Positions 1 to 36,917 of a stretch of DNA of 36,917 bases are shown here, piece by piece. The stretch's first letter is position 1; every line of letters begins with the position of its first letter. The position numbers were made by a program, and so were the translations under genes. This DNA comes from an uncultured Alphaproteobacteria bacterium (GTDB lineage Bacteria > Pseudomonadota > Alphaproteobacteria > HIMB59), in the NCBI GenBank assembly GCA_902521155.1, contig CABYQR010000011.1, positions 1-36,917 on the forward strand, given 5' to 3'. The notes beneath the pieces were generated by a model that was not told the DNA's origin, did no database searches, and was given only the letters and a program-made list of their open reading frames with translations.

Positions 1-2
1 AT

Positions 3-1208
<1,206 letters not shown>

Positions 1209-1216
1209 AAAATTCT

Positions 1217-1546
1217 ATGATTGAGCTTAAGGTAGTATCTACACAAAAGGTTATCTTCGAAAAAGAGGTTGAAATGGCTGTGCTTCCGGGCACAGAGGGT
1301 GACTTTGCAGCAATGCCAGGTCACTCCCCATTTATCAGTTCGCTTCGACCGGGACAAATGGTGATAATGGCTAATAATAAAGTTGAAGAGAGTTTCTTTG
1401 TTTCGGGGGGTTTAGTCATGTTAAAAGAAAAGGTCTGTGAGGTTTTAGTTGATCAAATCATATCACCAGCGTTTCTTGTTGCGTTGTCCATAGAGGTCAT
1501 TCTTGCAGCATGCTCTGCCGCTGAACTTTCTAAGATGCATCCATAG
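1217..1546 (+). CDS. atpC: ATP synthase F1 subunit epsilon, 3'-truncated with an artificial tail
   Basis: Epsilon couples rotation of the central stalk to catalysis. Residues 1 to about 80 are a normal AtpC beta-sandwich domain, with LPGTEGDFAAMPGHSPFIS at about residues 23-41 and SFFVSGGLVMLKEKVCEVLVD at about 59-79. From about residue 81 the frame runs into DNA that is the exact antisense of atpG, so the last 30 or so residues (IISPAFLVALSIEV and onward) are not homologous to AtpC. A normal protein is about 130 residues. The true gene is thus cut at about base 1,460 and only its N-terminal domain is represented. The ATG at 1217 follows atpD directly and has only a weak purine-rich ribosome-binding site. 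Confidence 0.85.
   Translation: MIELKVVSTQKVIFEKEVEMAVLPGTEGDFAAMPGHSPFISSLRPGQMVIMANNKVEESFFVSGGLVMLKEKVCEVLVDQIISPAFLVALSIEVILAACSAAELSKMHP
1450..1465. other. Inverted junction between atpC and atpG
   Basis: Here plus-strand atpC sequence passes without a gap into reverse-complement atpG sequence. Both genes lose their conserved 3' parts at the same point, and the intervening atpG tail and atpG-atpD spacer are missing. The short string TGAT/GATC around 1450-1455 could supply microhomology. This is the pattern of an inverted (fold-back) chimera from multiple-displacement amplification or misassembly. A genuine inversion with breakpoints inside both genes would look the same from one end. 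Confidence 0.8.
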
Positions 1547-2247
1547 ACTTGTGTCATAAAATTTCTTGGTATTAAATATTCTAAGAGTTCGTTTTTATCT
1601 GGCTCAAACTCAAAAGACGAATTAGTTGTTTCTTCAGAACCTTCCTCAGATTCAGATTGTTCCAAAGGAATAAGAGATTTAAAGGTTGGCTCTTGTGCAA
1701 TGGCAGAGACAAACTTATTATATAAGATGCTCACTTCATCAATCGCCTGAGACTCAAATAGTTCAGAGATTTTATTTTTGACATTTTCAGATACCTCTAA
1801 CTGCCTGTCATTAGTATTAATATCCTCAAAATTTTCAATAATCTCTAGATCACTTCTCTTATAAAAAGCACTAGCTTTCTTACCGATTGGCATAAGCTTT
1901 ACTTCAATGTTCTTGGATTTTTTATCTTTAATCCAAGCAACAGCACTTCTAAATAAAGTAGAATTAAATCCGCCACATAAGCCTCGATCAGAAGAATTAA
2001 TAATCAGCAATGCCGCTTTAGGGTTTGCACGACCCACTAAAACCTCTGGTAAATCAGAATTATCTTTCGACCCTCCTGAAAGAGAGGATAATATGAGACT
2101 TAAACTCTCAGCATATACTCTTGAGGACTCCGCTAATTCTTGGGCTCTTCGCAATTTACTTGCAGCAACCATCTTCATAGCAGAAGTAATTTTTCTAGTG
2201 GATTTAACACTAGATATTCTTGTTTTCAGATCTTTAAGATTGGGCAT
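1453..2247 (-). CDS. atpG: ATP synthase F1 subunit gamma, 3'-truncated
   Basis: Gamma is the rotating central stalk of F1. The N-terminal helix ([20 protein letters not shown]) and the GLCGGFN motif identify it clearly. The protein stops at residue 264 just after MDNATRNAGDMI. In family members that motif is followed by roughly 25-30 further conserved residues that finish the C-terminal coiled-coil helix inside the alpha3beta3 barrel. The stop codon (TGA, plus-strand 1453-1455) comes from sequence that belongs to the reverse complement of atpC. The start ATG at 2247 shares one base with the atpA stop (TAATG), showing translational coupling. As written the protein would lack a functionally critical segment, so I take the end to be a junction product. 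Confidence 0.93.
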   Translation of the reverse strand: MPNLKDLKTRISSVKSTRKITSAMKMVAASKLRRAQELAESSRVYAESLSLILSSLSGGSKDNSDLPEVLVGRANPKAALLIINSSDRGLCGGFNSTLFRSAVAWIKDKKSKNIEVKLMPIGKKASAFYKRSDLEIIENFEDINTNDRQLEVSENVKNKISELFESQAIDEVSILYNKFVSAIAQEPTFKSLIPLEQSESEEGSEETTNSSFEFEPDKNELLEYLIPRNFMTQVYGCILESSAAEHAARMTSMDNATRNAGDMI

Positions 2248-3776
2248 TAGCTATAGTTTTGACAAAAGTCTGCTAAAAACTCCTCTATTTTTTTATCTGA
2301 CTCATCGCTGAAATTACCAGTGCTGTTAATTTCGGTAAATATATCAGAATGCTTAGATTTAAAGCTTTCCAAAAACTTATGCTGAAAATCAGTAATCTTT
2401 GATGTATCGACCTTATCAAGAAATCCTCTCACACCTGAGTACAAACTCAGAACCTGGTCCGCTACAGTCATAGGAACATACTGATCTTGTTTTAACAATT
2501 CAGTTAGTCTTTCACCTCTTGATAAAAGCTGTTTTGTAGACGCATCAAGATCAGAAGCAAACTGAGAGAAAGCAGCCATTTCACGATACTGCGCTAATTC
2601 AAGCTTGATCTTACCCGCAACTTTTTTCATAGCTTTAGTTTGAGCGGCTGAGCCCACACGACTCACAGATAAACCCACATTAATCGCAGGTCGAATACCT
2701 GAGAAAAATAATTCTGTTTCTAGAAAGATCTGACCATCTGTAATGGAGATCACGTTGGTAGGAATAAATGCGGAAACATCTCCCCCTTGAGTTTCAATAA
2801 CGGGAAGTGCCGTTAAGCTTCCACCGCCACTGTCTTCATTTAATTTGCAAGCTCTTTCAAGTAAGCGTGAGTGTAAATAAAATACGTCACCAGGAAAGGC
2901 TTCCCTTCCAGGAGGTCTTCTAAGTAAAAGTGACATTTGTCGATAAGCAACAGCTTGCTTGGAAAGATCGTCATAAACGATCAGACCGTGCATTCCATTA
3001 TCTCTAAAGAATTCTCCCATAGAACATCCTGTATAAGGAGCAAGAAACTGAAGAGGGGCAGGATCAGAAGCTGAGGCAGCGACAACAATCGTATATTCTA
3101 AAGCTCCATTCTCCTCAAGAGTTTTGACAACCTGAGCAACGGTTGATCTTTTTTGACCAATCGCGACATAGATACAATAAAGCTTTTTGGACTCATCATC
3201 AGACTGGTTAACCTCTTTTTGGTTAATAATAGCATCAATCGCAACAGCTGTTTTTCCTGTTTGTCGATCACCAATAATTAATTCTCTTTGACCTCTTCCA
3301 ATAGGAACAAGTGCATCTAAGGCCTTTAATCCTGTCTGCATAGGTTCGCTCACACTTTTTCTAGGAATAATTCCTGGCGCTTTAACTTCTATCCTTCTAG
3401 ACTCACTGCTTTGAATAGGTCCTTTTCCGTCGATAGGATTTCCAAGACCATCCACAACTCTTCCAAGTAGGCCTTTACCAACCGGAACCTCAACAATACT
3501 TTTTGTTCTTTTAACTGTGTCACCTTCTTTAATATCTCTATCATCACCAAATAAAACGATACCAACATTATCTTCCTCAAGGTTAAGGGCCATGCCTTTG
3601 ACTCCACCGTCAAACTCGACCATCTCACCAGCTTGAACATTGTCTAAGCCGTATACCTGCGCAACTCCATCACCAACCTTTAGTACGGTTCCGACCTCGG
3701 ATATGTCGGCTTGGTTTTCAAAGTTATTAATCTGATCTCTGATGACAGAAGAGATCTCCGATGCTTTAATTGACAT
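2247..3776 (-). CDS. atpA: ATP synthase F1 subunit alpha
   Basis: This is the non-catalytic nucleotide-binding alpha subunit of the F1 hexamer. The 509-residue length is normal. The P-loop GDRQTGKT is at residues 169-176, and the alpha-subunit signature [17 protein letters not shown] is near residue 365. The N-terminal segment [16 protein letters not shown], which contacts the delta subunit, is intact. The start overlaps the atpH stop by one base, as its own stop overlaps the atpG start, so atpH-atpA-atpG form one translationally coupled operon. Confidence 0.98.
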
Positions 3777-4318
3777 TAAATGTCTCCTTTCACGTTGTTG
3801 GTAAATTTTGAAACTTGGTTGATGATACTTAAATCGATCATCTTTGAACCAATTACAACAGTCATTCCCCCTAAGAGGGATTTGTTTACTTGAAACTCTA
3901 ATTTAATTTTGGAGCCAAATTGATTGTGAAGAAGCTCCTGAATATTACTTTTTGTTTGCTCGTCAATACCATGAGCCGTTGTCACTTTAGCTTTTTGATA
4001 TCCTCTTTTTTCAAAAAGGACATCTTGAAATTCATTCAAAATGTTTTCAAATAAATTTAATCTTTTATTTTTTTTGAGAGTGTTAATTAAACCCACAAGT
4101 ATTTTTTCAGATGTTAAACCCGAAATAACCTTTAATAAAATATTCGACTTTATTTCATTTTTTGTCAGGGGAGATTTAAGTAAAGATGAAAGCTCTTGGC
4201 TTTCTTTTAAACTCTCTGAAAGAGATTGGACATCTGCTAAAAGAGAGTCTAGTTCTTCATTTTTTACAGTATCAAAAAGGGCTACTGAGTAGCGTTTAGA
4301 AGCTATTTTATTACTCAT
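3776..4318 (-). CDS. atpH: ATP synthase F1 subunit delta
   Basis: Delta (OSCP-like) joins the F1 head to the peripheral stalk. The 180-residue length is normal. The N-terminus [14 protein letters not shown] matches the family's usual A..YA.ALF start, and the C-terminal part carries the diagnostic [21 protein letters not shown] segment (about residues 143-163). It is the first gene of the minus-strand atpH-atpA-atpG run and lies 65 bases downstream of priA. That order, priA before atpH, is common in alphaproteobacteria. Confidence 0.95.
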
Positions 4319-4383
4319 TTTTATAAATTAATCTGCACTTTTTATCACATCAACGCCCTGATTGAGATCATACAAATGACGCA

Positions 4384-6453
4384 TCAAGCGATCGAGAGAG
4401 GGTCGATATCAATGTGCAAAAAACGTATATTTTTAGGGGTCATTTTTGATTTTAGAAGGTCTATTTTTCTTCTTAAACTAGTATAGCTTTCCTCTTTGAA
4501 GTAAAAATTTTCTTGATAATGGTTCTTTTTATACGGAATCAGTGAGGGCGTGGGTCCTAATATAGATAATTGGTGCTTTTTGGAGATCAAAAGAACCTCC
4601 ATACAAATTTCGCGCAACTCAGAGGATTTAGGGTGGATAAACTGCAGTTGAGAAATTTTGGTATAAGGAGGTAACTGGCTCTGCTCTCTTCGAGATAGCT
4701 CCATTTGAATAAATTCATTGCGGTTCTGGTTTTTGATACTTTGGAATATAGGATGTTGAGGATTATAGGTTTGAATAAAGACCTTTCCTCTTTCTCCCTC
4801 TCTTCCTGATCGTCCTGCAACTTGTTGAAGGAGTTGATAGGTTTTTTCCATGGCTCGAAAATCGGGACTAAAGAGACTAGAGTCTCCATCAATAACGTTT
4901 ACAAGTTTCAAATTAGGAAAATGAAATGACTTTCCTATAATTTGAGACCCTACCAAAAGATTGGTTTGCTGATTGAAGATATCTTCAATCAAATCTTTTT
5001 TATTTTTTTTTGTTCTTAAAGTATCACTGGAATAAAGCTGACTTTTGTAACCAGGAAATAATCTATCTACCTCTTCCTGTAATCTTTCAAGTCCAATTCC
5101 TAAAGAAACAAATTTATCCGAAGAGCACATTTTACAAGTTTGTTGGGGTTCATAAAAACTGGAGCAATGATGACAGATGAGTCGATCAATTTTTTTATGA
5201 TAAACCAAATTTACTGCACAATTTTGACATTGAATTGATGCATGACAGTTTGCACAAATTTTTGTAGGGGCATATCCTCGACGATTAAGAAAAAATAAAA
5301 CCTGACCTTGTTTTTTTAAAACCTTGATCGTTTCATCGTAAATAGTTTTTGATATCCAAGACCTAGGGCCAGGTTTTAAAGCATTCATATCAACAACTGC
5401 AATTTCAGGTAATTCAGTTTGATGAAATTGATTAACTAATTGGTGAGATATAATTTTATGATTATTTAAATTATACAAACTCTCTAATGAAGGAGATGCG
5501 CTCACTAGGGTGCAAATTGCATTGTTGCATTTAGCCTTAAATATCGCCATATCTTTTGCATGATAACGGGGTCCTTCCTCTTGTTTATAAGAGGAGTCAT
5601 GCTCCTCATCACAAACAACTAATTTGAGATTTTGAAATGGAAGCAGTACTGCAGACCGAGCTCCCACAATTACACAAGGCTCTCCTGATAACAAAGACCG
5701 CAATATTCTACTTTTTTGCTGTTTTGTTTGCTTAGAATGCCAAATAAAGGGCTCACATCCAAAATATAATTGGAACCTTTTAGACCACTCTTCGGTTAAT
5801 GCAATTTCGGGCAATAAGACTAATGACTGATTGCCTGCTTTTAAATTTTCTTCAATTAATTTTAGATATAGCTCAGTTTTACCTGAGCCTGTTACCCCAT
5901 CAATTAAGTGGGTTGTAAAATTATTATTTTTCTTCCAAATATTTTGGAATATTTTTTCCTGATCTTCATTGAGAGTTATGGATTGTACGATTTTATCAAA
6001 TAAAAAACTTCGATCTGTTGAAATAATACTCTGGTTGGATGTTAGCTCTCTCCACTGCTTACCAGTCAATTTACAAATTTCCATTAAATTTTTTTGCGAC
6101 CGGTATATTTTACTGGAAAAAGAAAAATAATTTTTAATATCTGAAGTTGGGTACTGTTGAAGTGCCATTTTATAAACCATTCCTAGGTCAATGAAATAAT
6201 GAACTGACAAGTATTGATAAAATTCTATTGTCTCTTTGCTTAGGGGGTGAGGATAAAAGGATTTAATTGGCAATATCTTTTTTAAATCAAATTTAATTTG
6301 TCTCTCTGTCGTTTGGGATAAAACAACACCCCCTTGAGTTTTTCTCCTTAGAGGGATTTGAACGATTGAGCCAACTGGTATGATTTTTGAAAATTTATAT
6401 GTCAAACTTTCATGAATTTGGCCTAAAGGAATAACTTGATAATAATAAGACAT
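4384..6453 (-). CDS. priA: Primosomal replication helicase PriA
   Basis: PriA is a 3'-5' DNA helicase that recognises stalled forks and reloads the replisome. The 689 residues show the N-terminal DNA-binding domain, the P-loop GVTGSGKT at 186-193 and the DEEH box at 282-285. Eight zinc-binding cysteines follow at 400, 403, 409, 412, 427, 430, 440 and 443. The helicase end QVAGRSGREG is also present. The motif usually written GTQMxxKGHHFP reads GSQIIGKSFHFP here, a mild departure in a helicase motif. It is slightly shorter than the usual length of about 730. It diverges from xerC across only 35 bases. Confidence 0.95.
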   Translation of the reverse strand: MSYYYQVIPLGQIHESLTYKFSKIIPVGSIVQIPLRRKTQGGVVLSQTTERQIKFDLKKILPIKSFYPHPLSKETIEFYQYLSVHYFIDLGMVYKMALQQYPTSDIKNYFSFSSKIYRSQKNLMEICKLTGKQWRELTSNQSIISTDRSFLFDKIVQSITLNEDQEKIFQNIWKKNNNFTTHLIDGVTGSGKTELYLKLIEENLKAGNQSLVLLPEIALTEEWSKRFQLYFGCEPFIWHSKQTKQQKSRILRSLLSGEPCVIVGARSAVLLPFQNLKLVVCDEEHDSSYKQEEGPRYHAKDMAIFKAKCNNAICTLVSASPSLESLYNLNNHKIISHQLVNQFHQTELPEIAVVDMNALKPGPRSWISKTIYDETIKVLKKQGQVLFFLNRRGYAPTKICANCHASIQCQNCAVNLVYHKKIDRLICHHCSSFYEPQQTCKMCSSDKFVSLGIGLERLQEEVDRLFPGYKSQLYSSDTLRTKKNKKDLIEDIFNQQTNLLVGSQIIGKSFHFPNLKLVNVIDGDSSLFSPDFRAMEKTYQLLQQVAGRSGREGERGKVFIQTYNPQHPIFQSIKNQNRNEFIQMELSRREQSQLPPYTKISQLQFIHPKSSELREICMEVLLISKKHQLSILGPTPSLIPYKKNHYQENFYFKEESYTSLRRKIDLLKSKMTPKNIRFLHIDIDPLSIA

Positions 6454-6488
6454 TTTTTAAATTTGATTCTAATTTATAATATAATGAT

Positions 6489-7469
6489 ATGAATTTTATC
6501 GAACTCCTAGAACATTCAAAAGTTCATAAATCAATTATTGAAGATTTTAAGGAATGGCTTTTTTATTTAAAAGATATCAAAGGTTATTCTGAAAATACCT
6601 ATAAATCATACTGTTATGATGTTTGTGATTTTTTTATTTTTTTTCAATTCTATCAACAAGAAACCTTATCTGTATCCAATTTAAAGAAGCTGGATCTCCA
6701 AACATTTCGTGCTTGGGTAGCGGATATAGGATCTCAAAGAGATTATTTTAATATTTACAAAAAACCTCTAGCGGCTAGATCTAGAAGAAGGGCAATTAGT
6801 TCCATGAAAAACTATCTTAAGTTTTCCTCGCTCAAAAATGACCAATACAAATTTGGATACACAGAAATACAACTTTTGAAAAATCCCAAGATTCCAAAAT
6901 CACTACCGAAGCCCATATCAGAAGGCCAAATTGATCGATTAATTGAGCAATTAGTCAAAGTCTCTAAAAAAAGTTGGGTCCAAAAGAGAAATTTAGCACT
7001 TTTATATCTATTATATGGTTGTGGCCTTCGCATTAGTGAAGCTCTCTCAATTACTAAAAATCATTTGTCAGATAAATCCTCTTTAACCATTATGGGGAAA
7101 GGGAGAAAAGAGAGACTTATTCCTTTATTAGAAATTGTGAGCAAATCGATAGAAGACTACCTCAAAGAATTACCGTATCAAACTTCGCAAGATGATTTAA
7201 TATTTGTTGGAGACAGAGGGGCACCATTAAAAGCTTCAGCTTTTCAAAGAGACTTAAAACAAGCGCGAATTAATTTAGGACTCCCTCCTACAACCACTCC
7301 CCATGCTTTAAGGCATAGCTTTGCAACTCATCTCTTAAAAAATGGTGGTGATTTGAGAGTTATTCAGGAGCTATTGGGACATAGTTCCTTATCGACTACA
7401 CAAATTTATACTGAGGTAGATGACGTGAGCTTAGAAAAAACTTATCGTGAAAAAAATCCTAGTAAATAA
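6489..7469 (+). CDS. xerC: Tyrosine recombinase XerC/XerD family
   Basis: Xer recombinases resolve chromosome dimers at dif during division. The 326-residue protein has a core-binding N-terminal domain (about 15-120) and a full catalytic set: R181 (GCGLRISEAL), K204 (GKGRKE), H272 and R275 (HALRHSFATH), H298 (LLGHSS) and the nucleophile Y307 (TQIYTEV). The priA neighbourhood and the length favour chromosomal XerC over a mobile-element integrase. XerC versus XerD cannot be fixed without a tree. The ATG at 6489 lies 9 bases after a TATAAT-like hexamer (6475-6480), so the mRNA may be almost leaderless. The stop codon abuts the cysQ stop with no spacer. Confidence 0.85.
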   Translation: MNFIELLEHSKVHKSIIEDFKEWLFYLKDIKGYSENTYKSYCYDVCDFFIFFQFYQQETLSVSNLKKLDLQTFRAWVADIGSQRDYFNIYKKPLAARSRRRAISSMKNYLKFSSLKNDQYKFGYTEIQLLKNPKIPKSLPKPISEGQIDRLIEQLVKVSKKSWVQKRNLALLYLLYGCGLRISEALSITKNHLSDKSSLTIMGKGRKERLIPLLEIVSKSIEDYLKELPYQTSQDDLIFVGDRGAPLKASAFQRDLKQARINLGLPPTTTPHALRHSFATHLLKNGGDLRVIQELLGHSSLSTTQIYTEVDDVSLEKTYREKNPSK

Positions 7470-8234
7470 TTATTCTTTTCCCTGAACTATAAAAAAAGGA
7501 TTGAGAATATTTTCTTTTTGATAAATAAGTCTTTGCCCATTTAAATCTTTTACAGTTCCTCCAGCACCTTCAACTATTGCCTGTGCTGCAGCAGTATCCC
7601 ATTCTGATGTTGGGGCTAATCTGGGATAAATATCTGCAGACCCATCGGCTATCATGCAAAGCTTCACTGAACTACCCGCTTGTAGTAATTCATGGTTTTG
7701 AAATTGAGAAATAAATTTTTGAGTTTCTTCGTTAAAATGACTTCGGCTAGCAACTATACGTATAGGATCATTAGGTTGAGAAACTGATAATTCATTAATA
7801 TTGGACTCGAAGATTTTGAAGGAACTTTTATTAAGACCTCCTACGTACAATACTTTTTTAGTAGGAGAATAAACATACCCTAAGGTGGGATATCGATTTT
7901 CAATAAGTGCAATATTAATTGTAAATTCACCATTCTTATTAATAAACTCTTTAGTCCCATCTAGGGGATCTACTAACCAATATTTTTTTTCTGTTGTATG
8001 GAATTTTTCAGACTCCTCAGATATGACGGGATAGGAAGAAATAGATTTTAAACAAGAATCGATTAGATGATGAGAGGCGATATCTGCTTTAGTAAAAGGG
8101 CTATTATCTTTCTTATATGAGATGGATTGATCAAAATCATTATAAATTTCAATAATTTTAGAACTAGTCTCTTCTAAGCAACTCTTAATTTCATCAAAAT
8201 AGTCAAAATGTCGTAATTTGCTATTTTTATCCAT
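7470..8234 (-). CDS. cysQ: 3'(2'),5'-bisphosphate nucleotidase CysQ
   Basis: CysQ is a Mg-dependent phosphatase of the inositol monophosphatase superfamily. It hydrolyses PAP (adenosine 3',5'-bisphosphate), the by-product of PAPS use, to AMP. The metal-binding motif DPLDGT is at residues 89-94, preceded by EE at 73-74 (SEES), and the second motif WDTAAAQAIVEGAGG starts at 211. The 254-residue length is normal. The gene is divergent from cysD-cysNC, which make PAPS, so substrate generation and by-product removal sit together. The inositol-phosphatase assignment is certain; CysQ rather than SuhB rests on the motif form and the neighbours. Confidence 0.9.
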   Translation of the reverse strand: MDKNSKLRHFDYFDEIKSCLEETSSKIIEIYNDFDQSISYKKDNSPFTKADIASHHLIDSCLKSISSYPVISEESEKFHTTEKKYWLVDPLDGTKEFINKNGEFTINIALIENRYPTLGYVYSPTKKVLYVGGLNKSSFKIFESNINELSVSQPNDPIRIVASRSHFNEETQKFISQFQNHELLQAGSSVKLCMIADGSADIYPRLAPTSEWDTAAAQAIVEGAGGTVKDLNGQRLIYQKENILNPFFIVQGKE

Positions 8235-8236
8235 TA

Positions 8237-8265
8237 TTGAATAAATATGAATATTTTGCTATACT
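8237..8265 (+). promoter_or_regulatory. Sigma-70-type promoter for cysD-cysNC
   Basis: TTGAAT at 8237-8242 and TATACT at 8260-8265 are separated by 17 bases, a near-consensus housekeeping promoter pointing at cysD (start 8315). It would give a leader of about 43 bases. The -35 box lies two bases upstream of the divergent cysQ start, so the two transcripts share this spacer. No clear Shine-Dalgarno sequence precedes the cysD ATG. This is inferred from pattern only. Confidence 0.6.
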
Positions 8266-8314
8266 TTTATAGATAAATTTACTATTTTTCATTAAATACG
8301 TCATTAGTGCTATT

Positions 8315-9778
8315 ATGTTAAATCATACTTTATTTTCCAAAGATAACCCATCAATAAAACAGTCAGCTTGGGATAGCGATAGTCATTTTACATATCTGGC
8401 AAAGCAAAAAATATTTAATACAAAACGATCCTATGAGCGCTGGGTAGAAAAAGAAAAAATTTTTCCAATAAACCATGACTCTGAAAGCTATGTTCAGCTT
8501 TTCCCAAACCAATTAAATAATTTACTTCAAAATTACTTTTTAAAACTTTATGAAAAACAGAGAAGACTAATTTTATATGTTCAATATTTTGAATTAAAAG
8601 GTAGTAAATTTTTATTTGCTAATGATAGGCGCAATGGAAGATTATGGGTAAAAATTAAATCAAAAAAATATAATCATCTCATTGAAGGATTAAAGTCATT
8701 TTCTAAAATTCGAAAAAAAAATATTATTATATTGCCTAACCCTGACTTACTTTATGAATTTCAAGGATCAGAAGAGTTAAACCCTAAATCAAAACTTTCT
8801 ATTTTAATCCCTCAGTTTATTTTTCAAAAAAAAGAAATTGATATTAGTGAAACTACATTTTCAAAAAAATTCAATTTAAAAAAAAGTAGCTATCTCTCAG
8901 ATTTGGAAGCAGAAAGTATTCATATTATTCGTGAAGTAGTAAGTGAAACTAAAAATCCTGTTATGCTTTATTCCGTAGGAAAAGATAGTTCTGTGATGTT
9001 GCACCTAGCTCAAAAAGCATTCTACCCAAGCCCTCCTCCTTTTCCTTTGATGCATGTCGATACACGTTGGAAATTTCATGAAATGTATTTATTTCGTAAC
9101 TGGATGGCAAAAAAATCTAATATGAAATTAATTACTCATATTAATCTGGAAGGAGTGAAGGCCAATGTTAATCCCTTTGACCACGGCTCCTCTATTCACA
9201 CTGATGTTATGAAAACTCAAGGCTTAAAGCAGGCGCTAGACCAATATGGATTTGATGCCGCTTTTGGCGGGGCAAGAAGAGACGAAGAAAAATCTAGGGC
9301 CAAAGAGAGGATTTTTTCTTTCAGGACTTCCACCCATCAGTGGGATCCCAAAAACCAGCGTCCCGAGCTTTGGAACTTGTTCAATACAAAAGTCAATAAA
9401 TCAGAGAGTATTCGGGTATTTCCTCTCTCAAATTGGACTGAATTAGATATTTGGCAGTATATCTATCAAGAACAAATACCCATTGTTCCTCTGTATTTTG
9501 CCAAAACTAGACCTGTTATTAGAAGAGAGGGAATGCTTTTAATGGTCGATGATGAAAGACTCAATCTTCAGACCCATGAAAAAATTGAATTAAAAAAAAT
9601 CCGTTTTCGAACATTGGGTTGCTATCCTTTGACTGGGGCTATTGAGTCAGAGGCGGAAACACTAGAGAGTATTGTTTTAGAGTTGCTACAATCCAAAACT
9701 TCCGAGAGACAGGGAAGGGCAATTGATGCAGACTCTAGTAATTCCATGGAAAAGAAAAAATTAGAGGGATATTTCTAA
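8315..9778 (+). CDS. cysD: Sulfate adenylyltransferase small subunit CysD with long N-terminal extension
   Basis: CysD is the ATP-pyrophosphatase-type catalytic subunit that forms adenylyl sulfate (APS) from ATP and sulfate, driven by the CysN GTPase. Residues about 194-487 are a complete, highly conserved Cys[15 protein letters not shown]-loop SVGKDSS at 220-226, [38 protein letters not shown] and a final GYF. Residues 1-193 are extra. They are rich in Lys, aromatic and hydrophobic strand-like segments, have no transmembrane helix, and I do not recognise them. No ATG occurs in frame between codon 1 and codon 217, which lies inside CysD proper, so the extension appears to be genuinely translated. 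The stop overlaps the cysNC start by one base (TAATG). Confidence 0.93.
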
Positions 9779-11643
9779 TGAAGTCCTCCAGTGCCATTAA
9801 TGAATATTTAAAAGAACAGGCTTCGCTTGATCTTTTAAGGTTTATTACCTGCGGATCAGTAGATGATGGAAAGAGTACCCTGATCGGAAGAATGTTATAT
9901 GAGTCACAAATGATATTCGATGATCAAGTTGCCTCCTTAAAAAATGACTCTAAAAAGCATGGCACTCAAGGCGAAGATATAGACTTTGCACTATTAGTAG
10001 ATGGACTATCAGCTGAAAGAGAGCAAGGAATTACTATTGATGTCGCTTATCGTTTTTTTTCCAGCAGTAAAAGAAAATTTATTGTTGCTGATACACCAGG
10101 TCATGAACAGTATACCCGAAATATGGCAACAGGGGCCTCAACAGCTGATCTTGCTATTCTTTTAATTGATGCACGCCACGGGATAATGACACAAACCAAA
10201 AGACACTCTTTTATTGTTTCGCTCTTAGGAATTAAAAATGTTGTCCTTGCAATTAATAAAATGGACCTAGTAAACTATGATGAAAAAGTATTTAGAAAAA
10301 TAGAAAAAGAATATAAAAATTTTTCACAAAAATTAAAATTCCTAAATATTCAAAGTATTCCTATTTCTGCCCTGAAGGGAGATAATATCTATCAACAGTC
10401 TAAATCCATGAAATGGTTTAAAGAAAAAACACTTTTTCATTTTTTAGAAACTGTAAAAATTAAGCCTCAAAATTCCTCTAATTTCGTTCTTCCTGTCCAG
10501 CAGGTAAACCGACCTCATTTAAATTTTAGAGGATACTCTGGTACAATAGCTTCTGGAGATATAAAAGTAGGTGAGGAAATTATGACTATTCCTTCTCAGC
10601 AAAAAGCAAAAATCAAAGAAGTATATATAGGAGATAAATCAATAAAATCAGCATCTTTTAGAGATAGTGTCACCCTCACATTAAACAAAGAGATCGATAT
10701 TTCGCGAGGTGATGTCCTTTGTAAAAAAGATTCCTTAGTAGAAACAGCTGACCAGTTTAATGTCAATATGATTTGGATGGCTGAGGAAAAATGTTTTCCA
10801 GGAAGGTCTTATATTGCAAAAACTCATAACAGTTCAACGGGTATAAAGATTCTAGGAATCAAAAAGTTATATAATGTTAATACGCTTGAGCATCAACCTA
10901 GTAAAGAATTACAATTAAATGATGTGGCTGAGGTAACCATCTCATTGAATAAAAGCATTCCTTATGTCAATTATCAAGATAATAAGTTTTTGGGATCAAT
11001 GATCTTGATTGATCCTTTGACTAATCAAACAATTGGTGTGGGTATGATTAATTTTGCCTTAAGACGTGCACAAAATATTCATCTTCAAAGTCTGAGTATT
11101 AATAAAGAATTAAGAGAAAAAATGAATGGGCATAAAGGACAAGTTTTATGGCTAACCGGTTTATCAGGCTCCGGTAAGTCCACTATTGCCAACGCTCTTG
11201 AAAAGGAATTATACGCTGAAGGAAAAAAAACTTATATCTTAGATGGGGATAATGTTCGTCACGGCCTAAATAAGGATTTAGGTTTTACAGATAAAGATAG
11301 AGTAGAAAATATAAGAAGGGTTGCCGAGGTAGCCAGGCTTATGTGTGATGCAGGATTAATAGTTATCACAGCATTTATTTCCCCTTTCAGGTCTGAAAGA
11401 GAAATGGCTAGATCTTTATTTAAAAAGGATGAATTTAAAGAGATCTTTATTTCAACTCCTCTTAAAATAGCTGAAAAAAGAGACCCGAAAGGTCTTTACG
11501 AAAAAGCCCGAAAGGGAAAAATACCTAATTTTACAGGTATAGACAGCCCTTATGAAAAACCTTCTCAACCAGAAATTGAAATAGATACATCTAAATCAAC
11601 AATTACTGAGAGTGTAAAAAAAATAATAAAAATTATTTCCTAA
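9778..11643 (+). CDS. cysNC: Fused sulfate adenylyltransferase GTPase subunit / APS kinase CysN-CysC
   Basis: This bifunctional protein has an N-terminal CysN GTPase that powers APS synthesis by CysD, and a C-terminal CysC APS kinase that phosphorylates APS to PAPS. CysN motifs are the P-loop GSVDDGKST (26-34), DTPG (105-108) and NKMD (near 161). Two EF-Tu-like beta domains follow. CysC begins near residue 450 with its P-loop GLSGSGKST at 461-469, then DGDNVRHGLN, the FISPFRSERE loop with the family's phospho-accepting Ser, and GIDSPYE. The 621-residue length fits the known fusion class. It is translationally coupled to cysD. Its last 11 bases overlap the convergent DUF2141 gene. No sulfotransferase or PAPS reductase is in the window, so the fate of PAPS is not visible. 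Confidence 0.96.
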   Translation: MKSSSAINEYLKEQASLDLLRFITCGSVDDGKSTLIGRMLYESQMIFDDQVASLKNDSKKHGTQGEDIDFALLVDGLSAEREQGITIDVAYRFFSSSKRKFIVADTPGHEQYTRNMATGASTADLAILLIDARHGIMTQTKRHSFIVSLLGIKNVVLAINKMDLVNYDEKVFRKIEKEYKNFSQKLKFLNIQSIPISALKGDNIYQQSKSMKWFKEKTLFHFLETVKIKPQNSSNFVLPVQQVNRPHLNFRGYSGTIASGDIKVGEEIMTIPSQQKAKIKEVYIGDKSIKSASFRDSVTLTLNKEIDISRGDVLCKKDSLVETADQFNVNMIWMAEEKCFPGRSYIAKTHNSSTGIKILGIKKLYNVNTLEHQPSKELQLNDVAEVTISLNKSIPYVNYQDNKFLGSMILIDPLTNQTIGVGMINFALRRAQNIHLQSLSINKELREKMNGHKGQVLWLTGLSGSGKSTIANALEKELYAEGKKTYILDGDNVRHGLNKDLGFTDKDRVENIRRVAEVARLMCDAGLIVITAFISPFRSEREMARSLFKKDEFKEIFISTPLKIAEKRDPKGLYEKARKGKIPNFTGIDSPYEKPSQPEIEIDTSKSTITESVKKIIKIIS

Positions 11644-12076
11644 GTTTTATTTCTACCTCAGTAAATTTTTCCATATCAAACACAAAATCTTCAAAGACAA
11701 TATCTTGGTATTTTGATTCGGCATTTAAAGAAAAACCAAAAGGCTCCAAAGGCTCCCCCTTAAAGTCTTTAGAAAATTTTCCATCTTTATCTAAATCTTG
11801 GAAGGCAAAAAGACCAATTTTGATATGCGGGAAAGCCTTGAGATTAATTTTATTAAAATTATTAATATCTCTTTCCACTATCATAAATAGTGGAGCCGAG
11901 CCCTCTTCAAAATAAAATTTTCGATCATATCCCCATATGTGAATGGGGCTAGTAGCATCCTCAAATCCAGTTACTTTAGCTGTTAAATGATCGGAATATG
12001 AAATTTTTGTTAAAAAAAGTACCTGAAAAACAACAACAATTATCATTTTTAAACATATTAAGGTAAAACTGTGCAT
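11633..12076 (-). CDS. Secreted DUF2141 family protein
   Basis: The C-terminal two thirds match the DUF2141 pattern: a strand GLFAFQDLDKDGKFSKDF with an acidic DxDxDG calcium-loop-like motif, then EPFGFSLNAE near the end. These are small exported beta-sandwich proteins of unknown function. With the ATG at 12076 the protein is 147 residues and begins with a hydrophobic signal segment (about residues 2-27, ending in SYS before Asp). A GTG at 12115 in the same frame would add 13 residues with a Lys/Arg-rich n-region; I prefer the ATG because a purine-rich AAGCGAG sits upstream. The gene ends inside the cysNC 3' end on the other strand. Confidence 0.7.
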   Translation of the reverse strand: MHSFTLICLKMIIVVVFQVLFLTKISYSDHLTAKVTGFEDATSPIHIWGYDRKFYFEEGSAPLFMIVERDINNFNKINLKAFPHIKIGLFAFQDLDKDGKFSKDFKGEPLEPFGFSLNAESKYQDIVFEDFVFDMEKFTEVEIKLRK

Positions 12077-12286
12077 AACTCGCTTAAGATTAATATTTTT
12101 TTTGGTTAAATGCACTTTGTCTTTTGCATATGATTAAACATCATAACTCAATGCTGAAATATGTTGATAATTATATATTTCTGAATGTAGTAGATATTTA
12201 AAATTATTGAAAATATTATCTCCTTTAAAAATATCCTATAATACTGTGGATAACTCTGTTAAAAACTTTAGGCAAATAAGTTAAAC
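12077..12286. promoter_or_regulatory. AT-rich divergent spacer with DnaA-box-like 9-mers
   Basis: This spacer separates the divergent DUF2141 and DUF1330 genes. It holds a perfect consensus DnaA box on the minus strand (TTATCCACA, at 12245-12253) and a one-mismatch copy TTATCAACA at 12162-12170. A third, TTATGCACA at 12070-12078, overlaps the DUF2141 start codon. All three point the same way at intervals of about 83-92 bases, with an AT-only stretch between the last two. A TATAAT at 12237-12242 could be the -10 box for the DUF1330 gene, which would put the perfect box at its transcription start. The spacer could be a small origin-like region, a DnaA-regulated promoter, or chance. Confidence 0.35.
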
Positions 12287-12577
12287 ATGAAAAAAGGTTA
12301 CATCATAGTCAGGCTAGCAGTTACTGATAGCGATCTATTTCAAGAATATCCCCCTTTGTCTTCGATTGCGATGGAGAAATATGGCGGTAAATATCTCATT
12401 AGAGGCGGAAAATTTGATGTATTAGAAGGCGAATGGCCAGTTGATAGAACCACAGTTGTAGAATTTGAGAGCTATGAAAAAGCCAAACAGTGCTATCAAT
12501 CACCCGAATACTTTAAAGCTAGAGAAATAAGAAGAAAAAGTGCTAAAAGCGACTTTATTTTAATCGAAGGCTTTTAG
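12287..12577 (+). CDS. DUF1330 family protein
   Basis: This 96-residue soluble protein matches the DUF1330 family of dimeric alpha/beta-barrel (ferredoxin-like) proteins. Family marks are GYIIVRLAVTD at the start, YPPLSSIAMEKYGGKYLIRGG in the middle, and FESYEKAKQCYQSPEY followed by DFILIEGF at the end. No catalytic function is established for the family. It ends in a 4-base convergent overlap (TTAG, 12574-12577) with the DUF1192 gene. Confidence 0.88.
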   Translation: MKKGYIIVRLAVTDSDLFQEYPPLSSIAMEKYGGKYLIRGGKFDVLEGEWPVDRTTVVEFESYEKAKQCYQSPEYFKAREIRRKSAKSDFILIEGF

Positions 12578-12750
12578 GTTTTTTTAAAAAAATCTTGAGC
12601 CAGTTCTAATTTCTGAAGCTTTTTTTTTAAAAGTAATTTTAGATTATCAATTTCTTGTTGATGACCGATTATCATCTCCTCTATCTCTTTTACACTCAAG
12701 TCGTCCTGATCAATGGATTTGTGTTTTTTTGGCTCCTCTTCCTCAAACAT
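12574..12750 (-). CDS. Small DUF1192-like protein
   Basis: This is a 58-residue minus-strand gene. Its acidic start MFEEEEPKKHKS, the segment DDLSVKEIEEMIIGHQQEI and a Lys-rich coiled-coil end (LLLKKKLQKLELAQDFFKK) match the layout of DUF1192. Those are short alphaproteobacterial proteins with an acidic/proline N-terminus, an LS..EL..RI..L motif and a terminal coiled coil. Function is unknown. GGGAGA lies about 11 bases before the ATG at 12750. The stop overlaps the DUF1330 stop by 4 bases. A run of nine A residues encodes part of its Lys cluster. Confidence 0.72.
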   Translation of the reverse strand: MFEEEEPKKHKSIDQDDLSVKEIEEMIIGHQQEIDNLKLLLKKKLQKLELAQDFFKKT

Positions 12751-12843
12751 TTGATCTAATTTCTCCCTTCATAAAGAAAATATAAATTAATTTTCAATCT
12801 AATTAAATTGACTTTTTGATTAAGATTTTTGATAATCACGGCC

Positions 12844-13008
12844 ATGTCCAAAAAAACTATAATAATATTTATTTCATCAATTTTTCTATTTACCAGTTGT
12901 GCAACAGTCAGTGAAAGAGCTAATAATGCATATGACTATGTAGCCGGTGGCGTTACAAAGGGCTATAACTCTGTCAAAGACGCTGTTACTGGTGGAGATG
13001 AAGAATAA
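12844..13008 (+). CDS. Tiny entericidin-like lipoprotein
   Basis: This 54-residue protein has a lipoprotein signal peptide: two Lys, the hydrophobic run TIIIFISSIFLFTS, and the lipidation Cys at residue 19 (FTSC). The mature part is only about 36 residues (CATVSERANNAYDYVAGGV and so on), alternating small and aromatic residues and ending in the acidic GGDEE. This resembles entericidin-type outer-membrane lipopeptides in size and layout, but I cannot claim homology. The lipobox is imperfect because the -3 position is Phe rather than Leu/Val. It lies in a spacer that would otherwise be empty. Confidence 0.6.
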   Translation: MSKKTIIIFISSIFLFTSCATVSERANNAYDYVAGGVTKGYNSVKDAVTGGDEE

Positions 13009-13062
13009 ATAAAATTTTTAACTCAGACCCGCTCTAATTTATAATTTGAACTGGGAATTATT

Positions 13063-13782
13063 ATGAAAATTATTTCTCTTCAACATATTGCCATTGAAGA
13101 TCCTGGAACTTTTAAAGACTTTCTTTTAGCTGACGGTCATGAGCTTACAACAATTCAGTTAGACGAAGGTGAAAATATTCCCTCTAATCTTGATGAATTT
13201 GATGCCATGCTTTGCATGGGTGGTCCTATGGATACTTTTATGGAAGATGAATTTAATTGGCTCGTTGGTGAAAAAAAAGCCATTGGGGAATATGTCCTAA
13301 ATTTAAAAAAACCTTTTTTAGGTTTTTGCCTAGGTTGTCAGTTGTTAGGAGAGGTTTTAGGAGGGAAGGTTGTTCAATCCAATCCTCCAGAAATAGGAGT
13401 GCTTGATATTGATATTAGTGATCAAGCAATCACTGATCCTGTTTTTAATTTTCTTCCCAATAAAATTAAAGCCTTGCAATGGCACTCTTATGAGGTTCAA
13501 GGTTTAGAGAGTAATCCAAACATCAATATTATTGGATCCTCTCCTACAACTAAGTATCAAATATTTGGATATAATAATCATGCATATGGAATTCAGTTTC
13601 ACCTAGAAATACGAAAATCTACTGTTGATGATTGGGCAGCTGTACCTGAATACAAAAATGCTTTAGAACAATCATTAGGGCAAGAAGCCTTGCCTCATAT
13701 GAAGAAAGAGGTTAATGAAGAAATCGATAATATGATGGGTCAGTGCAATCAATTATATCAAAATTTTATTTCTATAATTTAA
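13063..13782 (+). CDS. Class I glutamine amidotransferase (GMP-synthase-like)
   Basis: This 239-residue stand-alone GATase1 domain protein is of the type that releases ammonia from glutamine or cleaves gamma-glutamyl bonds. The nucleophile elbow GFCLGC places the catalytic Cys at 89, and the His/Glu pair is in QFHLE (H180, E182). The oxyanion segment CMGGPMD is at about residues 50-56. Family members most often read CLGxQ with Ala or His at the x where this one has Cys92. No synthetase partner domain or gene is adjacent, so the acceptor substrate is unknown. GGGA precedes the ATG at 13063. Confidence 0.85.
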   Translation: MKIISLQHIAIEDPGTFKDFLLADGHELTTIQLDEGENIPSNLDEFDAMLCMGGPMDTFMEDEFNWLVGEKKAIGEYVLNLKKPFLGFCLGCQLLGEVLGGKVVQSNPPEIGVLDIDISDQAITDPVFNFLPNKIKALQWHSYEVQGLESNPNINIIGSSPTTKYQIFGYNNHAYGIQFHLEIRKSTVDDWAAVPEYKNALEQSLGQEALPHMKKEVNEEIDNMMGQCNQLYQNFISII

Positions 13783-13795
13783 ATCAGATATTTTT

Positions 13796-14071
13796 CTAAT
13801 TTCCACCCTCAAGAATTATGAATTTTTGAGTATCTAAATCTACACCAGCTTCGGTTCTAAGTTTTGTCATTTCTGGTAATTTCAACATTTCTTGCATTCT
13901 ATCCATAGACTCAACCTCTATCACTGTGTAAATTTCATTCTCATTATCTTTTGGATGACCGTAGGCCAGAACATGCAGTCCATATTCCTTTCTAAGGGCC
14001 TCATTGGACTCAAACATCTCTTTCCAATGTTGGTAGCCTTTGTTGATTTTAGCATTTGTAATAATTTTCAT
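13796..14071 (-). CDS. Small dimeric alpha/beta-barrel protein, function unknown
   Basis: This 91-residue protein has a beta-alpha-beta-beta-alpha-beta pattern: KIITNAKINKG, then the helix YQHWKEMFES, the strand HVLAYGHP, NEIYTVIEVES, the helix MDRMQEMLKLPEM and a final KFIILEGG. This suggests an antibiotic-monooxygenase/DUF3764-like ferredoxin barrel, though I cannot fix the family. A strong AAAGGAG lies about 9 bases before the ATG. It faces the amidotransferase gene tail to tail with a 13-base gap. It is the second small barrel protein in 2 kb, after the DUF1330 gene. Confidence 0.65.
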   Translation of the reverse strand: MKIITNAKINKGYQHWKEMFESNEALRKEYGLHVLAYGHPKDNENEIYTVIEVESMDRMQEMLKLPEMTKLRTEAGVDLDTQKFIILEGGN

Positions 14072-14146
14072 TATATTTCTCCTTTAAAATCTTTTTATAT
14101 TATTAAAAAAAGATTTAATAAATCAACAAATGTGTTAAATTAAATA

Positions 14147-14203
14147 TAGCACCGATTTACTACTCAATATTGCGGGTGCTTTACAAATGCAGCTAAAAAA
14201 GAG
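14147..14203 (+). promoter_or_regulatory. SAM-II-type riboswitch upstream of metY
   Basis: The sequence folds as a SAM-II pseudoknot. P1 pairs GCACC (14149-14153) with GGTGC (14175-14179). The loop carries GATTTAC. TTGCG (14170-14174) can pair with TGCAG (14188-14192) to form the pseudoknot. The conserved 3' core TGCAGCTAAAAA (14188-14199) closely matches the SAM-II core GTAGCTAAAAA. It sits in the 5' leader of metY, a classic SAM-II target in alphaproteobacteria. SAM-V shares this core, so the exact class is less certain than the ligand. Binding of S-adenosylmethionine is expected to lower metY expression. Confidence 0.85.
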
Positions 14204-14227
14204 ATTAATTTTTCCAAATATTAGTTG

Positions 14228-14247
14228 CCTTATTTAAAGATAAGGAG
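14228..14247 (+). promoter_or_regulatory. Hairpin covering the metY ribosome-binding site
   Basis: CCTTAT (14228-14233) is perfectly complementary to ATAAGG (14240-14245) across a 6-base loop. The 3' arm contains the start of the Shine-Dalgarno sequence TAAGGAG (14241-14247), ten bases before the metY ATG. It could act as a translation gate downstream of the SAM aptamer. The connection to the aptamer is inferred. Confidence 0.5.
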
Positions 14248-14256
14248 AATATATTT

Positions 14257-15591
14257 ATGACTACAAAATCAAGACACCCTGAAACGGTTGCCCTGCATGG
14301 TGGTAATTTCAGAACTGACATAGCTACAAACGCTGTTGCTGTGCCTATCTACCAAACAACGTCTTATGAATTTAATTCTTGTGAGCATGCAAGTAATTTG
14401 TTTGCTTTAAAAGAATTAGGTAATATCTACACACGGATTATGAATCCCACTAACGCTGTTTTAGAGGAAAGAGTAGCTGCTTTGGAAGGTGGTATGGCTG
14501 CCGTAGCATTAAGTTCTGGGCAAGCCGCATCTGCCTTCTCGATTCAAAATGTTGCTAAAGCAGGTGATAATATAGTTTGCTCAACAGATATTTATGGAGG
14601 CACTTGGAATCTATTCAATAATACTTTAAGGGCACTCGGAATTGATGTTCGTTTTGCAGACCCTAATAATCCAGATAATTTTAAAAAATTAACTGACAAC
14701 AAAACACGAGCCTATTATGCTGAAACATTAGCCAATCCTAAACTTAACGTTTTTCCAATTGAAGAAGTGGCTAACATTGGAAGAAAAGAGGGAATACCTT
14801 TGATAGTCGATAATACAGCAGCGCCTATAATATGTAAGCCCTTTGACTATGGTGCAGCTGTCGTAATACATTCTCTTACTAAGTGGATTGGAGGACATGG
14901 AACATCGGTTGGAGGTATGATCGTAGACGGGGGTAATTTCGATTGGGTAGCGTTTCCGGAAAGACAACCTTTCTTTAATCAACCAGACAATAGCTATCAT
15001 GGTGTATTATGGGGAGAAGCTATTCCAAAAATTTTTGGTGTGCAGATAGCTTTTGCAATTCGAGCGAGAGTAGTATTGCTGCGAGATTTAGGTTCTGCAA
15101 TTGCCCCTCAGAATTCTTTTAACCTAATTCAAGGATTAGAAACTCTTCCTTTGAGGTTAAAACAACATAATTCGAATGCTGAGCATGTAGCAGGATTTCT
15201 CAAAGATCATGAGGAGGTAAGTAGAATTATCTATCCTAAATTTTTTGATGGAAGGTCCAAACAGAATGCCAAAAAATACTTAGATGGTGAATATGGTTCC
15301 ATGATTGGTATAGAGTTAAAAAAAGGTGTTGAGGGAGGAAAAGCTTTTATTGATGCTTTAAAGCTTCACTATCACGTGGCAAATATTGGAGATGCGAGAA
15401 GCTTAGCTATTCACCCAGCGTCAACAACTCATTCTCAATTAACTGCAGAAGAACAATTAAAAGCAGGAGTGACTCCTGGATATATTCGTCTGTGTGTGGG
15501 TCTAGAGCATGTTGAAGATATAATAGAGGATTTAAAAATTGGGCTTGAAGCTTCTAGTAAAGTTGCTGGGTCAAGTTCTTCAAAAAATTAA
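14257..15591 (+). CDS. metY: O-acetylhomoserine sulfhydrylase (aminocarboxypropyltransferase)
   Basis: This PLP enzyme joins sulfide (or methanethiol) to O-acetylhomoserine to give homocysteine (or methionine). The 444-residue length and the insertion around [16 protein letters not shown] are typical of MetY rather than MetB or MetC. The Schiff-base Lys is K209 in [13 protein letters not shown]-binding features SSGQAA (about 88-93) and DNTAAP (about 186-191) are present. TAAGGAG precedes the ATG. The SAM riboswitch in the leader supports a methionine-pathway role, and the nearby cysD-cysNC locus concerns sulfur too but is not in the same operon. MetX is not in the window. The C-terminal tail is Ser-rich. 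Confidence 0.95.
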
Positions 15592-15616
15592 TTAAAAAGA
15601 ACCTCAATATTTAAAA

Positions 15617-15655
15617 GGGTGCTGCTATAAATTTATAAATATTAAAGCTGCACCC
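15617..15655 (+). terminator. Long hairpin after metY
   Basis: GGGTGCTGCT (15617-15626) pairs with AGCTGCACCC (15646-15655), ten bases with one mismatch, around an AT-only loop of 19 bases. It lies 25 bases after the metY stop. No U-run follows on either strand, so it may be an RNA 3'-end stabiliser or a weak terminator rather than a classical intrinsic terminator. I see no other element in the 126-base gap between metY and the next gene. Confidence 0.45.
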
Positions 15656-15717
15656 AAATAAGTAAATTTCATAAAAAATTTTGTTATTTAAAAATTTTAT
15701 TATATAAAGAAAAGAAG

Positions 15718-16137
15718 ATGCCTACTTCAATAAAATTTTTAATTTTTGCAACTGGATGGATGGTATTTAGAGCAGTTGGTTCTGGACTTTTTCTTTCTCT
15801 GGGTATTTTGGAGAGTCCCCGCGCCGCGCCACCAGACTGGACTATAGCTTTTCTTGGGGATTTCGCGATTGGCACAACGGCATTATTTCTGGCATATATG
15901 ATATGGAAAAAGCCCTCTGCCTTTCTGTGGGGAATTTTACTAGCTTGGAATGCGGTTGGAATATTTGATTTAATTGGAGCCTTATCTCATTCTTTTAGTG
16001 CGCCTTTCTCACCTTTTCCTGAGATTGGTATAAATGAAATTAGCATAAGAACTATTTTAAGTTTAAACACATTTGTACAATCTGTTGCTCTCTTAGTTAT
16101 GTTTAGGCCACAAGTAAAAGCCTATTTTAGAGTTTAA
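15718..16137 (+). CDS. Small four-helix membrane protein, function unknown
   Basis: This 139-residue protein has four likely membrane helices, at about 5-27, 41-61, 66-88 and 108-130. The loops contain PRAAPPDW after helix 1 and SFSAPFSPFPEIG before helix 4. I recognise no family or catalytic motif. Bases 15815-15840 are clearly more GC-rich than the surroundings. A GAAAAGAAG tract precedes the ATG at 15718. It is followed by tRNA-Arg in the same direction. Confidence 0.7.
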   Translation: MPTSIKFLIFATGWMVFRAVGSGLFLSLGILESPRAAPPDWTIAFLGDFAIGTTALFLAYMIWKKPSAFLWGILLAWNAVGIFDLIGALSHSFSAPFSPFPEIGINEISIRTILSLNTFVQSVALLVMFRPQVKAYFRV

Positions 16138-16161
16138 AAAGAGTATATAAATCAAGATAAT

Positions 16162-16236
16162 GGTTCTGTGGTGAAACGGATATCACACTTGACTACGGAT
16201 CAAGAATTCAGGGTTCGAATCCTTGCAGAACCGCCA
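16162..16236 (+). tRNA. tRNA-Arg(ACG)
   Basis: The cloverleaf is complete. The acceptor arms GGTTCTG (16162-16168) and CAGAACC (16226-16232) pair perfectly. The anticodon stem CTTGA/TCAAG holds the loop CTACGGA with anticodon ACG, and the T-arm contains GGTTCGAATCC. The discriminator G and CCA (16234-16236) are encoded. Bacterial tRNA-Arg(ACG) is normally edited to ICG by TadA. The convergent panC stop codon begins at the very next base. Confidence 0.97.
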
Positions 16237-17067
16237 CTAAAAATTAATATTATCAATTAATCTTACCTGACCTTTATAGATAGCGTAAAATAATCTAGTT
16301 TCTTGGATACTACCATCTAAAGATAAATCGGAAATATTTCTAAATTCAAAATAGTCAAATTTTTCTATCGCTTGTTTTCGGATAAATTCCTTTGCTAGAG
16401 AGTTAGCTTGATTGATATTGATATCTTTATCTAGATTAGACATAAATTTTAAACTAGCATTATGAAAAAGTTCAAATTCTAGAAGTTGTTTTTTACTTAG
16501 TTTTTCATTTCTTGATGAAAATGCGATACCTTCTTCTGACCTAGCTGTTGGTACAGAAACTAATTCTAAGGAAGAATACTTTTCTTGAATAAATTTTTCT
16601 ACAATCTTTAATTGTTGATAATCTTTTTCACCAAAATAGACTTTGTTACATTTAACAATTGAAAAAAAATTATTAAGCACTGTGATTACACCATCAAAAT
16701 GATTTGGTCTAAAATCATCACAGAGAATATTTTTAAAATATTTATTTTCTAATTTAGTTTCATTTTCTTGATAAATTTCTTCTGAAGATGGTTCAAATAT
16801 TACATCTACATTGAATTGATCACAGAAATCATAGTCTTTACCCTTGTTTCTGGGATAACTATCAAAGTCTTCGGGTTTATTAAATTGCTTTTCATTAACA
16901 AAAATACTAACTATTGTTTTTTTATTATCTTTTTGTGATTGTTTAATGAGCTGTCCGTGTCCTTGGTGAAGAGCTCCCATTGTTGGAATATATCCCAGAG
17001 AATATCCTTTATTCTCATAAGCTTGGAGGTATAGCTTTAAATTAGAAATATCTTTGATTATCAGCAT
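16237..17067 (-). CDS. panC: Pantothenate synthetase
   Basis: PanC condenses pantoate and beta-alanine with ATP to make pantothenate, the coenzyme A precursor. The 276 residues carry the nucleotide-binding PTMGALHQGH (about 28-37), HFDGVITVLNNFFSIV, FGEKDYQQL and the KMSKS-like FSSRNEKLS segment. The usual FVNPxQF reads FVNEKQF, so a commonly conserved Pro is Glu here; the family remains clear. panB is not adjacent. The gene runs toward tRNA-Arg with no spacer, so read-through would make antisense to the tRNA. Confidence 0.93.
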   Translation of the reverse strand: MLIIKDISNLKLYLQAYENKGYSLGYIPTMGALHQGHGQLIKQSQKDNKKTIVSIFVNEKQFNKPEDFDSYPRNKGKDYDFCDQFNVDVIFEPSSEEIYQENETKLENKYFKNILCDDFRPNHFDGVITVLNNFFSIVKCNKVYFGEKDYQQLKIVEKFIQEKYSSLELVSVPTARSEEGIAFSSRNEKLSKKQLLEFELFHNASLKFMSNLDKDININQANSLAKEFIRKQAIEKFDYFEFRNISDLSLDGSIQETRLFYAIYKGQVRLIDNINF

Positions 17068-17083
17068 AATTAGATTTTATTTA

Positions 17084-17110
17084 TTGACTTCATATCAATA
17101 ATTGTTAAAT
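17084..17110 (+). promoter_or_regulatory. Possible promoter for the rpmH cluster
   Basis: TTGACT (17084-17089) followed after 15 bases by TTAAAT (17105-17110) lies in the spacer between the divergent panC and rpmH. The -35 box is good but the -10 box and spacing are weak. It is the best candidate for driving rpmH-rnpA-yidD-yidC-engB. Confidence 0.35.
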
Positions 17111-17141
17111 GTAGGAACACTTTTTTAAAGGCATAATATCA

Positions 17142-17276
17142 ATGAAAAGAACATATCAACCTAGTCAATTAGTTAGAAAAAGAAGACATGGATTTCGTTC
17201 CAGAATGGCTACAGTAGGTGGCCGAAGAGTTATTAATGCAAGAAGAGCAAAAGGTCGATCTAAGCTCTCCGCTTAA
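17142..17276 (+). CDS. rpmH: 50S ribosomal protein L34
   Basis: This 44-residue, strongly basic protein has the invariant start MKRTYQPS, the segment [13 protein letters not shown] and the end LSA. It binds 23S rRNA in the large subunit. Its stop is three bases before the rnpA start, the classical rpmH-rnpA pairing. Confidence 0.97.
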
Positions 17277-17279
17277 TTT

Positions 17280-17609
17280 TTGAGATTACCCACACTTAAA
17301 AAATCATCTGAATTCTCCAAAATACGAAATAAAGGAGATTATTTTAAAAGTCCTTATTTTAATGGATACATCCTTAAAGACCCAAATGAAGAAAAATTTA
17401 TATTAGGTCTTGTCGCAAGTAAAAAGCTAGGCAATGCCGTGGAGAGAAATCGGTCAAAAAGAAGAGTACGGGAAGCAATTAGAACCTGCAGCTTAATAGA
17501 CACACTTCAAGGTGTCAGATTTGTGCTAATATTAAAAAAAACTATCTTGAAAGTACCATTTATTGATTTAAAACAAGATATTGAAAAATTTTTAAGCCAT
17601 GAAAAATAA
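17280..17609 (+). CDS. rnpA: Ribonuclease P protein component
   Basis: RnpA is the protein cofactor of RNase P, which trims tRNA 5' leaders. The 109 residues include [10 protein letters not shown] near the start and the RNR signature [18 protein letters not shown] (about 57-74). The only sensible start is TTG at 17280; no ATG occurs in frame before the conserved LKK..EF segment. The gap of 3 bases after rpmH suggests translational coupling, perhaps holding RnpA below L34 levels. The 3' end overlaps yidD by 11 bases. Confidence 0.95.
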
Positions 17610-17835
17610 TATTCAGCACATTTGGAGTTTAATTTTTATATTCCCAATAAAACTATACCAACTTTTTATTTCTCCCATGTTGCCAAATACTTGTCGCCAC
17701 CTTCCTACTTGTTCAGATTATACCATTGAGGCAATCCAAGAATTTGGTGTTTTAAAAGGTATTTACAAAGGCACTGTTAGAATACTTCGATGCAACCCAC
17801 TCGGCACATCAGGCTTTGACCCGGTAAAAAAATAG
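17599..17835 (+). CDS. yidD: Membrane protein insertion efficiency factor YidD
   Basis: This 78-residue member of the YidD (DUF37) family assists YidC-dependent insertion at the inner membrane. Family marks are the amphipathic [31 protein letters not shown] and the end [16 protein letters not shown]. It overlaps rnpA and is followed one base later by yidC, the standard arrangement. Confidence 0.96.
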
Positions 17836-17836
17836 T

Positions 17837-19525
17837 ATGGAAAATCAAAAAAATTTATTTCTAGCCATTATAATATCAATGGCAATTATATTTGGTTTTC
17901 AATTACTTGTCCCACAACCAGAACGTGCACCTGTATCTGAAGATCAAACAAGAGAGCAGAGTCTCGTTGACCTCAGTCTTCAAGGGTCATCCTCAGGTAC
18001 ATTAATAGATCGATCTGAATTAATTAATAATTCAGGAAGAGTTACTTTTAATAATTCAAAGATTAAAGGCTCTATTAATTTAGCAGGCGCTCTCATTGAT
18101 GATTTAATTTTAATGGAATTTCAAGAAACACTTGATCCCACATCTCCTCTTATTGAATTTTTAAATCCACTTGGATCTGAGAACTCTTATTACCTAGATA
18201 CTGGATGGGTAAGCTCTGATAGCTCAATTGAACTACCTAATATTAAAAGTATTTGGAGTGCTGATAGAAATTCAATCGGTGTCAATGATCCCGTTAAACT
18301 CTCATGGACTAATTCTCAAGATATTACTTTTGAAAAAATAGTGTCACTAGATGAAGATTACCTTTTTAATGTTGATCAAAGAGTTATCAATAAATCAAAA
18401 AAATCCTTTGACCTTTTCCCATATGGTCTCTCAAAAAGACAGGGTATTCCTGATATGCAAAACTTTTTTATTCTTCATGAAGGACCTCTTTCTATTACAG
18501 ATAATGTCTTAGAGGAATTTGACTATGACGACTTAAAAGATAAGAAAAAAATTAAGCTTTCTTCAATTGGTGGATGGATTGGTATGACAGATAAGTATTG
18601 GCAAACTGCTATTATTGCTAATCAAAATGAACCGATCCAGCAAACCTACAGCTACAGTTTTGTTGAAAATACAGATAACTTTCAAACAGACTTAGTAGGA
18701 GATAAAATTACTATCTCAGAAGGATCGAGTATTTCTCATAATCTTAAGTTATTTGCAGGGCCTAAAATAGTAAGTGTAATAGATAGGTATATGGAAGAAC
18801 ACGGTGTTTTAGAATTTGACCGATCCGTTGATTTTGGATGGTTTTATTTTTTAACAAAGCCCATCTTTAATGTTCTTCAATTTATTTTTGGTTATGTAGG
18901 TAACTTTGGTTGGTCAATTATTTTATTCACTTTTTTAATGAGAATTTGTTTTTTCCCTTTAGCACAACAATCTTTTAAATCGATGGCTAAGATGAAAAAA
19001 CTAGGTCCCGAGATGCAACGATTAAAAGAGCAGTACGGGGACGATAAAGCAGGCATGCAAAAGGAAATGATGGCCTTATATAAAAGAGAAAAAGCCAACC
19101 CTATTGCGGGTTGTTTGCCTATTCTATTACAGATACCTGTTTTCTTTGCATTATATAAAGTTTTATTCGTGACTATTGAGATGAGACATGCACCATTTAT
19201 TGGATGGATCCATGATCTATCAGCGCCTGATCCTCTTGGTCTTCTCACGCTCTTTGGTTTTGTTGATTGGAATGTTCCAGGCATCTTACAACTCTTGAAC
19301 ATTGGTATCTGGCCAATATTAATGGGTATTTCTATGTTTCTCCAACAAAAATTAAATCCGGCACCTGTAGATAAAATGCAAGCAAAAATCTTCATGTTCT
19401 TGCCTATTGTCTTTACTTTTGTTTTGGGGGGGTTTGCAGCAGGTTTGGTGATTTATTGGACTACTAATAATGTTTTATCAATGGCTCAACAATACGTTAT
19501 TCAAAGAAAAATTATTAAGAGTTGA
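17837..19525 (+). CDS. yidC: Membrane protein insertase YidC
   Basis: YidC inserts and folds inner-membrane proteins, alone or with SecYEG. The 562 residues comprise an N-terminal membrane helix (about 5-23), a large periplasmic beta domain (about 50-330) and the conserved five-helix core. The core includes the groove arginine in TFLMRICFFPLAQQSF (Arg near 373), the coiled cytoplasmic loop with KLGPEMQRLKEQYGDD, and CLPILLQIPVFFALYKVLF. The C-terminal tail is short. The stop overlaps the engB ATG (TGATG). Confidence 0.97.
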   Translation: MENQKNLFLAIIISMAIIFGFQLLVPQPERAPVSEDQTREQSLVDLSLQGSSSGTLIDRSELINNSGRVTFNNSKIKGSINLAGALIDDLILMEFQETLDPTSPLIEFLNPLGSENSYYLDTGWVSSDSSIELPNIKSIWSADRNSIGVNDPVKLSWTNSQDITFEKIVSLDEDYLFNVDQRVINKSKKSFDLFPYGLSKRQGIPDMQNFFILHEGPLSITDNVLEEFDYDDLKDKKKIKLSSIGGWIGMTDKYWQTAIIANQNEPIQQTYSYSFVENTDNFQTDLVGDKITISEGSSISHNLKLFAGPKIVSVIDRYMEEHGVLEFDRSVDFGWFYFLTKPIFNVLQFIFGYVGNFGWSIILFTFLMRICFFPLAQQSFKSMAKMKKLGPEMQRLKEQYGDDKAGMQKEMMALYKREKANPIAGCLPILLQIPVFFALYKVLFVTIEMRHAPFIGWIHDLSAPDPLGLLTLFGFVDWNVPGILQLLNIGIWPILMGISMFLQQKLNPAPVDKMQAKIFMFLPIVFTFVLGGFAAGLVIYWTTNNVLSMAQQYVIQRKIIKS

Positions 19526-20097
19526 TGAATAATGTTAGTGGCTATTTTAAAAAACCAACTCAATTTCTTTTAAGCGCCGTCCAGCCACGACAATATCCAA
19601 ACGTAGTTTTTCCAGAAGTAGCCTTTATTGGCAGATCCAACGTCGGTAAGTCCAGTCTCATAAACGCCCTTTTCATGGAAAAGTTAGCCCATATTTCAAA
19701 TACACCTGGAAAGACAAGACAAATTAATTTTTTTAATCATGGCGACTCATTAATGGTTGTTGATCTACCCGGCTATGGTTTTGCCAAGATATCTCAAAAA
19801 GAAGCTTATAAAATATCTGATTTAGTTTCTCAATACCTAACAACTCGAGAAAATCTCAAAAAAATTTTTATCCTTATAGATCATTCTTTAGGTCCCAAAA
19901 AAATAGATATGGAGATGCTTAATTCTATGAAAAGCATTAAAGAAAAAATTTTTATTTGTTATACTAAAAGTGATAAGAAGGTAAAAGAACGCTCTCCTTA
20001 TTTAAAGGATTTGGAAAAATTTGATCAATTAATAGTTAGCTCTAAATTAAATAATAATATTTTTGAGTTACAAAAAAAAATTGCAGAAATTCTCTAA
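19525..20097 (+). CDS. engB: Ribosome biogenesis GTPase YsxC/EngB
   Basis: EngB is an essential Ras-like GTPase of 50S subunit assembly. GTPase motifs are G1 GRSNVGKS (36-43), the switch I segment SNTPGKTRQINFF (about 59-71), G3 DLPGYG (80-85) and G4 TKSD (147-150). I start it at the ATG overlapping the yidC stop, giving 190 residues; a TTG one codon upstream is possible. Many alphaproteobacteria have argB next, but here a HAD phosphatase gene follows after 44 bases. Confidence 0.95.
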   Translation: MNNVSGYFKKPTQFLLSAVQPRQYPNVVFPEVAFIGRSNVGKSSLINALFMEKLAHISNTPGKTRQINFFNHGDSLMVVDLPGYGFAKISQKEAYKISDLVSQYLTTRENLKKIFILIDHSLGPKKIDMEMLNSMKSIKEKIFICYTKSDKKVKERSPYLKDLEKFDQLIVSSKLNNNIFELQKKIAEIL

Positions 20098-20141
20098 ATA
20101 ATCTTTGAAATTATTTTATAAAGCATTAGTTTAACACGCTT

Positions 20142-20825
20142 ATGAAAAATACCTCTAACTGGGTCTTTGACTTAGATAATACACTATATAAAGCAGAATG
20201 TGGTCTGTTCGACAAAGTCCATATTTTAATGGGACGATTTATTGAGGAGAAATTAAATTTATCCTCAGGGGAGGCTCAAGCCTTAAGATCAAAATACTAT
20301 CATCAATACGGCACTACTCTTCGTGGATTGATGATTGAACATAAAATTAATCCCGATGAATACTTAGATTATGTTCACCAAATTAATTATGATGTCGTTT
20401 CCGCCAATGAAAGTCTTAAAAATACAATTCAAGAACTAAAAGGTAAGAAATATATTTTTACAAATGCTAATTATGGACATGTAGAAAAAGTCCTAGAAAA
20501 ACTTAAAATGGAAAATATTTTTGATGGTTGCTTTGATATTTCGGAAAGTGATTATTTACCGAAACCTCACAAAGAAATATATGACTCTTTTCAAAAAAAA
20601 TTTAATTTAGATAATTCTTCAACTGCAATGTTTGAAGATTTGCATATTAACCTGAAGGTGCCTTCTGCTATGGGATGGGAAACTGTCTGGGTAACCAATA
20701 ACTTAGAATACAACTTAAACAAAGACGTCAACCAACAAGAAGATATTCAGAAAATCATTGATGAAAAAGGCTACATATCTCATGTTACAGATAATTTGGA
20801 AAATTTTTTAAATAACGTAAAATAG
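20142..20825 (+). CDS. HAD-superfamily pyrimidine 5'-nucleotidase-like hydrolase
   Basis: This 227-residue HAD phosphatase carries motif I DLDNT (D10 and D12), motif II FTNAN (T107), the motif III Lys at 141 ([10 protein letters not shown]) and motif [10 protein letters not shown] (E165, D166). The DLDNTLY form and a helical cap of about 80 residues match the Sdt1/pyrimidine 5'-nucleotidase branch. Substrate is not deducible from the sequence. The place between engB and dapD is conserved in alphaproteobacteria. Confidence 0.85.
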
Positions 20826-20833
20826 GAGCAGGT

Positions 20834-21664
20834 ATGAGCAATCAAGAAACTATTGAAAATCTTTGGGAAAAGAAGGATGAAATTAACTTTATTGAAAATA
20901 TTGAAGCAAGAAACTCCGTTCTTGAGGTTTTAGATAATTTAGATAAAGGAAAACTTAGGGTTTGTGAAAAAATAGAAGGAAACTGGATTGTTAATCAATG
21001 GCTCAAAAAAACAATTTTGTTAAGTTTTCGAATTCAAGATATGGAAATCATTTCGGGAGGACCAAGTGTAGTTGGTGGAACTTCTAGTTGGTGGGACAAG
21101 GTTCCATCCAAGTTTCAAAACTGGGAATCTCAAGATTTTCGAGATGCAGGTTTTAGAGCGGTTCCAAATTGTGTTGTGAGAAGATCAGCTTTTGTATCTA
21201 AAAGTGCCGTATTAATGCCCTGCTTTATAAATTTGGGAGCGTATGTTGATGAAGGTACGATGGTAGATACTTGGGCAACAGTAGGTTCGTGTGCACAGGT
21301 TGGAAAGAATTGCCATATCTCTGGAGGAGCAGGTATCGGAGGTGTCCTAGAACCTCTCCAAGCTAATCCTGTAATTATTGAAGATAATTGCTTCATAGGA
21401 GCTCGATCAGAAGTGGCTGAAGGAGTTATTGTTGGAGAAGGATCGGTTTTATCAATGGGGGTTTTTATAGGAGCCTCTACAAAAATATATGATCGCGATA
21501 CAGGTATTACTCATATGGGTAAAGTTCCTCCCTACTCTGTTGTTGTACCTGGAAGTATGCCAAGCTCCAAAGGTGATGCCTCTTTATATTGTGCTGTTAT
21601 TGTCAAAACAGTTGATGAAAAAACAAGATCAAAAACTTCTGTCAATGAATTACTTAGGGATTAA
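20834..21664 (+). CDS. dapD: Tetrahydrodipicolinate N-succinyltransferase
   Basis: DapD transfers succinyl from succinyl-CoA to tetrahydrodipicolinate in the lysine/diaminopimelate pathway. The 276 residues have the helical N-terminal domain and a left-handed beta-helix of hexapeptide repeats (about 105-230). Diagnostic stretches are [19 protein letters not shown] and [22 protein letters not shown] precedes the ATG. dapE starts at the next base after its stop. Confidence 0.97.
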
Positions 21665-22825
21665 ATGTTAGACACAATTGAATTATCAAAAAAACTTATA
21701 TCGTTTGACTCTATCACTCCCGCCAAACAAGATATTTTTAATTTTTTAATAAAAACTTTTGAAGAGAATGGCTTCTCCACAAAACAATTAAACTTTGATG
21801 GTGATGGAAGCTATGAAGTAATAAATTTAATGGCTACTTATGGCTCCCCTAATACCAATGCCAAACATTTTAATTTTTTATGTCACGTGGATGTTGTGCC
21901 TCCAGGAAATGTAGAAGACTGGGATACGCCTCCTTTTGAGCCCACTATTAAAGATGGTTATCTATTTGGACGTGGATCTGAAGACATGAAAGGGTGTACT
22001 GCTGCAAGTATGGTCAGTGTCTTCAAATTTATTAGGGATAATAAGGATTTTAATGGAACAATTAGCTTTATCATTACCGGAGATGAAGAGGCAGACTCAG
22101 TCAATGGTGTTGATAAAGTCGTAAATTGGATCAAAGAAAATAATATCAGAATTGATGGTTCAATAGCTACAGAGTCCTCCTCAGAAAAAGTTATTGGAGA
22201 TCAAATTAAGGTAGGAAGAAAAGGAGCTGTAAACATAAAGATTGAAATTATCGGGAAACAAGGACATGCGGCATATCCTCAACTAGCACAAAACCCTGTT
22301 CATTGCATGTCAAAAATGATTTCATTTTTTGATGATCAGGTCTTAGATAATGGAGCAGAGTACTTTGAGCCTTCAACTTTACAATTTACTCAATTAGATT
22401 TAAATAATAAAGCAAGTAACGTCATTCCAGAGAAAGTTATTGCATTAGCTGATATGCGTTTTAATGATAATTGGGATAAAGAAAAAATCAAAAAATATTT
22501 TGATGAGCACTTAACAAGAATATGTAAAGAAAATAACTGCTCATACGATTTAAAATTAACTTTTCGAGGTTTACCTTTTCAAGCTTTTAATAGTCCTTTT
22601 ACCATACATTGTCTAAATGCTATTAAAGATGTTACAGGATTAGAGGCTAAGCAAGATACTGGTGGAGGAACTTCAGATGCAAGATTTATGCAAAGAGTAT
22701 GTCCTGTATTTGAATTTGGCACTATTAATAAAACACTTCATAAAGTAAATGAGTGTGTTTCTATCGAAGATCTCAAAACCACAGAAAAAATTTATTACAA
22801 AACTTTAGAAAACTTTTTTCAATGA
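21665..22825 (+). CDS. dapE: Succinyl-diaminopimelate desuccinylase
   Basis: This zinc peptidase-fold enzyme removes succinate from N-succinyl-L,L-diaminopimelate, the step after DapC. The 386 residues contain the metal and catalytic residues H74 and D76 (HVDVVPPG), D107 (GRGSEDMKG), E141 and E142 (GDEEAD), and the C-terminal His in NKTLHKVNE. The usual GRGAADMKG reads GRGSEDMKG. dapD-dapE are adjacent and coupled. The stop overlaps the peroxiredoxin ATG (ATGA). Confidence 0.96.
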   Translation: MLDTIELSKKLISFDSITPAKQDIFNFLIKTFEENGFSTKQLNFDGDGSYEVINLMATYGSPNTNAKHFNFLCHVDVVPPGNVEDWDTPPFEPTIKDGYLFGRGSEDMKGCTAASMVSVFKFIRDNKDFNGTISFIITGDEEADSVNGVDKVVNWIKENNIRIDGSIATESSSEKVIGDQIKVGRKGAVNIKIEIIGKQGHAAYPQLAQNPVHCMSKMISFFDDQVLDNGAEYFEPSTLQFTQLDLNNKASNVIPEKVIALADMRFNDNWDKEKIKKYFDEHLTRICKENNCSYDLKLTFRGLPFQAFNSPFTIHCLNAIKDVTGLEAKQDTGGGTSDARFMQRVCPVFEFGTINKTLHKVNECVSIEDLKTTEKIYYKTLENFFQ

Positions 22826-23301
22826 TAAAAGAAGGAGATCTTCTTCCTAATGTCACCCTTAGATCAGTAGCAGAAGATGGTACTCAAAACTTTAATTTAT
22901 ATGAAAAGTTTAAAGAAAAAAATGCATTAATAATTTGTGTCCCCGGTGCTTTTACTTCTACTTGTCATATTCAACACCTCCCTCCTTATATTAAAGGCTC
23001 AGAGAAATTAATGGCTGAAAAAAAACTAGATTATTTATGTTGTATCTCAACTAATGATCCTTATGTATTAGACCTATGGAGAACAAACCTAGGTAACTCC
23101 AAAATTACCTTTCTCTCAGATGGTAACTTTGAATTTTTAAATTCTACACAACTTATAAGAAATCATGAAAAAAGCTTTATGGGAGATCGATTGATAAGGT
23201 CAATTCTTTTATCAAAAAACTTAAAAGTAACTAAATTAATACAAGACAATCCTGGGGAGCTTGATAAAACTGGCTTTGAATCAGTCTTAAAAACTATCTA
23301 A
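22822..23301 (+). CDS. Peroxiredoxin (Prx5-like, AhpC/TSA fold)
   Basis: This thiol peroxidase reduces hydroperoxides. The active-site segment VPGAFTSTCHIQHLPPY gives peroxidatic C48; Prx5 enzymes usually read PGAFTPTC, so a Pro is Ser here. C39, C73 and C74 are the other visible cysteines, and no cysteine sits at the usual Prx5 C-terminal resolving position, suggesting a 1-Cys mechanism. The ATG at 22822 overlaps the dapE stop and fits the family N-terminus; an upstream extension inside dapE would be spurious. The last 15 bases overlap the convergent glycosyltransferase gene. Confidence 0.87.
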   Translation: MIKEGDLLPNVTLRSVAEDGTQNFNLYEKFKEKNALIICVPGAFTSTCHIQHLPPYIKGSEKLMAEKKLDYLCCISTNDPYVLDLWRTNLGNSKITFLSDGNFEFLNSTQLIRNHEKSFMGDRLIRSILLSKNLKVTKLIQDNPGELDKTGFESVLKTI

Positions 23302-24333
23302 ATATTCTTTGATTTTTTTAATATTTTCAAATTTTTTGGCCATTTGATGACTTTTTTTACTCAACTTATCTAGATTATTAAGAACATCTATAACGCTCAT
23401 AGTTAAATCTTTTATGTTATTTTCTTTAACTATCTTGCCATTCTTATTGATTGACTCAGGGGTTCCCCCACTATCACTTACAATACATGGAAGGCCAAAT
23501 GCTGCTGCCTCTATATTAGAAATACCAAATCCCTCAACACTATCTGGTGTCGTTATCGTAGGCATAATATGAATCTTACTTTCATTGTATATTCTCGACG
23601 GCTTTATATTCTCATCAATAAAGCTAACTTGTTTTATTAAATTATATTTCATGACTAGATCTTTCAACCTCGATAGCTCTGGACCATTACCTAAAATAGC
23701 ATATTTCAAAATTAATTTATGGTTATTCTTTAAAAGAGATAGGCTTTCCAAAACTAAATGGTGTCCTTTTCGATATTCTAATCTAGCTACAGTACACAAG
23801 TCATATTTCTTTTTTGAATTAGGTGTTTCAATAGATTTTATAAAAGCTGGATAGATTATTTTATATTTTTGGTTGTGAAGTTTTTTTAAATTTTTAAAAA
23901 ATAATTTTTGTGTATATAGAGAATTAAAAATTATACCATCTGCTTTTTTTAGTGAAGATAAAATTCTATCAACTTTTTTTAGGTTTAAAATTTCATTACC
24001 GTGTATTAAACATATTTTTTTTATTGGAATATTTTTATCAAAACTCTCTAAGGACTTCCAGCTATCAAAAAAGACTTTATCAAAATTATTATCTTTAAAT
24101 AAATTGTTTGCAAAATTTGATTTAATTCTTTTCCTTAGAAATTTAAGTTGATCAAATCTATGTATTTCAAATTTTTGATTATTGTCAAACTTAGAACTAA
24201 AGTACTTAGATCCATCAGCTAGTACTTTAACATTGTGTCCTAATATTGCTGCTTGGGATGCTATATTTGTCATTACTGACTCTATTCCTCCTAGTTTGGG
24301 GGCAAAGCATTGGGTGTAAACTAAGATGTTCAA
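23287..24333 (-). CDS. Glycosyltransferase family 4 (GT-B fold)
   Basis: This 348-residue GT4-like enzyme would transfer a sugar from a nucleotide-sugar donor to an envelope glycan or lipid. The N-terminal acceptor domain has FAPKLGGIESVM (about 10-21). The donor domain has VARLEYRKGH and EGFGISNIEAAAFGLPCIVSDSGGTPESI with the E-x7-E-type signature. The start is TTG at 24333, overlapping the truA stop by four bases; no ATG precedes the conserved NILVYTQCF. It is the last gene of def-fmt-truA, an unusual partner for tRNA and translation genes. The acceptor is unknown. Confidence 0.85.
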   Translation of the reverse strand: MNILVYTQCFAPKLGGIESVMTNIASQAAILGHNVKVLADGSKYFSSKFDNNQKFEIHRFDQLKFLRKRIKSNFANNLFKDNNFDKVFFDSWKSLESFDKNIPIKKICLIHGNEILNLKKVDRILSSLKKADGIIFNSLYTQKLFFKNLKKLHNQKYKIIYPAFIKSIETPNSKKKYDLCTVARLEYRKGHHLVLESLSLLKNNHKLILKYAILGNGPELSRLKDLVMKYNLIKQVSFIDENIKPSRIYNESKIHIMPTITTPDSVEGFGISNIEAAAFGLPCIVSDSGGTPESINKNGKIVKENNIKDLTMSVIDVLNNLDKLSKKSHQMAKKFENIKKIKEYLDSF

Positions 24334-25067
24334 TAGGTTATCTCTTTTAGTATTAATCCTCTTGGTGGCATAGTTGGGCCTGCTAAGGCTCTGTTCTTTA
24401 ATGCCAATAATTCTTTAATCCAGGATGGATCTTTGTTATTTAAGCCTATTTCTAATAATGTTCCCACCATTATTCTAATTTGCTGGTAGAGAAAAGACTG
24501 GGCTTGAAAAATAAAAATAATTTTATCATTGGAGGTTTCTATGCTCGTGAACTCGACTGATTTAATTGGAGATTTTGCTTGGCACCCTCTACCTCGAAAA
24601 GAGCTAAAATCATGCCTACCTTTAAAATAAACAATTGCTTCATTCATAGCATCAATGTCTAAATTCTGTTTTACATGAATACTATAATCCCCTTCAAGCA
24701 CAGAGGGAGAGGGAGTATTATAAACTTGGTAACAGTAAGTCTTTTTATTTTTGCTAAATCTTGCGTTAAAGTCTTCTGAAACATTTTCTACTTTAGAAAT
24801 CTTAATTTTCTCATTTCCTAAGTGAAAATTTAATCCATTTAAAATTTGGTAATCTGAAAATTTTTTGTCTAGATTGAAATTTGCGCATTGAGCTAAAGCA
24901 TGAACTCCTGCATCTGTTCTACCAGCCCCTTGAATTGTTTTTTTTTCACCTGAAAATTTGAAAATTGCTTTTTCAATTTCTCCTTGAACAGTTTTTTCAT
25001 CTTTTTGATACTGCCAACCACTATATGGTGTTCCTGCATATTCAATTGTTAACTTAATGTTAGCCAT
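24330..25067 (-). CDS. truA: tRNA pseudouridine synthase A
   Basis: TruA makes pseudouridine 38-40 in the tRNA anticodon stem-loop. The catalytic Asp is D52 in GAGRTDAGVHALAQ. Further marks are FSSFRGRGCQAKSP and the C-terminal MVGTLLEIGL. I choose the ATG at 25067 (245 residues) because KLTIEYAGTPYSGWQ is the conserved start; a TTG at 25082 would add five residues. The start overlaps the fmt end by 8 bases. Confidence 0.95.
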   Translation of the reverse strand: MANIKLTIEYAGTPYSGWQYQKDEKTVQGEIEKAIFKFSGEKKTIQGAGRTDAGVHALAQCANFNLDKKFSDYQILNGLNFHLGNEKIKISKVENVSEDFNARFSKNKKTYCYQVYNTPSPSVLEGDYSIHVKQNLDIDAMNEAIVYFKGRHDFSSFRGRGCQAKSPIKSVEFTSIETSNDKIIFIFQAQSFLYQQIRIMVGTLLEIGLNNKDPSWIKELLALKNRALAGPTMPPRGLILKEITY

Positions 25068-25989
25068 TAATATTTTTGCCAATAGTAAAGCTGTGTTTTC
25101 CTAATAAGAACTGCTTAATAGTCATAGCTTTTTTTCCTTCTGGTTGAATCTCTATAATATCCAAACTTCCATTTTTACAAGCTATCGTAAGAGGGGTATC
25201 AACTACTTCGCCAGGCGATCCTTTCAATTCAGAAATTCTTGCTTTTAAAATTTTAAATCTTGAACCTTCATATAAAAACCACATGGAAGGATAGGGATAA
25301 AAGGCTCTTATTTTCTGATTTATCTCAGAGGCACTTAGTGACCAAGTAATTTTAGTTTCAGACTTTTTAATTTTTGAAGCATAAGTACTTGAGCTGTTAT
25401 CTTGTTGTAAGGGAGAGATCTTTCCTGATAAATATTTCTCTAGATTATTAAAAAGCAAAGAGCAAGAGTCATAGCTCATTTTATCAATAAGTGATTTTCC
25501 GTTGGTATCGTTTGATATTGGTATTTCTTGTGAAGCTATTATAGGTCCTTCATCTAACCCTTCATTCATTTTCATAATAGTTATACCTGATGATTTATCA
25601 CCATTCTCGATAGCTCTTTGTACTGGTGCGGCACCCCTCCATTTAGGAAGAAGAGAGGCATGAATATTTACAAATCCATAAAGGGGAACGTTTAGCCAGT
25701 TGGCAGGAATAATTTTTCCATAAGCAAATAAAACAGCAATATCGGGCCTAAGTGATTGAAATTGTTCTAAGGATAAATCATTAAGTTTACTTGGGGTAAA
25801 AACAGGTAAAAGTTGGCTTTCAGCCCATTGATGCACAGGTGTTGCAATTTCTTTCATTCCCCTTGATTTTTTTTTTGGCTCTTGGGAATATATACCAACA
25901 ATTTTATAACCTCCTAGGTATAGAGTTTTTAAGGGAGGTAATGCAAATTCTGGTGAGCCAAAAAAAACTAATCTATATTTTTTTGTCAT
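25060..25989 (-). CDS. fmt: Methionyl-tRNA formyltransferase
   Basis: Fmt formylates initiator Met-tRNA using 10-formyl-THF. The 309 residues show FFGSPEFALP at the start, the catalytic Asn-His pair N108 and H110 (NIHASLLPKWRGAAP) and D146 (MNEGLDEGP). A Lys cluster (EPKKKSRG) is encoded by a run of ten A (plus-strand T10 at 25867-25876). The gene overlaps def by 17 bases. def-fmt is the standard pairing for adding and removing the formyl group. Confidence 0.97.
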   Translation of the reverse strand: MTKKYRLVFFGSPEFALPPLKTLYLGGYKIVGIYSQEPKKKSRGMKEIATPVHQWAESQLLPVFTPSKLNDLSLEQFQSLRPDIAVLFAYGKIIPANWLNVPLYGFVNIHASLLPKWRGAAPVQRAIENGDKSSGITIMKMNEGLDEGPIIASQEIPISNDTNGKSLIDKMSYDSCSLLFNNLEKYLSGKISPLQQDNSSSTYASKIKKSETKITWSLSASEINQKIRAFYPYPSMWFLYEGSRFKILKARISELKGSPGEVVDTPLTIACKNGSLDIIEIQPEGKKAMTIKQFLLGKHSFTIGKNING

Positions 25990-26500
25990 TTGAGCTATTA
26001 TTTTCTTTTTTAAATTTTTTCATTTTTCGAATTATTACGTCTCTTTTTAATCTACTTAAGTAATCTACAAAGAGTATTCCATTAAGGTGATCTAATTCAT
26101 GTTGGATTATTCTTGAGGTAAATCCATCCGTAGTTAAAGTTTTTTTTTTATTATTTTCATCTAAATATTTGATTGTTAATTGATCCGGACGATCAATTTC
26201 TGCAAAATGCTCAGGAAAAGACAAACATCCCTCTTCGTAGGATACTGTTTTATCATCTATAGAAACTAAAGAAGGATTAATCATTATCAGTGGTTTTTTT
26301 TCCTCTTCCCTAGCACCAGAGTCTAAAATAAATATTCTTTTATTAATTCCTACTTGAGGTGCAGCTAGTCCTACTCCGTTAGCCTCATACATTGCTTCAA
26401 ACATTTTTTTTATTAAGTCACGGTGGTGATCATCTACCTGAGATAAAGGTTCACATACTTTTTTGAGCATAGGGTCAGGAGCATAGACAATTTTCAACAT
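25973..26500 (-). CDS. def: Peptide deformylase
   Basis: This Fe/Zn metallopeptidase removes the N-formyl group from nascent proteins. All three motifs are present: GVGLAAPQVG (42-51), EGCLSFP with metal ligand C92, and HELDH at 134-138. The 175-residue length is normal. It is first in def-fmt-truA-glycosyltransferase and diverges from a thioesterase gene across about 30 bases. Confidence 0.97.
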   Translation of the reverse strand: MLKIVYAPDPMLKKVCEPLSQVDDHHRDLIKKMFEAMYEANGVGLAAPQVGINKRIFILDSGAREEEKKPLIMINPSLVSIDDKTVSYEEGCLSFPEHFAEIDRPDQLTIKYLDENNKKKTLTTDGFTSRIIQHELDHLNGILFVDYLSRLKRDVIIRKMKKFKKENNSSNDKKI

Positions 26501-26530
26501 TAGAAGTAATATAGGATAATTAATTTGGTT

Positions 26531-26995
26531 ATGGGAAATAAAAAAATAAAAATTTTTAATGATTTAGTTAATTTAATTAAAGAAACTCCAAAACTTGTGC
26601 CTCCAATCCATGTGGCAGAGGGAAAAGTATTAGAGAGTTGGATAGATTATAATGACCATATGAATATGGCCTACTATGTTCAATGTTTTGAGGAAAGTTC
26701 TGACTTCGTTCTCGAACATGCAGGCCTAGGTTATGATTATGCCCTAAATCAGCAAAAAGGGGTTTTTGTAATTAAATGTGAGATTAATTACAAAAAAGAA
26801 ATTAAACAGGGAGAAAAATTTATTATCTCTTTAATAGATCTAATATGTAAAGGGAAAAAGCTTATTTTAAAATTTAATATGATTGATTATCAAAATTCTA
26901 TTTTTGCAAACTATGAAATTCTAAATTTAAATATTGATCTTAAAACAAAAAAATCAATTACCTTTGAGGATACTATTATAAAAAAACTATCCTAA
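26531..26995 (+). CDS. Hotdog-fold thioesterase
   Basis: This protein of about 154 residues has the 4HBT-type hotdog pattern. The motif SWIDYNDHMNMAYYVQCFE (about 36-54) contains the Asp-x-x-His-Met-Asn active-site turn, and the strands GVFVIKCEINYKKEIKQGE follow. Members hydrolyse acyl-CoA thioesters; a betainyl-CoA-type or other small acyl substrate is possible but not shown. I use ATG 26531; a TTG two codons upstream is in frame. It is the only plus-strand gene among minus-strand genes here and overlaps the recR end by 9 bases. Confidence 0.75.
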   Translation: MGNKKIKIFNDLVNLIKETPKLVPPIHVAEGKVLESWIDYNDHMNMAYYVQCFEESSDFVLEHAGLGYDYALNQQKGVFVIKCEINYKKEIKQGEKFIISLIDLICKGKKLILKFNMIDYQNSIFANYEILNLNIDLKTKKSITFEDTIIKKLS

Positions 26996-27583
26996 ATTTT
27001 TTCGAGATTCTAACGCTGCTCCTAAAGTATTATCATCTAAATAATGAATTTCACTTCCTACAGGAACTCCATAAGCGAGTTGTGTAATTTTAATGTTAAG
27101 ACTCTCTAATGCATCTTTAATTACTAGGGCTGTAGTTTGACCTTCTATAGTGGCGCTCAGGGCAAGAATAATTTCTTGGGCTTGGTTAATTTCTATTCTT
27201 TCTCTAAGTTTGTTTAACTTTAAATCTTGTTCTGTAAAGTTTTTAGCTGCTGAAAGAAGTCCCCCTATAACATGATAAAGGCCTTTATGATAACCAGATC
27301 TTTCAAAAGCCCATACATCTGCCATATCTTCTACAATACAAATAGTTTTTTTGGAGCGATTATCAGAGGAGCAAATCTTACATGGAATTATTACATCTAA
27401 TATTCCACAATTATCACATTTCTTAATTACTGCTGCTGTTTCCTTTACGCTATCTCCTAGGGGTAGCATTAATTCTTGTTTATTTTTAATCAAATAAAGG
27501 GCTATTCTTTGAGCTGACCTTTGTCCTATACCAGGCAATCTAGAAATAAGATTGATTAATTTTTGAAGTTCGTCTTGAGACAA
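26987..27583 (-). CDS. recR: Recombination mediator RecR
   Basis: RecR works with RecF/RecO to load RecA at gaps. The 198 residues contain the helix-hairpin-helix RLPGIGQRSAQR (about 15-26), the zinc cysteines C56, C59, C68 and C71, and a Toprim domain starting at ICIVEDMADV. The end holds the Walker-like PVGSEIHYLDDNTL. The start is TTG at 27583, one base after the ybaB stop; no ATG lies upstream of the conserved LINLISRLPG. The dnaX-ybaB-recR order is classical. Confidence 0.96.
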   Translation of the reverse strand: MSQDELQKLINLISRLPGIGQRSAQRIALYLIKNKQELMLPLGDSVKETAAVIKKCDNCGILDVIIPCKICSSDNRSKKTICIVEDMADVWAFERSGYHKGLYHVIGGLLSAAKNFTEQDLKLNKLRERIEINQAQEIILALSATIEGQTTALVIKDALESLNIKITQLAYGVPVGSEIHYLDDNTLGAALESRKNLG

Positions 27584-27584
27584 A

Positions 27585-27911
27585 TTAAAAGGGCATTTTC
27601 ATACCTGGAGGCAAAGGCAACCCTCCAGTAATTTTTTTCATTTCCTCAGAAGACATCTCTTCAACTTTTTCTTTAGCCTGGTTAAGAGCAGCTTTGATTA
27701 AATCTTCCAATACATCCTTTTCCTCTTCGGATAAAAGTGATGGATCTATATTAATTGATTGAACTATTTGTTTTCCATTCATAACAACCTTAACCATTCC
27801 TCCACCAGACTCAGCTTCAATGGTTTTGTTTTCTAATTCTTTTTGCATTTCTTGCATTTTAGCTTGCATTTCTTGGACTTTTTTCATCATACCGCCCATA
27901 TTACCCATCAT
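27585..27911 (-). CDS. ybaB: Nucleoid-associated YbaB/EbfC family protein
   Basis: YbaB is a small dimeric DNA-binding protein whose gene is nearly always between dnaX and recR. The Met/Gln-rich helix KKVQEMQAKMQEMQKEL and the core SGGGMVKVVMNGKQIVQSI match the family, and the tail LPLPPGMKMPF is typical. Several start codons are close together. The ATG at 27911 has AGAGG at an ideal spacing of 8 bases and gives 108 residues; a GTG at 27920 and an ATG at 27917 are alternatives. The start lies inside the dnaX 3' end. Confidence 0.94.
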   Translation of the reverse strand: MMGNMGGMMKKVQEMQAKMQEMQKELENKTIEAESGGGMVKVVMNGKQIVQSINIDPSLLSEEEKDVLEDLIKAALNQAKEKVEEMSSEEMKKITGGLPLPPGMKMPF

Positions 27912-29505
27912 TTTCATCACCTCTTTCTATATCTTCAATATCTATAATCTTTGCATTGGGGAATTTAGCAAGAACTTTTTTAAAATCGTCTGTTTTCGTT
28001 TCCTGCTCAATTAGTTCTTTTTTGTATAAGATTTTGATTGATTCTAAATTGTCTATATTTTTTTTGACTACAATATCTAATTCAAAATCCTTATCAAAAT
28101 TTTGTTTAAGTTCCTCGCTTCCTTGAAAGCTATCTGACAAAACGTTAATTTTTAACTTCTTTTCTTTCTCAGAAAAATAAACTACTTCACATTGCTCCAT
28201 AATTATACCCGCCATAAGGGGAGAGAAATTTTTTCCGTAAAATTGGAAAAAATTTTGATGTATTTCTATTCTTTCCTTCAATGAAATTTTCATACTAGCA
28301 TCCACTTTGTTTTCAATAGCTTGATCTAAGTTAGGAGAGGATTTTTCTTCTTTTTTTTTTATTTCAGGCTTTTTTTTTTCTTCTAAAGTGTCAGAAGGAT
28401 TATCGTTTAAAAGAAATGCGCATCTCAGCAAGATCATCTCAAGTGTGGAGTGTGGATGAGGAGAAATTTTTATTTCATCATATCCTTTAATTAAGCTTTG
28501 CCAAAAAATATTTAATTTTCCATGATCGTATTGAGTCACATAAGATGCAAAATTTTTGTCATCTTCTGTTAAAAACTCATCTTTCATAAGATTTGAATTA
28601 ATTTTAAGTTTGCAAGACCAATTGATTATATTCATCAAATCTTCTAATATTTTTGATGTTTCAGATCCTCTTTGATACATAGTTTCAAGCTTGGAAATAA
28701 GATCAGTAAGATTATTTTCAAGTATATTCTTAGATAAATTGTAAAGATCGCTTAGCTTTGAGTAACCGAGCATATTGATAATTTCTTCTGTTTTTATTGT
28801 GTCTTCTAATTTAAAAACATTTGCCTGATCTAAAATACTCAGAGCGTCTCTCACAGAGCCGTCACTAGCTTTTACAATTAAGTTTAATGCCTCTTTTTCA
28901 ATTAATATATTTTCTTTATTGGCAATAGTTTCAAGAAATAAGTATAAAACTTTTTTATCTATTCTTCTTAAATCAAATCTTTGACATCTAGATAAAATAG
29001 TAATGGGGACCTTTGAAATTTCTGTGGTAGCAAAAATAAATTTTGAGTGGGGAGGAGGCTCTTCTAGTGTTTTTAGTAATGCATTAAAAGCACTCTTAGA
29101 GAGCATGTGCACCTCATCGATGATGTAAACTTTGTACTTACCTAAAACAGGATTGTATTTAACGTTTTCAATAATTTCCCTAGCGTTTTCAACACTAGTA
29201 TTTGATGCAGCATCAATTTCTATTACATCGGGGTGTCGATCTTCAGTAATAGCTTTTGCCTGTTCACAGTTTAAGAGATCTGGCTTATTAGAATTGTCAT
29301 AAGCTGTACAATTTAACATTTTTGCTACAATACGAGCTGTTGTAGTTTTACCAACCCCCCTTATGCCAGTGAATATATAAGCATTGGGAATTTTGTTAAG
29401 CTGAATTGATTTTTGAATAGTGTCTACAAGATACTCTTGGCCTATTAGATCGCTAAAGTCTTTTGGTCTATATTTAAGTGCGAGTATATCTGATTGATGC
29501 TTCAT
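27901..29505 (-). CDS. dnaX: DNA polymerase III subunit tau/gamma
   Basis: DnaX is the motor of the clamp loader and links the polymerase cores. The 534 residues show the P-loop GIRGVGKT (47-54), DEVH (130-133) and SRCQRFDLRRI. Domain III ends near 370, followed by a Lys/Glu linker and a C-terminal tau-type domain. Two features are unusual. Only two zinc-module cysteines remain (C66 and C80), where most DnaX proteins have four. The linker is encoded by two A10 runs (plus-strand T10 at 28370-28379 and 28351-28360); a one-base slip at either gives a stop within a few codons, which would make a gamma-like form of about 380 residues. Confidence 0.96.
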   Translation of the reverse strand: MKHQSDILALKYRPKDFSDLIGQEYLVDTIQKSIQLNKIPNAYIFTGIRGVGKTTTARIVAKMLNCTAYDNSNKPDLLNCEQAKAITEDRHPDVIEIDAASNTSVENAREIIENVKYNPVLGKYKVYIIDEVHMLSKSAFNALLKTLEEPPPHSKFIFATTEISKVPITILSRCQRFDLRRIDKKVLYLFLETIANKENILIEKEALNLIVKASDGSVRDALSILDQANVFKLEDTIKTEEIINMLGYSKLSDLYNLSKNILENNLTDLISKLETMYQRGSETSKILEDLMNIINWSCKLKINSNLMKDEFLTEDDKNFASYVTQYDHGKLNIFWQSLIKGYDEIKISPHPHSTLEMILLRCAFLLNDNPSDTLEEKKKPEIKKKEEKSSPNLDQAIENKVDASMKISLKERIEIHQNFFQFYGKNFSPLMAGIIMEQCEVVYFSEKEKKLKINVLSDSFQGSEELKQNFDKDFELDIVVKKNIDNLESIKILYKKELIEQETKTDDFKKVLAKFPNAKIIDIEDIERGDENDG

Positions 29506-29515
29506 TATTTAAAAG

Positions 29516-29603
29516 GAGAATTACACGACCCAGGTCTTTGTGTTACGGCTGCTTTCTTTCGAACCTGACCGGATTAGCATAAAAAACTGCCCATGTAATT
29601 CTC
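29516..29603 (-). ncRNA. ffs: Signal recognition particle RNA (4.5S type)
   Basis: On the minus strand the sequence carries the nearly invariant SRP domain IV, read as GGTCAGGTTCGAAAGAAAGC followed by AGCC, where GTCAGG and AGCAGCC flank a GNRA-like tetraloop. The ends GAGAATTACA (complement of 29594-29603) and TGTAATTCTC (complement of 29516-29525) pair perfectly, giving a small RNA of about 88 bases. The RNA partners Ffh to target membrane proteins, and a location just upstream of dnaX is common. The dnaX ATG is 10 bases beyond its 3' end. Confidence 0.93.
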
Positions 29604-29640
29604 GATTCATTTTATAACAGTTATCATACAAAATATGAAG

Positions 29641-30480
29641 TTATTGTCTTGATCGATAGCTAGATTTCTCAAAAACACCTAGTTTTCTCACTTTTGAACA
29701 ATAGTGATTCATGTCTTCTAAAGCCAACTTAGTATTTTCCTGATCAGGGTGACCCTCTATTTCACAATAAAATTCTGTGATAACAAAATTGGCACCGTAG
29801 TTATAGCTTTCTAATTTTATCATATTTACATTGTTAGTAGCAAAACCTCCCATGACTTTGAAAAGGGATCCTGGGGTATTGTTCACAGCGAATAAAAAAG
29901 ATGAAATATATTTTTTTTGAGGGTCATAGTCTTTGTTTTCATCTTTAGACATTACATAGAATCGAGTGATATTGTTTTTAGAGTTAGCAAAACTCTCATC
30001 AACTATTTTTAGTGTATATATATCTGCAGCTAAACTTGATGCGATAGCTGCTGTATCTAATACTTTATTTTCAGAAATGTTTTTTGCCGATCCCGCAGTA
30101 TCTGCTCCTACGAGGATATCAAAATCTAATTTTTGTATTTTATTACTACATTGGGCTAAAGCCTGCTCATGGCTGATTATTTTTTTTATATTTTCAATTT
30201 TTGACTCAGAGTGGATTAATAATTTATGCTCGACTCTTTGAAAGTGTTCAAAATTAATATGCAGATCTGATTTTGGCAATAAACGGTGTATATCTGCAAC
30301 TCTTCCAGCGGCAGAATTTTCTATTGGTATCATAGCAAAATCTACTTGTTCAGATTCTGCTTTTGAAATTGCAATTTCAAATGTTTTGCAAGGAACAGGT
30401 TCTGATTCAGGAAAAAATTCTTGAACTGCAAGATGACTGTATGCACCCTTAACGCCTTGAAATGAAATTTTTTTACCCAT
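29641..30480 (-). CDS. pheA: Prephenate dehydratase
   Basis: This enzyme converts prephenate to phenylpyruvate in phenylalanine synthesis. The 279 residues have the start SFQGVKGAYSHLAVQ, IPIENSAAGRV (about 51-61) and the catalytic TRF at 172-174. A C-terminal ACT domain (about 190-270) with NTPGSLFKVMGGFA and LESYNYG is the expected phenylalanine sensor. No chorismate mutase domain is fused. The start overlaps the kdsB end by 8 bases. Confidence 0.96.
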   Translation of the reverse strand: MGKKISFQGVKGAYSHLAVQEFFPESEPVPCKTFEIAISKAESEQVDFAMIPIENSAAGRVADIHRLLPKSDLHINFEHFQRVEHKLLIHSESKIENIKKIISHEQALAQCSNKIQKLDFDILVGADTAGSAKNISENKVLDTAAIASSLAADIYTLKIVDESFANSKNNITRFYVMSKDENKDYDPQKKYISSFLFAVNNTPGSLFKVMGGFATNNVNMIKLESYNYGANFVITEFYCEIEGHPDQENTKLALEDMNHYCSKVRKLGVFEKSSYRSRQ

Positions 30481-31198
30481 GGTCTTGAATTAACTGATTT
30501 ACTGTATCTAAATCTTCTTTGGTATCAACACCCAATATCTCTTCATCTATGACAGTTATGCCTATTGTTGTATTTTCTGATACCCTTAATTGCTCCAGTT
30601 TTTCTTCAAGCTCTCTCTTTGTTGGTTTACGAGAAATATATTCTTTTAAGAACTGCTTTTGAAAACCATATACACCTATATGATGAAAGATACTTTTATT
30701 TAATTTAGAAATATCGATTAAAGTTCTACTAAAATCTTTAGCTACAAGATTTTTGGAATTAACTACCTCAACTTTAACCTTAGATAGGTTTTCAGCCTCA
30801 ACTTTATTTTTAAAAGGACAAGCTAGAGTAGTCATTTTGTAATTAGATAGGTTTTGCCTTAATGACGAAATATATTCCTTTTTGATAAAGGGCATATCTC
30901 CTTGAACATTAATAATATAATCAAAACTTAAATTTTTCTCTAATTTTTCAACCGTCTCCCCAATACGGTCACTACCTGAAATATGGTTGGGGTTTGTTAA
31001 AACAAAGGGAAGATTATTTTTGTTACAATAATCCTCTACCTCTTGGTCACAAATTGCTAAAAAGACATTTTCAAAAGATTTTGAGGCTGCATTAAACACA
31101 TAATGTAGCATTGGGAGGTTATCAATTTTTGCAAAAGGCTTGTTAGGAAACCTTGAGGCCTGCAATCTTACGGGTATTACAACGATAGTATCAATCAT
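30473..31198 (-). CDS. kdsB: CMP-KDO synthetase (3-deoxy-manno-octulosonate cytidylyltransferase)
   Basis: KdsB activates KDO with CTP for lipopolysaccharide inner-core synthesis, so the organism is expected to have LPS. The 241 residues show the nucleotidyltransferase start VVIPVRLQASRFPNKP, NPNHISGSDRIGE (about 89-101), NVQGDMPFI and HHIGVYGFQKQFL. It is first in kdsB-pheA and diverges from the cytochrome c gene, a grouping common in alphaproteobacteria. Confidence 0.96.
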   Translation of the reverse strand: MIDTIVVIPVRLQASRFPNKPFAKIDNLPMLHYVFNAASKSFENVFLAICDQEVEDYCNKNNLPFVLTNPNHISGSDRIGETVEKLEKNLSFDYIINVQGDMPFIKKEYISSLRQNLSNYKMTTLACPFKNKVEAENLSKVKVEVVNSKNLVAKDFSRTLIDISKLNKSIFHHIGVYGFQKQFLKEYISRKPTKRELEEKLEQLRVSENTTIGITVIDEEILGVDTKEDLDTVNQLIQDHG

Positions 31199-31257
31199 GA
31201 ATGCGACAAAAATCCGTTTTCAGTGCTATATTTTTAAACATAGACTTCTGTTTTAAT

Positions 31258-31776
31258 ATGGAATCCAATAAAATTCTAGGTGCAATAATACTTGCTTTGT
31301 TATTAGCGGCAGCTTTTTCAAAAATAGCTGATATGACTGTTCATCCGGAGTTTCCCAAGGAATTAGCTTATACTATAGAAATTCCAGAGGGAGATTCATT
31401 AGGCTCTCAGGTAGAAGAGGTTAATATTTTTGAAGTGCTGCCTGAAATAACTCCTATGCTTGCTTCAGCAAATTTAGCTAATGGTGAGAAACTATTTAAG
31501 AAGTGTGCCTCTTGTCATACTTATCAAAAAGGCGGTGAAAATAAAGTTGGTCCAGCAATGTGGGGAATAGTAAATAGAGCAAAGGCTTCTGTTGATGGTT
31601 TTGCTTATTCAGGAGCACTAGCTGATTTTGGTGGTGACTGGAGTGTGGAAGAGTTGAATAAATTCTTACTGAAACCAAAAAAATATGTTCCTGGCACTAA
31701 AATGAACTTCAATGGTCTTAAAAAAGACCAAGATAGGGCTGATTTAATTAAGTGGCTCGACAACCTTTCTGATTAA
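31258..31776 (+). CDS. Membrane-anchored c-type cytochrome, CycM-like
   Basis: This class I cytochrome c carries electrons between the bc1 complex and oxidase while tethered to the inner membrane. From the ATG at 31258 it has 172 residues with an uncleaved N-terminal helix (about 6-22), a linker of about 50 residues, and the haem site CASCH (83-87). The axial Met is M149 in GTKMNF. The upstream in-frame ATG at 31201 would place 19 extra residues before the helix and does not fit the family. It diverges from kdsB. Confidence 0.9.
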   Translation: MESNKILGAIILALLLAAAFSKIADMTVHPEFPKELAYTIEIPEGDSLGSQVEEVNIFEVLPEITPMLASANLANGEKLFKKCASCHTYQKGGENKVGPAMWGIVNRAKASVDGFAYSGALADFGGDWSVEELNKFLLKPKKYVPGTKMNFNGLKKDQDRADLIKWLDNLSD

Positions 31777-31813
31777 AAGTTTTAATTATAAATTTTTTCT
31801 CTAACATGTTTAT

Positions 31814-33346
31814 ATGAATCCTGTTTCGCTAGATTCAAGTAAATTGAAATCACTTTTTGGTGCTTATTATGATAGGAGAATGATAAGAATTTTACTTCTA
31901 GGTATAATAAGTGGTTTTCCATGGGTTTTAATTGGTAGTGCTCTTTCTCTTTGGCTAAAAGAAGAGGGCTTGAGCAGAAGTACTATTGGCTGGGCTGGAT
32001 TGATCTTTGGTGTATATGCAATTAATTTTTTGTGGGCACCTATTATTGATCGTCTTCGAATTCCCTTTTTGACTAATAAAGTTGGTCATCGAAAGTCGAT
32101 CATTATATTGATGCAAATAATCATTTTAATTAGTTTGATTATTTGGACTACATTAGAGCCCACTCAAAATCTAGCTTTAATTATCGGTGTGGGTCTTGCA
32201 ATTGCTATTTCATCTGCAACTCAAGATATAACTATTGATGCTTTAAGAATAGAACAGATTAATAAAGAAGAAACTTCCAGCATGGCTGCAGGAGCAGCTA
32301 TGGCTGTTGTAGGCTGGTGGACTGGGTTTAAACTTGGAGGTTTCATTTGTTTAGAAGTAGCTGAAAGATTGGAAATCTCAGGAGTGGAACAATATTGGCA
32401 AATAACTTTTATATTTTTAATGGCTATAATTGTTCTGTGTAATATCGGTTTAAGTTTTATCCCTGAGTCAAACAAAGAAAGATTTCAAAATATGGCAAAT
32501 ATGGATGCCTCAAGTAGTAATGTAGGAAGTTTAGTTAATGCTAGTTATCTTTTTGCTGCACTAGGAGCTCTTTGTTTTCTAGTAGGGCAGTTTTTTGATA
32601 AGACCTGGTTTACCAATGGTGGGCTGTCCTTTATTGTAATTGCCATCATGTTTTATATTTTTTCTTTTTATATAAAAAAATATGGAGAAAACAACACTGT
32701 TTCTAATATATTTTTTTATCTAAATAATGTTGTGGCTAACCCTTTAAGTAGTTTTTTTAAAAACAATGGAATAAAAATTGGAATCTCAATTTTGGCTTTT
32801 GTTTTTCTTTTTAAGATTGGTGAAGCTTTTTTAGGTAGGATGAGTCTTGTATTTTATAAAGAGATCGGCTTTTCAAAGGGTGATATAGCTATTTATTCTA
32901 AAGCTTTAGGATGGATCACAACTGTTTTTTTTACACTTATTGGTGGAGCAATAGCTATGAGATCAGGCATAATTAAAACCTTAATTATTGCCGGAATAGC
33001 AATGGCTGCAACTAACATACTTTTTTCATTTCTCGCTTGGGCGGGACCTTCAAAAGGTCTTTTTGCAGTTGCTGTAATTTTAGATGACTTAGCTGCGGCT
33101 TTTGCAACGGTTGCTTTTGTTGCCTTTATATCTTTGCTAGTTGATAGAAGCTTTACCGCAACTCAATATGCATTATTAGCCTCTGTGGGAACGGCTGGAA
33201 GAACCTTATTGGCTTCATCTTCCGGTGCAATGGTTGATGGTCTTGGTGGAGACTGGGGATTATTTTTTATGATTACTGCAATAATGGTTATCCCTTCATT
33301 GATGTTCTTATTAGCGATTAAAAATAAATTGAAACTAAATAAATAA
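31814..33346 (+). CDS. AmpG-like MFS permease
   Basis: This 510-residue transporter of about 12 membrane helices has the AmpG-type opening GFPWVLIGSALSLWL followed by STIGWAGLIFGVY and NFLWAPIIDR, and TQDITIDALRIE near 138-149. AmpG imports anhydro-muropeptides for wall recycling; other members of this group have unknown substrates. The sequence from about 220 to 310 is longer and less conserved than in AmpG of enterobacteria. No ampD, nagZ or beta-lactamase gene is adjacent, so the substrate is an inference. Confidence 0.8.
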   Translation: MNPVSLDSSKLKSLFGAYYDRRMIRILLLGIISGFPWVLIGSALSLWLKEEGLSRSTIGWAGLIFGVYAINFLWAPIIDRLRIPFLTNKVGHRKSIIILMQIIILISLIIWTTLEPTQNLALIIGVGLAIAISSATQDITIDALRIEQINKEETSSMAAGAAMAVVGWWTGFKLGGFICLEVAERLEISGVEQYWQITFIFLMAIIVLCNIGLSFIPESNKERFQNMANMDASSSNVGSLVNASYLFAALGALCFLVGQFFDKTWFTNGGLSFIVIAIMFYIFSFYIKKYGENNTVSNIFFYLNNVVANPLSSFFKNNGIKIGISILAFVFLFKIGEAFLGRMSLVFYKEIGFSKGDIAIYSKALGWITTVFFTLIGGAIAMRSGIIKTLIIAGIAMAATNILFSFLAWAGPSKGLFAVAVILDDLAAAFATVAFVAFISLLVDRSFTATQYALLASVGTAGRTLLASSSGAMVDGLGGDWGLFFMITAIMVIPSLMFLLAIKNKLKLNK

Positions 33347-33372
33347 ATATAGTACTATAAATTTATAATTTG

Positions 33373-34494
33373 ATGCTTAAAAATTTATTAGTAATTTTCT
33401 TTTTATTTTCCTTTTCATCTTTAAATTCTCTTACTTTTAAAAGTGATGGGTCCGTAATATCAAGCAAAGGGGAAACTCTTACAAAGTCTTTTGCTGATAG
33501 ATATCAAAAAGCGCTTACTCAATATATTAATGGTGAAGAGATACTTGATTGGCCTATAGTAGAAATTAATAGTTCTGGAAATCCTATTAAGAAAAAAGGG
33601 TTTATGGGAGAAAAACTCCTTAAAGAAGGTGCCCCATTATTTTCACTTCCTAAAGTATTATCTGGTGATCCAGTAGAAGCTATTTCAATGAATAATGGTC
33701 TAATCCAAGAAAATTTTATTCAAGTCATGCTAGCGAATTCAAGTGAGAAGTGGTCGAATGAAAAGGGTTTTGGTGAAGAAATAATTAATAATGCTAAAGA
33801 TAATGTCAATAATCTTGTAAGTGAGGATTTTCAAGAATTCAAACTAACTATTCTGTCTAAAGAATTTATTAAAGAAACAAGAACTTATGGATCTTTTGAA
33901 GAAATAAAAGATACTGAGTCATTTACAGAATTAAGTGCAAAATTGAATAAATTTTATGGAGCTGATACAGATATATCTTCAAAAATTTTAGAGGAAAAAT
34001 TTAAGAGTAATCTTGGAAACCAAAGCTTTGCCATAAATGCTCAAAGTTTTAAAACTATTATTCAAGATCGAACTGGAATATTAATAAACGACCATGGTTG
34101 GACTGATAATTTGGTTAGAAATGAATTAAGTTCAATTTCTAAAGAAATAGGAGAAGAAATAAATATTGATAAAGAACTTGCAAAAATAAATGAAGAAGCA
34201 GGTAAGGCAGCAATGGACTATGCTAATAGTGATTTAAAACAAGCTCTTGAAGAAGCTGCAAATGCGGCACAAGCTGAGGCAGTTAACGACGTTGCCACAC
34301 GAGTAGCTGCAGCAGAAGCCTATGCAGCAAGTGCTTCTGCAGCTCGCCAAGAAGCAGAAAAAGCTGTAGCTGATGCGGCCAATGATGAGGCTAGAAATGC
34401 AGCACTGGCTGAGTTAGAAAGAACTTTGAAGGAAGAGCAAGGAGCCCAAGACAATTTAAGTAATGTTATCGAAACAGAAGCAATTGAACCTTAA
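33373..34494 (+). CDS. Secreted protein with Ala-rich C-terminal coiled coil, function unknown
   Basis: The ATG at 33373 gives 373 residues. A signal peptide (MLKNLLVIFFLFSFSSLNS, cleavage near 19) is followed by an acidic, Asn/Lys/Glu-rich globular region (about 20-255) with no domain I recognise. Residues about 265-350 are an Ala/Glu-rich helical repeat (EEAANAAQAEAVNDVATRVA and similar) whose codons are visibly more GC-rich than the rest of the gene. The end is acidic (NVIETEAIEP). No Cys residues are visible. It follows the permease by 26 bases, possibly in one transcript, and overlaps the IalB gene end by four bases. Confidence 0.7.
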   Translation: MLKNLLVIFFLFSFSSLNSLTFKSDGSVISSKGETLTKSFADRYQKALTQYINGEEILDWPIVEINSSGNPIKKKGFMGEKLLKEGAPLFSLPKVLSGDPVEAISMNNGLIQENFIQVMLANSSEKWSNEKGFGEEIINNAKDNVNNLVSEDFQEFKLTILSKEFIKETRTYGSFEEIKDTESFTELSAKLNKFYGADTDISSKILEEKFKSNLGNQSFAINAQSFKTIIQDRTGILINDHGWTDNLVRNELSSISKEIGEEINIDKELAKINEEAGKAAMDYANSDLKQALEEAANAAQAEAVNDVATRVAAAEAYAASASAARQEAEKAVADAANDEARNAALAELERTLKEEQGAQDNLSNVIETEAIEP

Positions 34495-34976
34495 AAATTA
34501 CTTTTTACAAGTCTTTCATAACCTGCAGTAAATCCTAACAAAGAATATGTAATTGTTGCTTCACGATTATCAAGCAATAGAACTTTCAAAGTTATTTGGT
34601 TTCCTGCTTTAAACATATTGATGAAATTATCTGCAATAATCTCGGCTATAAAACATGCACTTTGGTTGCAATAAGCATAATTTAATTCAAGAGGATCGTT
34701 TTCATCAATTTGTAATTGAACAGAATTTTTTAAATTAACAGCATGGGGAAAAGCAATTTGCATTTGAGCTAAACTGTCAGGATTGATCGTTATTGATAAA
34801 TAACTAACAACCTCTTCAGTATTTTGGTCAAATACTAATTCTCTTAGATCGCATATTTTTTGGGATTGCTCTTCAACGCAAGTAAATTGCCATGCTTCAA
34901 AATTTTCTTGTTCAATAACATGTTGGTCTGCATTGACTGGAAAGACAAAAAATAAGATTAAAAGTATTATTCTCAC
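34491..34976 (-). CDS. Invasion-associated locus B (IalB) family secreted protein
   Basis: This 161-residue exported protein has a short signal peptide (MRIILLILFFVFPVNA, cut before Asp). The mature part has the IalB pattern: WQFTCVEE with a partner Cys in KICDLREL, the strand QLQIDENDP, the Cys pair in YAYCNQSACFIAEI, and the end YSLLGFTAGYERL. The four Cys suggest two disulfides. The start is GTG at 34976; the nearby ATG at 34980 is out of frame. The family is widespread in alphaproteobacteria, and its role in non-pathogens is unknown. Confidence 0.85.
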   Translation of the reverse strand: MRIILLILFFVFPVNADQHVIEQENFEAWQFTCVEEQSQKICDLRELVFDQNTEEVVSYLSITINPDSLAQMQIAFPHAVNLKNSVQLQIDENDPLELNYAYCNQSACFIAEIIADNFINMFKAGNQITLKVLLLDNREATITYSLLGFTAGYERLVKSNF

Positions 34977-35013
34977 ACATCTAGAATATAGGAAGATTCA
35001 TTATATCCAACAA

Positions 35014-36066
35014 TCAATTAAGATTATTAGATAATTTTACTTTAATGATTTCATTATTTGATCCTATTCTTATCCTTGGACCCCAAGTAGCAACACCTGA
35101 ACTAACATACAAAAAATTTTTACCAGATAGATACAAACCATAAATTTCTGGAAATCTTATTTTTACTATTAAATTGAAAGGAAATATTTGACCATTATGA
35201 GTATGGCCAGAGAGCATTAAATCGACATCATTTTTTATTTGCTTCCACAATGAAGGTTGGTGAACTGCAAGAAGATTAAAGTTATCTTTCTTGGCCAATT
35301 TGATGTATTCCTTTTTTTTATCATTAATCGATAAATTGTCATTTATTCCTATCAAATTTATTTCATCCAATAAAATAGATTGATTATCTAATATTTTAAT
35401 TCCCACAGATTTTAAATCATCGAGGTGTTTTTGATGGTTTTGGATATAATATTCATGATTGCCTGTCACAAAAAAAATAGGACATCTTATTTCTTTTAAA
35501 ACAGAAAGGTCTTTTATATGGAATGAACTACTATCAATCAAATCACCTCCTATTAATAAAAACTCAGGATTTATTTCATTTACTTTGGAAACTATTTTTG
35601 TGAGAGATTTGGGATGATTGGAGCCAATATGAACATCACTTATAAAAACAAAAATATGGTCTTTATTTATTGAGGCATTTTTGATATTTAAATTTTTAAT
35701 TTTTAAGGATCTAGCATTCAAAAAGCCATATACCAAAAGGGGTATTTGAAAAGAGAAAAAAGAAATTAATTTATATTTATCAGGAACGTCTAAAAGTAGC
35801 TCGATTAAGAGAAGGGGTATTATAATAAAAAGTGAGACGCTTCCTATTCCAACACCCTCGTATACAAAAAACTTTAAAATTTTATTACTATTTTTAGATC
35901 TAAAATAATAAAGACATATGAAATAAATAACTAAAGTAGATGATATTATTTCAAAATATGAACCGGGCCTTCCTATCCATGAGGCTAAAATTTCAAATGG
36001 AAAAATAAAAACTAGGTATGTAAATATAAGTAATATAAATAAGGGTGTAATAACACTAAGCTTCAT
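35014..36066 (-). CDS. Membrane-anchored metallophosphoesterase (YaeI/YkuE-like)
   Basis: From the ATG at 36066 the protein has 350 residues: three to four N-terminal membrane helices (to about residue 120), then a calcineurin-type phosphoesterase domain. Metal motifs are in order: FISDVHIGSNH, GGDLIDSSS, TGNHEYY, LAVHQP and SGHTHNGQIFPF. Relatives act on UDP-diacylglucosamine or other membrane phosphodiesters; the substrate here is open. A longer frame from 36126 exists but would add sequence inside the upstream transporter gene, so I reject that start. It overlaps the EamA gene end by 11 bases. Confidence 0.88.
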   Translation of the reverse strand: MKLSVITPLFILLIFTYLVFIFPFEILASWIGRPGSYFEIISSTLVIYFICLYYFRSKNSNKILKFFVYEGVGIGSVSLFIIIPLLLIELLLDVPDKYKLISFFSFQIPLLVYGFLNARSLKIKNLNIKNASINKDHIFVFISDVHIGSNHPKSLTKIVSKVNEINPEFLLIGGDLIDSSSFHIKDLSVLKEIRCPIFFVTGNHEYYIQNHQKHLDDLKSVGIKILDNQSILLDEINLIGINDNLSINDKKKEYIKLAKKDNFNLLAVHQPSLWKQIKNDVDLMLSGHTHNGQIFPFNLIVKIRFPEIYGLYLSGKNFLYVSSGVATWGPRIRIGSNNEIIKVKLSNNLN

Positions 36067-36910
36067 TTTTATTTTTATCGAAATAAAATAGTATGATACC
36101 CGCTGAAAAGACAAGAATAATTCCAATATAATTAAATAAAGTTGGAAGTTGTTGGAATACTAACCATCCTAATATTACTCCGTATATTAATTGAAAATAA
36201 CTTGTCATGCCATAAATAGAAGCAGGTAGCATTCTAGACCCATAAACAATTGCGCTAATTCCTAAACCTGCGAATACACCGCCTATAATTGAAAATGATA
36301 TGTCATATAATGTCATGGGGTAAAATTGAAATTTCATAGCTAATAGAAAGGCTATAACACTGATAACCATACTAAAAAAAGAAGCCGAAAAAGAAGTTGA
36401 TAAATTAAAATACTTTCTTGTTAGAAGATTTGTGGAGGCTATGCAAAATGCACCTACAAAAACGAAAATTACTCCTAGAATTGAAACTTGATTATTTCCA
36501 AAAGGTTCTGCAGAAATTATTACACCCAGAAAACCTAAGAAAATTGTAACAATTCTAATAAAATTTATATTCTCACTGAGGAATAAATGAGACATTATTA
36601 AAAGCATTAAGGGAGAAGTAAATAAGACTGGATAAACAACAGAAAGCGGGAGTCTCAAAACACCTAATAGCACAAATAAGAAACCTAGTGTATGTAATAA
36701 GCCCCTAATAAGTTGGAATACGTAGTTTTGATTTTTATAGAATCGAAGACCGTGATTTTTTAATATTAAAAAGGTTAGGGGAATTAAAGAAAACAAAGCA
36801 TTTAAAAATAGAAGCTGTAATATGGGGTAGTCAGATCCTAATAATTTAATAACAGTGTCCATTGACACCATAAAAACGTAACCACTCAAAGAAATGAAAA
36901 ATGGAAACAT
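36056..36910 (-). CDS. EamA/DMT-family permease, start near window edge
   Basis: This drug/metabolite-type transporter has about ten membrane helices arranged as two EamA repeats (about 5-135 and 145-278). Typical signs are SMDTVIKLL in helix 1, LLGVLRLPLSVVYPVLFTSPL ahead of helix 4, and SAIVYGSRMLPASIYGM in the second repeat. The visible ATG at 36910 gives 284 residues, but the frame is open to the window end seven bases further, so a few N-terminal residues may be missing. Substrate unknown. It is coupled to the downstream phosphoesterase gene. Confidence 0.85.
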   Translation of the reverse strand: MFPFFISLSGYVFMVSMDTVIKLLGSDYPILQLLFLNALFSLIPLTFLILKNHGLRFYKNQNYVFQLIRGLLHTLGFLFVLLGVLRLPLSVVYPVLFTSPLMLLIMSHLFLSENINFIRIVTIFLGFLGVIISAEPFGNNQVSILGVIFVFVGAFCIASTNLLTRKYFNLSTSFSASFFSMVISVIAFLLAMKFQFYPMTLYDISFSIIGGVFAGLGISAIVYGSRMLPASIYGMTSYFQLIYGVILGWLVFQQLPTLFNYIGIILVFSAGIILFYFDKNKNEA

Positions 36911-36917
36911 ATAGGAT

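Follow-up and report, generated by a model that had tools for sequence, protein, structure and literature searches.

A conserved run of ten A in the dnaX linker of an alphaproteobacterial family: a candidate slip site for a gamma-like clamp-loader subunit

Can a run of ten A in the linker of an alphaproteobacterial dnaX gene let that one gene make both full-length tau and a short, gamma-like protein, and if so, is it RNA polymerase or the ribosome that slips? Dual-product dnaX genes that work by slippage are known in kind: from E. coli, from Thermus thermophilus, where programmed transcriptional slippage at an A9 is described (PMC1088944, PMC5009743), and from the two-ORF genes reported in the GeneTack survey (PMC3711429); conserved -1 heptamers, dnaX among them, have already been surveyed over many genomes according to PMC4066793. 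No earlier report of a dnaX slip site in the HIMB59 lineage was found in the literature searched, a scope that excludes supplements and most subscription journals and does not establish priority, and in a search of the same scope for dnaX slippage in Alphaproteobacteria the match concerned prfB only. The locus considered here lies in a window (the whole stretch of DNA that was analysed, 36,917 nucleotides long) from an uncultured member of the HIMB59 lineage.

The dnaX gene and its two A runs

The dnaX product matches NCBIfam TIGR02397 at 415 bits against a cut-off of 250, and Pfam places DNA_pol3_delta2 at residues 23–182 and DNA_pol3_gamma3 (domain III) at residues 238–365, so that the AAA+ domains, domain III and a further C-terminal part all belong to one ORF, as a DnaX assignment demands. 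The initial annotation had placed two A10 tracts on the dnaX coding strand, at 28379–28370 and 28360–28351, and both positions are confirmed. The features are as follows.

27901–29505, minus strand: dnaX, DNA polymerase III gamma/tau subunit (full product, tau), an ORF of 534 aa.
28370–28379, minus strand: run 1, A10, codons 376–379 (GAA AAA AAA AAG), the proposed slip site, from sequence and conservation.
28369–28375, minus strand: in-phase heptamer A_AAA_AAG nested in run 1, identical to the E. coli dnaX heptamer, from sequence.
28364–28366, minus strand: TGA in the -1 (extra-A) frame, second codon past the last Lys, ending the predicted 380-aa gamma, from sequence and conservation.
28359–28361, minus strand: TAA in the +1 (lost-A) frame, ending a 381-aa product, from sequence.
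28351–28360, minus strand: run 2, A10, non-conserved and probably incidental, from sequence and family comparison.

Run 1 stands in the context GAA AAA AAA AAG CCT GAA, and translation of the shifted frames yields 380 aa ending in KKKA with one A gained and 381 aa ending in KKSLK with one A lost, which bears out the earlier readings Lys-Ala-stop and Ser-Leu-Lys-stop. Prompt stops in both shifted frames had also been claimed past run 2 (context ATA AAA AAA AAA GAA), where the products indeed end after 391 and 392 aa. Counted over the window, A9 matches number 13 against 15.2 expected from dinucleotide shuffles, and the window's ORFs hold four runs of A10 or longer against 3.9 expected, two of the four being the dnaX runs; this is unremarkable for an AT-rich window, and the case therefore rests wholly on comparison with relatives.

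Elsewhere in and around the gene, a bacterial small SRP RNA gene (29511–29605, minus strand; Rfam RF00169, 53 bits) lies just ahead of dnaX, with 5 nt between its end and the start codon, and because of this spacing the two genes may be on a shared transcript. Within dnaX, a second stretch at 27987–27946 (codons 507–520) is under strong synonymous-site constraint in the family, its most constrained six-codon windows showing 4–8 synonymous changes against 28–33 expected; it lies ~25–75 nt upstream of the start of the overlapping ybaB (Pfam YbaB), and no promoter-like or terminator-like match was found on it.

Run 1 and its shifted stops across the family

The family comprises 52 genomes in the collection, one per species and all under a single genus label, with a dnaX match in 44; of these 44 genes, the window's included, one (L044) ends short of the site, leaving 43 that cover run 1. 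Two members are irregular farther upstream, L024 with an in-frame TAA at codon 127 and L043 with a frame break near codon 125, both possibly assembly errors. In all 43 genes nothing interrupts the run across codons 376–379, which reads GAA AAA AAA AAG (A10) in 42 and GAA AAA AAA AAA (A11) in L042, and these codons show a single synonymous change where 9.6 would be predicted from those residues in the rest of dnaX (41 genes), within a linker whose codons 370–375 and 383–387 vary freely. The third Lys codon is AAG in 42 of 43 genes, though AAG accounts for 18% of the Lys codons in the family's dnaX genes, and this AAG both caps the run at ten and yields the in-phase A_AAA_AAG; just one other well-conserved Lys column is always AAG, codon 519, in the second constrained stretch. 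Of the 52 family genomes, 41 contain the exact string GAAAAAAAAAAGYCTRA, one copy each and always within dnaX, while the reversed-string control has zero matches there. A comparison with relatives had been proposed in the initial annotation on the expectation of conserved run length and synonymous avoidance of AAG: the length is conserved and in no gene broken, while AAG, far from being avoided, is the codon retained.

The stop in the extra-A frame, which is also the frame of a -1 ribosomal shift, is found at the second codon past the last Lys in 43 of 43 genes, as TGA in 40 and as TAA in L007, L041 and L042, in which Lys replaces Glu 381 without loss of the stop. The third base of codon 380, which supplies the T of this stop, is the same whichever of Ser, Pro and Leu the codon encodes; such invariance is shown by only 3 of the 187 four-fold-type columns in dnaX, the other two lying adjacent in one separate constrained stretch. 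Because the columns of codons 380–381 also change amino acid, their synonymous expectation is inflated, and reliance is therefore placed on codons 376–379 and on the third-base test. Four codons of the gene, 69, 309, 380 and 513, have a -1-frame stop retained by 40 or more of 41 genes; the protein is conserved at 69 and 309, and 513 belongs to the constrained stretch, which leaves 380 as the only one in variable sequence. The lost-A stop lies six codons from the GAA in 31 of 43 genes, ten in 10, twelve in one and 20 in one, and in 42 of 43 genes both shifted frames stop no more than eight codons past the run, against a control fraction of 0.48, a count that treats related genes as independent.

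Run 2 shows no such history. At its place no run of nine or more A is found in the other 42 relatives, and a run of at least seven A starting at codons 381–386 occurs among them only in the closest relative, L003 (A8), so that run 2 is rejected as a second slip site; L040 and L041 carry A10 runs of their own farther along the linker. Run 2 is probably incidental, judged from these sequences. The gamma-like product of about 380 residues that had been proposed for the gene thus keeps its basis at run 1, with its conserved run and shifted stop, and loses it at run 2.

Three other A runs of the window serve as fair controls, in genes identified by Pfam as fmt, truA and def. The fmt A10 (25867–25876) is kept in 26 of 30 relatives, with 2 synonymous changes in its four run codons against 7.5 expected; the truA A9 is kept in 19 of 30, and the def A10 in 5 of 30. 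Lys codons and AT bias can therefore produce a conserved A10, the caution raised earlier over fmt was justified, and a conserved A10 taken alone is rejected as proof of a slip site. The dnaX run differs from that of fmt in its minority AAG, its invariant third base, its conserved shifted stop and its otherwise variable linker. These controls bear directly on the explanation that nothing is recoded and that a conserved basic EKKK patch, combined with codon bias in an AT-rich genome, gives rise to the A-rich string, as bias presumably does in fmt and truA. We consider this explanation unlikely: it leaves unaccounted for the minority AAG in 42 of 43 genes, the invariant third base of codon 380 and a -1 stop that outlives amino-acid changes, together with the general avoidance of long A runs and the recurrence of the dnaX run in other families described below.

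A further alternative is phase variation, in which replication slippage at the run would toggle dnaX in subpopulations. Long homopolymers are mutable, which would favour it, but dnaX is expected to be essential, and, with one genome per species, an out-of-frame run length is found in 0 of 43 genes, the A11 of L042 having arisen from AAG to AAA and not from an indel; phase variation is accordingly very improbable here. Run 1, as the family comparison suggests, is very likely a functional slip site that would make a gamma-like protein. Counting against such a site are the conservation of the fmt A10, the unremarkable number of long runs in the window, the fact that the -1 stop at codon 380 is one of four that are kept, and the lack of the site in the sister family considered below.

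RNA polymerase or ribosome

If run 1 is a slip site, it would let the single dnaX gene yield two clamp-loader subunits. RNA polymerase, copying the ten T's of the template strand, would on a fraction of transcripts realign within the run; mRNAs with ten A's, or with ten plus or minus three, would encode tau of 534 aa, whereas those with one extra A would meet the stop at the second codon past the Lys codons and those with one A lost would stop soon after. The shifted mRNAs would give a gamma of ~380 aa with the AAA+ and collar domains I–III and without the C-terminal tau part, and this gamma would presumably enter the clamp loader. Its mass is estimated at about 43 kDa, beside about 61 kDa for tau. 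A ribosomal -1 shift on the nested A_AAA_AAG may contribute alongside. To us the better-founded reading of the sequence data, held with some reserve, is that slippage is mainly by RNA polymerase, as in Thermus dnaX; the main rival, which we rate as possible but considerably less probable, is a programmed -1 ribosomal frameshift of the E. coli kind, in which tRNA-Lys on the nested heptamer re-pairs one base back to give the same 380-aa gamma.

Genome statistics were drawn from the relative G001 (one contig of 1,410,127 bases, 99% complete), in which 367 kb of ORFs were compared with 100 synonymous shuffles in which every protein keeps its sequence and codon usage. Tracts of A10 or longer occur 8 times where the shuffles predict 38–39, a roughly five-fold deficit, and none of the 100 shuffles has so few; A11 or longer is absent where 12 would be expected, while A7 and A8 are over-represented relative to the shuffles. 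The in-phase A_AAA_AAG is likewise over-represented (97 against 70–79 expected), and both halves of the ORF sample agree on the A-run and heptamer statistics. Long A runs are thus avoided in G001, as expected if RNA polymerase slips on them, or replication, replication slippage being an alternative account of the avoidance; the heptamer, on which a slipping ribosome would act, is not avoided. No such avoidance of A10 and longer is seen in the window's own ORFs. The fmt A10 persists in 26 of 30 relatives despite the general avoidance in G001.

The stimulators that accompany ribosomal frameshifting in E. coli were also sought. No Shine-Dalgarno-like stimulator is recognisable upstream of run 1, an equal match occurring in 51% of control windows (mean over 43 genes), and the strongest single case is L007, where 2.7% of control windows are as strong. 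Nor is a downstream stem-loop found, the mean minimum free energy being -2.9 kcal/mol against -7.7 kcal/mol in control windows (43 genes, in a test of structures other than pseudoknots); the 70 nt 3' of run 1 are in fact less structured than 94% of control windows (family mean). The lack of an SD signal upstream and the unusually weak structure downstream speak against a ribosomal site, as does the length of the conserved unit, ten A, which exceeds what the heptamer requires. In its favour are the AAG that maintains the in-phase heptamer in 42 of 43 genes despite its minority among Lys codons, the -1 stop being the more strictly kept of the two, and the presence in G001 of one tRNA-Lys, with anticodon UUU and none with CUU, among 35 tRNA genes. 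A single tRNA-Lys(UUU) goes with ribosomal slippage in E. coli, as stated in PMC5009743, and in G001 it would permit the same; for transcriptional slippage, the near-constant AAG goes beyond the strict need of selection on run length, though it does cap the run at ten. From PMC6260861, slippage on 7–11 A is at least twice as efficient for insertions as for deletions, in line with the extra-A stop being the more strictly conserved, while E. coli RNA polymerase, by the same account, slips more readily on T runs than on A runs, which counts against the transcriptional reading.

Set beside the known systems, the window gene shares with Thermus dnaX (PMC1088944, PMC5009743) a single tau ORF, an A run of at least nine and nearby stops in both shifted frames. 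Of the features of a Thermus-type site, a conserved linker run of at least A9, stops in both frames and run avoidance are present, the last in G001 and not in the window; an mRNA population with a variable number of A's would be a further one. It is unlike Thermus in that its A10 ends in AAG, in its alphaproteobacterial origin in a window of ~32% GC and in that slippage is here predicted from sequence; G001 has one tRNA-Lys gene, against two in Thermus as given in PMC5009743. With E. coli dnaX the window gene has in common an in-phase A_AAA_AAG and an immediate -1 stop (PMC5009743), its predicted gamma would likewise retain domains I–III, and G001 and E. coli are alike in their single tRNA-Lys(UUU) according to the same source. 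The family differs from E. coli in having the heptamer inside an A10, with neither SD-like stimulator nor downstream hairpin found; among the features of an E. coli-type site, the heptamer (42 of 43), the -1 stop (43 of 43) and the tRNA complement (G001) are thus present, and the SD-like stimulator and stem-loop were not found.

Linker runs in other Alphaproteobacteria and their meaning

Beyond the family, the order-level sister family f2 was sampled by a manual selection of 20 genes out of the 82 f2 genomes that gave a match. In none of the 20 does an A9 or longer stand at the homologous place, although an A8 is found there in L089, L090 and L097, and A9–A12 runs occur elsewhere in the linker in 6 of the 20; an ancestral order-level site is therefore not supported, and the lack of the site is a point in favour of the no-recoding explanation.

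A class-wide sample holds 150 dnaX genes from 185 genomes with a match, the 35 weakest matches being left out; 139 of the 150 have a GC content of at least 35%, and 5 do not extend 50 codons beyond the anchor set at the end of domain III (L328 ends before it). In 19 of the 150, a run of nine or more A is located 8–50 codons past the anchor, in genes of up to 55% GC. The remaining homopolymers of nine or longer in the class ORFs number five, three of them 54–63 codons past the anchor and two in genes below 30% GC. Counted as a linker run in 22 of the 150 genes, the character takes 13 parsimony changes against 20.7 with shuffled labels, so that it is clustered on the tree and repeatedly gained or lost, and common ancestry of the site across the class is not supported. 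In a named set of 79 of the best 80 records, out of at least 594 matches (L101, a duplicate of L041, was dropped), a run in the linker region occurs in 3: L108 (SI.O27 bin), L113 (UR.bin47) and L115 (Marinicaulis sp. OFTM318, 61% GC).

Individual families show the run more consistently. For f42 (30 of 31 genomes with a match read), A9–A10 stands 22–48 codons past the anchor in 30 of 30 genes; for f81 (30 of 35 read), it stands 22–34 codons past the anchor in 27 of 30; in f21 it is found in 2 of 3. Both shifted frames stop within eight codons in 30 of 30 f42 genes (control fraction 0.26) and 26 of 27 f81 genes (control 0.19), counts that again treat related genes as independent. AAG ends the run in none of the 30 f42 genes, 1 of the 27 in f81 and neither of the 2 in f21; that f42 and f81 keep A9–A10 yet end it in AAG in 1 of 57 genes argues against the ribosomal alternative. 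The recurrence of A9–A10 in the same linker region, in class-sample genes of up to 55% GC, speaks against the no-recoding explanation.

In family f6, an A9 or A10 ending in AAG is followed by a zero-frame stop in 15 of 15 genes, at the second codon in 14 and at the fourth in L416, while the extra-A frame stays open for 65–187 codons and, in L211 and L213, resembles the DnaX C-terminal part by eye. Here gamma would be the default product and tau would be made only via a shift, as the gene structure suggests. This zero-frame stop past an A9/A10 with an open extra-A frame is the design of the two-ORF dnaX genes in the GeneTack survey (PMC3711429), and the window gene, with tau in frame, has the opposite design. 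The AAG that ends every f6 run is in keeping with ribosomal slippage, and E. coli-like stimulators are absent on average in the 15 f6 genes too, with L416, L419 and L422 having a stable downstream stretch at or below the 10th percentile of their own controls.

Other arrangements were also observed. In L238 a zero-frame stop follows an A9/A10 and the open extra-A frame resembles the tau C-terminal part by eye, again a reversed design; in L239 and L240 the dnaX C-terminal part seemingly lies in the -1 frame with no A8 or longer, where another slippery sequence or a sequencing error is possible; and in L123 and L138 (Pelagibacteraceae, SAR11) the dnaX ORF ends at ~420 residues, directly before a YbaB-like frame, as a much shortened tau.

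Caulobacter crescentus is an alphaproteobacterium that also uses short DnaX forms, with a gamma that comes from ClpXP processing, that is, from proteolysis and not recoding (PMC5422525). We suggest tentatively, at somewhat less than even confidence, that RNA-polymerase slippage at A9–A10 shortly past domain III may be a widely distributed, evolutionarily labile route to gamma in Alphaproteobacteria, present in at least five families, reversed in one where the slipped product would be tau, and standing in place of the proteolysis of Caulobacter. If so, the need for two DnaX forms would be conserved while the route to them turns over. The need for a short DnaX and its purpose were long controversial in E. 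coli, as discussed in PMC5009743; if a marine lineage with small genomes has held on to a slip site while it diverged, and such sites recur in other Alphaproteobacteria, this would mean that a short DnaX is worth keeping, and a ten-base run would offer a simple test case in which transcriptional and ribosomal slippage are told apart by genome statistics.
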